DNA of 64,000 nucleotides from Mariniblastus sp. GTDB taxonomy: Bacteria; Planctomycetota; Planctomycetia; Pirellulales; Pirellulaceae. The notes under the pieces were generated by a model. The model saw nothing but the letters and a program-made list of their open reading frames with translations, searched no databases and was not told the origin of the DNA. Below, in pieces: positions 1-64,000 of this stretch (position 1 is its first letter; every line of letters starts with the position of its first letter). A program made the position numbers and the translations under genes. The DNA is taken from NCBI GenBank assembly GCA_023300235.1, contig JALZWN010000125.1:21746-85745 (forward strand). Reading direction: 5' to 3'.

Positions 1-1910
1 TAGTCACAAAAACGAACCGCTTGGTAGGGATCTCATTAACGTTGATCATCCTAGCTGGAGGATTAGCATTGGTGAACTACGCCGACCAATCCGATGGCAT
101 CGTTAAAGAACTCGATTCCCTAAACGACCTGTCAACCGCCGCCGGCCCCCGGATTCAGCACTGGACCGACGCGATCCCGTTTGCCAAAAACAATTGGCTA
201 CTCGGCTGCGGCAATGGAACATACCGTCTAGTCTCGCCGTCATTTGACAGTTTCTTTTCGACCAAGACCTTTGCTCATGCAGAATCCGTCTACGTCGAAA
301 CACTCGTCGAAATGGGCGTGGGCGGCTTACTATTACTAATGGCCACCCTTGTTCTTTGCATCGCAGCATCGATTAACCTGACCTATCGCAGAGACGCATT
401 TGACCGCGCCTTGGGGACCACTGGGATCATTTGCTTGGTCGGACAAATGCTGGCTGCTGCCTTAGACTTTGGGATCTACCAACCAGCCAATGCAATCGCA
501 ATGGCAGCACTCATGGGCGGAATAGTAGGACGAGCTGCCACCTCCAAACGCAAAAGATCTTCCCAAAAAACAACGCCCGAACAACAAGACAGCAACACTC
601 AATCACCCACTCAGAATTTTACTGCCCTTGGATTGCTATTGATGGCGACGCTAGCCGCAGGGTGGTCGAGCTATGAGTCATACGGAATCGAATCGCGACG
701 TGCAGGCACCCGCACAGTAAGGCTGTTCAACGAACTACAAGTTCGCGGGCAAAAGGCCCCCTCGCTCAGCACGCTGGAGCTCGCCGAATCGCAGCTAAAA
801 ACCGCCGTCAATCTCCGCCCCGACGATGCCAAGGCGAATTTCTATCTCGGTGAACTATCGGTAATGCGGTACCGCCACATCCAGACGCAGCAACTTGTTG
901 CTGATCTCGAGACAGAGATTGCAGCACTGGAAAAGATGAAGGCGTTTGAGGATGATGAATCCACCGGCGAAATCGTAGCCCGCCGCGAGCAGATCAAAAC
1001 CCAACAAGAGTTTCTCGCAAATATCGCCAGCTCACAAATTTGGAACTCCACCGCACTTCCAGCCCTCCACCAAACATTCCGTCGCGCCGAACGAATCAAC
1101 CCGAACCACGCCCAAGAGTCCCATGCCAACCCGGACGTTCAAGCATGGCTGCAACCAGCCTGGGCCTACTACCAGCTCTCCGAAAACCTCTGCCCGCGAC
1201 TGCCCAAGACCCAAGTACGTTTAGCCATGTTAGACATATTCGTCCCCAAAACGGACTCCGCAAACTCAAACTTCCCGCGGCTAAGCGAAAAAGAGCGTCT
1301 AGGTCTGGCACTCACTCGAGCCAACGCAAACACTCAACTGCTCTTTGACTGCGGTTTTTTGGCTCTAAATTCCGCCGACCAAAAAGAAGCGGTCCGTTTA
1401 TGGTCCAAATGCCTCGCCTTTCCCCACCGACAGGCCACCGAAAAAGCAATTATTGAGCTTTGCCAAGCAGAATTGCCCATGCGACTGTTTTTTGAGGAAG
1501 TCCTTCCGCAGGACCCCTACAGCCTAACCTACTATATGCAGAAATATTTTGAGCCGGGGCAGCGAAGTGTTCCCATGCAGTTGCTTGCCAACCATACTAT
1601 GCTAGTTATCAACCGACAGACTGAACCGGATTCACTAGAGCGATTTTTGCTGCTTGCCGAAGTGGCTTTTCTAAACCAAGATTATCAGACGGCAGCCAAA
1701 ACCTACGCTCAAGTCGAAAAAATTGACTCTAAGCCAACCGCCGAAACGTTCCGCTACCATTTCGCATTGTCCTTATTTCACTCGAAGCAATACGATGAAG
1801 CGATGCGAAACGTGAAAATTTGCGAACTTCAGCATTACGAGCCTCGCAAAGTTAAAAAGCTGTTAAAACAAATTCAACGAGAACGCTCCATTAAATTACG
1901 TTCTCGTTAA
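1..1910 (+). CDS. O-antigen ligase-like membrane protein with C-terminal TPR-like region (5' end outside window)
   Basis: Frame open to the window start; hydrophobic segments with WLLGCGNGTYR...AHAESVYVETLVEMGVGGLLLL typical of Wzy_C/O-antigen ligase C-termini, then a TPR-like helical region; followed by a Wzc-like gene. Confidence 0.7.
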   Translation, partial: VTKTNRLVGISLTLIILAGGLALVNYADQSDGIVKELDSLNDLSTAAGPRIQHWTDAIPFAKNNWLLGCGNGTYRLVSPSFDSFFSTKTFAHAESVYVETLVEMGVGGLLLLMATLVLCIAASINLTYRRDAFDRALGTTGIICLVGQMLAAALDFGIYQPANAIAMAALMGGIVGRAATSKRKRSSQKTTPEQQDSNTQSPTQNFTALGLLLMATLAAGWSSYESYGIESRRAGTRTVRLFNELQVRGQKAPSLSTLELAESQLKTAVNLRPDDAKANFYLGELSVMRYRHIQTQQLVADLETEIAALEKMKAFEDDESTGEIVARREQIKTQQEFLANIASSQIWNSTALPALHQTFRRAERINPNHAQESHANPDVQAWLQPAWAYYQLSENLCPRLPKTQVRLAMLDIFVPKTDSANSNFPRLSEKERLGLALTRANANTQLLFDCGFLALNSADQKEAVRLWSKCLAFPHRQATEKAIIELCQAELPMRLFFEEVLPQDPYSLTYYMQKYFEPGQRSVPMQLLANHTMLVINRQTEPDSLERFLLLAEVAFLNQDYQTAAKTYAQVEKIDSKPTAETFRYHFALSLFHSKQYDEAMRNVKICELQHYEPRKVKKLLKQIQRERSIKLRSR

Positions 1911-1969
1911 CCACACGCCACATTTTATCGTCACCACGATACCTTATTATTCAAAGCTGGAACTTCAAA

Positions 1970-4270
1970 ATGTCATTGACCAACCACTATGACAACAAAG
2001 CCCCTCGCCCATTATCCAACCAACCGGTAAAGCGGCACGACTTCTACAACCTTGATCTACTCGACTTGGTGCGTCGGAAAATCGGGGTGATTGCATTCTT
2101 CACACTATTAGGCATTGCTCTGTCGACGCTCTACTTCTTCAAGGCCCCCAAGACCTTCGAGTCGACCAGCAAAATCTTTGTCGACGAAAAGAACGCACCG
2201 TCCATGAACGGCACCGACCAAGGCCTGTTCATGAGCGAAGTCTCAATGGAGAACTACCTCCAGAAACTTAAGAGCACACTGATTTTGCAACCGGCCATCG
2301 CCGGCGGCAACTTCAAGAAAATGGACACATTCGAGAAGAGCGAAGAAGACGTTGACGCCATCTTATTCCTACTTCGTGAAGGCAAAAACTATCGAGTGAC
2401 GCCAGCCGACACAAAATCTAGCTCCGGCGTAATGAAACTCGCTTTCAAAGGCCCCGATCCGGACGAGTGCAAACAGGTCCTGACATCGATCGTAACTGCA
2501 TTTGAAGACCACATCCGTGACACCACCAAGAACGTTGGTGGCGAAAACGCTGACCTTGTTCAACGAGCACAAGAAAACTGGCTCGACCGACTCAACGTCG
2601 TCGAAACAGAAATCGAAGGGCTAATGGTCCGCCCTGAACTACTGAACATCGACGGGCGAATCATCAACCCGTACCAACTGCAACTCAGCTTGATGCACCA
2701 AGAACTTCACGACCTCCGCAGCCAACGAAACAAAGTACTCGCTCGTGTCGAAAGTGTAAAACAAGACCAACTCGTCGGAATCAGCTCAGAAGACCTCATC
2801 GGGCAACTGATGGCCGAAGATTCTGATGTCTCCGAAGCCGGTTATGTCCGCACACAAGACGAACTACTACAACTAAAAATCGAAGAACAAGCGTTACTTA
2901 ACAAGTACGGTGGCGACCACCCCGAACTCAGATCTGTACGACTCAAAATCGCTGCCGTAGAACAGATGCGCAGCAAAGAACTTGCCGCTATGAAAAGTGG
3001 TTCTCGACAATCCGAGTCAGCCACGAAACTCAACATCGTGGAAGAGTTCTTCCGCAAGATGGATCGTACGACCAAACTGTTAGCCGCAGAAGAAAAACAA
3101 GTCGAAACTCAGATCGCAGGCCTTCAACAGCAATCCACTTCCGTTTCAGCACTGGTTGAAAAACTAAACTCACTTCAACGCGAGCGTGAGCGACTCGAAT
3201 CTGGATACCAAGCCGTTGTGGACAAGATGAGCGAAATGAGCGCTTTAAAAGAGCACCTTTGGCGAACCACTTCGATCCTAGATCCGCCCTCCACTGCCGA
3301 AGTGGTCGCACCATCACTACCAATCAGCCTTGCCGCGGGCCTATTCCTTGGTGGCCTCGCAGGCCTTGCCTTCGCAGGCTTCAAAGACATGGCTGAAAAA
3401 ACCTTCCGATCATCCGATGCGGTTGGCGAAGTTCTGAACACGCGGGTCATTGGACACGTGAGCTTCTTTGAAAAATCAAGAAACAAAAAGCGAAACGCCA
3501 AGTACCCCAACGCCCAACCAGAAATCATCACGCTGCATGCCCCGGCCTCGCAAGCCAGCGAATCCTATCGTGCAATTCGAACCGCGTTGTTCTTCAAAGC
3601 TCGTGAAACCAATGCCAAGATCATTCAGATCACCAGCCCTGCCCCCGGCGACGGCAAATCAACCACGACCGCAAACCTTGCAACCACGATGGCTCAAGCC
3701 GGTAGTCGAGTACTACTGCTTGACGCTGACATGCGAAAGCCGACTCAGCACAAACTGTTCGGCTTAGACAACCAAGCTGGCCTTAGCTCGATCATGACCG
3801 GCAGCGCCGAACTGAAAGAAGTCGAAAACGAAATCATCCCCGGCTACCTATCAGTCGTTACCGCGGGCCCCATTCCTGGCAACCCTGCAGAACTGCTCAC
3901 CTCTGCTCGCTTCGCAGACATATTAGCTGAATATCGCAAGAGCTTCGACTACGTGTTGATTGACACCCCTCCAATGCTGGCCGTGACCGACCCAAGCATT
4001 GTTTGTGCGCATGCTGATTTGATCTACATGGTTATGCGAATTCGCAAAGGCGTTCGTACGAACTCAACCCGAGCCAAAGAGACGATTGACTCGATGGGCA
4101 TCGAATTGGGCGGTATTGTCATCAACGGCCTTCGTCGCCGTGACCAAAAAGCCTACGCTTACTCCGGCCAGTACGGCTATGGTGCAAATACCTACGGGCA
4201 AACCGGCAAAGCAATTGCCCAAGCTGAAAAACCCTCACGAAAAGGAAAAAGATCGCCCATCAAACAGTAG
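1970..4270 (+). CDS. Polysaccharide chain-length/tyrosine autokinase (Wzz + BY-kinase, Wzc/CpsD-like)
   Basis: N-terminal TM and Wzz-like region, coiled coil, Walker A (ITSPAPGDGKSTTTANLA), Walker A' (VLLLDADMRKP), DYVLIDTPP, Tyr-rich C-terminus (YAYSGQYGYGANTYGQ). Confidence 0.92.
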   Translation: MSLTNHYDNKAPRPLSNQPVKRHDFYNLDLLDLVRRKIGVIAFFTLLGIALSTLYFFKAPKTFESTSKIFVDEKNAPSMNGTDQGLFMSEVSMENYLQKLKSTLILQPAIAGGNFKKMDTFEKSEEDVDAILFLLREGKNYRVTPADTKSSSGVMKLAFKGPDPDECKQVLTSIVTAFEDHIRDTTKNVGGENADLVQRAQENWLDRLNVVETEIEGLMVRPELLNIDGRIINPYQLQLSLMHQELHDLRSQRNKVLARVESVKQDQLVGISSEDLIGQLMAEDSDVSEAGYVRTQDELLQLKIEEQALLNKYGGDHPELRSVRLKIAAVEQMRSKELAAMKSGSRQSESATKLNIVEEFFRKMDRTTKLLAAEEKQVETQIAGLQQQSTSVSALVEKLNSLQRERERLESGYQAVVDKMSEMSALKEHLWRTTSILDPPSTAEVVAPSLPISLAAGLFLGGLAGLAFAGFKDMAEKTFRSSDAVGEVLNTRVIGHVSFFEKSRNKKRNAKYPNAQPEIITLHAPASQASESYRAIRTALFFKARETNAKIIQITSPAPGDGKSTTTANLATTMAQAGSRVLLLDADMRKPTQHKLFGLDNQAGLSSIMTGSAELKEVENEIIPGYLSVVTAGPIPGNPAELLTSARFADILAEYRKSFDYVLIDTPPMLAVTDPSIVCAHADLIYMVMRIRKGVRTNSTRAKETIDSMGIELGGIVINGLRRRDQKAYAYSGQYGYGANTYGQTGKAIAQAEKPSRKGKRSPIKQ

Positions 4271-4407
4271 CGACGTTGGCGGGAGGGGTCTCGAAGACAC
4301 GGCAACTTTAAAGTAATCTTTCGTGCGTGTCATTCAATTGGAGACACCGGTTGTGTATTTTTCACAACCGGTATTCCATAGCCTCTTTGCCCCCACCACC
4401 AACAACA

Positions 4408-5739
4408 ATGCCCTCAGATCACTGCGACCTGCTACTTAAATCAATCCAAGACAAATCCTGCAACGTCGGCATCATCGGCCTAGGCTACGTCGGTCTACCG
4501 CTGATCGACGCCTACATCAAAGCAGGATTTTCTGCGATCGGATTTGATGTCGACCAGAAAAAAGTCGACTCGCTGCTATCTGGCAACAGCTACATCGCCC
4601 ACATCGAACACACGACCATCGCTGGCTGGCTCGAACAAAAACGTTTTGACGCCACCATCGACATGTCCCGCCTTAGCGAAGCCGATGTCATCCTGATCTG
4701 CGTCCCCACCCCACTCTCGGACAGTCGTGACCCCGACTTGAAGTACGTGGAAATGACCACGCAAGCAATCGCCAAGTCGTTACGACCCGGGCAGATGATT
4801 GTCCTAGAATCGACCACCTACCCTGGCACCACCAAAGATGTCTTGCTGCCCATTCTGCAAGAATCAGGCCTCACCGCCGGCGAAGATTTCTTCCTCGCCT
4901 ACAGCCCTGAACGCGAAGACCCTGGCAATCCCGACTTCACCGCCGGCACGATCCCCAAAGTCGTCGGGGGCCTCGAACCCGACAGCCTGAAACTGGCCAC
5001 ATTGTTCTATGAACAAGCCATCACCCAAGTCGTGCCAGTCAACAGTTGCGAAGCCGCCGAGGCTTGCAAGATTTTGGAAAACACCTACCGCAGCGTCAAC
5101 ATCGCAATGGTCAACGAGCTAAAAGTCTTGTTCCAAAAAATTGGCATCAACATTTGGGAAGTTATCGACGCAGCCAAAACCAAACCGTTTGGCTTTCAAG
5201 CGTTTTACCCCGGCCCCGGCTTAGGCGGACACTGCATTCCGATCGATCCGTTTTACCTCAGCTGGGTCGCTCGCAAACACGAGATGCCCACCAAGTTCAT
5301 CGAACTCGCCGGCGAGATCAACACCAGCATGCCGCTGTATGTAGTTCATCGTTTGGCTGAAGCGTTGAACCAATTAGGCAAACCGATCCGCGGCAGCAAG
5401 ATCGGAATCTTTGGCGTCGCCTACAAAAAAGACGTCGATGATCCGCGAGAAAGCCCATCGTTCAAACTGATGGAACTGCTAAGCGAACGAGGAGCCGATC
5501 TGAGCTACTGCGACCCTCACATCCCCAAGCTCCCAAAGATGCGCAGCTTCGACGTCCCCGAACTTGAGCACTGCCCTGCCACCGCCGAGTACGTTAGCTC
5601 ACTCGATTGCGTCCTAATCTCGACGGACCATTCGGCTTTTGACTGGGACCAGATCGTGAAAAACGCGAAACTGATCGTCGACACGCGAAACGCAACCAAA
5701 GCCGTGACAGAAGGTCGCGAAAAAATCCACATGGCGTAA
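4408..5739 (+). CDS. Nucleotide sugar dehydrogenase (UDP-GlcNAc/ManNAc 6-dehydrogenase, WbpA/WecC-like)
   Basis: GIIGLGYVGLPL Rossmann motif, ESTTYPGTT, PGPGLGGHCIPIDPFYL catalytic motif. Start set at MPSDH rather than the upstream ORF-track start. Confidence 0.93.
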   Translation: MPSDHCDLLLKSIQDKSCNVGIIGLGYVGLPLIDAYIKAGFSAIGFDVDQKKVDSLLSGNSYIAHIEHTTIAGWLEQKRFDATIDMSRLSEADVILICVPTPLSDSRDPDLKYVEMTTQAIAKSLRPGQMIVLESTTYPGTTKDVLLPILQESGLTAGEDFFLAYSPEREDPGNPDFTAGTIPKVVGGLEPDSLKLATLFYEQAITQVVPVNSCEAAEACKILENTYRSVNIAMVNELKVLFQKIGINIWEVIDAAKTKPFGFQAFYPGPGLGGHCIPIDPFYLSWVARKHEMPTKFIELAGEINTSMPLYVVHRLAEALNQLGKPIRGSKIGIFGVAYKKDVDDPRESPSFKLMELLSERGADLSYCDPHIPKLPKMRSFDVPELEHCPATAEYVSSLDCVLISTDHSAFDWDQIVKNAKLIVDTRNATKAVTEGREKIHMA

Positions 5740-5865
5740 ATGTGCTGGCAAAAGTGTCCGGCTAGCAGATCTCCAGCAAATTGGACCTGACTGGCCTACA
5801 AACGCCAGCCAGTCTAAAATCATGCCGACCGCTTCACGTCCACTTCAATCATTCGATTACTTTCC

Positions 5866-6624
5866 ATGAATATCTTCGCGTTGACTTTGCTCGCCCCTCT
5901 CGCTTTTATCAATCTCGGATACATGCTCTGGGTCGCCATACCTAGCATGATGCTGTCCAGCGGTGCAGCTTGGCTGGTCAAAACTCGATTTGCCAAGTAC
6001 TCCAAAGTTCCATCCCAGCGAGGCTACACCGGCCAACAAGCAGCCCAAGCACTCTTGGACGCAGCCGGTATAAGTGACGTGCAAGTCGTACGAGTCGACG
6101 GTTCATTGACCGACCACTACAACCCACGCACAAAGAAACTCGCCCTTTCAACACCGGTCTTTGACAAAACATCGATCGCCGCCATCGGCGTAGCGACCCA
6201 CGAAGCTGGCCACGCAATCCAACACGCCACCGGCTACTACCCGCTCAAATGGCGCAGTGCAGTTGTTCCCGCTGCAAACCTTGGCACTCGCTTCGGCACC
6301 TGGGGCATGATGATCGGCATCATGCTCTCCAGTGCAGGACAAATCGCGGGCCCATTTGGCAAGTACATCTTCATCGGCGGAGCAATCGCGTTTTCTTTGT
6401 TCCTTTTTTTCCAGCTCATAACACTACCCGTTGAATTCAACGCCAGCGCTCGAGCCAAACAATTGGTTGTCGAAGCAGGCATCGTACTGCCTCAAGAACG
6501 TACCGGCATCGACAAAGTTCTCAACGCTGCCGCGATGACCTACGTCGCCGCCTTCGTTTCATCGCTACTAACTCTACTGTACTTCCTGCACAAAGCCGGG
6601 CTCCTTGGCGGACGCCGCAACTAG
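5866..6624 (+). CDS. Membrane zinc metallopeptidase (YugP-like)
   Basis: HEAGH motif in VATHEAGHAIQHATGYYPLKWRSAVVP plus several TM segments; typical YugP-family layout. Confidence 0.85.
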   Translation: MNIFALTLLAPLAFINLGYMLWVAIPSMMLSSGAAWLVKTRFAKYSKVPSQRGYTGQQAAQALLDAAGISDVQVVRVDGSLTDHYNPRTKKLALSTPVFDKTSIAAIGVATHEAGHAIQHATGYYPLKWRSAVVPAANLGTRFGTWGMMIGIMLSSAGQIAGPFGKYIFIGGAIAFSLFLFFQLITLPVEFNASARAKQLVVEAGIVLPQERTGIDKVLNAAAMTYVAAFVSSLLTLLYFLHKAGLLGGRRN

Positions 6625-6656
6625 CGATGGAAGCACACAGCCTTAGCAAGGATCCT

Positions 6657-6717
6657 GTGGTGCTGGTGCTTCCAACCTGTCATGCTCACGCAGACAGACT
6701 CGAAGCACCAGCACCAC
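6657..6717. repeat. Large hairpin, dispersed family H (copy A)
   Basis: GTGGTGCTGGTGCTTC (6657-6672) is perfectly complementary to GAAGCACCAGCACCAC (6702-6717); inner CTGTC/GACAG; loop CATGCTCACGCA. Confidence 0.85.
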
Positions 6718-6765
6718 TTTTTTAGCTTCGCTGAAGCATTCCTAAATCAACAAACTTGGCTACGA

Positions 6766-8877
6766 CTATCCCAAAGCCTTAACCGTCGCACCACCAACCG
6801 TCGCACCACCAACCGTCGCACCACCAACCGCCGCACCACCAACCAACACGACCGGAATCAACTTCGCCGCGGAATCAATATCGCCCAGCGGAATAACTCC
6901 CGACTTCCAGTGCCCTTCCCGAGTGCAAACCAACGGCATGGCCTCAAGCCCCGAGCCAACCTCTCGCCACTGCTTCGCCGTAAAGATCCGAAACTGCCCC
7001 ACCACACCGCCAGCCAACCGTTTAGCCAATGCCAGTGAGACATGGCCCATCGTGGTTCGCGGATTCAGCTCAACCATCGGCTTAATCTTCAACTCTCCCG
7101 TAACATCTCGATAAACCATCGCATCGACCCCAAACGGACTCGACAACTGCGATGCGATTCCACTTCGTACCAATCGCTGATCCAGCCAATCCGAAACCTG
7201 CCTTACCTTCTTCGCTTTATCGGCCAAGAAAAATCGCTTCACGTCGGAGTCACAGCCAAACAGCGATTTACCCAAAACGCTGCCAAGGTACTTCCGCCCC
7301 GGCCCGATCAACTGCTGGCTCCAGTCCAACAAGTTGCCCTGGCTGTCCCATAAAATTGAAAAATCCATCAGCCGATCCAGTTCAGGCTCGACAACTGCGC
7401 AAGCCCCGCCCTCAAACAACACCGTCAACTCTGCCAGCTCTCGGTCACGCAATCTCCCGCCGACCGGCCACCGCTTTTGCCCTCGCCCCGAAGCCGACAA
7501 ATCTGGCTTGAGAATCAGATGCCCAAACCCACGCGACTCAAAATCAGACCTCGCCTCCTCGAACTGCTCTACCGATTCAACCACCAGCCCAACCACGTCC
7601 GGGCTGCAGAGAAATTCCAGTCGTTCATCATCAGACAACTGATTGCAATCAGACAACCATTCGATCAAACGCTTCGTCGACCAAGACTTACGAAAAAGCA
7701 ACCCATCGCGATCCTGCCAGGTCGGCAGCTCATGCTTCAGACCAACCGCAAACTCTCGCACCACCTCCACCGCGGCAGGCGTCCACGCCCATGGCGCCGC
7801 GTCGTGCAGATTTCTTTCGGCCAAAATCTGGGCCTGCCCCATCGGCACAAACTCTGGCAACTCAAACCCCGCGTCCATCAACCGCTTCTTCAAGCGATTC
7901 GAAGGCAAACGTTGGACCAACAATAAATCATCCGGCTTGGTCAGCGACAACATCACCAACCCTAGATCCGCCGTCAGCATCTGCGTCAGCGATTTCGTTT
8001 TTTGATCGACACTGCCCGCCACATCCGACTCAGCCCCCGCATCAAACCAACGAACCGAAACCGCTCGCCCGCGAGACTTTCGAAACACCTCAATCGCATC
8101 AACAAACGGCTCCGTCAACCCAGCCCGCAACCGACCATCGCGATTGAAATCAATCTTCGGTGCCCGCCCCCGTTGCGGCGACATTGGAAACTCAAGCGAT
8201 GTCTCATACGCTTCCCAATCGCTTTGCTCGGGATCCTTCCACTGCCGAAACCAATGCAACCCATGTTGCACGTGCCCAATCTCATCCTCATAAATTTGTT
8301 GCAAGATACTCGCCGTCGCATCATCGCCGATCCGCCGGAACACTTTTGCAAAATGCTGACTGTAATCTAAATTCGCTTGCTCAAACGTCAGGCTCAACCG
8401 CGACACAAAATCCATCGGCGACTGCATCGGCGCAACGACCTGCCAAAACTGACCGCTCACGGGATACTCCCCAAACTCCACACCGCATTCGCGCATCCGA
8501 TCGATGTACATTTGCGTGTGAGCCTGCTCCTCCTGCAGCGTCACCAACACCCCTTGCCGAAACGCATGCGGCGCATCGGGAAACTTCAACAACACCAACG
8601 CCATCAACTCAGTCGCCAACAGCTCATGGTTAGCCAAAAAGTGCAACAGCTTACCGCGTTCAGCTTCGTTTTCGAGATTGTCATCACGCGGCCGAGTCAC
8701 CCCAACTTGGCCGGACATCCGCATCTCCAACCCATGCGGCCGCCCCGGCGCAGCGATCGCGCCGAATGGTTTTCGATGCTTTCGATTGGGGTCGATCGAG
8801 AGTCTACCGGGAGCCGCCAGCTTTTCAGCCAACGTTTTCCCGAAAACAATCTGCTCGGCGAATTCTGTAATGTTCAT
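6766..8877 (-). CDS. DUF455 ferritin-like domain fused to a C-terminal ATP-grasp-like domain
   Basis: N-terminal helical ferritin-like region (ANHELLATELMALVLL...LQEEQAHTQMY...YEDEIGHVQHGLHWF); C-terminal ATP-grasp-like features (LILKPDLSASGRGQKRW, CAVVEPELDRLMDFSI, VELNPRTTMGHVSLAL). Confidence 0.75.
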   Translation of the reverse strand: MNITEFAEQIVFGKTLAEKLAAPGRLSIDPNRKHRKPFGAIAAPGRPHGLEMRMSGQVGVTRPRDDNLENEAERGKLLHFLANHELLATELMALVLLKFPDAPHAFRQGVLVTLQEEQAHTQMYIDRMRECGVEFGEYPVSGQFWQVVAPMQSPMDFVSRLSLTFEQANLDYSQHFAKVFRRIGDDATASILQQIYEDEIGHVQHGLHWFRQWKDPEQSDWEAYETSLEFPMSPQRGRAPKIDFNRDGRLRAGLTEPFVDAIEVFRKSRGRAVSVRWFDAGAESDVAGSVDQKTKSLTQMLTADLGLVMLSLTKPDDLLLVQRLPSNRLKKRLMDAGFELPEFVPMGQAQILAERNLHDAAPWAWTPAAVEVVREFAVGLKHELPTWQDRDGLLFRKSWSTKRLIEWLSDCNQLSDDERLEFLCSPDVVGLVVESVEQFEEARSDFESRGFGHLILKPDLSASGRGQKRWPVGGRLRDRELAELTVLFEGGACAVVEPELDRLMDFSILWDSQGNLLDWSQQLIGPGRKYLGSVLGKSLFGCDSDVKRFFLADKAKKVRQVSDWLDQRLVRSGIASQLSSPFGVDAMVYRDVTGELKIKPMVELNPRTTMGHVSLALAKRLAGGVVGQFRIFTAKQWREVGSGLEAMPLVCTREGHWKSGVIPLGDIDSAAKLIPVVLVGGAAVGGATVGGATVGGATVKALG
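6781..6840. repeat. 15-bp in-frame tandem repeat x4
   Basis: AACCGTCGCACCACC x3 + AACCGCCGCACCACC; encodes (A)VGGATVGGATVGGATV at the C-terminus of the minus-strand CDS. Confidence 0.97.
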
Positions 8878-8911
8878 GATTCAACTCTCGCGGTCAACGA
8901 CGACACTGCTT

Positions 8912-8975
8912 CCAACTAAACCGACCAACTAAACCGACCAACTAAACCGACCAACTAAACCGACCAACTAAACCC
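8912..8975. repeat. 13-bp tandem repeat, 4 full + 1 partial unit
   Basis: CCAACTAAACCGA repeated; the last partial unit contains the TAG stop (8968-8970, minus) of the adjacent gene. Confidence 0.97.
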
Positions 8976-9372
8976 TTAGCGCCGCATATCCGTACACGAT
9001 CGTGTGGTACGCAAAAACCAAAGTCAACCCGTGAAATCCGAGCCTCAAAAACCAGTTACGTAAATACTCTTCGGCATCAAAAACAAACAATTGAATCCAC
9101 AATCGTATTCCCCAAAACACGGCGATGTAACCGCAAATGCTACGAGCCAGCACCGTCCCTGAAACTAATTCGTCTGCCAGCAACAGACTTGCCAACGCAA
9201 ACGCAACGATATTCAACACGATATAACCGCCAGCGGTCCAAATCCAATGTTGCAGTAGTCGATTGAGCTTTGGCAGTTCTTCTTTGAACTTCATTTCGTT
9301 GGGCACCTGAGCACTTCCCAACAAAGTCGCTAAGTGCAAGCAACCACCCACGATAATCAGAGTTTTCAACAT
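8968..9372 (-). CDS. Small integral membrane protein, partner of the MBOAT gene
   Basis: Start at MLKTLIIVGG; several hydrophobic helices; directly downstream of the MBOAT gene on the same strand. Confidence 0.6.
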   Translation of the reverse strand: MLKTLIIVGGCLHLATLLGSAQVPNEMKFKEELPKLNRLLQHWIWTAGGYIVLNIVAFALASLLLADELVSGTVLARSICGYIAVFWGIRLWIQLFVFDAEEYLRNWFLRLGFHGLTLVFAYHTIVYGYAALRV

Positions 9373-9410
9373 TTCGGGCCCCTCACAACTTTTAAAAAAA
9401 CATCGAACTG

Positions 9411-10322
9411 CTAATCCAGCAGCCAACTCAAATCACACCAATCAACAATCGGAACGATCACCTTAGTTACAAAAGCCTGGTGAAACAGCAACGGAACTGG
9501 CAAAGCAACGACCACAATCGCCCAGACTCGATTCACCATCGAACCAGGTTCCCACCAACCCAATTTTGAAAACTGCCGTTCCGCCCAAACCCCCAACCCT
9601 TGAATCAAAAAGTACAACATCGGCCATCCATATCCACCTCGTGCCGGCAAAGAGATAGCTAGCTCGTGGATGACCCCCGAGAAAACAAAACCCGCGATCA
9701 AACCCGCCCCCGCGCCCCATTTCCGAGCCAGCGGCATGAACAATGTCACGTGAGCATAATCGCGAAACGCGAGGTTCCAACGCCTGCCCCAAAACTCCGA
9801 TACGCTCGTCGCAACCACAGGCCAATTCATGATCGGCGTTACCAATCGACCTCGTGATCGCAGCACTACCGCCGCCAAGTGGCTGTAACCAAAGTGCATA
9901 CAAAACACGATCCCAATCATACCCAACCAACCGCCGGCGATCTCACGGCCAGCACTCTGATTCGGATGATTCAGCACGCGTGGAACAACCAGCGTCAACA
10001 ACAACGCGCCAATGACACACTTCAATCCCGCAAATGCCAATTCTCCTCGGTCACACTTTCGCTTTGGCTGTCGCTGAAAATACTCGCTCGGCTTCAGCCC
10101 CCACCAAACGGCATACCAACCGAACCAACTTGCGAAATCGAGCTCGAACTCGTTTCCATTTCTCAAACGCCGGTCCCGATAGATCAATAGCGAGTGAGTT
10201 TTGATCGCCAAGAACAACGTGGTCGCGATTGCGATCATCGTCAGCGGTTCGTCAAAACCAGCCAACACCCACAAACCAATCAGCGGTAGCAAGTAAACAA
10301 ACTGCAATAATGACATCCGCAC
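9411..10322 (-). CDS. MBOAT / wax synthase-like O-acyltransferase
   Basis: Polytopic protein with SVSEFWGRRWNLAFRDYAHVTLF and FSGVIHELAISLP, matching the wax-synthase-type MBOAT signature (FWGRRWN...G.hHE). Confidence 0.75.
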   Translation of the reverse strand: MRMSLLQFVYLLPLIGLWVLAGFDEPLTMIAIATTLFLAIKTHSLLIYRDRRLRNGNEFELDFASWFGWYAVWWGLKPSEYFQRQPKRKCDRGELAFAGLKCVIGALLLTLVVPRVLNHPNQSAGREIAGGWLGMIGIVFCMHFGYSHLAAVVLRSRGRLVTPIMNWPVVATSVSEFWGRRWNLAFRDYAHVTLFMPLARKWGAGAGLIAGFVFSGVIHELAISLPARGGYGWPMLYFLIQGLGVWAERQFSKLGWWEPGSMVNRVWAIVVVALPVPLLFHQAFVTKVIVPIVDWCDLSWLLD

Positions 10323-10548
10323 CCATCCAATAGAGATCTACTGTAACGGCGACCAACCACTCAATCACCAACACTAGCGCCAGCTAGCCCAACTGGCTTT
10401 TTGCCCAATCAGTAACCGGTTCGCTGATTTCAGACCATCACGATCCTTCCCCGCCAGTTCACAGCTGGTTTGGCTTGCCTCCGCCGAGCTTAAACGTTAG
10501 AAACTACGCCCGCAGCACAACTATAAACCACTTGGCCTAGTTTTTGAC

Positions 10549-10923
10549 ATGAACGACGCACTCATCGAAGCCATTAAAAACGAATCGACCGAAGAAATTT
10601 CAGCCGCGATTCTGCAAACCGAATTTCTATGCATCGACGTATCCGATGGCGACCAAGAAGATACATCCGCGTTGGTGATGGAACTGGGCAACTTCCCCGC
10701 GATTGTAGGCTTCACCTCTGAAGACCACGCCGGCACGTTCGCCGAGTACTTCAAGGACGTTCCGCTGGACGAAAACGACGAACTCAAATGCTTCACCGTT
10801 TCCGGCCGCGAGTTTTTAACCTCACTGCCACGGCAATTCGGACTGGCGATCAACCTAGAGACCGAGCACGAGATCGTTTTCGAACCGAAGTTCACTCGGG
10901 CGTTGAAAAAAGCAGCTCACTAG
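10549..10923 (+). CDS. Conserved hypothetical protein, 124 aa
   Basis: Complete ORF with planctomycete-like codon usage; no family recognised with certainty. Confidence 0.6.
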   Translation: MNDALIEAIKNESTEEISAAILQTEFLCIDVSDGDQEDTSALVMELGNFPAIVGFTSEDHAGTFAEYFKDVPLDENDELKCFTVSGREFLTSLPRQFGLAINLETEHEIVFEPKFTRALKKAAH

Positions 10924-11019
10924 GAACGCTCAATCGTCCCTGTGCGTCTTTCACATAAAGGCTTTTCACATAAAGGCTTTTAGGCATCCAACCCAGCCAC
11001 GTACACCAAACCCGATACT

Positions 11020-11880
11020 CTATTCCGCCGCATCCTTCACCGAATCCGGCAGGAACTCTTTCGACAGCTTACCCCACTTTGAGTTCACCGCCTTACTAAT
11101 CGGCAACCGCAACCGATCTTGCTTGGCGGCAATTTTTTTATTGATCTTGTCGACCAACCCTTGCTCCTTCGTTTCGATCTTTTCATCAAGCAACGGACGG
11201 ACATGCCGCGAGAGCTGCTGAGCGAACTCGCCGCCGGCTTTACCGACTCGATCGATCCGGAACTCATCCACATGCACATCGGCCGAAGTCACCTTCGGCA
11301 CGAACAACAGATCCGGCGGAAACGTCTTCCGATCCGTCTTCACCTCTAGCTCGACCGCCAATCGCAGCCGAACCTGAGCATGCCCCTTCGCGGACAGGCT
11401 GTAGAGCTGCACGCCCTTGACCCATTTCGACTGACGCCCCGACACATTCAGATCCGCCAAAAATTCAACATTGAAGCCAACCGAATTATTAGGCAGCTCA
11501 CGCATCTGGTTGACCGAAATAGCAAACTTCTCTTCCGCATCCCGAAGCGACACGCTGTACTTCTTCCACTCTCCGTGGTTGACCATTTTCTTTCGCTTAG
11601 TCACCTTGAACCTCAAGCCGTCGCGTTCACGCTTGAAACCGTCAAACCGTTCGGCCTGCTGCCCCCACTTTTTGGTATCAGTAAACGTATGCGGAATACT
11701 CTCCAGCACTAACCTGGTAATCAACTCATCCAGATCGCTGTTAGCTTTTTCCGGCGCGGCTTCGTTCGATTCCAGCACCTGCCCACAGGCCACACTCTGC
11801 ACCAACACGCAGGCAATCACCGTCAAGCCAGCGAACCAACGCACTGACCGAGCGATTTGAATTAAGCTGGCGACGTTCAT
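11020..11880 (-). CDS. Hypothetical secreted protein
   Basis: Start at MNVASLIQIARSV; N-terminal signal-like hydrophobic stretch (GLTVIACVLVQSVACGQV). Confidence 0.65.
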   Translation of the reverse strand: MNVASLIQIARSVRWFAGLTVIACVLVQSVACGQVLESNEAAPEKANSDLDELITRLVLESIPHTFTDTKKWGQQAERFDGFKRERDGLRFKVTKRKKMVNHGEWKKYSVSLRDAEEKFAISVNQMRELPNNSVGFNVEFLADLNVSGRQSKWVKGVQLYSLSAKGHAQVRLRLAVELEVKTDRKTFPPDLLFVPKVTSADVHVDEFRIDRVGKAGGEFAQQLSRHVRPLLDEKIETKEQGLVDKINKKIAAKQDRLRLPISKAVNSKWGKLSKEFLPDSVKDAAE

Positions 11881-11984
11881 GGATACGACACGGTGGGTTA
11901 CAATAGCGAGCAGACATTGGCAAACGGCCGGGACAAGCAAGGGCTGCCCGCGATCTACCTGAGACCTAACCAAATTGTTTTATC

Positions 11985-12581
11985 ATGAATCCTCCACGTC
12001 GTCGCCTGCGATTTCAGTTTGCATGCAGCCTGCTTGCCGCTTTCGCAACGATATTGGGCCAAGGTTGCGAGCAATCGAAACGCAGAGCCATCCCTGCGCC
12101 GCTGAAAGATCCCGTCAATCAATCCTGCACCGGTCGTATCACCAAGGTTTGGGGAGGAGACAACTTTGAATTCAGCACAGGAAAAGAAACTCACTACATG
12201 CTGCTTCTCGGGGTGGATTCGCCCGACCCCGGCCAACCGTTTTATATGCAAAGCAGAAAAGAAACTGAAAAAATTGCCAGAAAAAAAGTCGTCACCGCCC
12301 ACACTTTTGCCCGCGATGAGGTCATGCGAGAGATCGTAGAACTCATTGTTCCTGTCGGAAAAACAAAAGGCGACTTCGACGGCGATGAATTCAACCTTGG
12401 CGTCGAACTTATCAAACGTGGCTGGGCTCGGTACAACGGCACTCCGTTCGACGGAGCCGAAGAATTGGTCGCAGCCGAAGCGTCTGCCAAAGAACAAAAG
12501 ATCGGCATCTGGGCCGAACCGAACAAACCGAAAGCCACACCAAAGAAACAAGAAAAAAAGAAGACCAAGGATGCAAACTAG
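11985..12581 (+). CDS. Thermonuclease/SNase-like lipoprotein
   Basis: LLAAFATILGQGCEQ lipobox-like; GRITKVWGGDNFEF...GVDSPD...ELIKRGWARYN...EASAKEQKIGIWA SNase-like pattern. Confidence 0.75.
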   Translation: MNPPRRRLRFQFACSLLAAFATILGQGCEQSKRRAIPAPLKDPVNQSCTGRITKVWGGDNFEFSTGKETHYMLLLGVDSPDPGQPFYMQSRKETEKIARKKVVTAHTFARDEVMREIVELIVPVGKTKGDFDGDEFNLGVELIKRGWARYNGTPFDGAEELVAAEASAKEQKIGIWAEPNKPKATPKKQEKKKTKDAN

Positions 12582-13599
12582 CCCAGCTGAAAAAAACGAA
12601 TCGATCAACCAAGAACGAAAACCCAAAAAGTTGTTTCGCTGGATACTCCTAGCCTTACTCCTGATCGGCCTCGGCCCGTACCTTTACACACGCTTACGAG
12701 CACCCAACAACCGCCTGCAAACCTTTGACCGCAGCGCGAGCAGCGACAACACAAACAGCGAACGAACCTTCAACAACGAGCTGTCGATCGTCAGCTTCAA
12801 TATCGCTCACGGCCGCGGCACCGCCAGCAGCAACTGGACCGAATCGGCAAAACCAAAACGTGAACGCATCGCCGCGATCGCAGCAGCTCTCCAAGCAATC
12901 GATGCCGACATCGTCGTCTTAAACGAAGTCGATTTTAATTCCACATGGAGCGGCGGACAAAACCAAGCCGCCGCGATCGCCAAAGCGGCCGGCTACCGCT
13001 ACCACGTTCAACAACGCAACTTAGACTTTGGCTTCATCTACGGGTCTTGGCAATTTGGCAATGCAATCCTCAGCCACTACCCAATCACCGACGCTCAAAT
13101 GATTGACTTCCCACCAGAAAAGGCATGGGAAGACTGGCTGGTCGGCTGTAAACGCGGCGCCATCGCATCGGTGCAACTGGCACCCAACAAAACCATTCGC
13201 GTCGGCGCAATCCATCTCGAACATCGCTCCGAAACCGTCCGCGCAGCAGGCGCGGAATTACTCACCAAACTCGGCCAAAACAAAACCGCCGGTCGCTTGA
13301 TCTTGGCCGGCGATTTCAATTCGACACCCGCGGGCTTTCCTCACTCAAGACAGCCCGGCAGCACCAGCAATGCCTTAGACCTAATCCTTGCAAGCAAAGC
13401 GTTCCACTGTTACCCCGAATCGAACCCTCGCCCCGACGACTACACCTTTTCCACCATGCAACCCAAATCCGTGATCGACTGGATCATGGTGGCTCGACAA
13501 ACCAACCAAGCACAACAAACGCCGTTTACAAAATACAGCGTCATCGACACGACGCTATCAGATCATCGTTTACTGCACGCCGTAATCGAGCTCGATTAA
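12571..13599 (+). CDS. Endonuclease/exonuclease/phosphatase family protein, membrane-anchored
   Basis: SIVSFNIAHGRG, DIVVLNEVDFNS, LILAGDFNSTP, SVIDWIMV, TTLSDHRLLHAVI. Start ATG 12571 overlaps the SNase stop by 11 bp. Confidence 0.85.
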   Translation: MQTSPAEKNESINQERKPKKLFRWILLALLLIGLGPYLYTRLRAPNNRLQTFDRSASSDNTNSERTFNNELSIVSFNIAHGRGTASSNWTESAKPKRERIAAIAAALQAIDADIVVLNEVDFNSTWSGGQNQAAAIAKAAGYRYHVQQRNLDFGFIYGSWQFGNAILSHYPITDAQMIDFPPEKAWEDWLVGCKRGAIASVQLAPNKTIRVGAIHLEHRSETVRAAGAELLTKLGQNKTAGRLILAGDFNSTPAGFPHSRQPGSTSNALDLILASKAFHCYPESNPRPDDYTFSTMQPKSVIDWIMVARQTNQAQQTPFTKYSVIDTTLSDHRLLHAVIELD

Positions 13600-13859
13600 A
13601 ATCCGGCTTCCCATAAATCGCCGATCACTTGAGTGAACCGAGGATCGTGAGAGTGCCAGTCGCCGGTGTTCCCCGCCACATTTGCGGGCACCACAGAATT
13701 TGAGATTTGCGACGCGTCAACCGACGCTTCTCGCTGGCCTTGAGCGAATGTCAGTAACGCCGCAAAGGCGGCAACGCCGATTAACTCCAAAGCCAACAAC
13801 CCAACGGCTCCTCGTTTTTTACTCTTCTTACGTTTGCGACTCTTGCTGCGATTGGCCAT
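13596..13859 (-). CDS. Small basic single-TM hypothetical protein
   Basis: MANRSKSRKRKKSKKRGAVGLLALELIGVAAFAALLTFA: Lys/Arg-rich N-terminus plus one TM. Confidence 0.45.
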   Translation of the reverse strand: MANRSKSRKRKKSKKRGAVGLLALELIGVAAFAALLTFAQGQREASVDASQISNSVVPANVAGNTGDWHSHDPRFTQVIGDLWEAGF

Positions 13860-14180
13860 CTTGTTTCATCTCGATAAAAATACTCAGTTGCTGGGTTCGA
13901 AACTTTCAATTGCAGTTACGATGCCAAATGAATGGAACTGCGCCATAACGAAAATTCTTGCTGAAAGTGGCGACAGACCTCCACACACTTCAAAACCAAA
14001 TAACCTCCGAAAACACGGCTCATACCTCGCCGAAAGTGGCTTTGACGCGATGATAACCATACGCGAAAAACAAATAACTAGTTCACAGGCTCTATGCCGT
14101 GATAGCATGATTTGTAAAAATTACACGATAGCACTGCTTCGAATGACCGCACGAGCGGCACTCAGATTGACAACACTTTG

Positions 14181-16712
14181 ATGGCATCGGAGATCAAAAT
14201 TACTTCCAGCGACTCTACCAAATCCGACAACATGCAAAACCGTCGCGACGATATCGCCGAGGCCTACTTCGAACAAATCCCGTTCGAACCCTACCCCGTC
14301 CAAGAAGAAGCGATGCTGACTTGGTTTACGTCCGAACAAGGCGTCCTTGTCTGCGCTCCAACGGGCACTGGCAAAACGCTAATCGCCGAAGCAGCTTTGT
14401 TCGAAGCATTGCACTTGGGCAAACGGGCTTACTACACCACGCCGCTAATCGCACTGACCGATCAAAAATTCCGCGACATCCAGCAGTCCGCAGTGAAGTG
14501 GGGGTTCTCCGCCGACGACGTAGGGTTAGTAACCGGCAATCGCAAAGTCAATCCGAACGCCAAAATCCTAGTCGTCGTCGCCGAGATCTTACTCAACCGA
14601 CTCCTGGACACCGACGTGTTCGATTTCGATGACGTGTGGGCGGTGGTGATGGACGAATTCCATAGCTTCAACGATCGTGAACGTGGGATCGTTTGGGAGT
14701 TTGGACTGAGCATGCTGCCCAAGCACGTACGAACGCTGTTGATCTCCGCAACCGTCGGCAACAGCATGGAATTCGCCAGTTGGCTCAACCGCGTCCACGA
14801 CCGCAATCTAAAACTCGTCCAAAGCCACGATCGCAAGGTGCCACTTTCCTTCCACTGGGTCGACGACAAAATCCTACCCGACCACATCGAAGAAATGGTC
14901 TCCGGTATCGAAGAAGCTCGACAAACACCGACGCTGCTCTTTTGTTTCAATCGCTCACAATGTTGGACGGTGGCTGAAATGCTAAAAGGCAAAAAGTGCG
15001 TCGACAAAGCGCAGCAAAAAAGCCTCTCGGATGAACTCGAAAAATACGATTGGTCCAAAGGCGTCGGCCCGAAACTAAAACAGATCTTGATTCGTGGCGT
15101 CGGTGTTCACCATGCTGGCGTCCTGCCTCGATACCGCCAGATCGTGGAAAATCTATTCCAAAAGAAACTGCTGAGCGTTTGCGTTTGCACCGAAACCCTC
15201 GCCGCCGGCCTCAACCTGCCCGCTCGTAGTATCGTGATGCCGACTTTGCTCAAAGGCCCACGCGGCAAGATGAAAGTCGTCGAAGCCGCGTCCGCTCATC
15301 AAATGTTTGGCCGAGCCGGCCGGCCGCAGTTCGATGATCGTGGCTACGTTTTCGCACTGCCCCATGAAGACGATGTAAAAATTCTCAAGTGGAAAGAAAA
15401 ATACGACTCGATCCCCGACGACACCAAGGACCCCGGACTTCGCAAAGCAAAAAAGGCACTTAAAAAGAAACAGCCTAAACGACGCGAAGGACAGCAGTAC
15501 TGGACCGAGACCCAGTTTCAAAAACTAATCGAAGCCCCTTCGGCAGACCTATCCTCGCGCGGGCCGCTAACCTGGCGACTTTTAATCTACATGCTGGACC
15601 TGTCGCCCGACGTCAAACGAATCCGTAAACTACTCAACGGCCGACTAATGAAACCGGCCGATCTGAAGATCGCTCAACGCCGCTTGAACCGCCAATTAAT
15701 CACACTCTGGCGAGGCGGTTACCTGACGTTGGACCCAAAGCCCCCGATCGCCGAAATCGCCAAAGAACAAGCTGGCGAAGAACACGCCGAAGAGGTTGCC
15801 GAAACAGAAGCCGAAGACAGCCCTCCCGACCTGTCAAAATTGAGTTTTGGAGGAGGCCTTGGCGGCAGCCTGACCCTAGGCGGCTCCAGCACCCAAGCTT
15901 CCGACGAATCCAAATCGTCCGGCAAGGACAAACCTAGCAAAAAGAAATCCGCTCCCCCCGAAGACGAATCGGACTACGAGCCGATCACCGCAACGCCGAC
16001 CGAAGCGTTGGACGACCTGCTAAAGCTACGCGGCGTTCATCCGTTATACGCCGTGTTCCTGATGAAACACCTTGGTATCGCCGACCGCAACGAACGCATC
16101 ATGGCACTAGAGAGCCTACTAGAGCTATCACGGTCGCTCGGCCGATCCACGCGGATTCCGCCTCACGAAGAACTCCCCCCAGGCCCGCTCGCAACAACTC
16201 GCCTAGACGAAAAACTGTTGACCTTGGGCCTGGCGTCTGCTGAAGAAATCGGTGCACTGCCAAAAGACGAGGAAGAAGATCGCGGCTGGATCCCAGAAGA
16301 AGACTACGTTCCGCTGCTGACCTTGCCGCGAAAGCTTCAACGGTTGTTTGAATACGATTTCCCTTCAGTGGATGACCTACGAATCAGTCCCGTCTGGGTA
16401 GCTGGCGAAGCGTTGCAGTACGGAACGGACTTCAACAAGTACATCACCGGCAACAAACTCCAGCAGCAAGAAGGCATCGTGTTCCGGCACCTGTTGCGAT
16501 TGGTACTATTAATCGACGAAGTGGCAGAGTTGTGCCCAGCTGACATTTCGCACGACCAATGGCGAGACGATTTGTACGAGATCGCCGATCAGCTCGAAGA
16601 GATGTGCCGTTTAGCCGATCCGCAAAGCACCGACCAATGGTTGGCCGATCTTCGGGCTACCGACGAAAGCAAAGCCGATAAAAAAACGAGCGAAGGATCA
16701 GGCACGAAATAA
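14181..16712 (+). CDS. DEAD/DEAH-box helicase, Ski2-like
   Basis: APTGTGKTLIAEAALFEAL, VVMDEFHSFND, LLISATVGN, GVHHAGVLPRYR, AAGLNLPARSIVM, QMFGRAGRPQFD. Confidence 0.9.
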   Translation: MASEIKITSSDSTKSDNMQNRRDDIAEAYFEQIPFEPYPVQEEAMLTWFTSEQGVLVCAPTGTGKTLIAEAALFEALHLGKRAYYTTPLIALTDQKFRDIQQSAVKWGFSADDVGLVTGNRKVNPNAKILVVVAEILLNRLLDTDVFDFDDVWAVVMDEFHSFNDRERGIVWEFGLSMLPKHVRTLLISATVGNSMEFASWLNRVHDRNLKLVQSHDRKVPLSFHWVDDKILPDHIEEMVSGIEEARQTPTLLFCFNRSQCWTVAEMLKGKKCVDKAQQKSLSDELEKYDWSKGVGPKLKQILIRGVGVHHAGVLPRYRQIVENLFQKKLLSVCVCTETLAAGLNLPARSIVMPTLLKGPRGKMKVVEAASAHQMFGRAGRPQFDDRGYVFALPHEDDVKILKWKEKYDSIPDDTKDPGLRKAKKALKKKQPKRREGQQYWTETQFQKLIEAPSADLSSRGPLTWRLLIYMLDLSPDVKRIRKLLNGRLMKPADLKIAQRRLNRQLITLWRGGYLTLDPKPPIAEIAKEQAGEEHAEEVAETEAEDSPPDLSKLSFGGGLGGSLTLGGSSTQASDESKSSGKDKPSKKKSAPPEDESDYEPITATPTEALDDLLKLRGVHPLYAVFLMKHLGIADRNERIMALESLLELSRSLGRSTRIPPHEELPPGPLATTRLDEKLLTLGLASAEEIGALPKDEEEDRGWIPEEDYVPLLTLPRKLQRLFEYDFPSVDDLRISPVWVAGEALQYGTDFNKYITGNKLQQQEGIVFRHLLRLVLLIDEVAELCPADISHDQWRDDLYEIADQLEEMCRLADPQSTDQWLADLRATDESKADKKTSEGSGTK

Positions 16713-16742
16713 GATCCCGATTTCAAATGAGCCAAAAACCTA

Positions 16743-16803
16743 ACCCGAACGCGTAAGCGCGGGATTTAGCGGGGCAGAATGATCCCCGCTTACGCATTCG
16801 GGT
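16743..16803. terminator. Long inverted repeat between convergent genes (bidirectional terminator or repeat element)
   Basis: ACCCGAACGCGTAAGCG (16743-16759) pairs with CGCTTACGCATTCGGGT (16787-16803), one G-T wobble; alternative inner CGGGG/CCCCG. Confidence 0.7.
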
Positions 16804-16902
16804 CAGGAAAAGCGGAACTTATTCCGTGACAGTTCCTAAGCGAGTTGAATGTGGTACTGGCGCCTCCAGCCTTTACCTTCTCTACTTTCTTTACCTTCTT
16901 CT

Positions 16903-17979
16903 TCAATTCACCTGCGGGTCGTCGCCGTTGTCGAGTTTCAATTGGTCATGCAAATAATTCGCACGCTCAATATTTCGCGCGTCAGTATCTAGCTCGCTGG
17001 AATGAATTTTTTGCAAATGAGCTGGCTGCGTTTGAATGAACAACTGATTGATATCCGGAATCTCCAGCTCACCGATCAGCCCCAACGAAACGCCCATCCG
17101 CACACGAGACAACAAATGCATCGTCTCCTCACTGCTGATCTGCTGAGCACTCCGCAGCATCCCGTAGGCTCGACTGACTTTGTCAAACAAGTCATTTTGC
17201 TTCTCGTTGATCAACACCTCACGAGCCATCCGTTCGTACTCGAGCACCTTACCGATCACATCCTCGACCAAGTAGATTAGATCCTTTTCCGACTTCCCCA
17301 GCGTGACCTGATTGCTCACCTGATAGAAATCTCCCATCGCCTGCGTGCCTTCGCCGTAAAGCCCACGAACGACTAAGTTCATTTTCTGGGCACTGCGAAA
17401 AAACTTCTCAACTTGCTTTGTTATGACCAACGCTGGCAAATGCACCAACACGCTAACTCGCATGCCCGTTCCAACATTCGTTGGACACGCCGTCAAATAG
17501 CCAAATTGTTCGGCGTAGGCGTAGGTGATCTTCGATTCAATCTCATCATCCAAGTGATTGATCAACTCCCAAGCACCATCTAGATCAAAACCGCTTTTGA
17601 TCACTTGCAATCGCATGTGATCTTCCTCGTTAACCATCAAGCTCAATTGTTCCGGTTCGTCGATCGCGACCGACCGAGCTCCTTCAGAATTCGCGAGTTC
17701 ACGGCTAATCAACTGCCGCTCAACCAACAGTTGCCGATCAAGCAAATTCAATTCAGCGACGTTGATAAAATTGAGTCGATCTAAATTTGGATTGGCGACA
17801 ATACGTTCACGAACGGTCGATTCAATATTGGCTTTATCAATATCGTTGCAACGACGAATAAACGGATAGTCTGCCAAGTTTCGCGCCAACCGAATCCGAC
17901 TGCTCATCACGATATCGGATTCCGGACCGGTACCACGCAACCACTCACCACATCGATTGACAATGTCTTCCATGCTCAT
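16903..17979 (-). CDS. mcsB: Protein-arginine kinase McsB-like (ATP:guanido phosphotransferase)
   Basis: SSRIRLARNLADYPF, NEEDHMRLQ, LTACPTNVGTGMRVSVLVHLPAL with catalytic Cys, VVRGLYGEGTQAMGDFYQVSNQVTLG. Confidence 0.93.
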   Translation of the reverse strand: MSMEDIVNRCGEWLRGTGPESDIVMSSRIRLARNLADYPFIRRCNDIDKANIESTVRERIVANPNLDRLNFINVAELNLLDRQLLVERQLISRELANSEGARSVAIDEPEQLSLMVNEEDHMRLQVIKSGFDLDGAWELINHLDDEIESKITYAYAEQFGYLTACPTNVGTGMRVSVLVHLPALVITKQVEKFFRSAQKMNLVVRGLYGEGTQAMGDFYQVSNQVTLGKSEKDLIYLVEDVIGKVLEYERMAREVLINEKQNDLFDKVSRAYGMLRSAQQISSEETMHLLSRVRMGVSLGLIGELEIPDINQLFIQTQPAHLQKIHSSELDTDARNIERANYLHDQLKLDNGDDPQVN

Positions 17980-19082
17980 TGTCCGTACTCCTGAATATCC
18001 GATCGGCTCAACTGATCTTCGAGCAAACGAATGTGATCGCGGATTCTGGCCGCCTCCGAGTACTCTTCGTTTGCGATCGCTTGCGAAAGCTTGGCTCGCT
18101 TACTGGCGAGCGAAAAACATTGGAACACTCGACCAATCACATCGTTGGACACCAATCCAGCACTCACACCGAATCGAACCCTAGAGAGCAACTGGTTGGT
18201 CAGCACTTTGTTTTCTTCACCTTCCAAAGCCAACAAGCAAAGCTGCTGCACCGCATCGTTGACTTGCAACTGGATAATCGATTGAGGCTGTGACAACACG
18301 ATCGCCCGCGCTTCACGTTCGAGATTGATGATCGGGGGCAACGCTTCTTCGACCTGACGAATCAAATCTACTTCGGTAACACCGAGCGTGTTTAGATTGC
18401 TAATTTGAAACAAATCCGCTGGCTGCTCGACCACCGACGCAGTTGTTTCCAACGACGATCCGGCTTGGGCTGTCAACGCATTTCGAGCAATCAAGTTTTT
18501 TTGTTGCAGCGAGCGGAAAAGTTTCTCCGTTTGCTGGGTCGCGACCAAACCCGGCAAAAACACCGTCATACTAACGCGCATCGCAGTTCCGATGTCAGCG
18601 GGACTGGTCGTCAGATAACCCCATTTGTCGCTGAACGCGATCGGAAAGTGCGCTTCCACCACATCATCCAACTCGCTGGCGGTTCGCCAAGCGGCCAGCA
18701 AGTCGCCATCACTGCGAGTGACGGAAATACGAAAATGGTCCTCGTCATTGATCTCGACCGAAGCGACTGAACCGTCCGCTACCGGAACCTCAACTCCCGC
18801 GGCCTCAAACGCCTCTGGGAAATATTGCCCCGCGGCCTCACATTGATTTACCGCCGCTAGGTCCGCCAACAACTGCCGCTGCTGGACCGTAGTCGACTGC
18901 AAGCCAAAACAGACTTCTTGAAACTCCGGACAATCACCCAACCGCTCTTGAACAAGCGATTGAATCTCATCCAGTTGCTCAATTGAACAAGTACAAACGA
19001 ACGGGAAGTCGGCAAGATTACGAGCCAAACTAAGGCGGCTACTAACAACGACGTCGTGGTCAACCAATCTTTTACCAATCAC
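17976..19082 (-). CDS. Second McsB-like protein, probably catalytically degenerate, with C-terminal UVR-like motif
   Basis: SSRLSLARNLADFPF, NDEDHFRIS, LTTSPADIGTAMRVSMTVFLPGL (Ser replaces catalytic Cys), RGLYGEG loop missing, C-terminal NEEYSEAARIRDHIRLLEDQL UVR-like motif. Confidence 0.85.
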   Translation of the reverse strand: MIGKRLVDHDVVVSSRLSLARNLADFPFVCTCSIEQLDEIQSLVQERLGDCPEFQEVCFGLQSTTVQQRQLLADLAAVNQCEAAGQYFPEAFEAAGVEVPVADGSVASVEINDEDHFRISVTRSDGDLLAAWRTASELDDVVEAHFPIAFSDKWGYLTTSPADIGTAMRVSMTVFLPGLVATQQTEKLFRSLQQKNLIARNALTAQAGSSLETTASVVEQPADLFQISNLNTLGVTEVDLIRQVEEALPPIINLEREARAIVLSQPQSIIQLQVNDAVQQLCLLALEGEENKVLTNQLLSRVRFGVSAGLVSNDVIGRVFQCFSLASKRAKLSQAIANEEYSEAARIRDHIRLLEDQLSRSDIQEYGQ

Positions 19083-19603
19083 TCGCCGACTCCCTTGCTT
19101 GCAATCTCGCGAATCTGATCGCGAAGCTTCGATGCCTGCTCGTAGTCCTCTTGCTCAACCGCTTCCTTCATTTCCCGACGCAAACGAATCAACTCCGTCT
19201 GCGATTGCGTGTCGTAGAAACCTCGCTTGGGTTGCTTGCCGACGTGTTCATTTTCACCATGCACGTTCTGCAACAGCGGCTCTAGCTCCTCGCTAAAGAA
19301 AACGTAATCGTGCGGACAACCTAAACGGCCGCCTTGGCGAAACTCATAAAAAGAAATCCCGCAGATCGGACACTCACGAGAATCCAAATCCTGCATCTCT
19401 TCAGTGGCCTTACTAAGCGGATTGAGTGGGCTGACCTGCTTGCCTAGCACACTGCTCATCGCCGAAGCGTCAATCTTTTCACTGTCTTCGGTCTGCAAGT
19501 AATGCTTGGCACAATCCGGGCACAGGTGTAAAGCGAGGACGCCGTCTCCAGTCAAATCGGTGATGTGAAACGTCGCTTGTTTGGCACACTTGTTACACTT
19601 CAT
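19079..19603 (-). CDS. mcsA: McsA-like zinc-finger/UVR protein
   Basis: MKCNKCAKQATFHIT...HLCPDCAKHYL, ECPICGISFYEFRQGGRLGCPHDY, EDYEQASKLRDQIREI (UVR); 4-nt overlap with the next gene. Confidence 0.9.
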   Translation of the reverse strand: MKCNKCAKQATFHITDLTGDGVLALHLCPDCAKHYLQTEDSEKIDASAMSSVLGKQVSPLNPLSKATEEMQDLDSRECPICGISFYEFRQGGRLGCPHDYVFFSEELEPLLQNVHGENEHVGKQPKRGFYDTQSQTELIRLRREMKEAVEQEDYEQASKLRDQIREIASKGVGE

Positions 19604-20325
19604 GGCGAGGGTGATTCCGGTCTAGTTGTCGGTGAGTCTAAGGCCGCAAATTCTAGCCCGCTGAGTTTTCTCGTTCAAGGTTGTTCCGCGGGACTCTCAC
19701 CAAAAGAGTTCTCGCTGATTGATTTTCAATGGAGATTTTTTTGATTTAAAATTTCCATTTTTTCATTGCCCCCGGTTGCAGCTTATACGACCACCTTGGC
19801 GAAAACTGGCGTTTGTGAACATCTCCACTCTCATCTTGAGCAAACGATTCACGCTTCACGAAAATAAACAACAACGATCGCCGCACCTGTAAATTAATTT
19901 GAAACGATACTCGCAAAGGCCAAACCGCACTAACGGTTAGTAACTGAGCGTTCTTCGCGTTTTGAAAATCCACACTTTAAAAAAAACGCCCATCTTTAGT
20001 CCACTCAACCACAGCCAACCAACAATACCTGCTCACAAATCACACAAACCATTCCCCCGCTGGAACCACGAACGAACTGGAAACGCCAACAAGCAATCGT
20101 CCACGTCCGCATAACAAGATTGAGCAACCTTTGACCGGACGCTGCTAGCAGCTTCCTCCCTTAATGGCATTCGGCAAGCAAAATCACACATTGGCATTGC
20201 CCTACCCTCACGATTTTTTCTAAAGATCAACCCTCATTTGAACCTTGGGCACGACTTGTTCGCACCCAATGATCGTTTTATTGGCGATCCAAGATTCAAC
20301 GTTTGATCCCCCCTGGTCAACTACC

Positions 20326-21801
20326 ATGTATTCAGCTGCTTTCAATCAGCCAACTCGCGCTGCTCAAGCAATCGGTCTGCGCCGCTTGCTGGGCTTTATT
20401 GGCTTCTGCTTCGTGTTAATTTCACTTGGCTGCAACGCCGACCCACACTGTCGTCGTGAAACCGCATTGATGCGCGCTGAGATATTGGACATCGAAGACA
20501 AATACGCAGCGTTAAAATCCAGGTACGAATCGACGGCCCTGGCACTACATCAGTTCACCGGCGATCCGATCGATCAAACCATGTACGGTGCGACTTCGAA
20601 CTACCATGACGTGATCCTGAACGAAGAAATAATCTCCGGTGGCGAAATTATTTCAGATGGCCAAATCATTACCAACGGCGGATCCTATTCAACTCAAGTT
20701 GAATCTTATTCCCCCGAAAACGTCATCTACGGAACTCCAGTCCAAAGCTACTCCGACCACCCCGGAGTGATCATTCATGATCCCGGCACGCAACTGAACG
20801 CCCCCCAGGTATTCGCCGCCCCAACACAGAACCTTGGCCAACCCGTCCAAGAAAACCTCATCAACGAAACTATCGACGCAGGCATTATTGATCCGACATC
20901 GGCGCCAAAATCACCGTTCACCCCCAGCCAAGAAAGCCTACCGCTCCCGAGCGAAACACGGAACCAACGTGACGTCACCCCCAACGACTTTGAACTACAA
21001 CTACCGGGACAAAACCGCCGTACCATCCCAGCAATACAAGCATCTGCGAGACTCGGCAAAAGCCACGACAACCACCGCAGCACCAGAAACCCAAACAACC
21101 CTACAGAGATCGTCGTCAATCGCTCAGTAACTTCGGGCCAAGATGTCAACGATTCTCCAGGCGACGACGGCCTAAACTTGTTACTACAAACCAAAGACGC
21201 CAGCGGCCAAATCGTACTGCAAGCCGGCGAACTGACCGTTAGCTTGATCGACCCCAAGCAACGCCAACGCGTTGGCTTCTGGCGTTTCCTAGCCGGCGAA
21301 ACCGAGCTGTTCTTTGTCGACAAAAACGAAAACACCGACGGCATCCTACTGCACCTTCCATGGGATGAATCCGTTCCACGGCGAGCCCGTTTGCTGGTGC
21401 ATGTAAGCTTCGTCACCGAAGACGGACGCACGCTGACAACCTCCAGCGACGTTTTGATCAAACCACCCACAGCCGACTACTCCCCTGAAGACCCAACCGT
21501 CATCAACTGGACGCAAAGTGATGCTCGTTGGGGAGACGACGGCGCCTACGTCCACACCGATCTCGAATCGCTAGAGGACTCCTTCCGAGTCGAAAGCAGA
21601 CAGCGATCCGAAGAAGGTTGGGATCGCAACCAGGCGAACCAACGAGATAGCGATTGGCAACGAAACGGCACGTACAACCGCGGTGCAAGGTTCTCGCAAT
21701 CAGAAGAGCACGAATACTCAGGCGACCGTGATCGAGATTACGATCGCGTCACCGAAGCCGCCGACAATCCCGATCAACCAAAATGGCGTCCGGTTCGATA
21801 G
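20326..21801 (+). CDS. Hypothetical lipoprotein with coiled coil
   Basis: GFIGFCFVLISLGCNADPHC lipobox; RAEILDIEDKYAALKSRYES coiled coil; start chosen at MYSAAFNQ. Confidence 0.7.
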   Translation: MYSAAFNQPTRAAQAIGLRRLLGFIGFCFVLISLGCNADPHCRRETALMRAEILDIEDKYAALKSRYESTALALHQFTGDPIDQTMYGATSNYHDVILNEEIISGGEIISDGQIITNGGSYSTQVESYSPENVIYGTPVQSYSDHPGVIIHDPGTQLNAPQVFAAPTQNLGQPVQENLINETIDAGIIDPTSAPKSPFTPSQESLPLPSETRNQRDVTPNDFELQLPGQNRRTIPAIQASARLGKSHDNHRSTRNPNNPTEIVVNRSVTSGQDVNDSPGDDGLNLLLQTKDASGQIVLQAGELTVSLIDPKQRQRVGFWRFLAGETELFFVDKNENTDGILLHLPWDESVPRRARLLVHVSFVTEDGRTLTTSSDVLIKPPTADYSPEDPTVINWTQSDARWGDDGAYVHTDLESLEDSFRVESRQRSEEGWDRNQANQRDSDWQRNGTYNRGARFSQSEEHEYSGDRDRDYDRVTEAADNPDQPKWRPVR

Positions 21802-22441
21802 TCGTCCGCGAAGCAAACCGGCTTCTCACCGCCGCTACGAAATGGCCCACGCAGCGTTACGTCGCGTTGGCCTAACCAGAACTAAAAAACGTTGCGAGCG
21901 TTTTGGCGCCTGCCAAACGTCGCTTGCTTTAGACATTTGGTTCTTCCGATAATTTAGTAGCTGAGTTTAACAACGCGCCGGAAGGTGGAGGTGACAGCGC
22001 CAATCCAAACCGCACCGGTCGCTAATATTTCAGCCGCTCTTAGAACCAAACGCTGGCAATCCAGACAACGGGGCCTTTGCCCCAAGCTTCCCAGCTTTTG
22101 CTCCAACGTTCGGTCGTAAGAATTTAGAGTTGCCGAATCATTGTGGGCGCTGATATTCAGCAGAACGCTGTCGCCTCCGCCTTCCGGATCGTCGCTAAAC
22201 TGGCGGGCTGCTTTTGCAGCCAATTGAGCGAGCCAACAGCAAACGTCTCAGCGGTAGGTTATCTCGCAAGTGCATTCATCAGGCAGTGCAGGTCGAGCAC
22301 TTGCGTTGCTGGCAAACCCTGAACGGCCAGCCACTAAAACCCCGGAAGCACCTGATATTTCAACTGCAATGCAAGGGTGCCATGCTTCACGCGACCTAAA
22401 ACATTGGCTGCCTCATTTCGCCCAAGACACGCTCACGCCAA

Positions 22442-23854
22442 TTAGTCCTGCTCGTTCGAGGCGATTGTTTTACGATTTTCGCTGCCAATAAACAGGGATA
22501 AACCAATCCAAGCAACCGCGATCGGAACCATCCCCCAAGCCAGCGTGGTCGTTGCCATGCCTAAAGACTCACGAGCCCCTTTATACATACTCGCTACTGC
22601 CGAATCTCCGCCGCGTCGGACAATGGTATCGATAAAACTTTTGGCCTTATAGCGATCCTCGCGATCAATCGCCGCAAACAACACCTCTCGAGCCGGATTA
22701 CAAATCCCGTACTCCGCTGACCTGCCCAACACCGCCACGACCGCCATCACGGCAATCGTTGGTGACAAAGCGAGCGCCGCCAACCCAATCACGTAAGCCA
22801 ACGGCAAAACCGCTAACGTGACGCCAAGGCCAACCTTTTTCATCATCCAACCAACGATGACGAATTGAAACAACAACGTCACACAGGACACCGCCAAATC
22901 GACGTTGGCAAAATATTTCGTACTGGCTTCATCCGAAGCAGCTTTCTGAAGTCTTGCATGCTCGCTGTTCAACTGCTGGACTGAAAGACTACCGGCATTA
23001 TCGATCAGCATCGCGTCGTACGTAGCATTTTCGTACGTGGCCTTCACAATTTCCGATTGTTGGAAATAGACAGGCGTGGAACAGGTCGCCCAAAAAATTC
23101 CAAACAGGCTGATCGAAAACAGATACCTTGATTTGAAAACGGCAGTAAACCCTGCGAATGGATTTCCGCCAGTGGGTTTGCCGCCGACGCTTTTATTATT
23201 CTTCGTGTGAAACGCTCCAAAGCTTTTCTCCATCGACAAATAAACCAGCAAAGCGACTACCAGCAAGACCGCTGGAATCAGCAATAAGTTTGCCACCCCG
23301 ACCACCCCGACCAGCCTAGCCGCGACCTGAGAGCCGACCATCCCGCCGCACGTTCCTCCGCCGGCGATGATGCCGAAAATCCGCCGCCCTTGAGCCGTCG
23401 ACAACATGTCGCCCGCGACACTCCAGAAAAACGAAATGATGAACAACCCGTAAACACTCACCCACACAAACAGTGCCCGGGCAACCCAAATTTGCCAAGA
23501 CTCCGGAAGATGCTCTGCCAGCGATGGAAAGAGAGTCGGCCCCTTCATCCCCAGCCAAAACACGACCAAGCACGCCACAAAAAAAGCATAAATCGATGGC
23601 ACCAATTTCTTCCGATGGAATTTTCCGACCAGCGCCGAATACAGCGGGATCGCAATTAACATCACACCGAATGTCGCCGCAAACAACCAAGACAGATTCT
23701 TAATTCCGTAGGCCGCCCCGATTTGATCGCGGATGGGGCGTAGAATGTAGTAACCCAACAGCAACAAAAAGAACCACACCGCACCGTGACGCAGAATCGA
23801 ACGCTCGTAATCGGTCATGTCTCCGACGAGACGCTGTTCAATGGATTCGAGCAT
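22442..23854 (-). CDS. MFS-type / NTP-NDP (TLC) transporter-like membrane protein
   Basis: About 12 hydrophobic segments; GYYILRPIRDQIGAAYGI and RRIFGIIAGGGTCGGMVGS; start chosen at MLESIEQ. Confidence 0.7.
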   Translation of the reverse strand: MLESIEQRLVGDMTDYERSILRHGAVWFFLLLLGYYILRPIRDQIGAAYGIKNLSWLFAATFGVMLIAIPLYSALVGKFHRKKLVPSIYAFFVACLVVFWLGMKGPTLFPSLAEHLPESWQIWVARALFVWVSVYGLFIISFFWSVAGDMLSTAQGRRIFGIIAGGGTCGGMVGSQVAARLVGVVGVANLLLIPAVLLVVALLVYLSMEKSFGAFHTKNNKSVGGKPTGGNPFAGFTAVFKSRYLFSISLFGIFWATCSTPVYFQQSEIVKATYENATYDAMLIDNAGSLSVQQLNSEHARLQKAASDEASTKYFANVDLAVSCVTLLFQFVIVGWMMKKVGLGVTLAVLPLAYVIGLAALALSPTIAVMAVVAVLGRSAEYGICNPAREVLFAAIDREDRYKAKSFIDTIVRRGGDSAVASMYKGARESLGMATTTLAWGMVPIAVAWIGLSLFIGSENRKTIASNEQD

Positions 23855-24204
23855 GGAAGCGGTGGGGGAGTGAGGAATAATGACGGTGCAGCATCGCCTA
23901 TCATACCAATTCAAACCCACCGCGTGAGCCAAGGCGTGGCCGACAGTGCTGCCATGGCCGACAGTGCCGACAGCCTGCCATTCGCGACACGGAATATGTC
24001 ATCGACTCGGCATTGCGATAGGGACCATGCTTACGCGATCAGACATGGACGCACTCTAGAATACCAACAAAAAACACCGGCTCGCTAAGCGAACCAGTGT
24101 TTGAATTCATCTTATCTAACGACTGCGGGGCATGCCTAGCACAGCCGGACCCAAGCTCTTAGCCATCAGCCCTCCAGCCTCCGGTCTAAAGCTTCCAACC
24201 TCAC

Positions 24205-24801
24205 TTACAAAGTCGTATCTGCCAAGTGCGTCACGACCTTGTCGATCAAGTTAAACTTTCTGGCTTCTTCGGCGGTCATGAAATTGTCACGATCGGTGTT
24301 ATCTTCAATCTCTTGAAGTGTCTTGCCCGTGTGCAACACCTGCAACTTGTTCAAGCGATCTTTGACTCGTCGCAATTCATTGCGGTGGATCATGATCTCT
24401 TCCGCCGTTCCCTGCATTCCAGCCAACGGTTGGTGAATCATGATGCTGGCGTTTGGCAACGCATGACGTTTGCCCGCCGCACCAGCAGTCAGCAACATCG
24501 CCCCCATCGAAGCCGCCTGCCCCATGCAATAGGTCGCCACGTCACAGCTAATGAACTGCATCGTGTCGTAGATCGCCAAACCAGCCGTCACGCTACCGCC
24601 CGGCGAATTGATGTATAGGTGAATGTCTTTCTTGGGATCTTCCGACTGCAAGAACAACATCTGGGCGACCAACGAGTTCGCTAGGTCAGCGGTAACTTGT
24701 TGGCCCAGAAAGATAATACGATCCTTCAACAGGCGACTGTAAATATCGTAGACGCGTTCCTCGCGGCCAGTATTGTCAACAACGTAAGGTACGATTGGCA
24801 T
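24205..24801 (-). CDS. clpP: ATP-dependent Clp protease proteolytic subunit (copy 1)
   Basis: [33 protein letters not shown] (Ser), [11 protein letters not shown] (His). Confidence 0.96.
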
Positions 24802-24844
24802 CGCTTGGGCTCCGAAACCGTGGTGTTTTGTATTGGTAAAAAGT

Positions 24845-24894
24845 GGCCAGCTGTAACAGCACAACTGGCGGCCAGCTGTAACAGCACAACTGGC
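24845..24894. repeat. 25-bp hairpin-forming unit duplicated in tandem
   Basis: GGCCAGCTGTAACAGCACAACTGGC x2; each unit folds GCCAGCTGT/ACAACTGGC (8 of 9 pairs); between the two clpP genes. Confidence 0.95.
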
Positions 24895-24913
24895 GAATCA
24901 AACTCCGCAACGA

Positions 24914-25621
24914 CTACTCGTCATCGTCATCGTCGTCATCATTTTTTTCGGGGGTGTCAATCACCGTGACCTCATCGACCAAGCCGTACTCTTTGGCTTG
25001 CTCGGCAGTCAAGAAGAAATCGCGATCGGTGTCTTTTGCGATTTGCTCAACCGACTTGCCAGTGTGGCTGGCCAAAATCTCGTTCAGCACAGTGCGGTTA
25101 CGCAGGATCTCTTCGGCTTGAATTTCGATATCGCTGACCTGACCGCTCACCCCACCGTGAGGCTGGTGGATCATGACGCGAGAGTGAGGCAAGCAAAAAC
25201 GTTTGCCCTTGGTACCACCGGCCAACAAGACCGCTGCGCCACTGGCGGCTTGGCCAACGCAAAAAGTTGCCACCGGGCAAGACATGAGTTGCATCACGTC
25301 GTAGATCGCCATCGTGGCCACCACGTCGCCGCCGGGAGAATTCAAGTAGAAGTTAATCGGCTTCTTCTTGTTCTCGCTCTGCAAGTACAACAGCTTCATC
25401 ACCAACTCGTTGGCGTTGCCGGTGTGGATCTGGCCCTGCAAGAAAACGATTCGATTTTCTAGCAGCAAATCACCCAGAGTCATCTGACGCTGGCGTTGAT
25501 AAGATGAAGCGGCGGAATACGAGTTCTGCAGCTGAGATAATGGGTCGTGAAATTTGGTTTCTCGCATGGGAGTGCCACCAAAGGTTGAGTCAAAAGGCTG
25601 TTGAAATGGTAAATCGCTCAA
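24914..25621 (-). CDS. clpP: ATP-dependent Clp protease proteolytic subunit (copy 2) with acidic tail
   Basis: [46 protein letters not shown]-terminal [11 protein letters not shown]. Confidence 0.95.
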
Positions 25622-25887
25622 GACGAAATCCTTAGACGCGAATGTTAGGTATGGCCCGGATATCGACCAGACCGTGTTGGAAAGTTAAAGCTATCGACAT
25701 CATCTTCGATAGACAAGGCGGAATGAGCCCCAAGCCCATCTTTAACCAGTTCATCGGTGGATTCCAACGGCTAGGGACATTTTGGGCAAGCTGTCGGTAA
25801 AACCGGCCACGACGAGCGACCGCTAGCTTAAAACGATCCGCTTAGCCCTTAAAACGTGCGAGGCTTAACCGTTTTAAGGTGGCGACC

Positions 25888-25937
25888 GTGCTTTTAGCCT
25901 TTTGGCCCGTCATGCGCGCAATCCAGGCTGAAAGCAC
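25888..25937. repeat. Hairpin, dispersed family H (copy D)
   Basis: GTGCTTTTAGCC pairs with GGCTGAAAGCAC (one G-T wobble); loop region contains GTCATGCGCGCA. Confidence 0.65.
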
Positions 25938-25947
25938 CGGCACCAAT

Positions 25948-25984
25948 AAAAAAAGCTTGGCCGAAAACGACCAAGCTTTTTTGT
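25948..25984. terminator. Bidirectional intrinsic terminator-like hairpin
   Basis: AAAAAAGCTTGG-CCGAAAACGA-CCAAGCTTTTTT. Confidence 0.8.
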
Positions 25985-26051
25985 TTTTTGTATCTCACAA
26001 AACCTTGCGTGACGCATGCTTTGCTTGAAGCAGGCCTTAAACTAACGCAGG

Positions 26052-26085
26052 CTTTAACTAACCGACTACTTTAACTAACCGACTA
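26052..26085. repeat. 17-bp tandem duplication including the tig stop codon
   Basis: CTTTAACTAACCGACTA x2; second copy contains the CTA (TAG, minus) at 26083-26085. Confidence 0.95.
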
Positions 26086-27540
26086 CTTATCTTTTTCAGT
26101 GCCCGGGATCGCAGGAGCGTCGCCACCTTCGTACTTCGCTTCCGGAATGTGCGTCTTGGCTCCACCAAAGAACAAGTTAACCGAAGTCGTATCGCTGTCA
26201 GCTTCTTGCTCGTACTTGGTAGGACTGATCGTGGCGTTTTCAGTAATCATTTCGATCACTTTACGCTCGATGATCATGTTACGCAGAGCATCCATCTGGC
26301 CGCTTCGCTCAAGTCGTGAACGAATACGACGCGGCGATTCACGTTGCTGGACGGCCAGCTTCATGATTTCGACCTCGTAATCCTGCGGAGCGTCTTCAAT
26401 GTTTTCCTCTTCAGCGATTCGCTCAAGAATGAAGTGTTCTTTCAACGCGACGGCTGTCTTTTCGTGAACGTTCTTACGCAGTTCGTTTTCACGAGCCACA
26501 ATCTCTGGCTGCGAGAAACCGCTTGATTGCATTTCCATGACGGCACGTTGCACTTCGCGGCTTGCCTGACGCTCAAGCAAGTCCGCAGGCAAATCCCAGT
26601 TCGCTGACTCCGTCAACGCACCACTGATTTGATCGCGGACCGTTTGGCGCTGTGAATACTCAAGGCGTTGCTCAAGCATGTTGCGAATGGCAGTGTTTAG
26701 TTCTTCCGCGGTTCCCAGACCAACGGCAGCGGCGACTTCGTCATTTGGCATGACTTCCACGCGTTTGACGTCCAAAATCTCGAATTCGACTTCGACTTCT
26801 TTGCCACGAAGTTCTTCGTTGTCAGCAAAGTCGCTTAGTTCTACCTTGGTTTTTTTAGTGTCCCCCGCGGCGGCACCCAACAATAGCTTGTCAAAGCCTT
26901 CGATCGTACCGTCAGCAAAATCAAGCTTACTCAAAGCTTGCAAAGTGACCTCTTCATGCGTTGCAACGGTTTCGCCGTCAAACGAAGTGGTCACGTCACA
27001 GATCGCGTGATCGCCAGCAGCAACCGGTTCCTCAACAGGCACCAAGGTCGAAAACTGCTTCGACATCTTTGTGATGTGGTCTTCGATGTCTTTGTCTGTG
27101 AATTCGTACTCTGGTCGATCGAGCTTGAGCGACTTGTACTCTGGCAAATCGAATTCAGGACGAACCTCGATGTTGAATTCGTATTTGAAATCGCCCTCTT
27201 CAGGGATCGAGACTTGCTCGTAATCCAAATCCGGCTCACTGATCGCGGAAAAATCTTCGCTCTCGTTAACCTGAGCCAAACTGTCCATGATCAGCTGGCC
27301 TTTGACTTGGTTCGTCAATTGCTTACGAAATTTCTTTTCGACGAGCTTACGAGGCGCTTTGCCTGCACGAAAGCCAGGAATTTCAGCTTTGGGCACGAGG
27401 TCATCGAATTGCTCGGTAAAGTATCGCTCAACTTCTGCACGAGAAATTGTCACAGTGATGTGGCGACCGCAGGCGCTGGTTTCGTTGATATCAACACCCA
27501 GCTTCAACTGCTGCTTTTCGTCTTGGACTTCAGTACTCAC
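26083..27540 (-). CDS. tig: Trigger factor
   Basis: KAEIPGFRAGKAPRKLVEKKF ribosome-binding signature, FKYEFNIEVRPEFDLPEY, PPIase-like and C-terminal regions; upstream of clpP. Confidence 0.93.
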   Translation of the reverse strand: MSTEVQDEKQQLKLGVDINETSACGRHITVTISRAEVERYFTEQFDDLVPKAEIPGFRAGKAPRKLVEKKFRKQLTNQVKGQLIMDSLAQVNESEDFSAISEPDLDYEQVSIPEEGDFKYEFNIEVRPEFDLPEYKSLKLDRPEYEFTDKDIEDHITKMSKQFSTLVPVEEPVAAGDHAICDVTTSFDGETVATHEEVTLQALSKLDFADGTIEGFDKLLLGAAAGDTKKTKVELSDFADNEELRGKEVEVEFEILDVKRVEVMPNDEVAAAVGLGTAEELNTAIRNMLEQRLEYSQRQTVRDQISGALTESANWDLPADLLERQASREVQRAVMEMQSSGFSQPEIVARENELRKNVHEKTAVALKEHFILERIAEEENIEDAPQDYEVEIMKLAVQQRESPRRIRSRLERSGQMDALRNMIIERKVIEMITENATISPTKYEQEADSDTTSVNLFFGGAKTHIPEAKYEGGDAPAIPGTEKDK

Positions 27541-27631
27541 GTTCGTTCCTAAATGGTCAAATATTCAAATTTGAAGGCCAGCATTGTAGCCGAACCACCA
27601 AGCATTGAAACCGATAAAAAACCACGAAAAA

Positions 27632-27659
27632 AACGCTCGCGGACAATACCACGAGCGTT
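27632..27659 (-). terminator. Intrinsic terminator downstream of tRNA-Gly
   Basis: Minus strand AACGCTCG...CGAGCGTT followed by a T run. Confidence 0.8.
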
Positions 27660-27670
27660 CCAATTCAGAG

Positions 27671-27743
27671 AGCGGGTGATCGGATTCGAACCGACGACAT
27701 TCACGTTGGCAACGTGACGCTCTAGCCACTGAGCTACACCCGC
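27671..27743 (-). tRNA. tRNA-Gly (anticodon GCC)
   Basis: Minus strand GCGGGTGTAGCTCAGTGGCTAGAGCGTCACGTTGCCAACGTGAATGTCGTCGGTTCGAATCCGATCACCCGCT; cloverleaf folds, loop TTGCCAA. Confidence 0.96.
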
Positions 27744-28073
27744 ATTTTCAACCGTCTAGGACTTAAAACCCCTAAACTGCGAGGTCGGATTATAAGTAAC
27801 GATCCTTCCTTTGCAAGGGCTTTCTAGAACGTTATTTGCTCCAATCCACCCAAATCGTTTGAGTATTTTCGGCAGATTTTGTAGACTAGTTCATACGACT
27901 TTGCAAGTTTTGGCAAGAAAAACCAAGTCTAACAACCAATCGCCAGTCCCTCAGTTTCTTGTCGTCTAAAAATATGATCCGCTAATCAGGCCCGCAAACA
28001 CCTGATGCCACTTGTTACCAACCTCGGTTGCAGTGAAACAAGTGAAATTCCGTCTTAGTTGAAAGGCAGCGAT

Positions 28074-29036
28074 ATGCTCAACGCGAAATTAGTCATTGTT
28101 GGTGGCAAATCTAAAACCAAGGAAGTCAACCTAAAACTTCCCACCATCATCGGCCGTGGCAAAGAAGCCGACCTGACCATCCCACACGCTCTCGTCAGCC
28201 GATCACACTCGGAACTATTCGAACGAGACGGGCAACTTTGCGTCAAAGACCTGGGCTCGCTCAACGGGACTTTCGTCGACAACAAACGCATCGACACCGA
28301 ACAAATTCTCTCGCCCAACCAACTATTGACCCTGGGCAACATCACTTTTCGCGCCGTTTACGAAATCGACCAGTCCGCGAAGCCTACGCTACCCAATGTC
28401 CCGCTAGATACTTTACAAACGATCTTCGTCGACCCGGTCAACACCTCGAGCTCTAGCGACTCCGAACAAACCGTTGATGCCGACCCGGTCGTCGCCCCGA
28501 ACGTCGATCCAGCAATCAACCTTGATCAAGCCCCTGCTGCCCGCTCGACGATCAGCGAAATTGACTCATTCGATCCCGACGAAATTGGCTCACTAGACGA
28601 CGTAGACGCCGCCGAAAAAGCAGAACCAATCGCCGACAAACCAATACAGACCCTCAACAGCAAAAAAACGATCGTCCCACCCGCTCACCTAACTTTGCGC
28701 GATCAGCCCTCCCCCAAAAAGTCGCCGGCTAAAAAAACAGCAACGCCACCTGGCAACCAACCCGCCGCGGCCGACGCCCCAAGTAACCTTGGCCTGACTA
28801 ACCTTGTCGGTGAACCTTCCATTGCCCAACTAATCCCTCTTGATGTCGATCTCGATTTGGTAAAAAACAACGTCGCATCACCGGTAAGCTTCGTCGGAGA
28901 CCTCCAAACAGGCGAAGACGCTAACTCGCCGTCGATCGTTGATGACTTTCAAATCGATCTTGACTCCGGCGGCACTCCCAGTGCACGCGTTGACGAATCG
29001 CAACTCGGCTCGTTCTTAAAAAACCTGCCCAAATAA
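28074..29036 (+). CDS. FHA-domain protein
   Basis: LPTIIGRGKEADLTIPHALVSRSHSELFERDGQLCVKDLGSLNGTFVDNKRI: canonical FHA motifs. Confidence 0.9.
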   Translation: MLNAKLVIVGGKSKTKEVNLKLPTIIGRGKEADLTIPHALVSRSHSELFERDGQLCVKDLGSLNGTFVDNKRIDTEQILSPNQLLTLGNITFRAVYEIDQSAKPTLPNVPLDTLQTIFVDPVNTSSSSDSEQTVDADPVVAPNVDPAINLDQAPAARSTISEIDSFDPDEIGSLDDVDAAEKAEPIADKPIQTLNSKKTIVPPAHLTLRDQPSPKKSPAKKTATPPGNQPAAADAPSNLGLTNLVGEPSIAQLIPLDVDLDLVKNNVASPVSFVGDLQTGEDANSPSIVDDFQIDLDSGGTPSARVDESQLGSFLKNLPK

Positions 29037-29133
29037 CACACCGCACGACAACCTTCGCAAAAACGACCTTCCCCAGCCAAACAAGCGAAGCCCCGTTCCG
29101 CCGATAGCAGACAGCACCAACCAGAAACCATTA

Positions 29134-29778
29134 ATGACGCGCAACCACGAAGTAGACCGCCTGCTAATCCGCCAAATTCGATCAGGAGAAACCGACGCCT
29201 GGTCCGAACTGATCGCTCGTTACGAAGGACGACTACTGGCCTTTGTTAACAGCCGACTCTCAAACCGCAGCGCCAGCGAAGACATCGTCCAAGAAGCGTT
29301 CGTTGGATTCCTGAACAGCTTGCCAAACTACGATGGCCGTCGACCGTTGGAGAGCTATTTGTTTTCCATCTGTGCCTACAAACTAACCGACCACATGCGT
29401 CGCGAAGGACGTCGCCCAAAAATCCCGCTATCGGCCGGATCCAGCGACACCAACGTGCAATGGCAACTGCCCGGACAAGACCGACCCGCCAGCAGCATCG
29501 CCCGCAGCGTCGAACGAAAAAAATTAGAAGAAGAATCGCTCACCGAAGCCATCGCCATTCAAGTAGAAAAGTGGCAGAAAAAAGCCGACTGGACAAAACT
29601 TAAATGCATCGAAATGCTAGTCGTCCGAGGCACTCCCAATAAAGTCGCCGCCGATGAACTCGGCATCACCGAACAACAAGTCGCCAACTTCAAATTCGAC
29701 TTTCTCTCTCGCTTACGTTCGCTCATCAAACGCCAAGGCCTCTCCGCCGAGGTGTTCCCAGAACTCTATGACGAGTAA
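29134..29778 (+). CDS. RNA polymerase sigma-70 family (ECF-like) factor
   Basis: LIARYEGRLLAFVNSRLSNRSASEDIVQEAFVGFLNSLPNYD (sigma region 2); C-terminal helix-turn-helix-like region. Confidence 0.85.
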   Translation: MTRNHEVDRLLIRQIRSGETDAWSELIARYEGRLLAFVNSRLSNRSASEDIVQEAFVGFLNSLPNYDGRRPLESYLFSICAYKLTDHMRREGRRPKIPLSAGSSDTNVQWQLPGQDRPASSIARSVERKKLEEESLTEAIAIQVEKWQKKADWTKLKCIEMLVVRGTPNKVAADELGITEQQVANFKFDFLSRLRSLIKRQGLSAEVFPELYDE

Positions 29779-29821
29779 GCCTCGCGATTGGCCGCAAGCC
29801 ACCCACGCAACCTCTAACCAA

Positions 29822-29944
29822 TTAACCCACGATCGGATCGGCTTTGATTTCCGAACCGACAATCGTAAGCACGAACAGAGTCGTGGCAATTCCGCCACCG
29901 AAAACAAGCACTTGAGTTAAGATCAAAAACATAGCGAACTCCAT
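29822..29944 (-). CDS. Putative 40-aa single-TM microprotein
   Basis: MEFAMFLILTQVLVFGGGIATTLFVLTIVGSEIKADPIVG with AAGGA near the start; internal start within the longer tracked ORF. Confidence 0.35.
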   Translation of the reverse strand: MEFAMFLILTQVLVFGGGIATTLFVLTIVGSEIKADPIVG

Positions 29945-30487
29945 TCCTTTGTGATTTGGAAACCGCTGAGCGATTTGCCTTGAAGTTGCTGAGTGGCTTT
30001 TTGTAAAACCGCTGGCTTTCAAAATCAAGAGTCGCTCAATTGCGCTTCCGTTTTAATATCGAGTCGTCATGGGCTTGCGTTTTAAAAACCGCGAAGCCGA
30101 CTCGCTCGGTGAACACCTATAACGCAAGTACAGCGCCAAAGGTTCAGAACACTCCTGAAGTTTCTTCAACAAATCGATTCGCCTTGAAAAAACGCTTAAA
30201 CGCGATCGAATCCAACCGAACTAGCCGGCCCCGCCCGCTCATTGGCTCCCTAAAAACGCCATCAAACTGACGACGCTGTGGTCAAACCGACCTCATCCCG
30301 CTCGCCACATCTACCCCATTCGAATGTTAAAGTTTGCGGGTGTTCGAGTTTCTCCGGCCCCCCGTTTTAAGTTAAACGCTAGCTAACCGACCTGCCGAAT
30401 ACGTAGATTGCTCGGGTTCCCGCCGCACGAAATGTGGTTGCATGGAAAACGATCCAGTATGTTCTGCCCTTTGCGAGATACGATTCA

Positions 30488-31726
30488 ATGCAACTAATTA
30501 GTAACCAGCTTCTAGCAAACGTTTCTCGCTTCGGTCTCGGAGTGGCAATCGTCGCCTCAACCTTTGCTGGCCAAGCAAGTGCTCAAGTCACCGCCAAAAT
30601 GACTGACATGGCACCTGTTTTAGCCAATCGCCTTGCGATCAGCCCAACTTCAGAACAAGCCATCGAAACGATCCACCGTTACGCGTTGGACCAATCGGGC
30701 AACCTAATCGGCCAAGTTACCGTGATGGGCGACAAGCCAAGCGGGCTAAGCGTTTACGCGATGCAAAACAGCGCTGTCGTTCACCAAGCAACGACCAACT
30801 CAATGGGCGAATTCACCATCACCACCGTCAAGCCTGGTCGATACTCGCTAGTCATCGCTGGCCGAAATCAACTGGCCGCACAAGGCATCATGGTCGATCA
30901 AACGGCCACCAAAGCGACCAAAGACTTCATCCAACTATCCACAATCCAGACTTCCTACCAAGGCGTTCAAGACTTGGTTGCGACCGCTTTGCCAAAAGAA
31001 ATTTCAATGACGCTGGGCAAAGCAGAAGGCGGACTCCAACAAGTTTCGGCGATGCTGTCTGACGCTCCAATCGCTCAGCAAGTTCGAATCATTAATGGAA
31101 ACATCAAAGGGCAAATCACCTCGTTGGTCAACGAAGAAAACATCACTGGCACAACCGTTCACTTGCTGCAAAACAGCAAGCCAGTTGCTCAAGTCGAAAT
31201 CGACAGCGAAGGCATGTTCACCATCCCAGACACTGAAGCTGGCGTTTACGACTTGGTTGCGACTGCCGATACAGGCATGGCCGCCATGCGAATCGAAGCA
31301 ATTGGCAACGACAACCCGATGAAAATGGTTTCCTTCGGCCAGCAAATTCCTACGGAACTGAACATTCCATTGGCCGAAGACTGCCCATGCAGCCAAGCCC
31401 AGTCAGTCGTCCAAGTCGACCAGCCGATTCCATCAAACGAGCCAATCGCGATGGAAGCTGCTTCTCAGAGCCCTGTTGAATACGCTTCCGAATCAATCGG
31501 CTGCGGCGGATCTTGCGGTGGTTGCTGTGGAGCAACAGGAAACTTTGCTAGTTCAACTGGCCGAGTCCTCGGTGCTCGCGGTGGAGCAACTGGATTCATC
31601 GGCAGAAGCAGCGGACTCGCTGGCAGTGCAGGCATCGGTCGCCTGCTAACCCTTGCCTCACTCGGCGGTGCAGTCACTGCACTTGCAGACGACGAAGATG
31701 CACCTGCTTCAAACGCAAGCAACTAA
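30488..31726 (+). CDS. Secreted protein with carboxypeptidase-regulatory-like repeats
   Basis: Signal peptide (VAIVASTFAGQASAQ); TTNSMGEFTITTVKPGRYSLVIAG and EIDSEGMFTIPDTEAGVYDLVATA repeats; start chosen at MQLIS. Confidence 0.75.
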   Translation: MQLISNQLLANVSRFGLGVAIVASTFAGQASAQVTAKMTDMAPVLANRLAISPTSEQAIETIHRYALDQSGNLIGQVTVMGDKPSGLSVYAMQNSAVVHQATTNSMGEFTITTVKPGRYSLVIAGRNQLAAQGIMVDQTATKATKDFIQLSTIQTSYQGVQDLVATALPKEISMTLGKAEGGLQQVSAMLSDAPIAQQVRIINGNIKGQITSLVNEENITGTTVHLLQNSKPVAQVEIDSEGMFTIPDTEAGVYDLVATADTGMAAMRIEAIGNDNPMKMVSFGQQIPTELNIPLAEDCPCSQAQSVVQVDQPIPSNEPIAMEAASQSPVEYASESIGCGGSCGGCCGATGNFASSTGRVLGARGGATGFIGRSSGLAGSAGIGRLLTLASLGGAVTALADDEDAPASNASN

Positions 31727-31829
31727 TCGCTTGCCCTGCAACCTTTTAGAACGACGCAGTTTCTGTTTTGTTGCGAAGCGCTGGGACAAGTAATCCGGTT
31801 CGACCGAACCATATCATTTTGCAAAACGA

Positions 31830-31857
31830 AAGCACCGGTAAATCGCCGGTGCTTTTT
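31830..31857 (+). terminator. Intrinsic terminator
   Basis: AAGCACCGG-TAAATCG-CCGGTGCTTTTTT downstream of the 30488-31726 gene. Confidence 0.85.
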
Positions 31858-31872
31858 TGCTGCGCGGTGGAA

Positions 31873-32149
31873 GCCCGACGCGTTCGCGAGGAACCGATAG
31901 TCGCCTTTCACTCCGTGAAAGTAGCGCTACCTCCGGCGGACATTCGCAAAGCGGTTGGCTCTGAATGAACAGTGGTCTTGCCGTTTATCTCAAGAACTGC
32001 ACAGGAGTGACTGGATGAGAGATTTGTCGAGTGCACCTTAGCTTTGTAGGAATGCTGTCCTGCTTGTCCGTCCATGCAAACGCTTCTTTCACGAAGTGAA
32101 AGGCGACTATCTGCGCATGACTAAATGAACAAGCCGGTTAGCGGGGACC
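31873..32149. repeat. Dispersed ~270-bp MITE-like element, copy 1
   Basis: Similar to 52850-53115 and 63345-63630; TIRs ATAGTCGCCTTTCACTCCGTGAAAG (31897-31921) and CTTTCACGAAGTGAAAGGCGACTAT (32086-32110). Confidence 0.9.
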
Positions 32150-32277
32150 TGTGGAAATCCTCGCTAACACGTCGGGCTACTCTTCATAGGCCCTTACTAA
32201 AATGCAAAACTGATTCCCTATAGCTATTACAACAAGATTGTATTGTGGCGCAAATTAATACTGCTAAAATCGATCCA

Positions 32278-32449
32278 AGTCTTGGTGGCGCAATGCGCAG
32301 GTCGATGTTTCGTCGACCGAGAACCCGTAGTGGCTCTAGATAGAACTGCAATCGTAAGCATCCGCTAACGATTGTCTTTGCAAGACTAACTACGAGAGAC
32401 TCCGACTGGATGTCTCTCGTAGATTTTCGTTGCTTACCCGACCAAGACT
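32278..32449 (+). ncRNA. Candidate retron ncRNA (msr-msd)
   Basis: a1 AGTCTTGGT (32278-32286) perfectly complementary to a2 ACCAAGACT (32441-32449), extendable by two G-C pairs over a 1-nt bulge. Between them: GGTCGA-TGTTTCG-TCGACC (32300-32318), CAATCGT/ACGATTG (32349-32374), GTCTT-TGC-AAGAC (32374-32386), 11-bp perfect stem CTACGAGAGAC/GTCTCTCGTAG (32390-32422). Ends 4 nt before the RT ATG. Confidence 0.8.
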
Positions 32450-32453
32450 AGCC

Positions 32454-33356
32454 ATGACACTGCTCTTTCGATTTCTTGCTTGGCTCTCACGACTCTTCGC
32501 TGGTGGACGAACCGTCAAAGAATTGGCTGCCCGAATTGGCGTTTCAATTGACGAACTTAAAAGCGTAGATCTCAGCTACCGACAAACCAGCATCCCCAAG
32601 AAGTCTGGCAAACGACGAAAACTCAACGTACCCAACGATGACCTAAAAGCGATGCAGCGCAGAATCTTGCACCGCCTGCTCAAAAAACTTCGCAGCCACG
32701 GCCTAGCAACGGGTTTCAAACCCGGCGTCTCTTTTGTTGACAATGCGAGATGCCATCAAGCACAAGCAGTTGTAATCCGCATCGACCTAGTTGACTTCTT
32801 TCCGTCGATCAAACGCAGTATGGTCCAGCACTACTTCCGCAAAATCGGATGGGGGCGCCAAGCCGCGAAACTTCTCTGCAAGCTGACGACACACAACGAC
32901 AGCCTGCCACAAGGTGCACCGACCAGCCCCATGATCAGCAACTTAGTTTGTTTTTTGATGGATATTCGTTTTTCTCTTATCTGCGATGAATACGACCTCA
33001 TTTACACTCGCTACGCCGATGACATCACTATTTCTTCGCACCACGAAAACGTTGATGTCCACCATGTCCTTTCTGAAGCACTTCGCATCATTCGCAGCTA
33101 CGGCTTCCAGCCACACTTTGGCAAAAAGTTTGACGTCCGCCGATCGCATCAACGCCAAATGGTCACAGGGCTGGTCGTCAACGAACGAGCCAATTTGACA
33201 CGAGAAAAAAGACGCTGGCTGCGCGCGGTTCAGCACCGAAAAAAGCTCGCCCAGGCGGGTGGTTACCTCGGCCCACGTCCGACGCTAACCGACGAACAAC
33301 TCGAAGGCTGGCGGAGCCTACAAAACATGATCGACCAAACGGTCGACATCGATTGA
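32454..33356 (+). CDS. Retron-type reverse transcriptase
   Basis: Region X NAxxH (VDNARCHQAQAVVIRIDLVDFFPSI), SLPQGAPTSPMISN, YTRYADDITIS, region Y VTGLVVNERANLT. Confidence 0.93.
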   Translation: MTLLFRFLAWLSRLFAGGRTVKELAARIGVSIDELKSVDLSYRQTSIPKKSGKRRKLNVPNDDLKAMQRRILHRLLKKLRSHGLATGFKPGVSFVDNARCHQAQAVVIRIDLVDFFPSIKRSMVQHYFRKIGWGRQAAKLLCKLTTHNDSLPQGAPTSPMISNLVCFLMDIRFSLICDEYDLIYTRYADDITISSHHENVDVHHVLSEALRIIRSYGFQPHFGKKFDVRRSHQRQMVTGLVVNERANLTREKRRWLRAVQHRKKLAQAGGYLGPRPTLTDEQLEGWRSLQNMIDQTVDID

Positions 33357-33493
33357 CACCGCCATAGGCTATGGCGCTCTAAAACCAACTAAGGGCCTAT
33401 CTCGCAATCTCTTAAGCGATGCCTCTTCTACTTTGTCGCGAAGTATTGGGATAAACAAAGATAAGCACTTACTTTTGCACCCGCCCCCCGCTT

Positions 33494-34414
33494 CTACTTC
33501 ACTAACACGCCTCCAATAAAACTCTCCAGCCGTCGCCAGTCTTCGACGACATGTCGTTTTTGCGACGCGTTGAAGTTGCTCACATTTCCGGCCTCGCGTG
33601 TGTAATGAAACGTCGCCAATTCAAGCGAGTCGCCACCAAAAGCCGCATGCATTCGCGTCGTATGCTTTTTGTGGTCATCGACAAACACAATCGCCTTAAA
33701 CGATTTCTTGGGCTCCATCCGCGCCAATAACGTTCGCAGCATATAACCTTTGTCCTGCCCCGCTGTCATGTAGATTCCACGAGCGTACGTTACCGGTCGA
33801 AGCTGATCTTTAAGCTTCCAAACAATCTCCGACGAAAGACCATGAGCGTCTGGATTCTCAGGATCAAAAGGCAAAAATCGCCCTCGCGATTCTTTGATAC
33901 GTGGAGCCGTTAACGAAAGGTCATAACCGTTTCGCTTCAGCTCTCTTTCAGTCGCGTCACGGAAACCATACCCTCGCGACGTCAACACAACCGTCGCCAA
34001 CCCCAACCGCTGAATCTCTGCCAAATGTTCCGGCAACTTCGGCTCCGGCGGATGCATCTTGCTCAACGCAAACAACGTTCCCTGCACCTCAAGCAGACCA
34101 TCAAAATCAGCCGCGACCAAATCCGCCGATGCAGGCTCATCTTTCAACAGCTCCGTTTGCCAGTTGTACCACTGGTCACTGCCCAGATCTTGATTCATCG
34201 CCAACAACGTATTGTCGACATCCAAAACAACCAGCACATCTTCAGCCGAATACTTTGCCGCCAACTCCTTACTCTTGTCAGCAACGTGCGAAAAATCTGC
34301 CGTCGTGTATGACGCTCTTGCCCCCGCCGCAACCGGCCGGGCCGTTTGAGCACGTGCAGACGCATTTAGAACAAGAATCAGGAAGAGCGACCAAAAGACA
34401 GATCTTGGCATCAT
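33494..34414 (-). CDS. Secreted HAD-like phosphatase, DUF2608-like
   Basis: Signal peptide; VLVVLDVDNTLLAMNQDLGSDQWYNWQ, TVVLTSRGYGFRDATERELKRNGYD, KAIVFVDDHKKH. Confidence 0.75.
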   Translation of the reverse strand: MMPRSVFWSLFLILVLNASARAQTARPVAAGARASYTTADFSHVADKSKELAAKYSAEDVLVVLDVDNTLLAMNQDLGSDQWYNWQTELLKDEPASADLVAADFDGLLEVQGTLFALSKMHPPEPKLPEHLAEIQRLGLATVVLTSRGYGFRDATERELKRNGYDLSLTAPRIKESRGRFLPFDPENPDAHGLSSEIVWKLKDQLRPVTYARGIYMTAGQDKGYMLRTLLARMEPKKSFKAIVFVDDHKKHTTRMHAAFGGDSLELATFHYTREAGNVSNFNASQKRHVVEDWRRLESFIGGVLVK

Positions 34415-34567
34415 TGAAAACCTCGAAGAACAAAACGCTTCATCGTAGAAAGTATCACCACGCGACTAAACCAATTGTACTGCCGGCTATCGGGATAAGC
34501 ACTAAGTGCATTCGCGGTTCTAAAAAGTCCTGACTGAAGCAACGGTCCTGTAAATACAACCTGCGAG

Positions 34568-36841
34568 CTAAAGATTCTTTAACGCCGACTCCAAATCCTC
34601 TAAGTCTTCATCCTGAGCCTGCCCTCGCGTTTTTTTCAAAATCGTTCGGGCACGCTTGTTCGCCAATTCGGTGAGCGCATCGACCTTCTTCCCCACGCCG
34701 ACCCAGCAATCAGCAAGCTTCTTCGCAACCTCGCCATCGGCGGCAGTAAAGTTGCGATCGTGGTCGCCGATGAACTTGTAATCTTCACTGGAGCTGCGAG
34801 CAAAATGGTTCATCGCTTCGTCCCAATCCTCAGACACCGCCAGAAAAAAGATTCCCATGTTTCGATTGGACCTTCCATCATCGGGATCAACCAACAACTT
34901 CTTAGCCGCAACTCGGGCTTGCTCCGTGACGCGTGCTAACTGTTCAAACCGGTCCAAATGCTGCTGATACTTTTTGAACCTCATTTGGTCCTTCAACCCC
35001 TTGGCAATCATTTTCCCTCCGACGGCCAACTTACCGGCGACCTCAAATTCATATTGACGTTCGGCTCGACCGATCGCAGGATCAAGCTCCGCAATCACCG
35101 CTCGCTGGATGGTCGAACTAGTACCCGCTCGACGTGCCGAATCGGCAAAAACCGCCAATACATCTTTCCATTGGTCGTAATCAAAATCGTCCATCATCCG
35201 TTTGGTCAGCGCAAAGGCAGACTCGATATCCCCTGCCAACAAATACAAACGCCGTGCTTCCAACAACGCCACAAACTCTGATTCTGCATTGCCGCTATCA
35301 CCAGCAGCCGACGCCACCGAACTCGCCAAAGCTTTCAATTCCGTCCGCTGTGCACTACCCGTTTTACCGGATAGTTTTCCTGCGGACTCCTTGGATAATT
35401 TTTTCAACTCCTTCCTCACCACGCTAGGTGCAGGAGTCTTCTTAAGTCCCTTGGTTGGGAACCCTTCAGTCAAAACCAACAACAATTGGCCTCTTGCGCT
35501 CAGCACTCGGATGACTTCTATACTCTCCAAATTCGAATCGCTGGACATTTGCCCTCGCAGCCCAACCACTGGCTGTCGATCAGCATCGGTGGCTGTCGGC
35601 ACAGGCGAACCGGCAAGCGTTTGCGAGTAAGCCCGCTCGGGCAACAACGTTTTGTCGCCGATTTGCATGAACTCAGACCGAACTTCCGCCAAATCCAGCT
35701 GTCCAAATTGAATCGCGGAAACGGCATAACCTGGCTTGGCGATCATCGATTGCCACTGGCCAACCTCTTGCCCGATAGTGTCTCCAGCGGAGAGCCCTGC
35801 TTCGTTCAGGTAAATCGGTTTCACGCCGGTAACTCGACCTGCATCAGCACAAATCGCCACTCCCACCAGCAATCGCCCATTCAGCAAAGCGCTACTGGGC
35901 AAAACGTCATCCGCTGTTTCGCTTACGCCGCCCGACGTTTCAGACTCGGCTTCAAAAAAGCTCGCCGCGGCCGCTTTTCGATTGCTCGCGAACAACGATC
36001 CCGTCACCATCGCTGGCTTAGGATACTTTGCTAATTCGTATTGCAGATTTTCCAGCGAACTCGGCTGATCCGATTCAAAAGGTCTCATCAACTGGTCAAG
36101 ATTCAGCCGGTTGGAATCGCCCACCGCACCGACATCCAACGTAAACGAACCCCCTTGGGTCTTTAGCAAGAATTCGGCTCGAACTTGATGCATGCCCGGT
36201 GAGATCGTTCGCGTGCCTTTGACGGGTCCGGGTTCGAATTGACTTGTGTTGTCCAAAATCAACTGATCATCGATCCAAAGCCGAGCACTATTCGTTGAGA
36301 TCAGAGAAAATTCACATGGCTGCTCCGTATTCGTTTCCCAATAGCCTTCGAGTTGCAGCCCTTTGGCATTCTTCGCCATCGCCAAATTGGCAATCGAAGT
36401 GAGCATGCCCGATCGAGTCGCCGGAACTTTAGCAAAGTCTGGCATCCCAAAAGAATCGCTCTCAAAATAGCGGTACACCAACCCCGGCATACTAGGCCGT
36501 TGAAAATTCTGGCGATCCACTTTTGCCACCGGCACCGTAGCTTTAGGCTTGGCCGGTTTGGATTTTCGTTGCTGAGTCTTTTGCTTCGGTTTAACGTCTT
36601 GGTCCTGCCGAGCCTTCTTAAACTCTTGAATTTCTTGCGCCACCGACCGATCAGTTTCCACCTGCTTAGGATCATCAGCAGGTCTCACAATTTGCAAAAT
36701 CCAAAACGCAGCCGCCGCGGCCGCAGCCGCTCCCCCCACCCAAGCAGTGACCATCGTCAACGCTTGAGCGATACCGCCGGAAGACTTCTTCGTTTTTCTC
36801 TCCCTGATCGGGGCTTCAGGACCAGTGTTAATCTCAGGCAT
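34568..36841 (-). CDS. Large membrane-anchored protein with PA14-like region
   Basis: Single N-terminal TM; PGLVYRYFESD...LEGYWETNTEQPCEFSLISTNSARLWIDDQLILDN...ISPGMHQVRAEFL resembles PA14; start chosen at MPEINTG. Confidence 0.6.
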   Translation of the reverse strand: MPEINTGPEAPIRERKTKKSSGGIAQALTMVTAWVGGAAAAAAAAFWILQIVRPADDPKQVETDRSVAQEIQEFKKARQDQDVKPKQKTQQRKSKPAKPKATVPVAKVDRQNFQRPSMPGLVYRYFESDSFGMPDFAKVPATRSGMLTSIANLAMAKNAKGLQLEGYWETNTEQPCEFSLISTNSARLWIDDQLILDNTSQFEPGPVKGTRTISPGMHQVRAEFLLKTQGGSFTLDVGAVGDSNRLNLDQLMRPFESDQPSSLENLQYELAKYPKPAMVTGSLFASNRKAAAASFFEAESETSGGVSETADDVLPSSALLNGRLLVGVAICADAGRVTGVKPIYLNEAGLSAGDTIGQEVGQWQSMIAKPGYAVSAIQFGQLDLAEVRSEFMQIGDKTLLPERAYSQTLAGSPVPTATDADRQPVVGLRGQMSSDSNLESIEVIRVLSARGQLLLVLTEGFPTKGLKKTPAPSVVRKELKKLSKESAGKLSGKTGSAQRTELKALASSVASAAGDSGNAESEFVALLEARRLYLLAGDIESAFALTKRMMDDFDYDQWKDVLAVFADSARRAGTSSTIQRAVIAELDPAIGRAERQYEFEVAGKLAVGGKMIAKGLKDQMRFKKYQQHLDRFEQLARVTEQARVAAKKLLVDPDDGRSNRNMGIFFLAVSEDWDEAMNHFARSSSEDYKFIGDHDRNFTAADGEVAKKLADCWVGVGKKVDALTELANKRARTILKKTRGQAQDEDLEDLESALKNL

Positions 36842-37144
36842 CACAAATTCTCGGAAAGTGGGTTGATATAGAGCAAGCAGTGGAAAGGCAGCCACTATTG
36901 TTAACAAAATATCGCTCTCCGTCAAAACGCTGCTCCAAAGAATAACGAATCAACAGCACAGCACCGTCAAGCCAACATAACGACCGGCGCGGTCACCTAA
37001 ATAGCCCACCAAGCAGCCAAAACGAATCGACTAACGAATCGACTAAACAGAGCAATTTCAGGTTTCCGACAACGTCCTTCCCGTCAAGTTCGCCTCTGAG
37101 CCTGCTACCTTGTGAGAATTTTGTACAATCGCAATAATTCCCGC

Positions 37145-38200
37145 ATGTCCGAATTATCACAAAACAAAATCATCGCCGACTTCGCCGCCCTCAAAAACCG
37201 GGCCTGTCTAACCCACTCGATCCGTGCCGCCAACGAGCTGGGTATTTTCAAAGCCTTGGCGGTCGGGCAACGCACCGCCGAACAACTGGCTGCCGACATC
37301 GACGCCCAACCAGGCCCAGTCGCGGCACTGATGAAGGTCATCGCTCGCAGCGAATTGATCGAGCAATACGATGACGACTTCGCGCTATCCACGCTCGGCC
37401 GACTGGTCCCCGAAGCTTACTTTGATTTTGGCGATTCGCATTGGCAGCAACTGGCACAACACGTGCGTACCGGCCAGCCCGCCAAAGTTGACGGAGCCAA
37501 AGTCGCCAACGATGAACAGCCGTCGGCCAACATGGCCTACCAAATCCAACAAGCCTCCGAAGAGTGGATGCTCACGCCAACCGCTCTGGTCGTCGCACAA
37601 GCACTCGACATCGGCAACTCGCGAAAGGGGCTGAACATTCTTGAACTCGGTTGCGGTTCGGCCGTCTTCGGCGCTACGCTAGCCCATGCCGACCCCACGT
37701 CGCGGTTGACCCTCGTCGACACCCAGCCCGAGATCGTTCGGGCCAAGTCGACTTGTGAAAGCGTGCAGATTCTTTCTCGCACCGCGTTGATTGAAGCCCA
37801 ACAATGGCGCGACGTCGAGGTGATTGATTTGGCCGACACGGCCGAGGACGACGATTCGGCCATGGTGGCTCAACCGACTTTTGATTTGATCATCGTCCAT
37901 AAAAAAATCCACCTCGCGCCGCTCAACGAAACCGCAGCGTTGATGAAAAAGCTGGGAGCATTGTTGCTAAAACGCGGAGGAGAGCTGGCGATCATCGACG
38001 CCTTTCCTGGACAAGCTGCTGGCGACGAATACCGCGAAGTGGTCGAACTGGAATACGGCTTACGCCACTCACCCGGCCAGATGCACCACCCGCGTGACCT
38101 CGAGCCGGCACTCAAGGCAGCCGGTTTTGCCAGCGTTCAATTCGCACACCTGCCGGCCGAGCCGCACCTGTACGGTTTGATTCTGGCCGCCAAAGGATAG
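37145..38200 (+). CDS. SAM-dependent O-methyltransferase-like protein
   Basis: Winged-helix-like N-terminus (ANELGIFKAL...TAEQLAADI), NILELGCGSAVFGATLAHADPTSRLTLVDT SAM motif. Confidence 0.75.
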   Translation: MSELSQNKIIADFAALKNRACLTHSIRAANELGIFKALAVGQRTAEQLAADIDAQPGPVAALMKVIARSELIEQYDDDFALSTLGRLVPEAYFDFGDSHWQQLAQHVRTGQPAKVDGAKVANDEQPSANMAYQIQQASEEWMLTPTALVVAQALDIGNSRKGLNILELGCGSAVFGATLAHADPTSRLTLVDTQPEIVRAKSTCESVQILSRTALIEAQQWRDVEVIDLADTAEDDDSAMVAQPTFDLIIVHKKIHLAPLNETAALMKKLGALLLKRGGELAIIDAFPGQAAGDEYREVVELEYGLRHSPGQMHHPRDLEPALKAAGFASVQFAHLPAEPHLYGLILAAKG

Positions 38201-38287
38201 TTACCAGAGCCCAGCGAATGAGAGCGAGCGGAGCAACGAAAACTTTTACTGCAAACGGTTTACCAAACACGGATGCAAAAAAGCTCG

Positions 38288-38827
38288 TTATTTATTCACC
38301 GTCACATCACCGACGGTCATGTACAACACCGCACCTCGGTCCTCCGCTAGAAAAGCCCCTTTGGCGTTTCCAAGCTTCGCGGCCGTTGCCGTAAACCCCC
38401 AAGCATCATCTTCGGTACAAGTCAGCTTGGGGCTGGTAAACCTTACCAGCTCATTCCTTTTTCCAAACTGCAACGCGAGCTCCGCATGATTGCAGCACGA
38501 TTCTTGAACGTCTGGATGAGCCCACGCCCACAAAAACGTTTTGTCTCTAATGTTGTAAGTGCCAACCATTTGCGCCGGCGCCGTCACCACCGCCCCATCG
38601 GCAAAAGTGAACGAAACCACGCCATCGTCTTGATTCAAATTCCAGCTTAACTGCTGACCAAACCCCCAATTGGCTGCGTGCGCAGCGGTCTGCTCCAACA
38701 GCTCAGCCCGCGCCTGCTGAATGAATTCATCCGGCGGCACGCTGCTGCGTCTTTGAGAACAACTCACCACCAGTACCGCGACAAAGATAAACACCGCAAG
38801 GATCACGTAGCGAAATTGTGAGAGCAT
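38288..38827 (-). CDS. Hypothetical lipoprotein
   Basis: MLSQFRYVILAVFIFVAVLVVSCSQRR lipobox-like N-terminus. Confidence 0.6.
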   Translation of the reverse strand: MLSQFRYVILAVFIFVAVLVVSCSQRRSSVPPDEFIQQARAELLEQTAAHAANWGFGQQLSWNLNQDDGVVSFTFADGAVVTAPAQMVGTYNIRDKTFLWAWAHPDVQESCCNHAELALQFGKRNELVRFTSPKLTCTEDDAWGFTATAAKLGNAKGAFLAEDRGAVLYMTVGDVTVNK

Positions 38828-39180
38828 GTCAGATAGCAAAGCAACTACATCCAAAATAAATCATGTTGAACTGAACGTCGTAAAACGTTTCACCAACTCA
38901 ATGAAACCTCTTTCCCAACACCGTAAATATAACGCCCCAGCTCCCCTTCACAAAGACAAGTAGTCCCGTGCTTTCTCTTGAAAAAACGGAATTTCAGCCG
39001 GCCAAAACATACCTGCAGGCCCCCAACTGAGCTGGCTGCAAAACGCCGATTCTCCTAGAGTTCTCCCTTGGCTTTGAATCGCACGCCGCAGGATGCGCCG
39101 TCGGAAGCCAGACCGGTACGTTTAACCTGAAAACCAAAACGTCGCCGAAGCTCAAACATGTGCCGCAAGGAGGCGGACCC

Positions 39181-40242
39181 ATGCCCCAAACCACTCGACG
39201 TCGATCCATTTGTTTGTTGTTAGCGTTCATCGTTGCAGCCATCAATTCCACGCAAGTCGGTTGCGATTCGAACCTACAGGTAAACGCGACCGGCCCGAAC
39301 TCTCAAGGCTGGCCCCAACAACCGACGCCTTGGCAATACCAGAATCAGGCCAATCAACCCGCGACCGTAATCACCTCTGCACCGGCCGCCGACCCAAACA
39401 GCAACGCGTCCTCCGAAAACATCATTATCGGGTCATTCAACATCAAGACGTTTGGTCGAGCAAAAATGAACAACCTCAACGTTGTCCGCGACCTCGTCGA
39501 TATCGCTCGCCGCTTCGACATTTTGGCTATCCAAGAACTTCGTGAAAAAGATCAAACCGTCATTCCCGAATTCCTAAATTACATCAACCAGAACGGTGCG
39601 TCCTACGCGGCTGCCGTCGGCCCACGACAGGGATACGTCGTGACGGGCAAAACCATTCGGTATTTCGAGCAATGCGTTTTCATTTACGACACCAAAACGA
39701 TCGAGATCACAGGTGAGAGCTACGCTGCGATTGATCGGCAGAACATCATGCACCGACCGCCTTACGTTGGACAGTTTCGATGCAAGACGCTCGACCCTAA
39801 CCGGCAGCCTTTTTCTTTCAACCTGATGAACGTACACGTCGACCCCGACGATGCTCATCAGGAATTTTTCGCAATGCAACCGATCATCAGCGAAATCTAC
39901 CAGCAACATCCAAATGAAGACGATTTCATTTTGCTGGGTGACTTCAATGACGAACCGCACAAATACGCTCGTTACGCATGGATGCGACAGCAACACGCCG
40001 CCCTGCCAACGCAATGGAAAACCAACACCGCGATGACAAAAGCCTACGACAACATCGTCTTTGACAAAGCGTTCACTACTGAATTCACTGGCCAAGCGGG
40101 CGTGTTTAATCTAATGGAAGAGTTCGGCATCAGCAGAGATGACGCCCAGAAAATCTCCGATCACATGCCAGTTTGGGCCGTGTTCTCAAGTTATGAATCG
40201 GTGCCAGGCCGACAAGCAGCCAACCCGCCAGTGGTTCGCTAA
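39181..40242 (+). CDS. DNase I-like endonuclease/exonuclease/phosphatase family lipoprotein
   Basis: LAFIVAAINSTQVGC; IIIGSFNIKTFG, DILAIQELRE, MNVHVDPDDA, FILLGDFNDEP, ISDHMPVWAVF. Confidence 0.85.
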   Translation: MPQTTRRRSICLLLAFIVAAINSTQVGCDSNLQVNATGPNSQGWPQQPTPWQYQNQANQPATVITSAPAADPNSNASSENIIIGSFNIKTFGRAKMNNLNVVRDLVDIARRFDILAIQELREKDQTVIPEFLNYINQNGASYAAAVGPRQGYVVTGKTIRYFEQCVFIYDTKTIEITGESYAAIDRQNIMHRPPYVGQFRCKTLDPNRQPFSFNLMNVHVDPDDAHQEFFAMQPIISEIYQQHPNEDDFILLGDFNDEPHKYARYAWMRQQHAALPTQWKTNTAMTKAYDNIVFDKAFTTEFTGQAGVFNLMEEFGISRDDAQKISDHMPVWAVFSSYESVPGRQAANPPVVR

Positions 40243-40304
40243 GAAAAAACGCAAACGTATTACGAGAGAATCTTTGAGGCTTTGCGTGAGACCACTGCGC
40301 CCCC

Positions 40305-41276
40305 TCAGTCACCCAACACATAAGCAAAGACCAGCGGAGCGATCACTGACGCGTCCGAATTGATCATGAACTTCGGCGTATCCACCGCCAGCTTGCACCA
40401 CGTAATCTTTTCATTGGGCACCGCTCCGCTATACGACCCGTAAGACGTTGTCGAATCGGATATCTGAGCAAAATACTGCCAGAGCCGGATGTCCTTTTTT
40501 AGGTCCTGAATGATCGTCGGAACCGCACAAATGGCAAAGTCTCCTGCGATCCCGCCGGCGATTTGAAAGAAACCAATCGGGGCATGCTTATCGGTTTCGA
40601 GATACCAATTCACCAAGTGCTCCATCTGCTCGGTGCCGCTACGGATTGCCGAATGACTGGCGATCTTCTTCTCGATCACGCGTGCAGCAAAAATATTCCC
40701 CAGCGTCGAATCCTCAAACCCTGGCGAGTAGACGGGGATTCCTTTTTCATACGCCGCCAACAGCCATGAGTTTTCTCGCGGAATCTGAAAGTGCGGTTCG
40801 AGCGTTTTTTCTTCAAACAATCGAAAGAACACTTCGAACGGAAACAAGCCCTTACCTGCCGCCGCATTTTCAGCACAAATCGCCATAAAGTTGTCTTCGA
40901 TATGCCGCATCACCGTTTCAGGAATACAAGTATCGGTCACGCGATTGAAACCAGCGTCCAGCAACGCCTGCTCGCCTTCGGGAGACAGATCGCGATAGTT
41001 CGGAATGACTCGATACTCGTTATGAGCCACCAAATTAAAAACGTCTTCTTCTAAATTGGCTCCCGTACAACTGATCGCGTGAACCTTGTCTTCGCGAATC
41101 ATGCGAGCCAACGAAATCCCAAGCTCAGCTGTGCTCATCGCGCCACCCAAGCTAACCAGCATCTTGCCGCCGCCGGCCAAATGCTCTCGATAGGCCTTCG
41201 CAGCGCTGAGTGTTTCACGAGCGTTAAAGTGCAAAAACTGCTGCTCCATGAACGACGAGATAGGCGAATCTGACAT
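40305..41276 (-). CDS. Deoxyhypusine synthase-family protein
   Basis: MLVSLGGAMSTAELGISLARMIREDKVHAISCTGANLEEDVFNL; GGIAGDFAICAVPTIIQ; AVPNEKITWCKLAVDTPKFMINSDASVIAPLVFAY retaining a Lys at the catalytic position. Confidence 0.85.
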   Translation of the reverse strand: MSDSPISSFMEQQFLHFNARETLSAAKAYREHLAGGGKMLVSLGGAMSTAELGISLARMIREDKVHAISCTGANLEEDVFNLVAHNEYRVIPNYRDLSPEGEQALLDAGFNRVTDTCIPETVMRHIEDNFMAICAENAAAGKGLFPFEVFFRLFEEKTLEPHFQIPRENSWLLAAYEKGIPVYSPGFEDSTLGNIFAARVIEKKIASHSAIRSGTEQMEHLVNWYLETDKHAPIGFFQIAGGIAGDFAICAVPTIIQDLKKDIRLWQYFAQISDSTTSYGSYSGAVPNEKITWCKLAVDTPKFMINSDASVIAPLVFAYVLGD

Positions 41277-41526
41277 GGATCTACCGGAAGTTGAATGACT
41301 GTTTTAAAAGGCGATGTTGCAAAAAGGAAACGTCTAAGTGGCTTCTTAGAACCACGTGGCTATTTCACCACATTCTTTTTTGGTGTTTCCGTAAAGTTTG
41401 GTCGGGATTCTACGTAATGGGGCAGGTTTCAGCAAGTTTCCAGATTTTTTTGAGTTTGGCACCGGCAGTGCAATGGAAGGATCAGACAAAGCAAGCAAAA
41501 AATAATTTAACGATCGACATATTCAA

Positions 41527-42357
41527 ATGCACGCAAGCCGCCTCGCAGAACTCGGAAGCTGGATCGCCGCCAACTCAGGTGCTCTCATCTACGGAGCCAA
41601 AGATCAACACCTACTGGTCGCCTCGTCATATTGGATGGCATCAAAACACAGAGCCCAACGCTGGATCACTTCCATCAAGATGTTTGAAAAAGACATTCAG
41701 GATCCGCAACCCAACCACGATCCATGGGCGTCTCTGGAAATCGTAATCCAAGAAGTCATCCAGACCGAGCTACTGACTCGTGTCTGGTCCGCAGCTGTAC
41801 TCAGCCACGATTGGTATCGCCGTTCGGATGAACTCTACGGCTTGGCCCACTCGGTTCACTTAAGCCACACAGAAGTCAAAAACCGCGCGCTTCGTTTGAT
41901 GCTTGAATGCCAAGATCAACACGCTGAAACGGTCGAGCGTTTGAATGCGATGCGACTTCGGATGGAACGTTGGACGGACGTATTCCTAGGACAACTACCC
42001 TTCAAAGACATTGCAATTCAGTTTGCTTTCGATGCCAAACGAGTCGCGGACTTCCATACCGAACGACAAGAAGCCTTGGGCGAAGAAATGGAAACCCGAC
42101 AACGCGTTTTCCAAGCGTCGTTTGCGTCAGACCTACTTCGCAACCAGACAAGGTTCCCGGCCAACCCTGACTTCAACAAAGAAATCGCTGCTGGTGTGCT
42201 GGCATGTTTCCCGACGGACCGGTTTGATTCATTGGGTTTGCCAAAATCAATCAAACTGGCTTGGCCTGAAAAAGCTCATCACGATACGCAAATGCTAGTC
42301 GATCACTTGGTCGCTTTCGAACACCAAGCCGAAACCGGTTTTTCGCAAACCTCGTAG
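41527..42357 (+). CDS. Hypothetical protein, 276 aa
   Basis: Complete ORF, normal codon usage; no family recognised. Confidence 0.65.
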   Translation: MHASRLAELGSWIAANSGALIYGAKDQHLLVASSYWMASKHRAQRWITSIKMFEKDIQDPQPNHDPWASLEIVIQEVIQTELLTRVWSAAVLSHDWYRRSDELYGLAHSVHLSHTEVKNRALRLMLECQDQHAETVERLNAMRLRMERWTDVFLGQLPFKDIAIQFAFDAKRVADFHTERQEALGEEMETRQRVFQASFASDLLRNQTRFPANPDFNKEIAAGVLACFPTDRFDSLGLPKSIKLAWPEKAHHDTQMLVDHLVAFEHQAETGFSQTS

Positions 42358-42386
42358 ACGCAAGCCAAACACAAAGCAACAAACGC

Positions 42387-43718
42387 TTACCCTAAAACGT
42401 CCGTGAAGTAATTCCTCGTAACACGATCAAAATAATCGTTACGGATCTCCATCGGCAGCTCGTTGTAAACGCAATAGTTGCCAATTTGTTTTAACAAATC
42501 ACGCGGATGGCAACGACGCATGCGGCGACCAGCCTGAATGTAATGCGTTTCGATTAGGTATTCGACCACGTCCGAACGGTACTCGCACTCCATCCGTTTG
42601 CAGTAGATTTCGAACAAGTATTTGAACTCGGCCGGACTTGGATCCGTGATTTCAATTTTGTAAGGAATTCGACGCAAGAACGCTTCATCCACCAAATCGC
42701 TCGGCTCAAGGTTCGTCGAAAAGATAATCAACTGCTCAAACGGCACCTGAATCTTTTTCCCCGAAGCCAACGTCTGGAAATCAATGCGACTCTCCAGTGG
42801 CACAATCCAACGATTGAGCAATTCGGTTGGCTCAATGCGTTGGCGGCCAAAGTCATCCACCAACAAACAGCCGCAATTACTCTTCATTTGCAGCGACGCC
42901 TCACTGACGTTGCTATTTGGATCGTGACGAATTTCAAGCGAATCCATCGTCAACTCGCCACCCACGACAACCGTCGGCCGTTTGATTTTGACCCAACGCT
43001 TATCGAACGCGGCTTCGTGAATTAACGAATTGGCATCGTCTTGAGATTGAATGTGATAGGCGGCATCGAAGAACTTGATCAACTGACCGTCTTCAAAGAT
43101 CGCGTGAGGCACCCAGATCTCGTGGCCAAAACATTGCGTGATCCGCTGGGCCAAAGTCGATTTCCCATTGCCAGGTTCGCCGAACAAAAACAATCCGGCA
43201 CCCGAATTGACCGCGGGCCCGAGGTCTTCAAACAGCGATTCGTTAATCGAGATATCGCCGAACGCCTTTCGTAGTTGTTCGCGTTTAGGAGACTCCGCCC
43301 GAATCGTTTGAGCTTCTGCACTCAATACGTAATCCATCAACGGCACCGGAGCCGGCCCAACGTACGAACAAGCTTGTCGAGCGATGGCGGCGCGGTCGCG
43401 ACCAGTATCGGTCAACGAATAGTTGTAATCATTCAGCGGCGCAGAACCTTGATGAACAATCATTTGTCGGGCACGCAATTGTTGATACAGCGGCTCCAAA
43501 GCATTGAACGGCAAACACAGGTCGTTTGCCAACTGCCGACCGCTGGTCATTCCTACGACGGCCAACCGCTTAATAAGTAGTGACTCAATTAACGACACCG
43601 GTAACCCAGTTTCTTTTAACGAAACTGGCTCGGACGGATGATAAGACTCATCCGCCATAATGGTCGCTAGTAGGTTGCTGCCAAGAGTTGGATTGGGAAG
43701 GGAAGTATCAAGCATCAT
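42387..43718 (-). CDS. AAA-type ATPase with N-terminal winged-helix-like region
   Basis: GLFLFGEPGNGKSTLAQRI (Walker A), CGCLLVDDFGRQRIEP (Walker B), LIIFSTNLEPSDLVDEAFLRRIPYKIEI. Confidence 0.85.
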   Translation of the reverse strand: MMLDTSLPNPTLGSNLLATIMADESYHPSEPVSLKETGLPVSLIESLLIKRLAVVGMTSGRQLANDLCLPFNALEPLYQQLRARQMIVHQGSAPLNDYNYSLTDTGRDRAAIARQACSYVGPAPVPLMDYVLSAEAQTIRAESPKREQLRKAFGDISINESLFEDLGPAVNSGAGLFLFGEPGNGKSTLAQRITQCFGHEIWVPHAIFEDGQLIKFFDAAYHIQSQDDANSLIHEAAFDKRWVKIKRPTVVVGGELTMDSLEIRHDPNSNVSEASLQMKSNCGCLLVDDFGRQRIEPTELLNRWIVPLESRIDFQTLASGKKIQVPFEQLIIFSTNLEPSDLVDEAFLRRIPYKIEITDPSPAEFKYLFEIYCKRMECEYRSDVVEYLIETHYIQAGRRMRRCHPRDLLKQIGNYCVYNELPMEIRNDYFDRVTRNYFTDVLG

Positions 43719-44016
43719 AGTTCTTTAATAAGTGTGCTGGTCCAATGTGAAGCCAGAAAACGTAGGTCACTAACAACCCGTGAAGGAAGAATTCAAACCA
43801 AATCATACACAGTCGATCCAGCCAGACCGCACAACCCGAAAGATCGGGATTTCTGGTGCTGCCATAACAAGCGACTCAGCCAGAATCTAGTTCGAATGTC
43901 GGTGTTTTTTCTCTCTTTCTTTACGCTACCGCACTAATCGAAAGCTAGTAATTACTAGCGGTTGATGCCCACCGCGGGCAACCACTGTATTCCTGCCTTC
44001 TCGAAGCTTTTAAACG

Positions 44017-45228
44017 ATGAGCGACTTAGACACCACACAATCACAGCCTACCAAACGTGCCAGCCTCGGACGCCCTACCGAGCGTAGTTGGTTCTTGTCG
44101 GGACAAACCGACTCCACCGAGCCAACTCGGCAATTCGAAATCCTCGGCGAACAGTTCACGATCGGTCGCGGTCGTGAGTCTGATTTACACCTGCCCGCCG
44201 GATCGATCTCGAAAGAGCATGCGGTCATTAGCATCGCAGACGACGGAACACTTGTTCTTCGCGAACTTGGCAGCACCAACGGTACTTTTGTTAACGGCAA
44301 ACAAGTCCATGGCAAAACTAACATTAAAGAAAACGATCTAGTCCACTTTGCTGCGATCGTATTCCGTGTCGGATCGAAGCACAAGAACGACTCCATCGCA
44401 CACAACACCATCCACGAAGACGTCTGCGACCAAGCCCTCGCGATGATTCAATTCGAGCGTTTGATCAGTGACGGCGGACTCTACCCGCACTTCCAACCGC
44501 TGGTTCGCTTGGACGATCAATCTCGCATCGGTTACGAAGTACTCGGCCGCAGCCGGTTATTCGGCTTACAATCACCGCAAGAGATGTTTCACGCGGCTTC
44601 TCAATTGAACCTTGAAGCTCAACTGAGCGAAGCGTTCCGACTGCGAGGCGTCGAGATCGGCACTGCGTTTGGCAAAGACACAAACTTGTTTGTCAACACT
44701 CACCCCAGCGAACTCGATCGCCCAGAGTTTTACGACTCGCTAAAAGAGCTGCGTAAAGTAGCCCCCGAACAAATGGTCACTCTGGAAATTCACGAAGGTG
44801 CTTCCACCAACCTAGCCATGATGCGTGAATTACGTGCTGTGCTGGCCGACCTGAACATGAAACTTGCATTTGACGACTTTGGAGTCGGACGCGCACGCTT
44901 GGTGGAACTTGGTGAAGTTCGCCCTGACTATCTCAAGTTCGACATGAAGCTTACGAAAAACATCGAGCACGCCCCTGCCAAGCGTCAGGAGCTGGTCGCT
45001 TTGTTTGCCAACCTGGTCAACAACTTGGGCATCAAAACACTTGCCGAAGGCGTAGAAACTCGCGAATGCCACGACATCTTGGTGCAAATGGGTTTCCAAC
45101 TCGGTCAAGGTTTTTACTACGGCCGGCCTTCACCGCTAAGTAAATACACCTCAGAGGAAGCCAGCCTTCGCCCTCCTCAGAGCACCACGGACACCGAGTT
45201 CCCAGTTGTTTCCACTGAAACTGTCTAA
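44017..45228 (+). CDS. FHA-EAL fusion (c-di-GMP phosphodiesterase-like)
   Basis: FTIGRGRESDLHLPAGSISKEHAVISI...ELGSTNGTFVNGK (FHA); FQPLVRL...GYEVLGRSR, FVNTHPSE, LEIHE, LAFDDFGVGRARL, LKFDM, LAEGVET (EAL-like). Confidence 0.88.
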   Translation: MSDLDTTQSQPTKRASLGRPTERSWFLSGQTDSTEPTRQFEILGEQFTIGRGRESDLHLPAGSISKEHAVISIADDGTLVLRELGSTNGTFVNGKQVHGKTNIKENDLVHFAAIVFRVGSKHKNDSIAHNTIHEDVCDQALAMIQFERLISDGGLYPHFQPLVRLDDQSRIGYEVLGRSRLFGLQSPQEMFHAASQLNLEAQLSEAFRLRGVEIGTAFGKDTNLFVNTHPSELDRPEFYDSLKELRKVAPEQMVTLEIHEGASTNLAMMRELRAVLADLNMKLAFDDFGVGRARLVELGEVRPDYLKFDMKLTKNIEHAPAKRQELVALFANLVNNLGIKTLAEGVETRECHDILVQMGFQLGQGFYYGRPSPLSKYTSEEASLRPPQSTTDTEFPVVSTETV

Positions 45229-45255
45229 CCAGATTCTTGGTAACTAGTCACTCCC

Positions 45256-45287
45256 TTTCGCTTCACTACATTTCGCTTCACTACATT
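45256..45287. repeat. 15-bp tandem duplication
   Basis: TTTCGCTTCACTACA x2, between the FHA-EAL and kinase-tubulin genes. Confidence 0.95.
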
Positions 45288-45307
45288 CCCCTAACTACTC
45301 TGCTCCC

Positions 45308-48300
45308 ATGTTGCAAAGCCCACAAGAATTAAACAAAGAGATCCTCGGTTACAAGCTAATTGAGCGAATTGGTGCTGGCGGCTTTGGCGAAGTATGGTCC
45401 GCCGAAGCCCCCGGTGGACTGATGAAAGCAGTCAAAATCGTCTTTGGCTACCACGACGGAAAACGCGCCCAAGCAGAACTCAAAGCACTCGACCGCGTCA
45501 AGGAACTGCGGCATCCGTTCTTGTTATCCCTTGAGCGGATCGAAGTGTTCGAAGGCCAGCTAGTCGTTGTCTCTGAATTGGCCGACCGCAGTCTGGCTGA
45601 CGAATTCAACCTCAATATTAACGACGGCAAAGATGGCATCAGCCGTGAAGACATGCTGCGCTACATGCGTTGCTCGGCCGAAGCACTCGACTACCTTTCA
45701 ACCAGCCACGGCCTCCAACACCTCGACATCAAGCCCGAAAACTTGCTCGTCATCGGTGATCACGTCAAAGTCGCCGACTTTGGTTTGATCAAAGACTTAC
45801 ACCAAGCATCGCAGTCACTGATGTCGGGCATGACACCGGCCTACGCCGCTCCCGAACTGTTCGACGGGCGCCCCGGAAAAAACAGCGACCAGTACTCGCT
45901 GGCCATCGTCTACCAAGAAATGCTAACTGGCTGCCGTCCGTTCTCCGGTACGACTCCGGCTCAACTGGCCGCCCAACACATGAACGGCAAGCCGGATTTG
46001 CTTTCACTCCCGCAGGGCGACCAAAGCATCATCGCGAAAGCACTTGCCAAAGATCCAAACGCTCGCTTCCAAAGCTGCGTCGAAATGGTCGAAGAATTGA
46101 CCAACCGCCGCCGCGCAGCCAAAAAAACCGCTCCTCGCCGAACCAAAACGCGGCTGCATGACGACTCCAACACCCTGAAGGTAGATTCCGCCAACCACAC
46201 TCACGATGTCACCGCCCTAATCTCGGGCAACGCACTGCCGTTCCAAGCCAATGAAGTCAAGGTTTTGGAGCCGCCTGCTTGCGACGCGACGGACACGAAA
46301 GCACGCCCAACCCTGTACATCGGAGTGGGTTCAACTGGCAACAAAATCATTCAGAAAATCAAAACCCAGTTGGTTTCCCGATACGGTTCGATGGAAAATT
46401 TGCCATCATTCCGCCTGCACGCCATCGATTCGGATCGAGAAGCGATCAACGAAATCGTGCGTTCCAGCACTTGCCCTCTCGACCGCAAAGAAATTATCGA
46501 GACGCCACTCAAAAAGCCTGAAGCCTACCGTACTCAAAAGAAATCGCACCTCAACTGGCTCAGTCGACGCTGGATCTACAACATCCCTCGAAGCCTTCAA
46601 ACCGAAGGCCTACGCCCGCTCGGTCGATTGGCTTACTCCGACAACTTTGACCAAATCTACAACACAATCGAAGAGTCAATCCGCGAAATCAGTAAAGCGG
46701 AAAACTTAGCGACCACCGCCGATACGCTCGACATCGACCCCGGCAGCTTGACCCCACGTATTTTCGTCGTGTCATCGATCAGCGGCGGAATAGGCAGCGG
46801 CATGGTTTTAGACCTCGCCTATAGCTTGCGATTACTGATGCACGAATCCGGACACCAACCAGATTCAGTCGTCGGCATCATGCTACATTCAACTTACCAA
46901 CGACTACGAGACCCAGGTCTTTCATCGGCCAACGCATTCGCATTCCTGACCGAACTGCGTCACTTCTGCGAACATGGCTTCCCCGGCGACATTGACAACG
47001 GAGTGCCTGATTTTGAGGAAACCGTTCCGTTTGATTACACCTACTTTGAAGACCTTGGTCAAAACCTTTGCCAATCGGACTTTGATCAAAAGCTTGAAGG
47101 CGTTGCCGAATACATGCTGCTGACCAGCGCGTCCAAATGCACATCGTTTTTCGACAAATGCCGTGAGTACGAAGGCAAAGAAGAACACTTTGCATTGCGA
47201 ACTTTTGGCATTAGCGTAACCGGCCCCGCCAAATTTGAAGCGGGCCTCAAAGCCGCTCAGCTGATCGGAAGCCAACTGCTGCGTTACTGGATCTCCGGTG
47301 ACGCCCAGACGGCGGGAAAAATTCAAACGTTAATCGAAACCCTGACCACCAAGAATCAACTTGGCACCGATGAGGTATGCCAACGCATTCAAAAACGAGT
47401 CGACGCAGCCATCACAGAGGAACTGCCCCAACTGTTAACCAAAGTAAAAAAAGCCATTGAACACAGTGTCGGCTTGAGCCCTCTAGAACTGGCCAAGATG
47501 TACGACAGTACATTCCTGAATCCCACCGAACGTGAAGGCGATTGCGGGAATGAAACCGAGGCAGGTTTTGCGGCAGCCGACGAAATCAAACAATGGGCTC
47601 CAGAGGTCGGCGAAGAAATCGTCGTTGCAATCCAGAAGCTCATGGACGGCAAAACAATGAACCTCGCCTATGCCTACGAAACATCGAAGCAATTCACAAA
47701 GCAGCTTCGCGACAACGTCAAACAACTAGAACAACTAGGCCAAGCACTCATCGACGCCGAATCTCAAGTGTTGAACGATATGAGTATTTTAAGCAAAAGT
47801 CGTTCCAAGAACAAACATTCATGGTCTGAACAAGCTGATCAGGCCGTCGACAATTACGCAGCAATACGTAAACAAATGACCGTCTACCGCTACGCCCGAT
47901 CACTGTACAGAACCGCAAGCGGGTCGGTGGATTCGTTGCACAGTGTTTTACATCACTACCGACGTCAACTCGAATCCGTTGCGCAAACTCTCCAGTCAGA
48001 CAGCATCACCGGCAACAGCGAATCCAATGCAGATTTCTGCATGGAAACACTGCTAAGCGACTCGATCCAACAACAAGTCAACGAACACCTCTTGCAAACC
48101 GAGGCACTGGTTTACGATTCGCTGATCAGTCAATACGGCGACTACACCGCCGCACTTGACTCAGCCGCGATCTGGCAAAGCCAACTGGCAGCCCACGTTT
48201 CCAAACAAGCCCAACGCGTTCTTGCTGAGGCGTACAAAAAACTTTCATTGGATCAAGTACTGGCCGAAAACAGCGTTCCACCAGAACTGCTCGCCAAATG

Positions 48301-48613
48301 GATCAATGACCAAATGCAAAAAGCCAGCCCCACGATCAGTGATTGTGGCGGCGGAACTCGCTTGCTGATCGGCATGCCCTCACTCTCAGAAGACAACAGC
48401 CTGGAAACCATGCTGGCGAAACAATTCGAACTGCAAGCCTGCACCATTCGCGGAACCGATGGAAGCTTTGCATTTTGCTTCGAAGGCGAAGGCGTCGGAC
48501 TCGCAAACGTTGCCTACCGACTCTTGCAAGCACGCCCTGACGTCCTTGAACTCGTCAAACGAATTCCAACTCGCTGTGATGTCCAATGGAAATCGCTCGA
48601 AGATCTACTCTAA
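45308..48613 (+). CDS. Ser/Thr protein kinase fused to tubulin/FtsZ-like (Tubulin_2-type) region
   Basis: Kinase: IGAGGFGEVW, KAVKIV, LQHLDIKPENLL, VADFGL, APE. Tubulin-like: PTLYIGVGSTGNKIIQKIKTQL and FVVSSISGGIGSGMVLDLAYSLR (GGxGSG signature). Confidence 0.85.
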   Translation: MLQSPQELNKEILGYKLIERIGAGGFGEVWSAEAPGGLMKAVKIVFGYHDGKRAQAELKALDRVKELRHPFLLSLERIEVFEGQLVVVSELADRSLADEFNLNINDGKDGISREDMLRYMRCSAEALDYLSTSHGLQHLDIKPENLLVIGDHVKVADFGLIKDLHQASQSLMSGMTPAYAAPELFDGRPGKNSDQYSLAIVYQEMLTGCRPFSGTTPAQLAAQHMNGKPDLLSLPQGDQSIIAKALAKDPNARFQSCVEMVEELTNRRRAAKKTAPRRTKTRLHDDSNTLKVDSANHTHDVTALISGNALPFQANEVKVLEPPACDATDTKARPTLYIGVGSTGNKIIQKIKTQLVSRYGSMENLPSFRLHAIDSDREAINEIVRSSTCPLDRKEIIETPLKKPEAYRTQKKSHLNWLSRRWIYNIPRSLQTEGLRPLGRLAYSDNFDQIYNTIEESIREISKAENLATTADTLDIDPGSLTPRIFVVSSISGGIGSGMVLDLAYSLRLLMHESGHQPDSVVGIMLHSTYQRLRDPGLSSANAFAFLTELRHFCEHGFPGDIDNGVPDFEETVPFDYTYFEDLGQNLCQSDFDQKLEGVAEYMLLTSASKCTSFFDKCREYEGKEEHFALRTFGISVTGPAKFEAGLKAAQLIGSQLLRYWISGDAQTAGKIQTLIETLTTKNQLGTDEVCQRIQKRVDAAITEELPQLLTKVKKAIEHSVGLSPLELAKMYDSTFLNPTEREGDCGNETEAGFAAADEIKQWAPEVGEEIVVAIQKLMDGKTMNLAYAYETSKQFTKQLRDNVKQLEQLGQALIDAESQVLNDMSILSKSRSKNKHSWSEQADQAVDNYAAIRKQMTVYRYARSLYRTASGSVDSLHSVLHHYRRQLESVAQTLQSDSITGNSESNADFCMETLLSDSIQQQVNEHLLQTEALVYDSLISQYGDYTAALDSAAIWQSQLAAHVSKQAQRVLAEAYKKLSLDQVLAENSVPPELLAKWINDQMQKASPTISDCGGGTRLLIGMPSLSEDNSLETMLAKQFELQACTIRGTDGSFAFCFEGEGVGLANVAYRLLQARPDVLELVKRIPTRCDVQWKSLEDLL

Positions 48614-48823
48614 AACCCGACCCGTTGAAGCAGCAGCGCGACCGCGTCACGGAAACCCGGCGCGTCACGGCTTTTACATGGAACTCGCTCCCGCTCTCCA
48701 GCTCTCGCGCTATTGAGCGGCTCTGGTGACCTTGGTGGTTCCCGAGGTAGGCGCCGGCATTCTCATAGAGCCGCTTCAACAGCAACCGACCGCTCGCGCC
48801 GACGAGAAAATGGCTCCTACAAC

Positions 48824-49426
48824 CTAACCCTCGGCCACGCTAAACCGAGACTCCGAAGTCACCACGCTGCTCGACTCTGGAAACGTATGAAACGCCCGAA
48901 TTAACACGTGCTCCAAAAACGACTGCACGTGAATGTAACTCATCGCCCCAAACGCCAACCGGCCGTTTGACCCAAACCGATGCACCAGACCCTCGCACTC
49001 AACCCGATTGTTGAGCTGCTGTTGCAACGCCACAAACAGCTTGGGATCGACTGTCTCAATTTGCACGCTGCATTGATAGTCAACCAAGTCTTCAATTCTC
49101 AACTGATGACGATTTCCATGATCGATCTGCTGGGTCAACAACGACTTGGACGGCAGCGGATGATGCAACCCCGCACTGACCTCGGTCAACGAAAGCGAAC
49201 CACACTGAAAACGAATCGCATGACCATCCGTCGTAATCGCAGTCTCTAATTCGTAGCGATCACGTGTCGTCGTCCGCCGCGCGCACACATCGAACAATTC
49301 TGGATGCACAGACTGAGCATACAAATGAAAGTTCAGGTCGGTAATTTTTGGACGAACAGATAACACAGGCGAAAGCAATAAAAAACAAAGACGGAAAGTA
49401 AGTCGACTACAACACAGGCATTGCAT
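48824..49426 (-). CDS. DUF2617-like protein (start uncertain)
   Basis: VRPKITDLNFHLYAQSVHPELFDV...YELETAITTDGHAIRFQCGSLSLTEV resembles DUF2617 from memory. Confidence 0.5.
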   Translation of the reverse strand: MQCLCCSRLTFRLCFLLLSPVLSVRPKITDLNFHLYAQSVHPELFDVCARRTTTRDRYELETAITTDGHAIRFQCGSLSLTEVSAGLHHPLPSKSLLTQQIDHGNRHQLRIEDLVDYQCSVQIETVDPKLFVALQQQLNNRVECEGLVHRFGSNGRLAFGAMSYIHVQSFLEHVLIRAFHTFPESSSVVTSESRFSVAEG

Positions 49427-49875
49427 GTTAGCCTAACACGCCAGTCTAGAATGATAGTCTAGATTCATTGCCTACGTAACAAATACCAGAACTCATCCAT
49501 TGCGACCACGCCAAGCGACCTACTTAACTGTCGTCAGATCAACCGTTTAACCTGCATCAAAATAGTTTTCTAACATCAAGTCGGTCCCCAGCGTCTGTGT
49601 TTTCGGGGGCCAGTTCGTTTGATAGCAACAAATTCTATTTTTCAAAAAATGGCATTGATTTTGCGACTCGTTTCTTTGCACCAAATTTGCTTTCAAAAAA
49701 AACAAACTGAACACTGCCAGCAACAGCAATTCGATCATTGCGTGCCAGCAAAGCTTGAAATTTGCCCGATTCGATGCAGCGATACAACTCGCCGCATACC
49801 GAAGGCAGGATCGGGCTTCAGACAAATCGCGTGCGGCGTTGACAGAAAATTCAGTTTCTTAAATTAGCACCTAGC

Positions 49876-49936
49876 CAACGCCCGGTGGCACTGCCAACGC
49901 CCGGTGTTCTAACAACGCCCGGTGTTCTGACAACGC
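49876..49936. repeat. Tandem repeat of ~18-bp CAACGCCCGGTGttct unit
   Basis: CAACGCCCGGTGGCACTG / CAACGCCCGGTGTTCTAA / CAACGCCCGGTGTTCTGA / CAACGCC. Confidence 0.9.
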
Positions 49937-50173
49937 CTCCATTGTACCGCCCCCTGCCCTACGAATGCTCCGTTCCGCAGGGCTAGGCCGAGAAAACAGC
50001 AGAGCCCTTGCCGCCCAATGGCCCCTCTCCAAACCCAGCCAAAAATCCGCTCACAAAAAAAGCGAACTAGGACTTGCCGCAGTTGTCTAGCTTTGACTAG
50101 AATGTCGCCCTCAGTCGGAAGGCTGACACCCTAGCCGAAAGGCTTTGCCAACAGCAAAAACGCTGTTCCACAC

Positions 50174-50257
50174 GCCGGTGTGGCGGAATTGGCAGACGCG
50201 ATGGATTCAAAATCCATTGGGGGCAACCCCGTGGAGGTTCAAGTCCTCTCACCGGTA
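50174..50257 (+). tRNA. tRNA-Leu (anticodon CAA)
   Basis: GCCGGTGTGGCGGAATTGGCAGACGCGATGGATTCAAAATCCATTGGGGGCAACCCCGTGGAGGTTCAAGTCCTCTCACCGGTA; long variable arm; loop TTCAAAA. Confidence 0.96.
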
Positions 50258-50281
50258 CTACATCTGAAAAACAGATGCAAT

Positions 50282-50318
50282 AAGCTCAGCTCGGCAGACG
50301 CCAAGCTGAGCTTTTTTA
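50282..50318 (+). terminator. Intrinsic terminator after tRNA-Leu
   Basis: AAGCTCAGCT...AGCTGAGCTT followed by a T run. Confidence 0.9.
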
Positions 50319-50536
50319 TTGCGTGCATGACAAGCCCAAACGCACATCCGTGTCTATCTGTGTTCATCCGTGGTTAAATACTTTCCCACAGCCACCGGCA
50401 ACCAATACGTGATACGCAATAGTAAAATAGCCCTTTGCGAATCGTTCCATCATCCCGCTTCAGGAACTGTCCCGAAATAAGTTACGCTTTTCCCAACCCG
50501 ACACAACATCCGTTAACACGGTAGCATAGCCCAATC

Positions 50537-51232
50537 ATGATCCTGGTCATCGACAACTACGACTCCTTTGTCCACAACCTTGCCCGGTACTTTCGGCAGC
50601 TTGGTTGTGAAACCAAAGTCGTGCGCAATGACGCAATCTCGATCGAAGAAATCCAACGCCTCAACCCCAGCGCCATCGTGCTCTCCCCGGGGCCTTGCGA
50701 TCCCGACCAAGCCGGCGTGTGCCTGCAAGTGATCCAGCAATTCCAAACCAGCAAACCAATCCTTGGCGTTTGCCTCGGCCATCAAGCGATCATCCAAGCC
50801 TTCGGCGGCACGATCGTCGGAGCTCACGAACCAATGCACGGTCGAGACAGCCAAGTCGAACATTCCCGATCATCGATGTTCACCGGCGTGCCGTCGCCCT
50901 TCATGGCAGCTCGCTATCATTCGTTGGTCGGCCAACCGCAAACCATTCCCGATTGCCTGAACGTCACCGCCCACACTGCCGACCAAACCGTCATGGCCAT
51001 TATGGCCGTCCAACACCAGACTCTACCAATCGTTGGCCTGCAGTTTCATCCCGAATCCGTGCTAACCGATTGCGGCTATCGTTTGATCAGCAACTTCCTC
51101 ACCTTAGCCAAGATCGAACACGCAACCGAAAACGTCGATCAGCTACAACAAAGCCAAATCCGATCCGACCAAACCGCGACCACCAAGGTTCCCGTTTCCA
51201 ATCGGTTGAGTATCAACCCGGAGCGGTCATGA
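50537..51232 (+). CDS. Glutamine amidotransferase, anthranilate/aminodeoxychorismate synthase component II-like
   Basis: VIDNYDSFVHNLARYF, VLSPGPCDPDQAG, ILGVCLGHQAIIQAFGG, GLQFHPESVLT. Confidence 0.92.
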   Translation: MILVIDNYDSFVHNLARYFRQLGCETKVVRNDAISIEEIQRLNPSAIVLSPGPCDPDQAGVCLQVIQQFQTSKPILGVCLGHQAIIQAFGGTIVGAHEPMHGRDSQVEHSRSSMFTGVPSPFMAARYHSLVGQPQTIPDCLNVTAHTADQTVMAIMAVQHQTLPIVGLQFHPESVLTDCGYRLISNFLTLAKIEHATENVDQLQQSQIRSDQTATTKVPVSNRLSINPERS

Positions 51233-51831
51233 TCTTAGAATCGATCGTGACCACGACCAACGTCGACGGCTCGCCCAACCTATCTCCGATGGGACCGCGG
51301 ACCGAGCGACCCGATCTGCCTTGCTCCACCGCAGCGGCATCCCTGGAACATTTTGAGTTGCGCCCCTTCGGCACCTCCACGACCTTTGCCAACCTCAAAC
51401 GGGACCGACAAGGCGTGCTGCACGTCGACGACAACGTCGACCTATTCGCCAAATCGGCGATCAGCAAAATCAAAGCCGCCGACCTTCCGCCTTTGGTAAA
51501 CGCACAAGTCATCGCGGGGCACATCATCGAATCCGCTTGCCGGGCTTACGAGTTTAAGGTCGAATCGATCGACGAGTCTGGACCGCGGATGAGCTTGATT
51601 TGCGAGGTCGTGAAAACACACCGATTACGAGATTTTTTCGGATTCAACCGAGCCAAACATGCGGTCATCGAGGCGGCGATTTTGGCGACACGAATCGAGT
51701 TTTTGCCAGCCGAAGAAATTTTAGATCAATACCAGCATTTAAAAGTAATCGTCGAAAAAACAGCTGGACCTAGCGAGATCAGTGCCTTCAACTACCTTGA
51801 ACAATTCGTCCGCCTCAAACTTCAAAAGTAA
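51229..51831 (+). CDS. DUF447-family protein
   Basis: MILESIVTTTNVDGSPNLSPMGP...ELRPFGTSTTFANLKRDRQGVLHVDDNVDLFAKSAI; ATGA overlap with the previous gene. Confidence 0.75.
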   Translation: MILESIVTTTNVDGSPNLSPMGPRTERPDLPCSTAAASLEHFELRPFGTSTTFANLKRDRQGVLHVDDNVDLFAKSAISKIKAADLPPLVNAQVIAGHIIESACRAYEFKVESIDESGPRMSLICEVVKTHRLRDFFGFNRAKHAVIEAAILATRIEFLPAEEILDQYQHLKVIVEKTAGPSEISAFNYLEQFVRLKLQK

Positions 51832-51837
51832 TCCGCC

Positions 51838-52842
51838 GTGCCCGAAACCCACCTTTGCTCATCGCCCGCGCGATTGCATTTCGGCCTGTTGACGGTCGGC
51901 AATTCGCTTGAGTATCGCTATGGCGGCGCGGGGTTGATGATCGATGGGCCCAACACCGTCGTCCAAGCAGAGCGTGCGGATCGACTGGAAGTTGTAGGGG
52001 CTGCCAACGACATTGCACTTCGAACGATCGAGCATTGGTATTCAATCAACCAAACCATGTTGGCGGCAGACTTCGGTGTTCACAAACTTTCCGAACTGCC
52101 CTTGCGAATTGAAATTTTAAAAACACCACCGCGACACAGCGGCTTTGGCAGCGGTACTCAACTGGCACTTTCAGCCATCACGGCAACCATGCAATGCCTC
52201 GAACTTCCCATCCCCAACGCGAAAGAACTCGCCGTCGCCACCGGGCGCGGCCAGCGATCCGCCATTGGCTCGCATGGATTTCGGCGAGGCGGGTTTTTGG
52301 TCGACCGAGGAATCGGCGATGGCGACCAACTGGCGCCGCTGGACTTAAGAATTGATTTCCCGACCGACTGGCCGATCGTCACGATCATCCCTCCAGAAGC
52401 ACAAGGCGTTTCCGGTTCAGCAGAAAAAGCAGCGTTCAAAAACCTCCCGCCCAGCACCGCACAACACCGTCAGCAGATGACCGACCTTTTGAAAACCGCG
52501 ATCGTTCCAGCGGTGATCAACCATAACTACGACACGTTTGCCGAGGGCATTTTTGAATACGGCCATCGCTCCGGTCGGATGTTTGAAACCATCCAAGGTG
52601 GAGCATACAACGGTTCGGCGATCGAAGCAGTGGTCAAACGGGTTCGCGAATTCGGCGTGACCGCGACCGGCCAGAGCAGTTGGGGGCCATGCGTGTTTGC
52701 GGTGCTGCCAACAAAAAACCAAGCCAATGAACTGGTTACTTTTCTAAGCCAACGCATGCCCGCGGCGACGCGTGTTGACACTTGGACCGCCGACAACCGA
52801 GGCATGCGTTTAACGACTCAAACAAAAACCAAGCCCCTATAA
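51838..52842 (+). CDS. Beta-ribofuranosylaminobenzene 5'-phosphate (RFAP) synthase-like, GHMP superfamily
   Basis: SSPARLHFGLLTVG, GGAGLMIDGP, PPRHSGFGSGTQLALS, GRGQRSAIGSHGFRRGGFLVDRG, ATGQSSWGPCVFAV; GTG start. Confidence 0.88.
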   Translation: MPETHLCSSPARLHFGLLTVGNSLEYRYGGAGLMIDGPNTVVQAERADRLEVVGAANDIALRTIEHWYSINQTMLAADFGVHKLSELPLRIEILKTPPRHSGFGSGTQLALSAITATMQCLELPIPNAKELAVATGRGQRSAIGSHGFRRGGFLVDRGIGDGDQLAPLDLRIDFPTDWPIVTIIPPEAQGVSGSAEKAAFKNLPPSTAQHRQQMTDLLKTAIVPAVINHNYDTFAEGIFEYGHRSGRMFETIQGGAYNGSAIEAVVKRVREFGVTATGQSSWGPCVFAVLPTKNQANELVTFLSQRMPAATRVDTWTADNRGMRLTTQTKTKPL

Positions 52843-52849
52843 ATGGCAA

Positions 52850-53115
52850 CCCGACGCGTAAGCGAGGAACCCATAGTCGCCTTTCACTCCGTGAAAGTAG
52901 CGTTACCTTCGGTGGACGTTCACAAAGCGATTGACTCTGAATAAACAGGCGGCGTTTATCCAAAGACCTGCACAGGAGTGACGGGACGAGAGGGTTGCCG
53001 AGTGCACCGTAGCTTTGTAAAAATGCGATCCTGTTTGTTCGCCCATGCAAACACTTCTTTCACGGAGGCAAAGGCGACTATCTCGGCATGACTAATCAAC
53101 AGGCCCGTTGATTTA
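52850..53115. repeat. Dispersed ~270-bp MITE-like element, copy 2
   Basis: CCCGACGCGTAAGCGAGGAACCCATAGTCGCCTTTCACTCCGTGAAAG ... CTTCTTTCACGGAGGCAAAGGCGACTATC; begins next to the RFAP-synthase stop. Confidence 0.9.
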
Positions 53116-53148
53116 GCATGTTTTTGCGAAGCCTAAAAAATATGGAGC

Positions 53149-53191
53149 TGGGCTTCCAGCCTGCCTGCGCGCATGACAGACTGGGAGCCCA
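53149..53191. repeat. Hairpin, dispersed family H (copy B, inverted)
   Basis: TGGGCTTCCAG / CTGGGAGCCCA; on the minus strand the loop reads CTGTCATGCGCGCAGGCA. Confidence 0.75.
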
Positions 53192-53219
53192 TCACAACAG
53201 ATTCAGAAACTGATTTGCC

Positions 53220-53498
53220 ATGGCCCACATGAAAGGCGACCTGACCAACCCACTAGCCCTCAAAATCAAAGGCGGATTGTTCGCCGTGATCGGGCTAATC
53301 GCCTCGGGACTCCTGATCGCAAACCAGCCGAACCTGAAAACGGTCTTGCTGCTGGGTTTAGCCATCTGGGCGTGGTGCCGGTTTTATTATTTCCTGTTTT
53401 ACGTACTGGAACACTACGCGGGCCGAAAACGCCCCTACGCAGGAATTCTGGACGCATTAAAATCCGTGTTCAACAAACCGGACTCCAATTCCAAATAG
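53220..53498 (+). CDS. Small two-TM membrane protein
   Basis: GLFAVIGLIASGLLIANQP and TVLLLGLAIWAWCRFYYFLFYVLEHY. Confidence 0.65.
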   Translation: MAHMKGDLTNPLALKIKGGLFAVIGLIASGLLIANQPNLKTVLLLGLAIWAWCRFYYFLFYVLEHYAGRKRPYAGILDALKSVFNKPDSNSK

Positions 53499-53558
53499 TC
53501 TCGGCTTCGATACCCGCAATTCGATTTCAAACTTCCCCCCCCCATCACGAGTTCCACC

Positions 53559-54290
53559 ATGCCGACACTTGGAGTCAACATCGACCACGTCGCCACCCTT
53601 CGCCAGGCTCGCCAAACCACCGAGCCCGATCCGGTGTGGGCGGCCGCAGCGGCAGAACTCGGCGGCGCCGATCAAATCACCGTTCACCTTCGCGAAGACC
53701 GTCGCCACATCCAAGACCGCGACCTGCACTTGCTCAAGCAAACCGTCAACGTGCGGCTGAACCTTGAATGCGCTTGCGTTGACGAAATGCTCGCGATCGC
53801 TTGCGAACTGAAACCGCATCAAGTTTGCTTGGTGCCTGAAAAACGCACCGAGGTTACCACCGAAGGCGGGCTGGATGTCCTTGGCAATCAAAGCAAGGTC
53901 GGCGACGCGATCAAGCAATTAACCGAAGCAGGCATCTTCGTGAGCCTGTTTATCGACCCGGCTGACGACCAAATCAACATCTCAAAAGAACTCGCCGCCG
54001 GCGCCGTCGAACTTCACACCGGTGCCTATGCCGAAGCAGGTTATTCACCAACGGCTAAAACCGAACTCACAAAACTTGCCAATGGTAGCAAGCTCGCCAA
54101 GTCGCTTGGACTGCGCGTCGACGCCGGTCATGGACTGACTTACAAAAACGTCACGCCGATCGTACGGATCCGCGAAATTGAAGAACTCAACATCGGCCAC
54201 AGCATTGTTTCTCGATCGGTCTTTGTCGGAATGCAACAAGCAGTCCGCGAGATGAAAGAACTTTGCCTACGCCCCCCGGGCGCGAGTTAA
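53559..54290 (+). CDS. pdxJ: Pyridoxine 5'-phosphate synthase
   Basis: [78 protein letters not shown]. Confidence 0.97.
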
Positions 54291-54343
54291 TGCGAACTGC
54301 AAAAAGCGTCCCCCCTGCCGATCAACACGAAACCTGAAAACCT

Positions 54344-55750
54344 ATGGATGTTTTAAACGGTCTTCAGTTGACGCCTTTTGAATGGACCATGACCACGGCC
54401 TGCTCCTCATCGCCGATGGAATTTTTCATCCGCCTGACTGGCAGTGGAACGCTCGACACCCCGAAATTTGAAAACGCAGTTGTTTCCGCCCTGAAGCACC
54501 AACCGCTGCTTCAAGCGAATCTCGTTGTCGGCCCCACACATCGCCTCAGCCAATGGCGACCGGCCACCAACACCACCCCGCAATTTATCTGGCTCACGGA
54601 TGCCCCAACCCCTGGCCACGGTTTTCCGGGAGATTTCAAATCCATCGATCTATCCACTGAAATTGGCGTGCGCCTCTACGGCTGGAGTTACCAAATTGAA
54701 AACGAAGATCGATTTGAGTTGAAATTTGTTTTCCATCACGCATGCTGTGACGGCAAAGGCGCGGTCAGTTTTATCGAGCACGTGTTGCGTCGTTACCAAA
54801 GGTTACTCTCAGGCAAACCAACCGATAACGACTCCCAAATCGAAATCAACGCAGTCACCCAACGAGACGCTCGTGCTACGAAGCGGCTTAGCTTTGCACA
54901 GCGAGTTCGGAAGTCACTCGCTTTACGGCCCAAGCGAGCGTGGAACATGCTGACCAAAAAACCTGCGGCGATTTTAACTGGCCAGCCAGCCTCCACGCTC
55001 GCGTACACACAACCGCCCACGCAATGTTCGTCGATGCTGGACCTTGAAACCACGCGTCGGCTCGGAAAATTTGCCAACGAACAACAAACCACAGTCAACT
55101 CGGTTTTGGTCTCCAGCCTCTTTGCGACGCTGCACGACTTTTTACAAGAGACATCCAAAGACCGGATTAATCGAGCGAGGTCCATTCGGGTTTTGATTCC
55201 GTTTTCGCTACGGGACCAGCGGCACCAAAACATGCCAGCGGCAAACTGCGTCTCGATGGCATACCTGGAGGCAAGCCCCAACCAGCTGAAGTCCGACGGC
55301 TTAACCGACCACGTAACTCGTCAGACTCAATTCATTCGCGACTGGCAGCTTCAATACGCTTGGATCGAAGCCATTGACTCATACACGCGACTGTGGCCTG
55401 TGATCAAGTTGCTCAAAGGCCGTCGCACGGCCGGTACCACTCCACATGCAGAAAAACCAATCGCCACGACGGTACTCTCGAATCTAGGAGGCGTATTCAA
55501 AGGGTCGAAATTAGAAACCGACGATGGCCGAATCAAGATAGATCATTTAACGAACGAGAACCTAACGATCGATAGCGTGCACTTAGTACTCCCCTGCACC
55601 GCAGCGATACCGATCAACTTTTCGGTCAACTTTTATAGTGGCCGGCTGAGCTTGGATGTGACGTACTTGCAATCAATCGTTGAAGAAAAAATCCCTGCGG
55701 ATTTGCTCGACCGTTGGGAGAAAAGTATCGTCCAAGCGATCTCTTCCTGA
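54344..55750 (+). CDS. Condensation-domain-like acyltransferase
   Basis: FHHACCDGKGAVSFIEHVL (HHxxxDG); layout of condensation/PapA-type proteins. Confidence 0.7.
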   Translation: MDVLNGLQLTPFEWTMTTACSSSPMEFFIRLTGSGTLDTPKFENAVVSALKHQPLLQANLVVGPTHRLSQWRPATNTTPQFIWLTDAPTPGHGFPGDFKSIDLSTEIGVRLYGWSYQIENEDRFELKFVFHHACCDGKGAVSFIEHVLRRYQRLLSGKPTDNDSQIEINAVTQRDARATKRLSFAQRVRKSLALRPKRAWNMLTKKPAAILTGQPASTLAYTQPPTQCSSMLDLETTRRLGKFANEQQTTVNSVLVSSLFATLHDFLQETSKDRINRARSIRVLIPFSLRDQRHQNMPAANCVSMAYLEASPNQLKSDGLTDHVTRQTQFIRDWQLQYAWIEAIDSYTRLWPVIKLLKGRRTAGTTPHAEKPIATTVLSNLGGVFKGSKLETDDGRIKIDHLTNENLTIDSVHLVLPCTAAIPINFSVNFYSGRLSLDVTYLQSIVEEKIPADLLDRWEKSIVQAISS

Positions 55751-55833
55751 CACGCGTCACCAACAAGCCTAGCGAACCAACGCTACCCCGCCCTGTGATC
55801 GCTGCGGGCACCACGTCAAATCAGACACGACCC

Positions 55834-56793
55834 TTAACCAGGCAACTCAGTACGTTCAATCGCCGCGTCGACTTGCTCAGCCAAACGGCGAACTGCAGCC
55901 CCTCGCATGATCGAGTAATGGCTGCCCTCGATGCAAGATTCTTCGATCTGGAATTTCGAACGCCCTGCCCAAATCGCCGATCCGATTTCGTTCTCTTGCT
56001 CCCCGTCGCTGGGCCACCAGAGGTGCAACGGGCAGTCAATCTCGGGAGCAGAGAAGCCTTTTAGCAACCGGCAGTGCGTCAAAAACGTGTGCGTGAATTG
56101 CATCAGCAAATCCGAATCACGTTGACGATCGGGAACGTAGCCCATCGCCGTCGTCTTCGCCATCATCTCGGCTGAAGTCACCGGAGCATCACTCAAACAT
56201 GTATCCACCAGAATCGCAACATCACGTTCGACAATCTCTAGCGGCTTTTGTCGCATCACTCCGATGCTTTGAAACTTGGTGAACACTTGCGTCAACCGCA
56301 GGCACAACTCTTGCCGCGACTTGGTGGTTCCCGAAGTCCATGCTGGGTTGCTGTCGATCAGCCCCAAAAACGAAACCACTCGCGAATTCTGTTGAAACTT
56401 TTCGGCCATCAAAGAAGCAATGAACCCGCCAAGCGAAAAGCCGAGCAGTCTGATTTTTCCTTCGGGGTGATGACTATCGATCAAGCTGCAATAATCGTTG
56501 GCCATTTCCTCAAGCGTCGCCGCTTCGGTATGTGAGCCACACAACAATCTTGACTGAACCCCCCAGACACTACGCTTTGCCGAAAGCCGAGCAGCTAATT
56601 TCCGATAGATCCCGATATCGCCCCCCGAAGGATGCAGGCAAAAGATCGGATCGGATTGCTCCGGATTGCGAATCGAAACCAGTTGATCGGCCGAAACACC
56701 GTCTAGTTGTTCTTTAGGCAGGATGAGGCTCGACTCGGACGCGTTCATTAAATTACAACTCGTTGGGGTAGCCATGGTGTTAAAGGTGTACAT
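55834..56793 (-). CDS. Thioesterase-domain alpha/beta hydrolase (type II TE-like)
   Basis: IFCLHPSGGDIGIYRKLAARL, IRLLGFSLGGFIASLMAE (GxSxG), C-terminal GSHYSIM. Confidence 0.8.
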   Translation of the reverse strand: MYTFNTMATPTSCNLMNASESSLILPKEQLDGVSADQLVSIRNPEQSDPIFCLHPSGGDIGIYRKLAARLSAKRSVWGVQSRLLCGSHTEAATLEEMANDYCSLIDSHHPEGKIRLLGFSLGGFIASLMAEKFQQNSRVVSFLGLIDSNPAWTSGTTKSRQELCLRLTQVFTKFQSIGVMRQKPLEIVERDVAILVDTCLSDAPVTSAEMMAKTTAMGYVPDRQRDSDLLMQFTHTFLTHCRLLKGFSAPEIDCPLHLWWPSDGEQENEIGSAIWAGRSKFQIEESCIEGSHYSIMRGAAVRRLAEQVDAAIERTELPG

Positions 56794-56967
56794 GATGGTT
56801 GCGGGTTAGGAAGTTTTGAATATATAACTAACGGCTTTTGGGGAATTTGAATTAAATTTCTGACCGAAATGTGCTCAAATCCCTGCGATCGTTGCGGAAA
56901 TTGCCCGCGCCCTACGATATAGAGGTAGAGGGACTACCCAACATATCCTTACGGACCGGTAAAAACT

Positions 56968-59316
56968 TTGATTCGATTTTTACGATCTTCCGCTATCGAC
57001 ATCATCGGCACCGCGCTGGTTGTTTCGGCTTTTGTATTCTGCGTGGCGGGGTTCTCTCGATTTCAATCCAACGGCGAGGACGTGTTGCAATGGCTGCCGG
57101 ACAACTCGCCCAGTCGCCAAGCCTACGAAGCGTTCAAGCAAAAGTTTGGCTCGGACGACTTCATGGTCGTCACTTGGCCTGACTGCACCATCGATGATCC
57201 TCGACTCCAACAGTTTTGTCGGCAAGTCACTGACAATGATCCAGACAAATTGATCCTGTCAGTCACCAACGGCAGTACCGTAGTCGAGCGATTAAATTCG
57301 GCGATTAAATTACCCAAAAAGCACACGCTCAATCGTTTCAAAGCGATCTTCTTTGGCCTTGACGATCCCAACCAAACACTGGCCCTGATCGAACTGACAC
57401 CGGCAGGAACCGCACAACGCCAACAAGCATTACAACAGGTCGAAACTGCCATTACGCAAACTCCTGAACTGGAGCTCGACCAAGCGATTTTTGGCGGCGC
57501 CCCGTACCTTGGCGTCAACATCGACAGACAGCTGAACAGTTCGATCGTGTACTACTTTGTGCCGTCGATCCTGCTGGCTTCGATCGTTTCGTTCTACTGT
57601 TTGCGAAACGTCTTGCTTTGCGTGATCATCTTTTTTGCGGGCGTCACGGCGGCGGCTTGCAGCATCGCGGTGGTGCCGCTGTTGGGAGCAAAATTTGGCA
57701 GCTTGATGTCAATCATCCCCGCCTTGGTTTACATCCTCACCATCTCCGGCAGCATCCACCTGATCCATTACAGCTTGGCTGCGATCGGCAATCCCATCAA
57801 GCTTATCGCGATCAGCTGGAAACCCTGTACCATCTCGGCAATCACCACCGCGATTGGAATGTTGTCGTTGAGCCGCAGTACGTTTCCCGCGATTCGAGAC
57901 TTCGGATTTTTCTGTGCCACTGGCGTTTGCTTTGCACTGCTGATTCAGTTGTTCGTTGTGCCCTGGCTGCTGCACCGTTTCGGAGCCTCTGGCCAAAACA
58001 AACTAGCCCAAAAAGCATCCAGCACGAGCTCTTGGAATGGCCTCGCTAATTTCACCCAACGACATCGTCTTGGATTGGCGTTGGCGAGCATCGGTGTAAT
58101 GGTGTTGGCTGGCTTTGGACTGTCGCGTTTAACCGCTCAAGTGCAAGTCAGAAAGCTATTCGATGAAGACTCTGCCATCATTTCGTCATTGACCAGCCTA
58201 GAAAAACGCATGGGGCCGATCGACCAATCGGAACTCTTGATCAAGTTTAAAGAAGTTGGCGCGGCGCACTTTCATACTCGCGCGAAGCTGGTTTACAAAA
58301 TCCAACGATCGTTGTCCGCGCTCGAGGACGTTGGCTCAACCCACTCATTACATAACTACCTTCCGCGTGAACCATCAGGAACACGAATACGATCAAAGTT
58401 CAAACGACAGGCTTATCAAGACAAGCTCGATGGCGAACGCGAGCAACTTGCGCAAACGCGTTTTTTACATGTAAGCCCCGATGCGGAGAGCTGGCGGATT
58501 AGCCTTCGGTTCTCGTTTGCCGAAAATGGGAACGTTGAGCATCGAAAGCTGCAGATCTTTGATCAAGCTTCAGCCGCGATTGACAAATTGATGGACACCG
58601 GTGAATTTGATGCGATTGTGTCTCCGATCGTGCTGGATTACACCGGGAAAAACTATTTGTTCAACAGTGCTCAAATGACGCTTCTGGAAGATTTCTACAA
58701 CAACTTCGTTTTGGCGTTCGTCGTCATCACACCGGTGTTGATTGTTGTTCTGCGGTCTCCTCGTTTAGGCCTGCTGGCGATTCTTCCAAACCTTTTTCCA
58801 ATCGTCGCGTTCTTTGGCGTTCTCGGTTGGCTGGACTGGCCCGTGGACTTGGCGATCTCAATGACCGCCTGCGTGGCACTCGGTATCGCCGTGGATGACA
58901 CGACCCACTTCTTGATTCGATTCGGAGAATTCCGATCCGAAGGCTTCGATGTTGATTCCGCCATTCGCTCAACCATTTCCCAATGCGGCGCAGCGATGCT
59001 CAAAACCACATTGATCGGTTGTGCAGGATTGTCAGTTTACGGCTTCTGTGACATGGTCGTTGTCCGGAATTTTGCGATCGCCATTAGCAGTATGCTGGTA
59101 CTGGCTTTGCTCGCTGACATTTTCATGCTGCCGGCGTTGCTCTACCTATGGGCGGGACGGGCGGGCCAGGCTGGACAGTCGAAACAAAGCGCTCAACTGG
59201 CCGACCTAGCGACCGCAGGAAAAACATCGCTTGCTTCGTCTTCAACGACTGCCCAGTACCTCCGTCGTCCAAAATCCGTTGCCAGCAACGACACTAACCG
59301 CCAATCCACGGTCTAA
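56968..59316 (+). CDS. RND/MMPL-family transporter
   Basis: Two sets of TM segments separated by a large loop; MSIIPALVYILTISGSIHLIHY; AVDDTTHFLIRF. Confidence 0.82.
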   Translation: MIRFLRSSAIDIIGTALVVSAFVFCVAGFSRFQSNGEDVLQWLPDNSPSRQAYEAFKQKFGSDDFMVVTWPDCTIDDPRLQQFCRQVTDNDPDKLILSVTNGSTVVERLNSAIKLPKKHTLNRFKAIFFGLDDPNQTLALIELTPAGTAQRQQALQQVETAITQTPELELDQAIFGGAPYLGVNIDRQLNSSIVYYFVPSILLASIVSFYCLRNVLLCVIIFFAGVTAAACSIAVVPLLGAKFGSLMSIIPALVYILTISGSIHLIHYSLAAIGNPIKLIAISWKPCTISAITTAIGMLSLSRSTFPAIRDFGFFCATGVCFALLIQLFVVPWLLHRFGASGQNKLAQKASSTSSWNGLANFTQRHRLGLALASIGVMVLAGFGLSRLTAQVQVRKLFDEDSAIISSLTSLEKRMGPIDQSELLIKFKEVGAAHFHTRAKLVYKIQRSLSALEDVGSTHSLHNYLPREPSGTRIRSKFKRQAYQDKLDGEREQLAQTRFLHVSPDAESWRISLRFSFAENGNVEHRKLQIFDQASAAIDKLMDTGEFDAIVSPIVLDYTGKNYLFNSAQMTLLEDFYNNFVLAFVVITPVLIVVLRSPRLGLLAILPNLFPIVAFFGVLGWLDWPVDLAISMTACVALGIAVDDTTHFLIRFGEFRSEGFDVDSAIRSTISQCGAAMLKTTLIGCAGLSVYGFCDMVVVRNFAIAISSMLVLALLADIFMLPALLYLWAGRAGQAGQSKQSAQLADLATAGKTSLASSSTTAQYLRRPKSVASNDTNRQSTV

Positions 59317-59422
59317 ACCGAATCGAAAACAGATACTAGCAAAGCCGCTCCAAAGATCGTAAGATTCTGCTTTCAATATTCACGCTGACAGGGGTCAGCG
59401 AATCAATGCTTTGGAGACGAAG

Positions 59423-60325
59423 ATGTCGCGTCGCGGTTCAGATTTTGCAGGTTTGTCAGTTGCCCTTGTTACACCGTTTACCGACGGAAAACTGGACGTT
59501 GCCAAACTCAAAGAGCAGATCGAATTTCAGATCGACGCGGGCACAACGTGCGTAGTCCCAGCCGGCACAACCGGCGAGTCACCTACGCTGTCTCACCCCG
59601 AACACGAGCGATTGATCAGCGAGACGATTCAGATCGCCGCCGGTCGCATCAAGGTCATGGCAGGCACGGGCTCTAACAGCACCAGCGAAGCGATCAGCTT
59701 GACCGAACGAGCCGCCAAAGAAGGCGCCGACGCGACGCTGCAAGTGGCTCCGTATTACAACAAGCCCACGCAAGAAGGCTTCTACCAACACTACAAAGCC
59801 ATCGCCGAAGCGATCGAGATTCCGATTTGTTTGTACAACATCCCCGGCCGTACCGGAAAGAATATCGACCCCGAAACAATCGCTCGGATTGCTGAGTTCC
59901 AAACGATAACGATGGTCAAAGAGGCCACCGGTTCACTCGACCAAGCGTCCCAAGTTCTATCGATGACCGACCTGACGGTCCTTAGCGGTGACGACAGCTT
60001 AACATTGCCATTGATGGCTATCGGCGGCGAAGGCGTCGTTTCGGTGGTCGGTAACATCGTCCCCAAAGACATGATCGCATTGGTCAATTCATTTGCAGCC
60101 GGCGACGTTGCCAAAGCTCAAGAGTGGCACCACAAGCTGTTCCCTCTATGCCAAGACCTTTTATCAATCGCCAGCAACCCGATCCCCGTCAAAGCCGCCA
60201 TGGCAGAACTTGGCCGCGACACCGGCGAGCTTCGTTTGCCAATGACACCGCTCAACGCCGACCAACTAACCGCCTTGCGTCAAACACTCGCCAACTACGG
60301 AATCGACACTTTCTCTAGGGCTTAG
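59423..60325 (+). CDS. dapA: 4-hydroxy-tetrahydrodipicolinate synthase
   Basis: [85 protein letters not shown]. Confidence 0.95.
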
Positions 60326-60435
60326 CAAACTAAAAACCATTTCGCGGCATGAGAGAACATTTCATGCCGGTTGGCAAAACGAAAACAACAACCACGGACG
60401 AATACCGGCCAGAGCAAAAACGGCAAGGCACATCT

Positions 60436-60551
60436 GTTCCTGAAGCAAGGGTTTCTAGACGCCCGGCGCGTTAGAGATCGCTGCTTTAGTCATGCACAGA
60501 TTGTCGCCTTTTACTCCGTAAAAGAGCGCTCTTTCCAAGAGAGGCTGACAT
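60436..60551. repeat. 116-bp direct repeat unit 1
   Basis: GTTCCTGAAGCA...TTAGTCATGCACAGATTGTCGCCTTTTACTCCGTAAAAGAGCGCTCTTTCC...GAGGCTGACAT; second copy at 60690-60805. Confidence 0.93.
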
Positions 60552-60689
60552 CAAATGCTCGTTCTCAAAATCGGGCCAAGAAAGTCACTCTTGAGCCCCA
60601 CCCTTAAAGCGTAAAGATTGATTTCCATTTCAGCAAACCGCTGTAAAACGAATTCAAAAAAATGACTGACCACCGACTAAGGTGAATTC

Positions 60690-60805
60690 GTTCCTGAAGT
60701 AGAGGCTTCTAGGCGTCCTACACGTTAGAGATCGCTGCGTTAGTCATGCACAGATTGTCGCCTTTTACTCCGTAAAAGAGCGCTCTTTCCGAGAGAGGCT
60801 GACAT
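60690..60805. repeat. 116-bp direct repeat unit 2
   Basis: GTTCCTGAAGTA...TTAGTCATGCACAGATTGTCGCCTTTTACTCCGTAAAAGAGCGCTCTTTCC...GAGGCTGACAT. Confidence 0.93.
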
Positions 60806-60857
60806 TGAAATCCGTGTCCATCCGTGGTTTTAAATTCTACCCAGCATCAGCAAACCG

Positions 60858-63317
60858 CTAACGCCCCACCGCAGCCTTGCTCGAACCGCGACCGCGTGGC
60901 TTATTCCACTCCAGCTGCTGCAACCGATGAACCGGATCCAAAACCGGATCCGTATCTTCAATAATCTGCTTTAAAAACGGCAGCCAATTTGGGCCAGACA
61001 AAAATCCATTCTTCAGAGTGACAGGCGGCTGCTTCTTTCTTAGGTCTTTCGTGATCCAAAACCTACCGGCATCAATCTCTAGAATCGCATTATCCAAAGT
61101 GTTGATCGGAGCGTCCTCGAAAACGTTTTCCTTAAGAGCGCCAACAATCAACACATGCGAGTTATCGACGACCTTATCCAACCCACCGTTGGCCACTCGA
61201 TAAGCTTGAATCCGATCGACCAAGTCTTGAGCCTCCCACTGCCGATCATCCTGCCAACCGCAGAGCCCCACCAATGGAGTTTTTGACTTGTTCCCACCGG
61301 TGACAACCAGCGTATTCGGAAAGACTTGTTGAAACGTCGCAGCGATCGTTTTGAAATGCGCTTGATTCAACTGATGCCCAGGCAACCACTGACAAAACAA
61401 CCCATCGGTTCGCAACGCTCGTTTAACATTCTGAAAATGCTCTAGCGAAAACAAACGAGACTCGCCCGCTCCAAACGGCCGAAACAGATCGGCCACGATC
61501 AAATCAAAATCGTCGTCCGCACAGGCGATAAACGTCCGCCCGTCCTCAATCACCACTTGATTAGCCGGTCGTCGAAAAAATTCGCCGTTCTGATCGGCGA
61601 AGAATTCTTCCGCGATATCCGCAACTGCCGCCGACAACTCCACCGAAGTCACACTTGGCGGCGACTTTACTTTCTCTAAACCACTGGCCGTAATCCCAGT
61701 CGCCAACCCAATGCAACAAACATCTTTCGCATCTTGACGCAAAAGCCAAGGCAGCAACATTTGACGGCGTTCGGTTGCGATACCGCCAGTACTTCCCAAT
61801 AAATACTGATTGTTCATCAACAGCCCGCGCGACTTCGTTTCCACGATCATCATCACGCCATCACGACCGAAACGAGTCTCCTTGATCTTGAACTTCGTCG
61901 TATGGGGGCTCAAATAAGTCAGCTTCTGGTACGGCTGAAAACAAAACGCTGCCACGAAAACCGCAGCCCCAGCAACGATCATCAACAACGTTCGACGGCC
62001 GTCGATCAAACAGATCGCCAACGCCAGTGATAACGTCACGATCGAGACGATCACAAATCCTTGGTAGATACCGATCTGGGCAACCATGAACAGATTCGCA
62101 GCTTCGGCTCCGATTAACCCACCAATTCCATTCACCGCCAACAGCAACCCTACGGATCGGCCTTTAGGATCCAACGAAGAGTGGAGCGACATGATCGATG
62201 GGAACACGAGCCCATAAAAAAACATCGCTACTCCTGAAGACACCGCAATAACACTGAACAACACTCCCCAGTAGCTTCCCAGCGAGTCGATCGTTGCTCC
62301 CTTAAGCCCCACCAAGTACCTCAATGCCACCAGTTGATTAGTCGCCTGGTACAACACCAGCGGGCACAACGCACAGAACAACGCCGCGCCGATTGCCCCG
62401 ATCATCAACTGCGTTTTGCTACTGACTTTGAAGCGATTGAGCAACGCCACTGCAATCGATCCTAATGCGAGAAACAAAATCACGTTGGCCAGCAACGCGC
62501 TGGTGGTTTGCAAAGACGACGGCGCAACCAAACTCAACAATCGCAAGATTAAAACTTCGCTGGCCAACACAATCGCACCCGACGCAAAGGCCAAACCAAA
62601 CACGGCCTTGCGATTGAAGCCTCCCAACGCCGGGTCTTCCGCAATTGGCTGGTCGGCTTCAGCAACACTGCCTTCAGCCTGCGCAGCCAACTTTCCAGCA
62701 CACGCAAACGACACGACCGCGATTGCTAAATTCCCTGCCGCCGCGCAAAACATCGCTCCCTTGACGCCCGTTAACTCAAGCAAATAAGTGGAAACGAACC
62801 ACAACCCAAACACGCCGCCGATCATATTAATCGCGTAAATCCAAATGCCACTCCCCCGAACGGTTCCACCTAAATCGGTAACCACCCGAATGAACATGGG
62901 CATGGTCGTACCCATCGCAATCGCGGGCGGCATGACCACCGCCGCAGCGATCAGGAGTTTGATCACCGCCCCTTGCCAAGTGACCAGCACGTCAATCCCA
63001 ACCGCACCGATCAACCCATCGGCCCAGTAAGGCAAGAAAATCGCGGGCAGCGAAAGCAATGCAATCGAAGCCTCAGCGACCCCCAACCGGACTCCCGAGT
63101 TTCCATCGGACCGACACCAACGAGTTGCGACCCAACCGCCCAGCGACAGCCCCAGAAAAAACAATCCCAAGACCCTGCCGGTGACCGCTTCAGTAGCGCC
63201 CAGCAGATCGATCAACCGCCGCGTCCACAATAGCTCATGCGACAACGCAACCGCACCGCTGAGAAATGCCAAAGCAATGAACAGAAATTTAAGCATCACA
63301 ACTTTCGAAAACGTCAA
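60858..63317 (-). CDS. Multi-TM protein fused to spermidine synthase-like domain
   Basis: N-terminal multi-TM region (LSGAVALSHELLWTRRLIDLLGATE); C-terminal MNNQYLLGS...CCIGLATGITASGLEK...VELSAAVADIAEEFF...VIEDGRTFI...FDLIVADLFRPF. Confidence 0.82.
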   Translation of the reverse strand: MTFSKVVMLKFLFIALAFLSGAVALSHELLWTRRLIDLLGATEAVTGRVLGLFFLGLSLGGWVATRWCRSDGNSGVRLGVAEASIALLSLPAIFLPYWADGLIGAVGIDVLVTWQGAVIKLLIAAAVVMPPAIAMGTTMPMFIRVVTDLGGTVRGSGIWIYAINMIGGVFGLWFVSTYLLELTGVKGAMFCAAAGNLAIAVVSFACAGKLAAQAEGSVAEADQPIAEDPALGGFNRKAVFGLAFASGAIVLASEVLILRLLSLVAPSSLQTTSALLANVILFLALGSIAVALLNRFKVSSKTQLMIGAIGAALFCALCPLVLYQATNQLVALRYLVGLKGATIDSLGSYWGVLFSVIAVSSGVAMFFYGLVFPSIMSLHSSLDPKGRSVGLLLAVNGIGGLIGAEAANLFMVAQIGIYQGFVIVSIVTLSLALAICLIDGRRTLLMIVAGAAVFVAAFCFQPYQKLTYLSPHTTKFKIKETRFGRDGVMMIVETKSRGLLMNNQYLLGSTGGIATERRQMLLPWLLRQDAKDVCCIGLATGITASGLEKVKSPPSVTSVELSAAVADIAEEFFADQNGEFFRRPANQVVIEDGRTFIACADDDFDLIVADLFRPFGAGESRLFSLEHFQNVKRALRTDGLFCQWLPGHQLNQAHFKTIAATFQQVFPNTLVVTGGNKSKTPLVGLCGWQDDRQWEAQDLVDRIQAYRVANGGLDKVVDNSHVLIVGALKENVFEDAPINTLDNAILEIDAGRFWITKDLRKKQPPVTLKNGFLSGPNWLPFLKQIIEDTDPVLDPVHRLQQLEWNKPRGRGSSKAAVGR

Positions 63318-63344
63318 TCAAAGCGGAAGCCCCATAAATGGTAG

Positions 63345-63630
63345 CCCGACGCGTCAGCGAGGAACTGATAGTCGCCTTTCACTCCGTGAAAGAGCGCTAC
63401 CCTCGGTGCATGACCACAAAGCGGTTGGCTCTGAATAAACAGGCGGCTTTTAGGCCTGCGTTTATCCAAAGAGCGTCTGGCGAGTGACTGGGTGAGGGGG
63501 TTGTCGAGTGGACCTTAGCTTTGTAGGAATGCGGTTCTGCTGGTTCACCCATGCAAACGCTTCTTTCACGGAGTGAAAGGCGACTATCTACGCATGACTA
63601 AATCAACAAACCCGTCAGCGAGGAACCGTA
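63345..63630. repeat. Dispersed ~270-bp MITE-like element, copy 3
   Basis: CCCGACGCGTCAGCGAGGAACTGATAGTCGCCTTTCACTCCGTGAAAG ... CTTCTTTCACGGAGTGAAAGGCGACTATCTACGCATGAC; intact TIRs. Confidence 0.92.
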
Positions 63631-63683
63631 GTGATGGCACTTCCAGCCTGCCATGCTCGCAGACAGGCTGGAAGCACCATCAC
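63631..63683. repeat. Hairpin, dispersed family H (copy C)
   Basis: GTGATGG-CA-CTTCCAGCCTG / CAGGCTGGAAG-CA-CCATCAC; loop CCATGCTCGCAGA. Confidence 0.8.
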
Positions 63684-63693
63684 CACCTCTCTA

Positions 63694-63730
63694 CAAAAAA
63701 ATCAACTCTACCAAATTGGTAGAGTTGATT
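63694..63730 (-). terminator. Intrinsic terminator of the minus-strand dockerin-like gene
   Basis: AATCAACTCTACC-AAATT-GGTAGAGTTGATT, 13-bp perfect stem, A run on the plus-strand left side (T run on minus). Confidence 0.85.
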
Positions 63731-63822
63731 CCTAATTTCAAGAGCGTGTTTCACAACACTCCCGTCGTCGAATCGCCCATCGGCAATCTTGACGGTTTAA
63801 AACAATCGCAGCTGAGCAGAGA

Positions 63823-64000
63823 CTACTGTCCGCTGAGCACCGTAATGAACGGGGCGATATCCAAAAAGTTAACCGCATCATCCGTGTTGACATCGGCTTC
63901 CAGCTGAAAATCTCCATTGGACAGCAGCGCAATGAATGGGGCGATGTCCAAAAAGTTTACTACGTCGTCACGATTAACATCCCCTAGTAAGACAGAAGCA
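63823..64000 (-). CDS. C-terminus of a dockerin-like (EF-hand pair) protein; 5' end outside window
   Basis: Minus-strand translation: ASVLLGDVNRDDVVNFLDIAPFIALLSNGDFQLEADVNTDDAVNFLDIAPFITVLSGQ*. Not in the ORF track because it has no start in the window. Confidence 0.85.
   Translation of the reverse strand, partial: ASVLLGDVNRDDVVNFLDIAPFIALLSNGDFQLEADVNTDDAVNFLDIAPFITVLSGQ

Follow-up and report, generated by a model that had tools for sequence, protein, structure and literature searches.

Retrons are usually described as three-part defence systems in which msr, msd and reverse transcriptase (RT) form one transcript. The msr-msd-RT of Retron-Eco1 (Ec86, type II-A) is made as one transcript and cut afterwards, a C-terminal fragment of its RT binds an 8-bp msr hairpin with a UUU loop, and the priming guanosine is normally embedded in AGC (PMC6868368). 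Type XIII retrons, whose descriptions are taken here from PADLOC names and reviews, have partner genes (WGR_XIII/HEAT-ARM_XIII and SWIM_XIII), and the RNAs of the type XIII loci that are sisters to our family have a length of 222-265 nt and, close to the start of the RT, an outer stem of 10-21 bp. Retrons that lack a clear proximal effector were remarked on in passing (Mestre 2020, in PMC8867640). Here we report a locus of Mariniblastus sp. (Planctomycetota), found in a stretch of 64,000 nucleotides (the window), which, judged from its sequence, is a genuine retron and a new, compact, effector-less planctomycete variant.

The RT gene (32454-33356, with its ATG at 32454; this gene, its RNA and its promoter are all on the forward strand) encodes 300 aa and carries the retron hallmarks of region X (NAxxH, here NARCH), YxDD (YADD) and region Y (VTG, within VTGLVVN). 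An earlier note on this DNA had listed DNARCHQ, YADD and VTGLVVN, with motifs and coordinates right. Four libraries (Pfam, PADLOC, NCBIfam and PDB) assign the protein to the retron type. Pfam found RVT_1 (1.2e-19) and no other domain in it, the Ec86 RT structure in the PDB was matched by sequence at 4.9e-35, and the best PADLOC model was RT_XIII (8e-74, 247 bits), followed by III-A and II-A. In NCBIfam the protein matched the St85 type at 2.7e-62, which is under that model's cut-off, and Drt2 at only 3.4e-9. The RT is present as a single copy in its genome, where the other RT match is distant (33-34% identity). The retron identity of the RT and its upstream RNA is genuine.

Homologues of the RT (E <= 1e-20) were found in 33 of 395 genomes of the order. 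Nine RT upstream regions have in common the motif (C)TGTCTTGGTGGTGC..GCACAGGxCGATGTTTCGTCGxCC, further hairpins and GCAAGAC at 101-119 nt. With a covariance model built from these nine loci, 635 genome searches (242 in the family, 393 in the phylum) recovered 34 loci, all of them in Planctomycetota genomes: three that had been used for training and 31 others. The RNA was present in 12 of 242 and 22 of 393 genomes (about 5%), the window's own genome being counted in both sets. A homologous RT lies on the same strand directly behind the RNA in 34 of 34 model loci, which strongly supports a joint function of RNA and RT; the structured RNA that had been claimed directly upstream of the RT is thereby borne out as conserved and covarying. 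A scan of the genome contigs with a single sequence gave no match, and one with the alignment succeeded. Rfam (4227 families) had no match at the RNA in the window or in eight relatives. Viral contigs held RTs of no more than 42% identity, and the 11 that were searched lacked the RNA. In 43 distinct sequences 93.1% of cells were paired and the covariation score was 0.39; with the partners slid, the values were 33-51% and 0.07-0.11. This alignment was fitted to the model, and the pairing counts are biased towards structure. A MAFFT alignment of nine sequences, not fitted to the model, had compensatory changes in 11 of 25 pairs, which agrees with the slid controls. The RNA as a whole is clearly beyond chance.

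The arm a1, AGTCTTG (32278-32284), pairs with a2, CAAGACT (32381-32387). In the 43 distinct sequences 91.9% of the cells of this closing helix are paired, six of its eight pairs have changed on both sides, and GCAAG(A/G)C stands at the place equivalent to a2 in nearly all members. It is this inner pair, 32278-32284/32381-32387, and not an outer pair considered below, that forms the a1/a2 repeats enclosing msr and msd. The unpaired guanosine right after a1 (32285), a G in 43 of 43 sequences, is the candidate priming (branch) residue. AGC follows a1 in one of 40 family loci and in seven of 33 sister loci, in which the arms are uncertain; because the motif is rare in sister loci too and an invariant G is present instead, AGC was not treated as strictly defining retrons.

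The msr has three hairpins. The first is GCGC-AAT-GCGC (32288-32298; 98.8% paired, compensatory changes in 4 of 4 pairs), the second is GGTCGATG-TTT-CGTCGACC (32300-32318; 99.1% paired, changes in 4 of 8 pairs), and the third (32320-32337) is weak, supported by folding and by helices 4-5 of the covariance model, which are 72-91% paired. The second hairpin, which the earlier note gave as GGTCGA-TGTTTCG-TCGACC and rightly took for msr, has 8 bp and a UUU loop; it is of the kind that the Eco1 RT binds (PMC6868368), is found in type XIII ncRNAs as well and, together with the NAxxH, YADD and VTG motifs of the RT, makes up the likeness to Retron-Eco1. Between hairpin 3 and a2 lies a stretch of variable sequence, 49 nt long at the median across the family, in which most members form a hairpin (median z -2.9); we take it as the predicted msd. 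In the window it would comprise about 40 nt (32340-32380), with the hairpin GCAATCGT..ACGATTGT at 32348-32375, rather than the 32349-32437 proposed before, since an 11-bp stem included in that proposal falls outside.

This 11-bp stem (32390-32422), read earlier as the end of the msd, belongs with the tail ATTTTCGTTGCT to a terminator-like hairpin (32390-32434). A hairpin lies within about 3 nt after a2 in 39 of 39 loci, unconserved in sequence and in most cases trailed by a T-rich stretch. It resembles an intrinsic terminator; as the T tail is poor in GC-rich members, the hairpin could instead protect the 3' end. On the other side of the RNA, a sigma-70-like promoter (32243-32270) with TTGTGG (32243-32248), a 16-nt spacer and TAAAAT (32265-32270) has its predicted start at about 32277, at a1. 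It is a weak match, and a simple promoter scan of the window reported none. Across 50 family loci the best promoter score upstream of a1 had a mean of 8.24, against 6.50 for shuffles; TTGAC occurred 28-35 nt before the model start in 25 of the 50, and the -10 hexamer mostly ended 4-8 nt before the RNA. With a promoter before a1 and a hairpin after a2, the RNA would therefore be a unit with fixed ends, and we consider it very probable that it is a separate unit of about 110 nt between its own promoter and terminator. The anatomy suggests that transcription probably extends into the RT by read-through. Further upstream, a strong terminator-like hairpin (AAGCACCGGTAAATCGCCGGTGCTTTTTT, 31832-31859) follows the preceding gene, and the retron is therefore probably outside that gene's operon. 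Between that gene and the retron there is an inverted repeat, CCTTTCACT..AGTGAAAGG (CGCCTTTCACTCCGTGAAAG / CTTTCACGAAGTGAAAGGCG; 31904-32103), which resembles a dispersed repeat.

The earlier note had read the locus differently, with a1 (AGTCTTGGT, 32278-32286) pairing with an a2 (ACCAAGACT, 32441-32449) close to the RT start and the 11-bp stem within the msd. Its letters and coordinates, including those of the perfect stem at 32390-32422, are correct, and the layout seemed canonical because in type XIII retrons a2 does abut the start of the RT. That this layout is the true one here is improbable. The outer pair is perfect over 9 bp and belongs to the minimum-free-energy (MFE) structure of the complete read-through transcript, with pair probabilities of 0.86-1.00, and an a2 near the RT start does occur in type XIII retrons; against this, the pair is seen in the window locus only, the inner pair covaries, and the 11-bp stem occupies the place of the terminator-like hairpin. 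In 38 other loci the complement of a1 beyond the inner a2 reaches only 3-6 bp, and 32441-32449 was rejected as a general a2. The window holds 32 cases of 9-bp arms 150-200 nt apart, and the estimated chance of a 9-bp match at that spot is about 0.001 per locus, or about 5% over all loci examined. The outer 9-bp pair is thus not demonstrated beyond chance, and the a1 arm itself is real. When conservation was checked in the regions upstream of RT homologues, a1 held up, as an arm that covaries with the inner a2 the earlier note had missed, and the a2 at 32441-32449 did not. Somewhat less improbable, though still unlikely, is that both partners are used in a switch, with the inner pair in the terminated RNA and the outer pair in the read-through mRNA, where it would mask the stretch immediately ahead of the RT start and limit RT translation. 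Folding fits such a switch: a transcript ending at the terminator forms the inner a1/a2 with a probability of 0.93-1.00, and in the read-through transcript the inner pairs fall to 0 and the outer pairs, covering the region before the RT start, replace them. It would concern a single locus, with no conservation even in the nearest relatives.

In a tree of 122 RTs the family lies on one side of one branch (support 99/99, length 0.54). All members of the clade are Planctomycetota except one (L117), from a metagenome-assembled genome (MAG) named Candidatus Methylomirabilis (Methylomirabilota), which may reflect transfer or misbinning. PADLOC RT_XIII is the closest model and was matched by 18 of 18 family members scanned; the score of the window RT is 247 bits, compared with 530-645 for the true type XIII RTs of the sister group (Chitinophaga, Nannocystis and Hyalangium). 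Several type XIII RNAs (e.g. Chitinophaga L125 and the Planctomicrobium MAG L151) carry this msr hairpin as CGATGTTTCGTCG or a close variant of it, and most share a core stem CCTT(GC)..(ACG)AAGG next to the presumed priming site. This CCTT/AAGG core appears to have become the closing stem of the planctomycete RNA. In contrast to type XIII, RTs of the window family are about 300 aa long, lack the extended N-terminal part and form a separate clade; their RNAs have 104-164 nt and lack the outer 10-21-bp a1/a2 stem and the long msd, but possess a promoter of their own and a T-tailed hairpin after a2; and the type XIII partner genes are absent beside them. Comparison of the sequences thus points to a system related to type XIII that is not a member of it by partner genes. 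Three other Planctomycetota RTs (L146, L151 and L176) group with type XIII, and L146 and L151 carry partner genes (PADLOC-confirmed for L151); both kinds of retron therefore occur in the phylum.

Several loci depart from the common form. Two tandem RNA copies precede a single RT in L045/L066 (G636:C212), where each copy is followed by its own hairpin, and in L065 (G603:C52, 1501-1617 and 1667-1780). The RTs of L012, L013, L014/L043, L015, L016 and L017 have 470-580 aa with a C-terminal extension (no Pfam match in the three scanned), and in the RNAs of L015-L017 a very long hairpin replaces the short msd. Five of these extended RTs (L012, L013 and L015-L017) were counted in the family; two reach the model threshold, weakly, and L015-L017 match the sequence motif. 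The RT of L010/L073 (G221:C13), a close relative at 52% identity, had no RNA upstream by the model on that stretch and lies directly behind a different gene. A sub-threshold Rfam match to HgcC (31.1 bits, E 0.001) was found behind the RT of L011, at 1890-1982.

No accessory gene accompanies the family. In 41 neighbourhoods no gene recurred beyond close relatives, and the downstream neighbours in several loci are housekeeping genes (GcvT, oligopeptidase F and a PLP-dependent decarboxylase). As a control, the same procedure applied to named sister loci recovered a WGR/HEAT-ARM gene of about 1,050 aa in 27 and a SWIM gene of about 550 aa in about as many; neither was found in the 11 family loci within the control set. 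The SWIM_XIII and WGR_XIII models had no match in the whole genome of the window, and of 24 genomes that carry the RNA, 22 lacked SWIM_XIII. Beside the RT, PADLOC found nothing except a weak methyltransferase match. A same-genus comparison for an empty site found relatives of the neighbouring DUF2608 gene in two genomes, without synteny. Neither an accessory protein nor an effector domain fused to the RT, as in a tripartite defence system, was thus found at the locus, and the family lacks both the accessory protein and the AGC priming motif of Retron-Eco1. Of the 'complete retron' in canonical layout described earlier, the RT and its cognate RNA stand; the accessory gene and AGC are missing, and the single-unit layout gives way to an RNA with its own promoter and terminator.

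The only extra feature common to the RTs of the clade is an N-terminal helix, which by hydropathy is a transmembrane segment in about half of them (L012, L014-L017, L046-L050, L052, L056, L059, L060, L062, L063 and L066) and looks amphipathic (for example MTLLFRFLAWLSRLFAGG) in the others, the window RT among them. As this helix is the sole extra feature shared, the RT might be self-sufficient, tethered to the membrane by its N-terminus and acting as effector in its own right once phage sensing by the small msDNA releases or activates it, with no separate toxin; this reading of the hydropathy is tentative and rather unlikely.

The explanation we hold with high confidence is a two-part retron that consists of a retron RT and an RNA of about 110 nt. 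Transcription would start at a1 and mostly stop at the hairpin behind a2, giving a separate, abundant RNA with exact ends, and a minority of read-through transcripts would supply the RT. The a1/a2 stem would close the RNA, the RT would bind the msr hairpin with the UUU loop and prime from the invariant G at 32285, and the hairpin before a2 would be the template of an approximately 40-nt branched msDNA. The system, present in about 5% of the Planctomycetota genomes sampled, is in all likelihood a reduced relative of type XIII retrons.

Two other explanations concern the system as a whole. The RT could use the RNA without forming msDNA, for instance in the manner of the ncRNA-associated defence RTs DRT2 and DRT10 and without a 2'-5' branch, and the missing AGC priming motif and tripartite organisation speak for this. 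We regard it as very unlikely, given that the region X and Y motifs are intact, that the msr hairpin matches those of type XIII retrons and that matches to DRT families are far weaker than that to the St85 type. Least likely of all is a degenerate or silent retron that has lost its effector and is decaying; the absent accessory gene and the patchy distribution count in its favour, but the RT motifs and RNA pairs have been retained across the phylum with compensatory changes, and the long persistence of both parts after the partner had been lost from the whole clade implies a function. For the two-part retron preferred here, kinship with retrons, patchy distribution and varied locations suggest phage defence as the most likely role, with the effector possibly residing in the membrane-like N-terminal segment of the RT or in an unlinked host protein.

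No description of this group was found in the open-access literature, a scope outside which the main classification paper lies. The surprise is moderate because effector-less retrons, which likewise consist of RT and RNA only, have been noted before, as the passing remark in PMC8867640 indicates; compared with that remark, the present case delimits a whole clade together with its RNA family. Rfam does not include that family, which the covariance model can readily locate. The very compact RNA and RT are of possible use for short DNA synthesis in cells. For the Planctomycetota, this clade has retained RT and RNA together across the phylum without a linked effector, and it offers a clean case in which to study the function of a retron that has no toxin.
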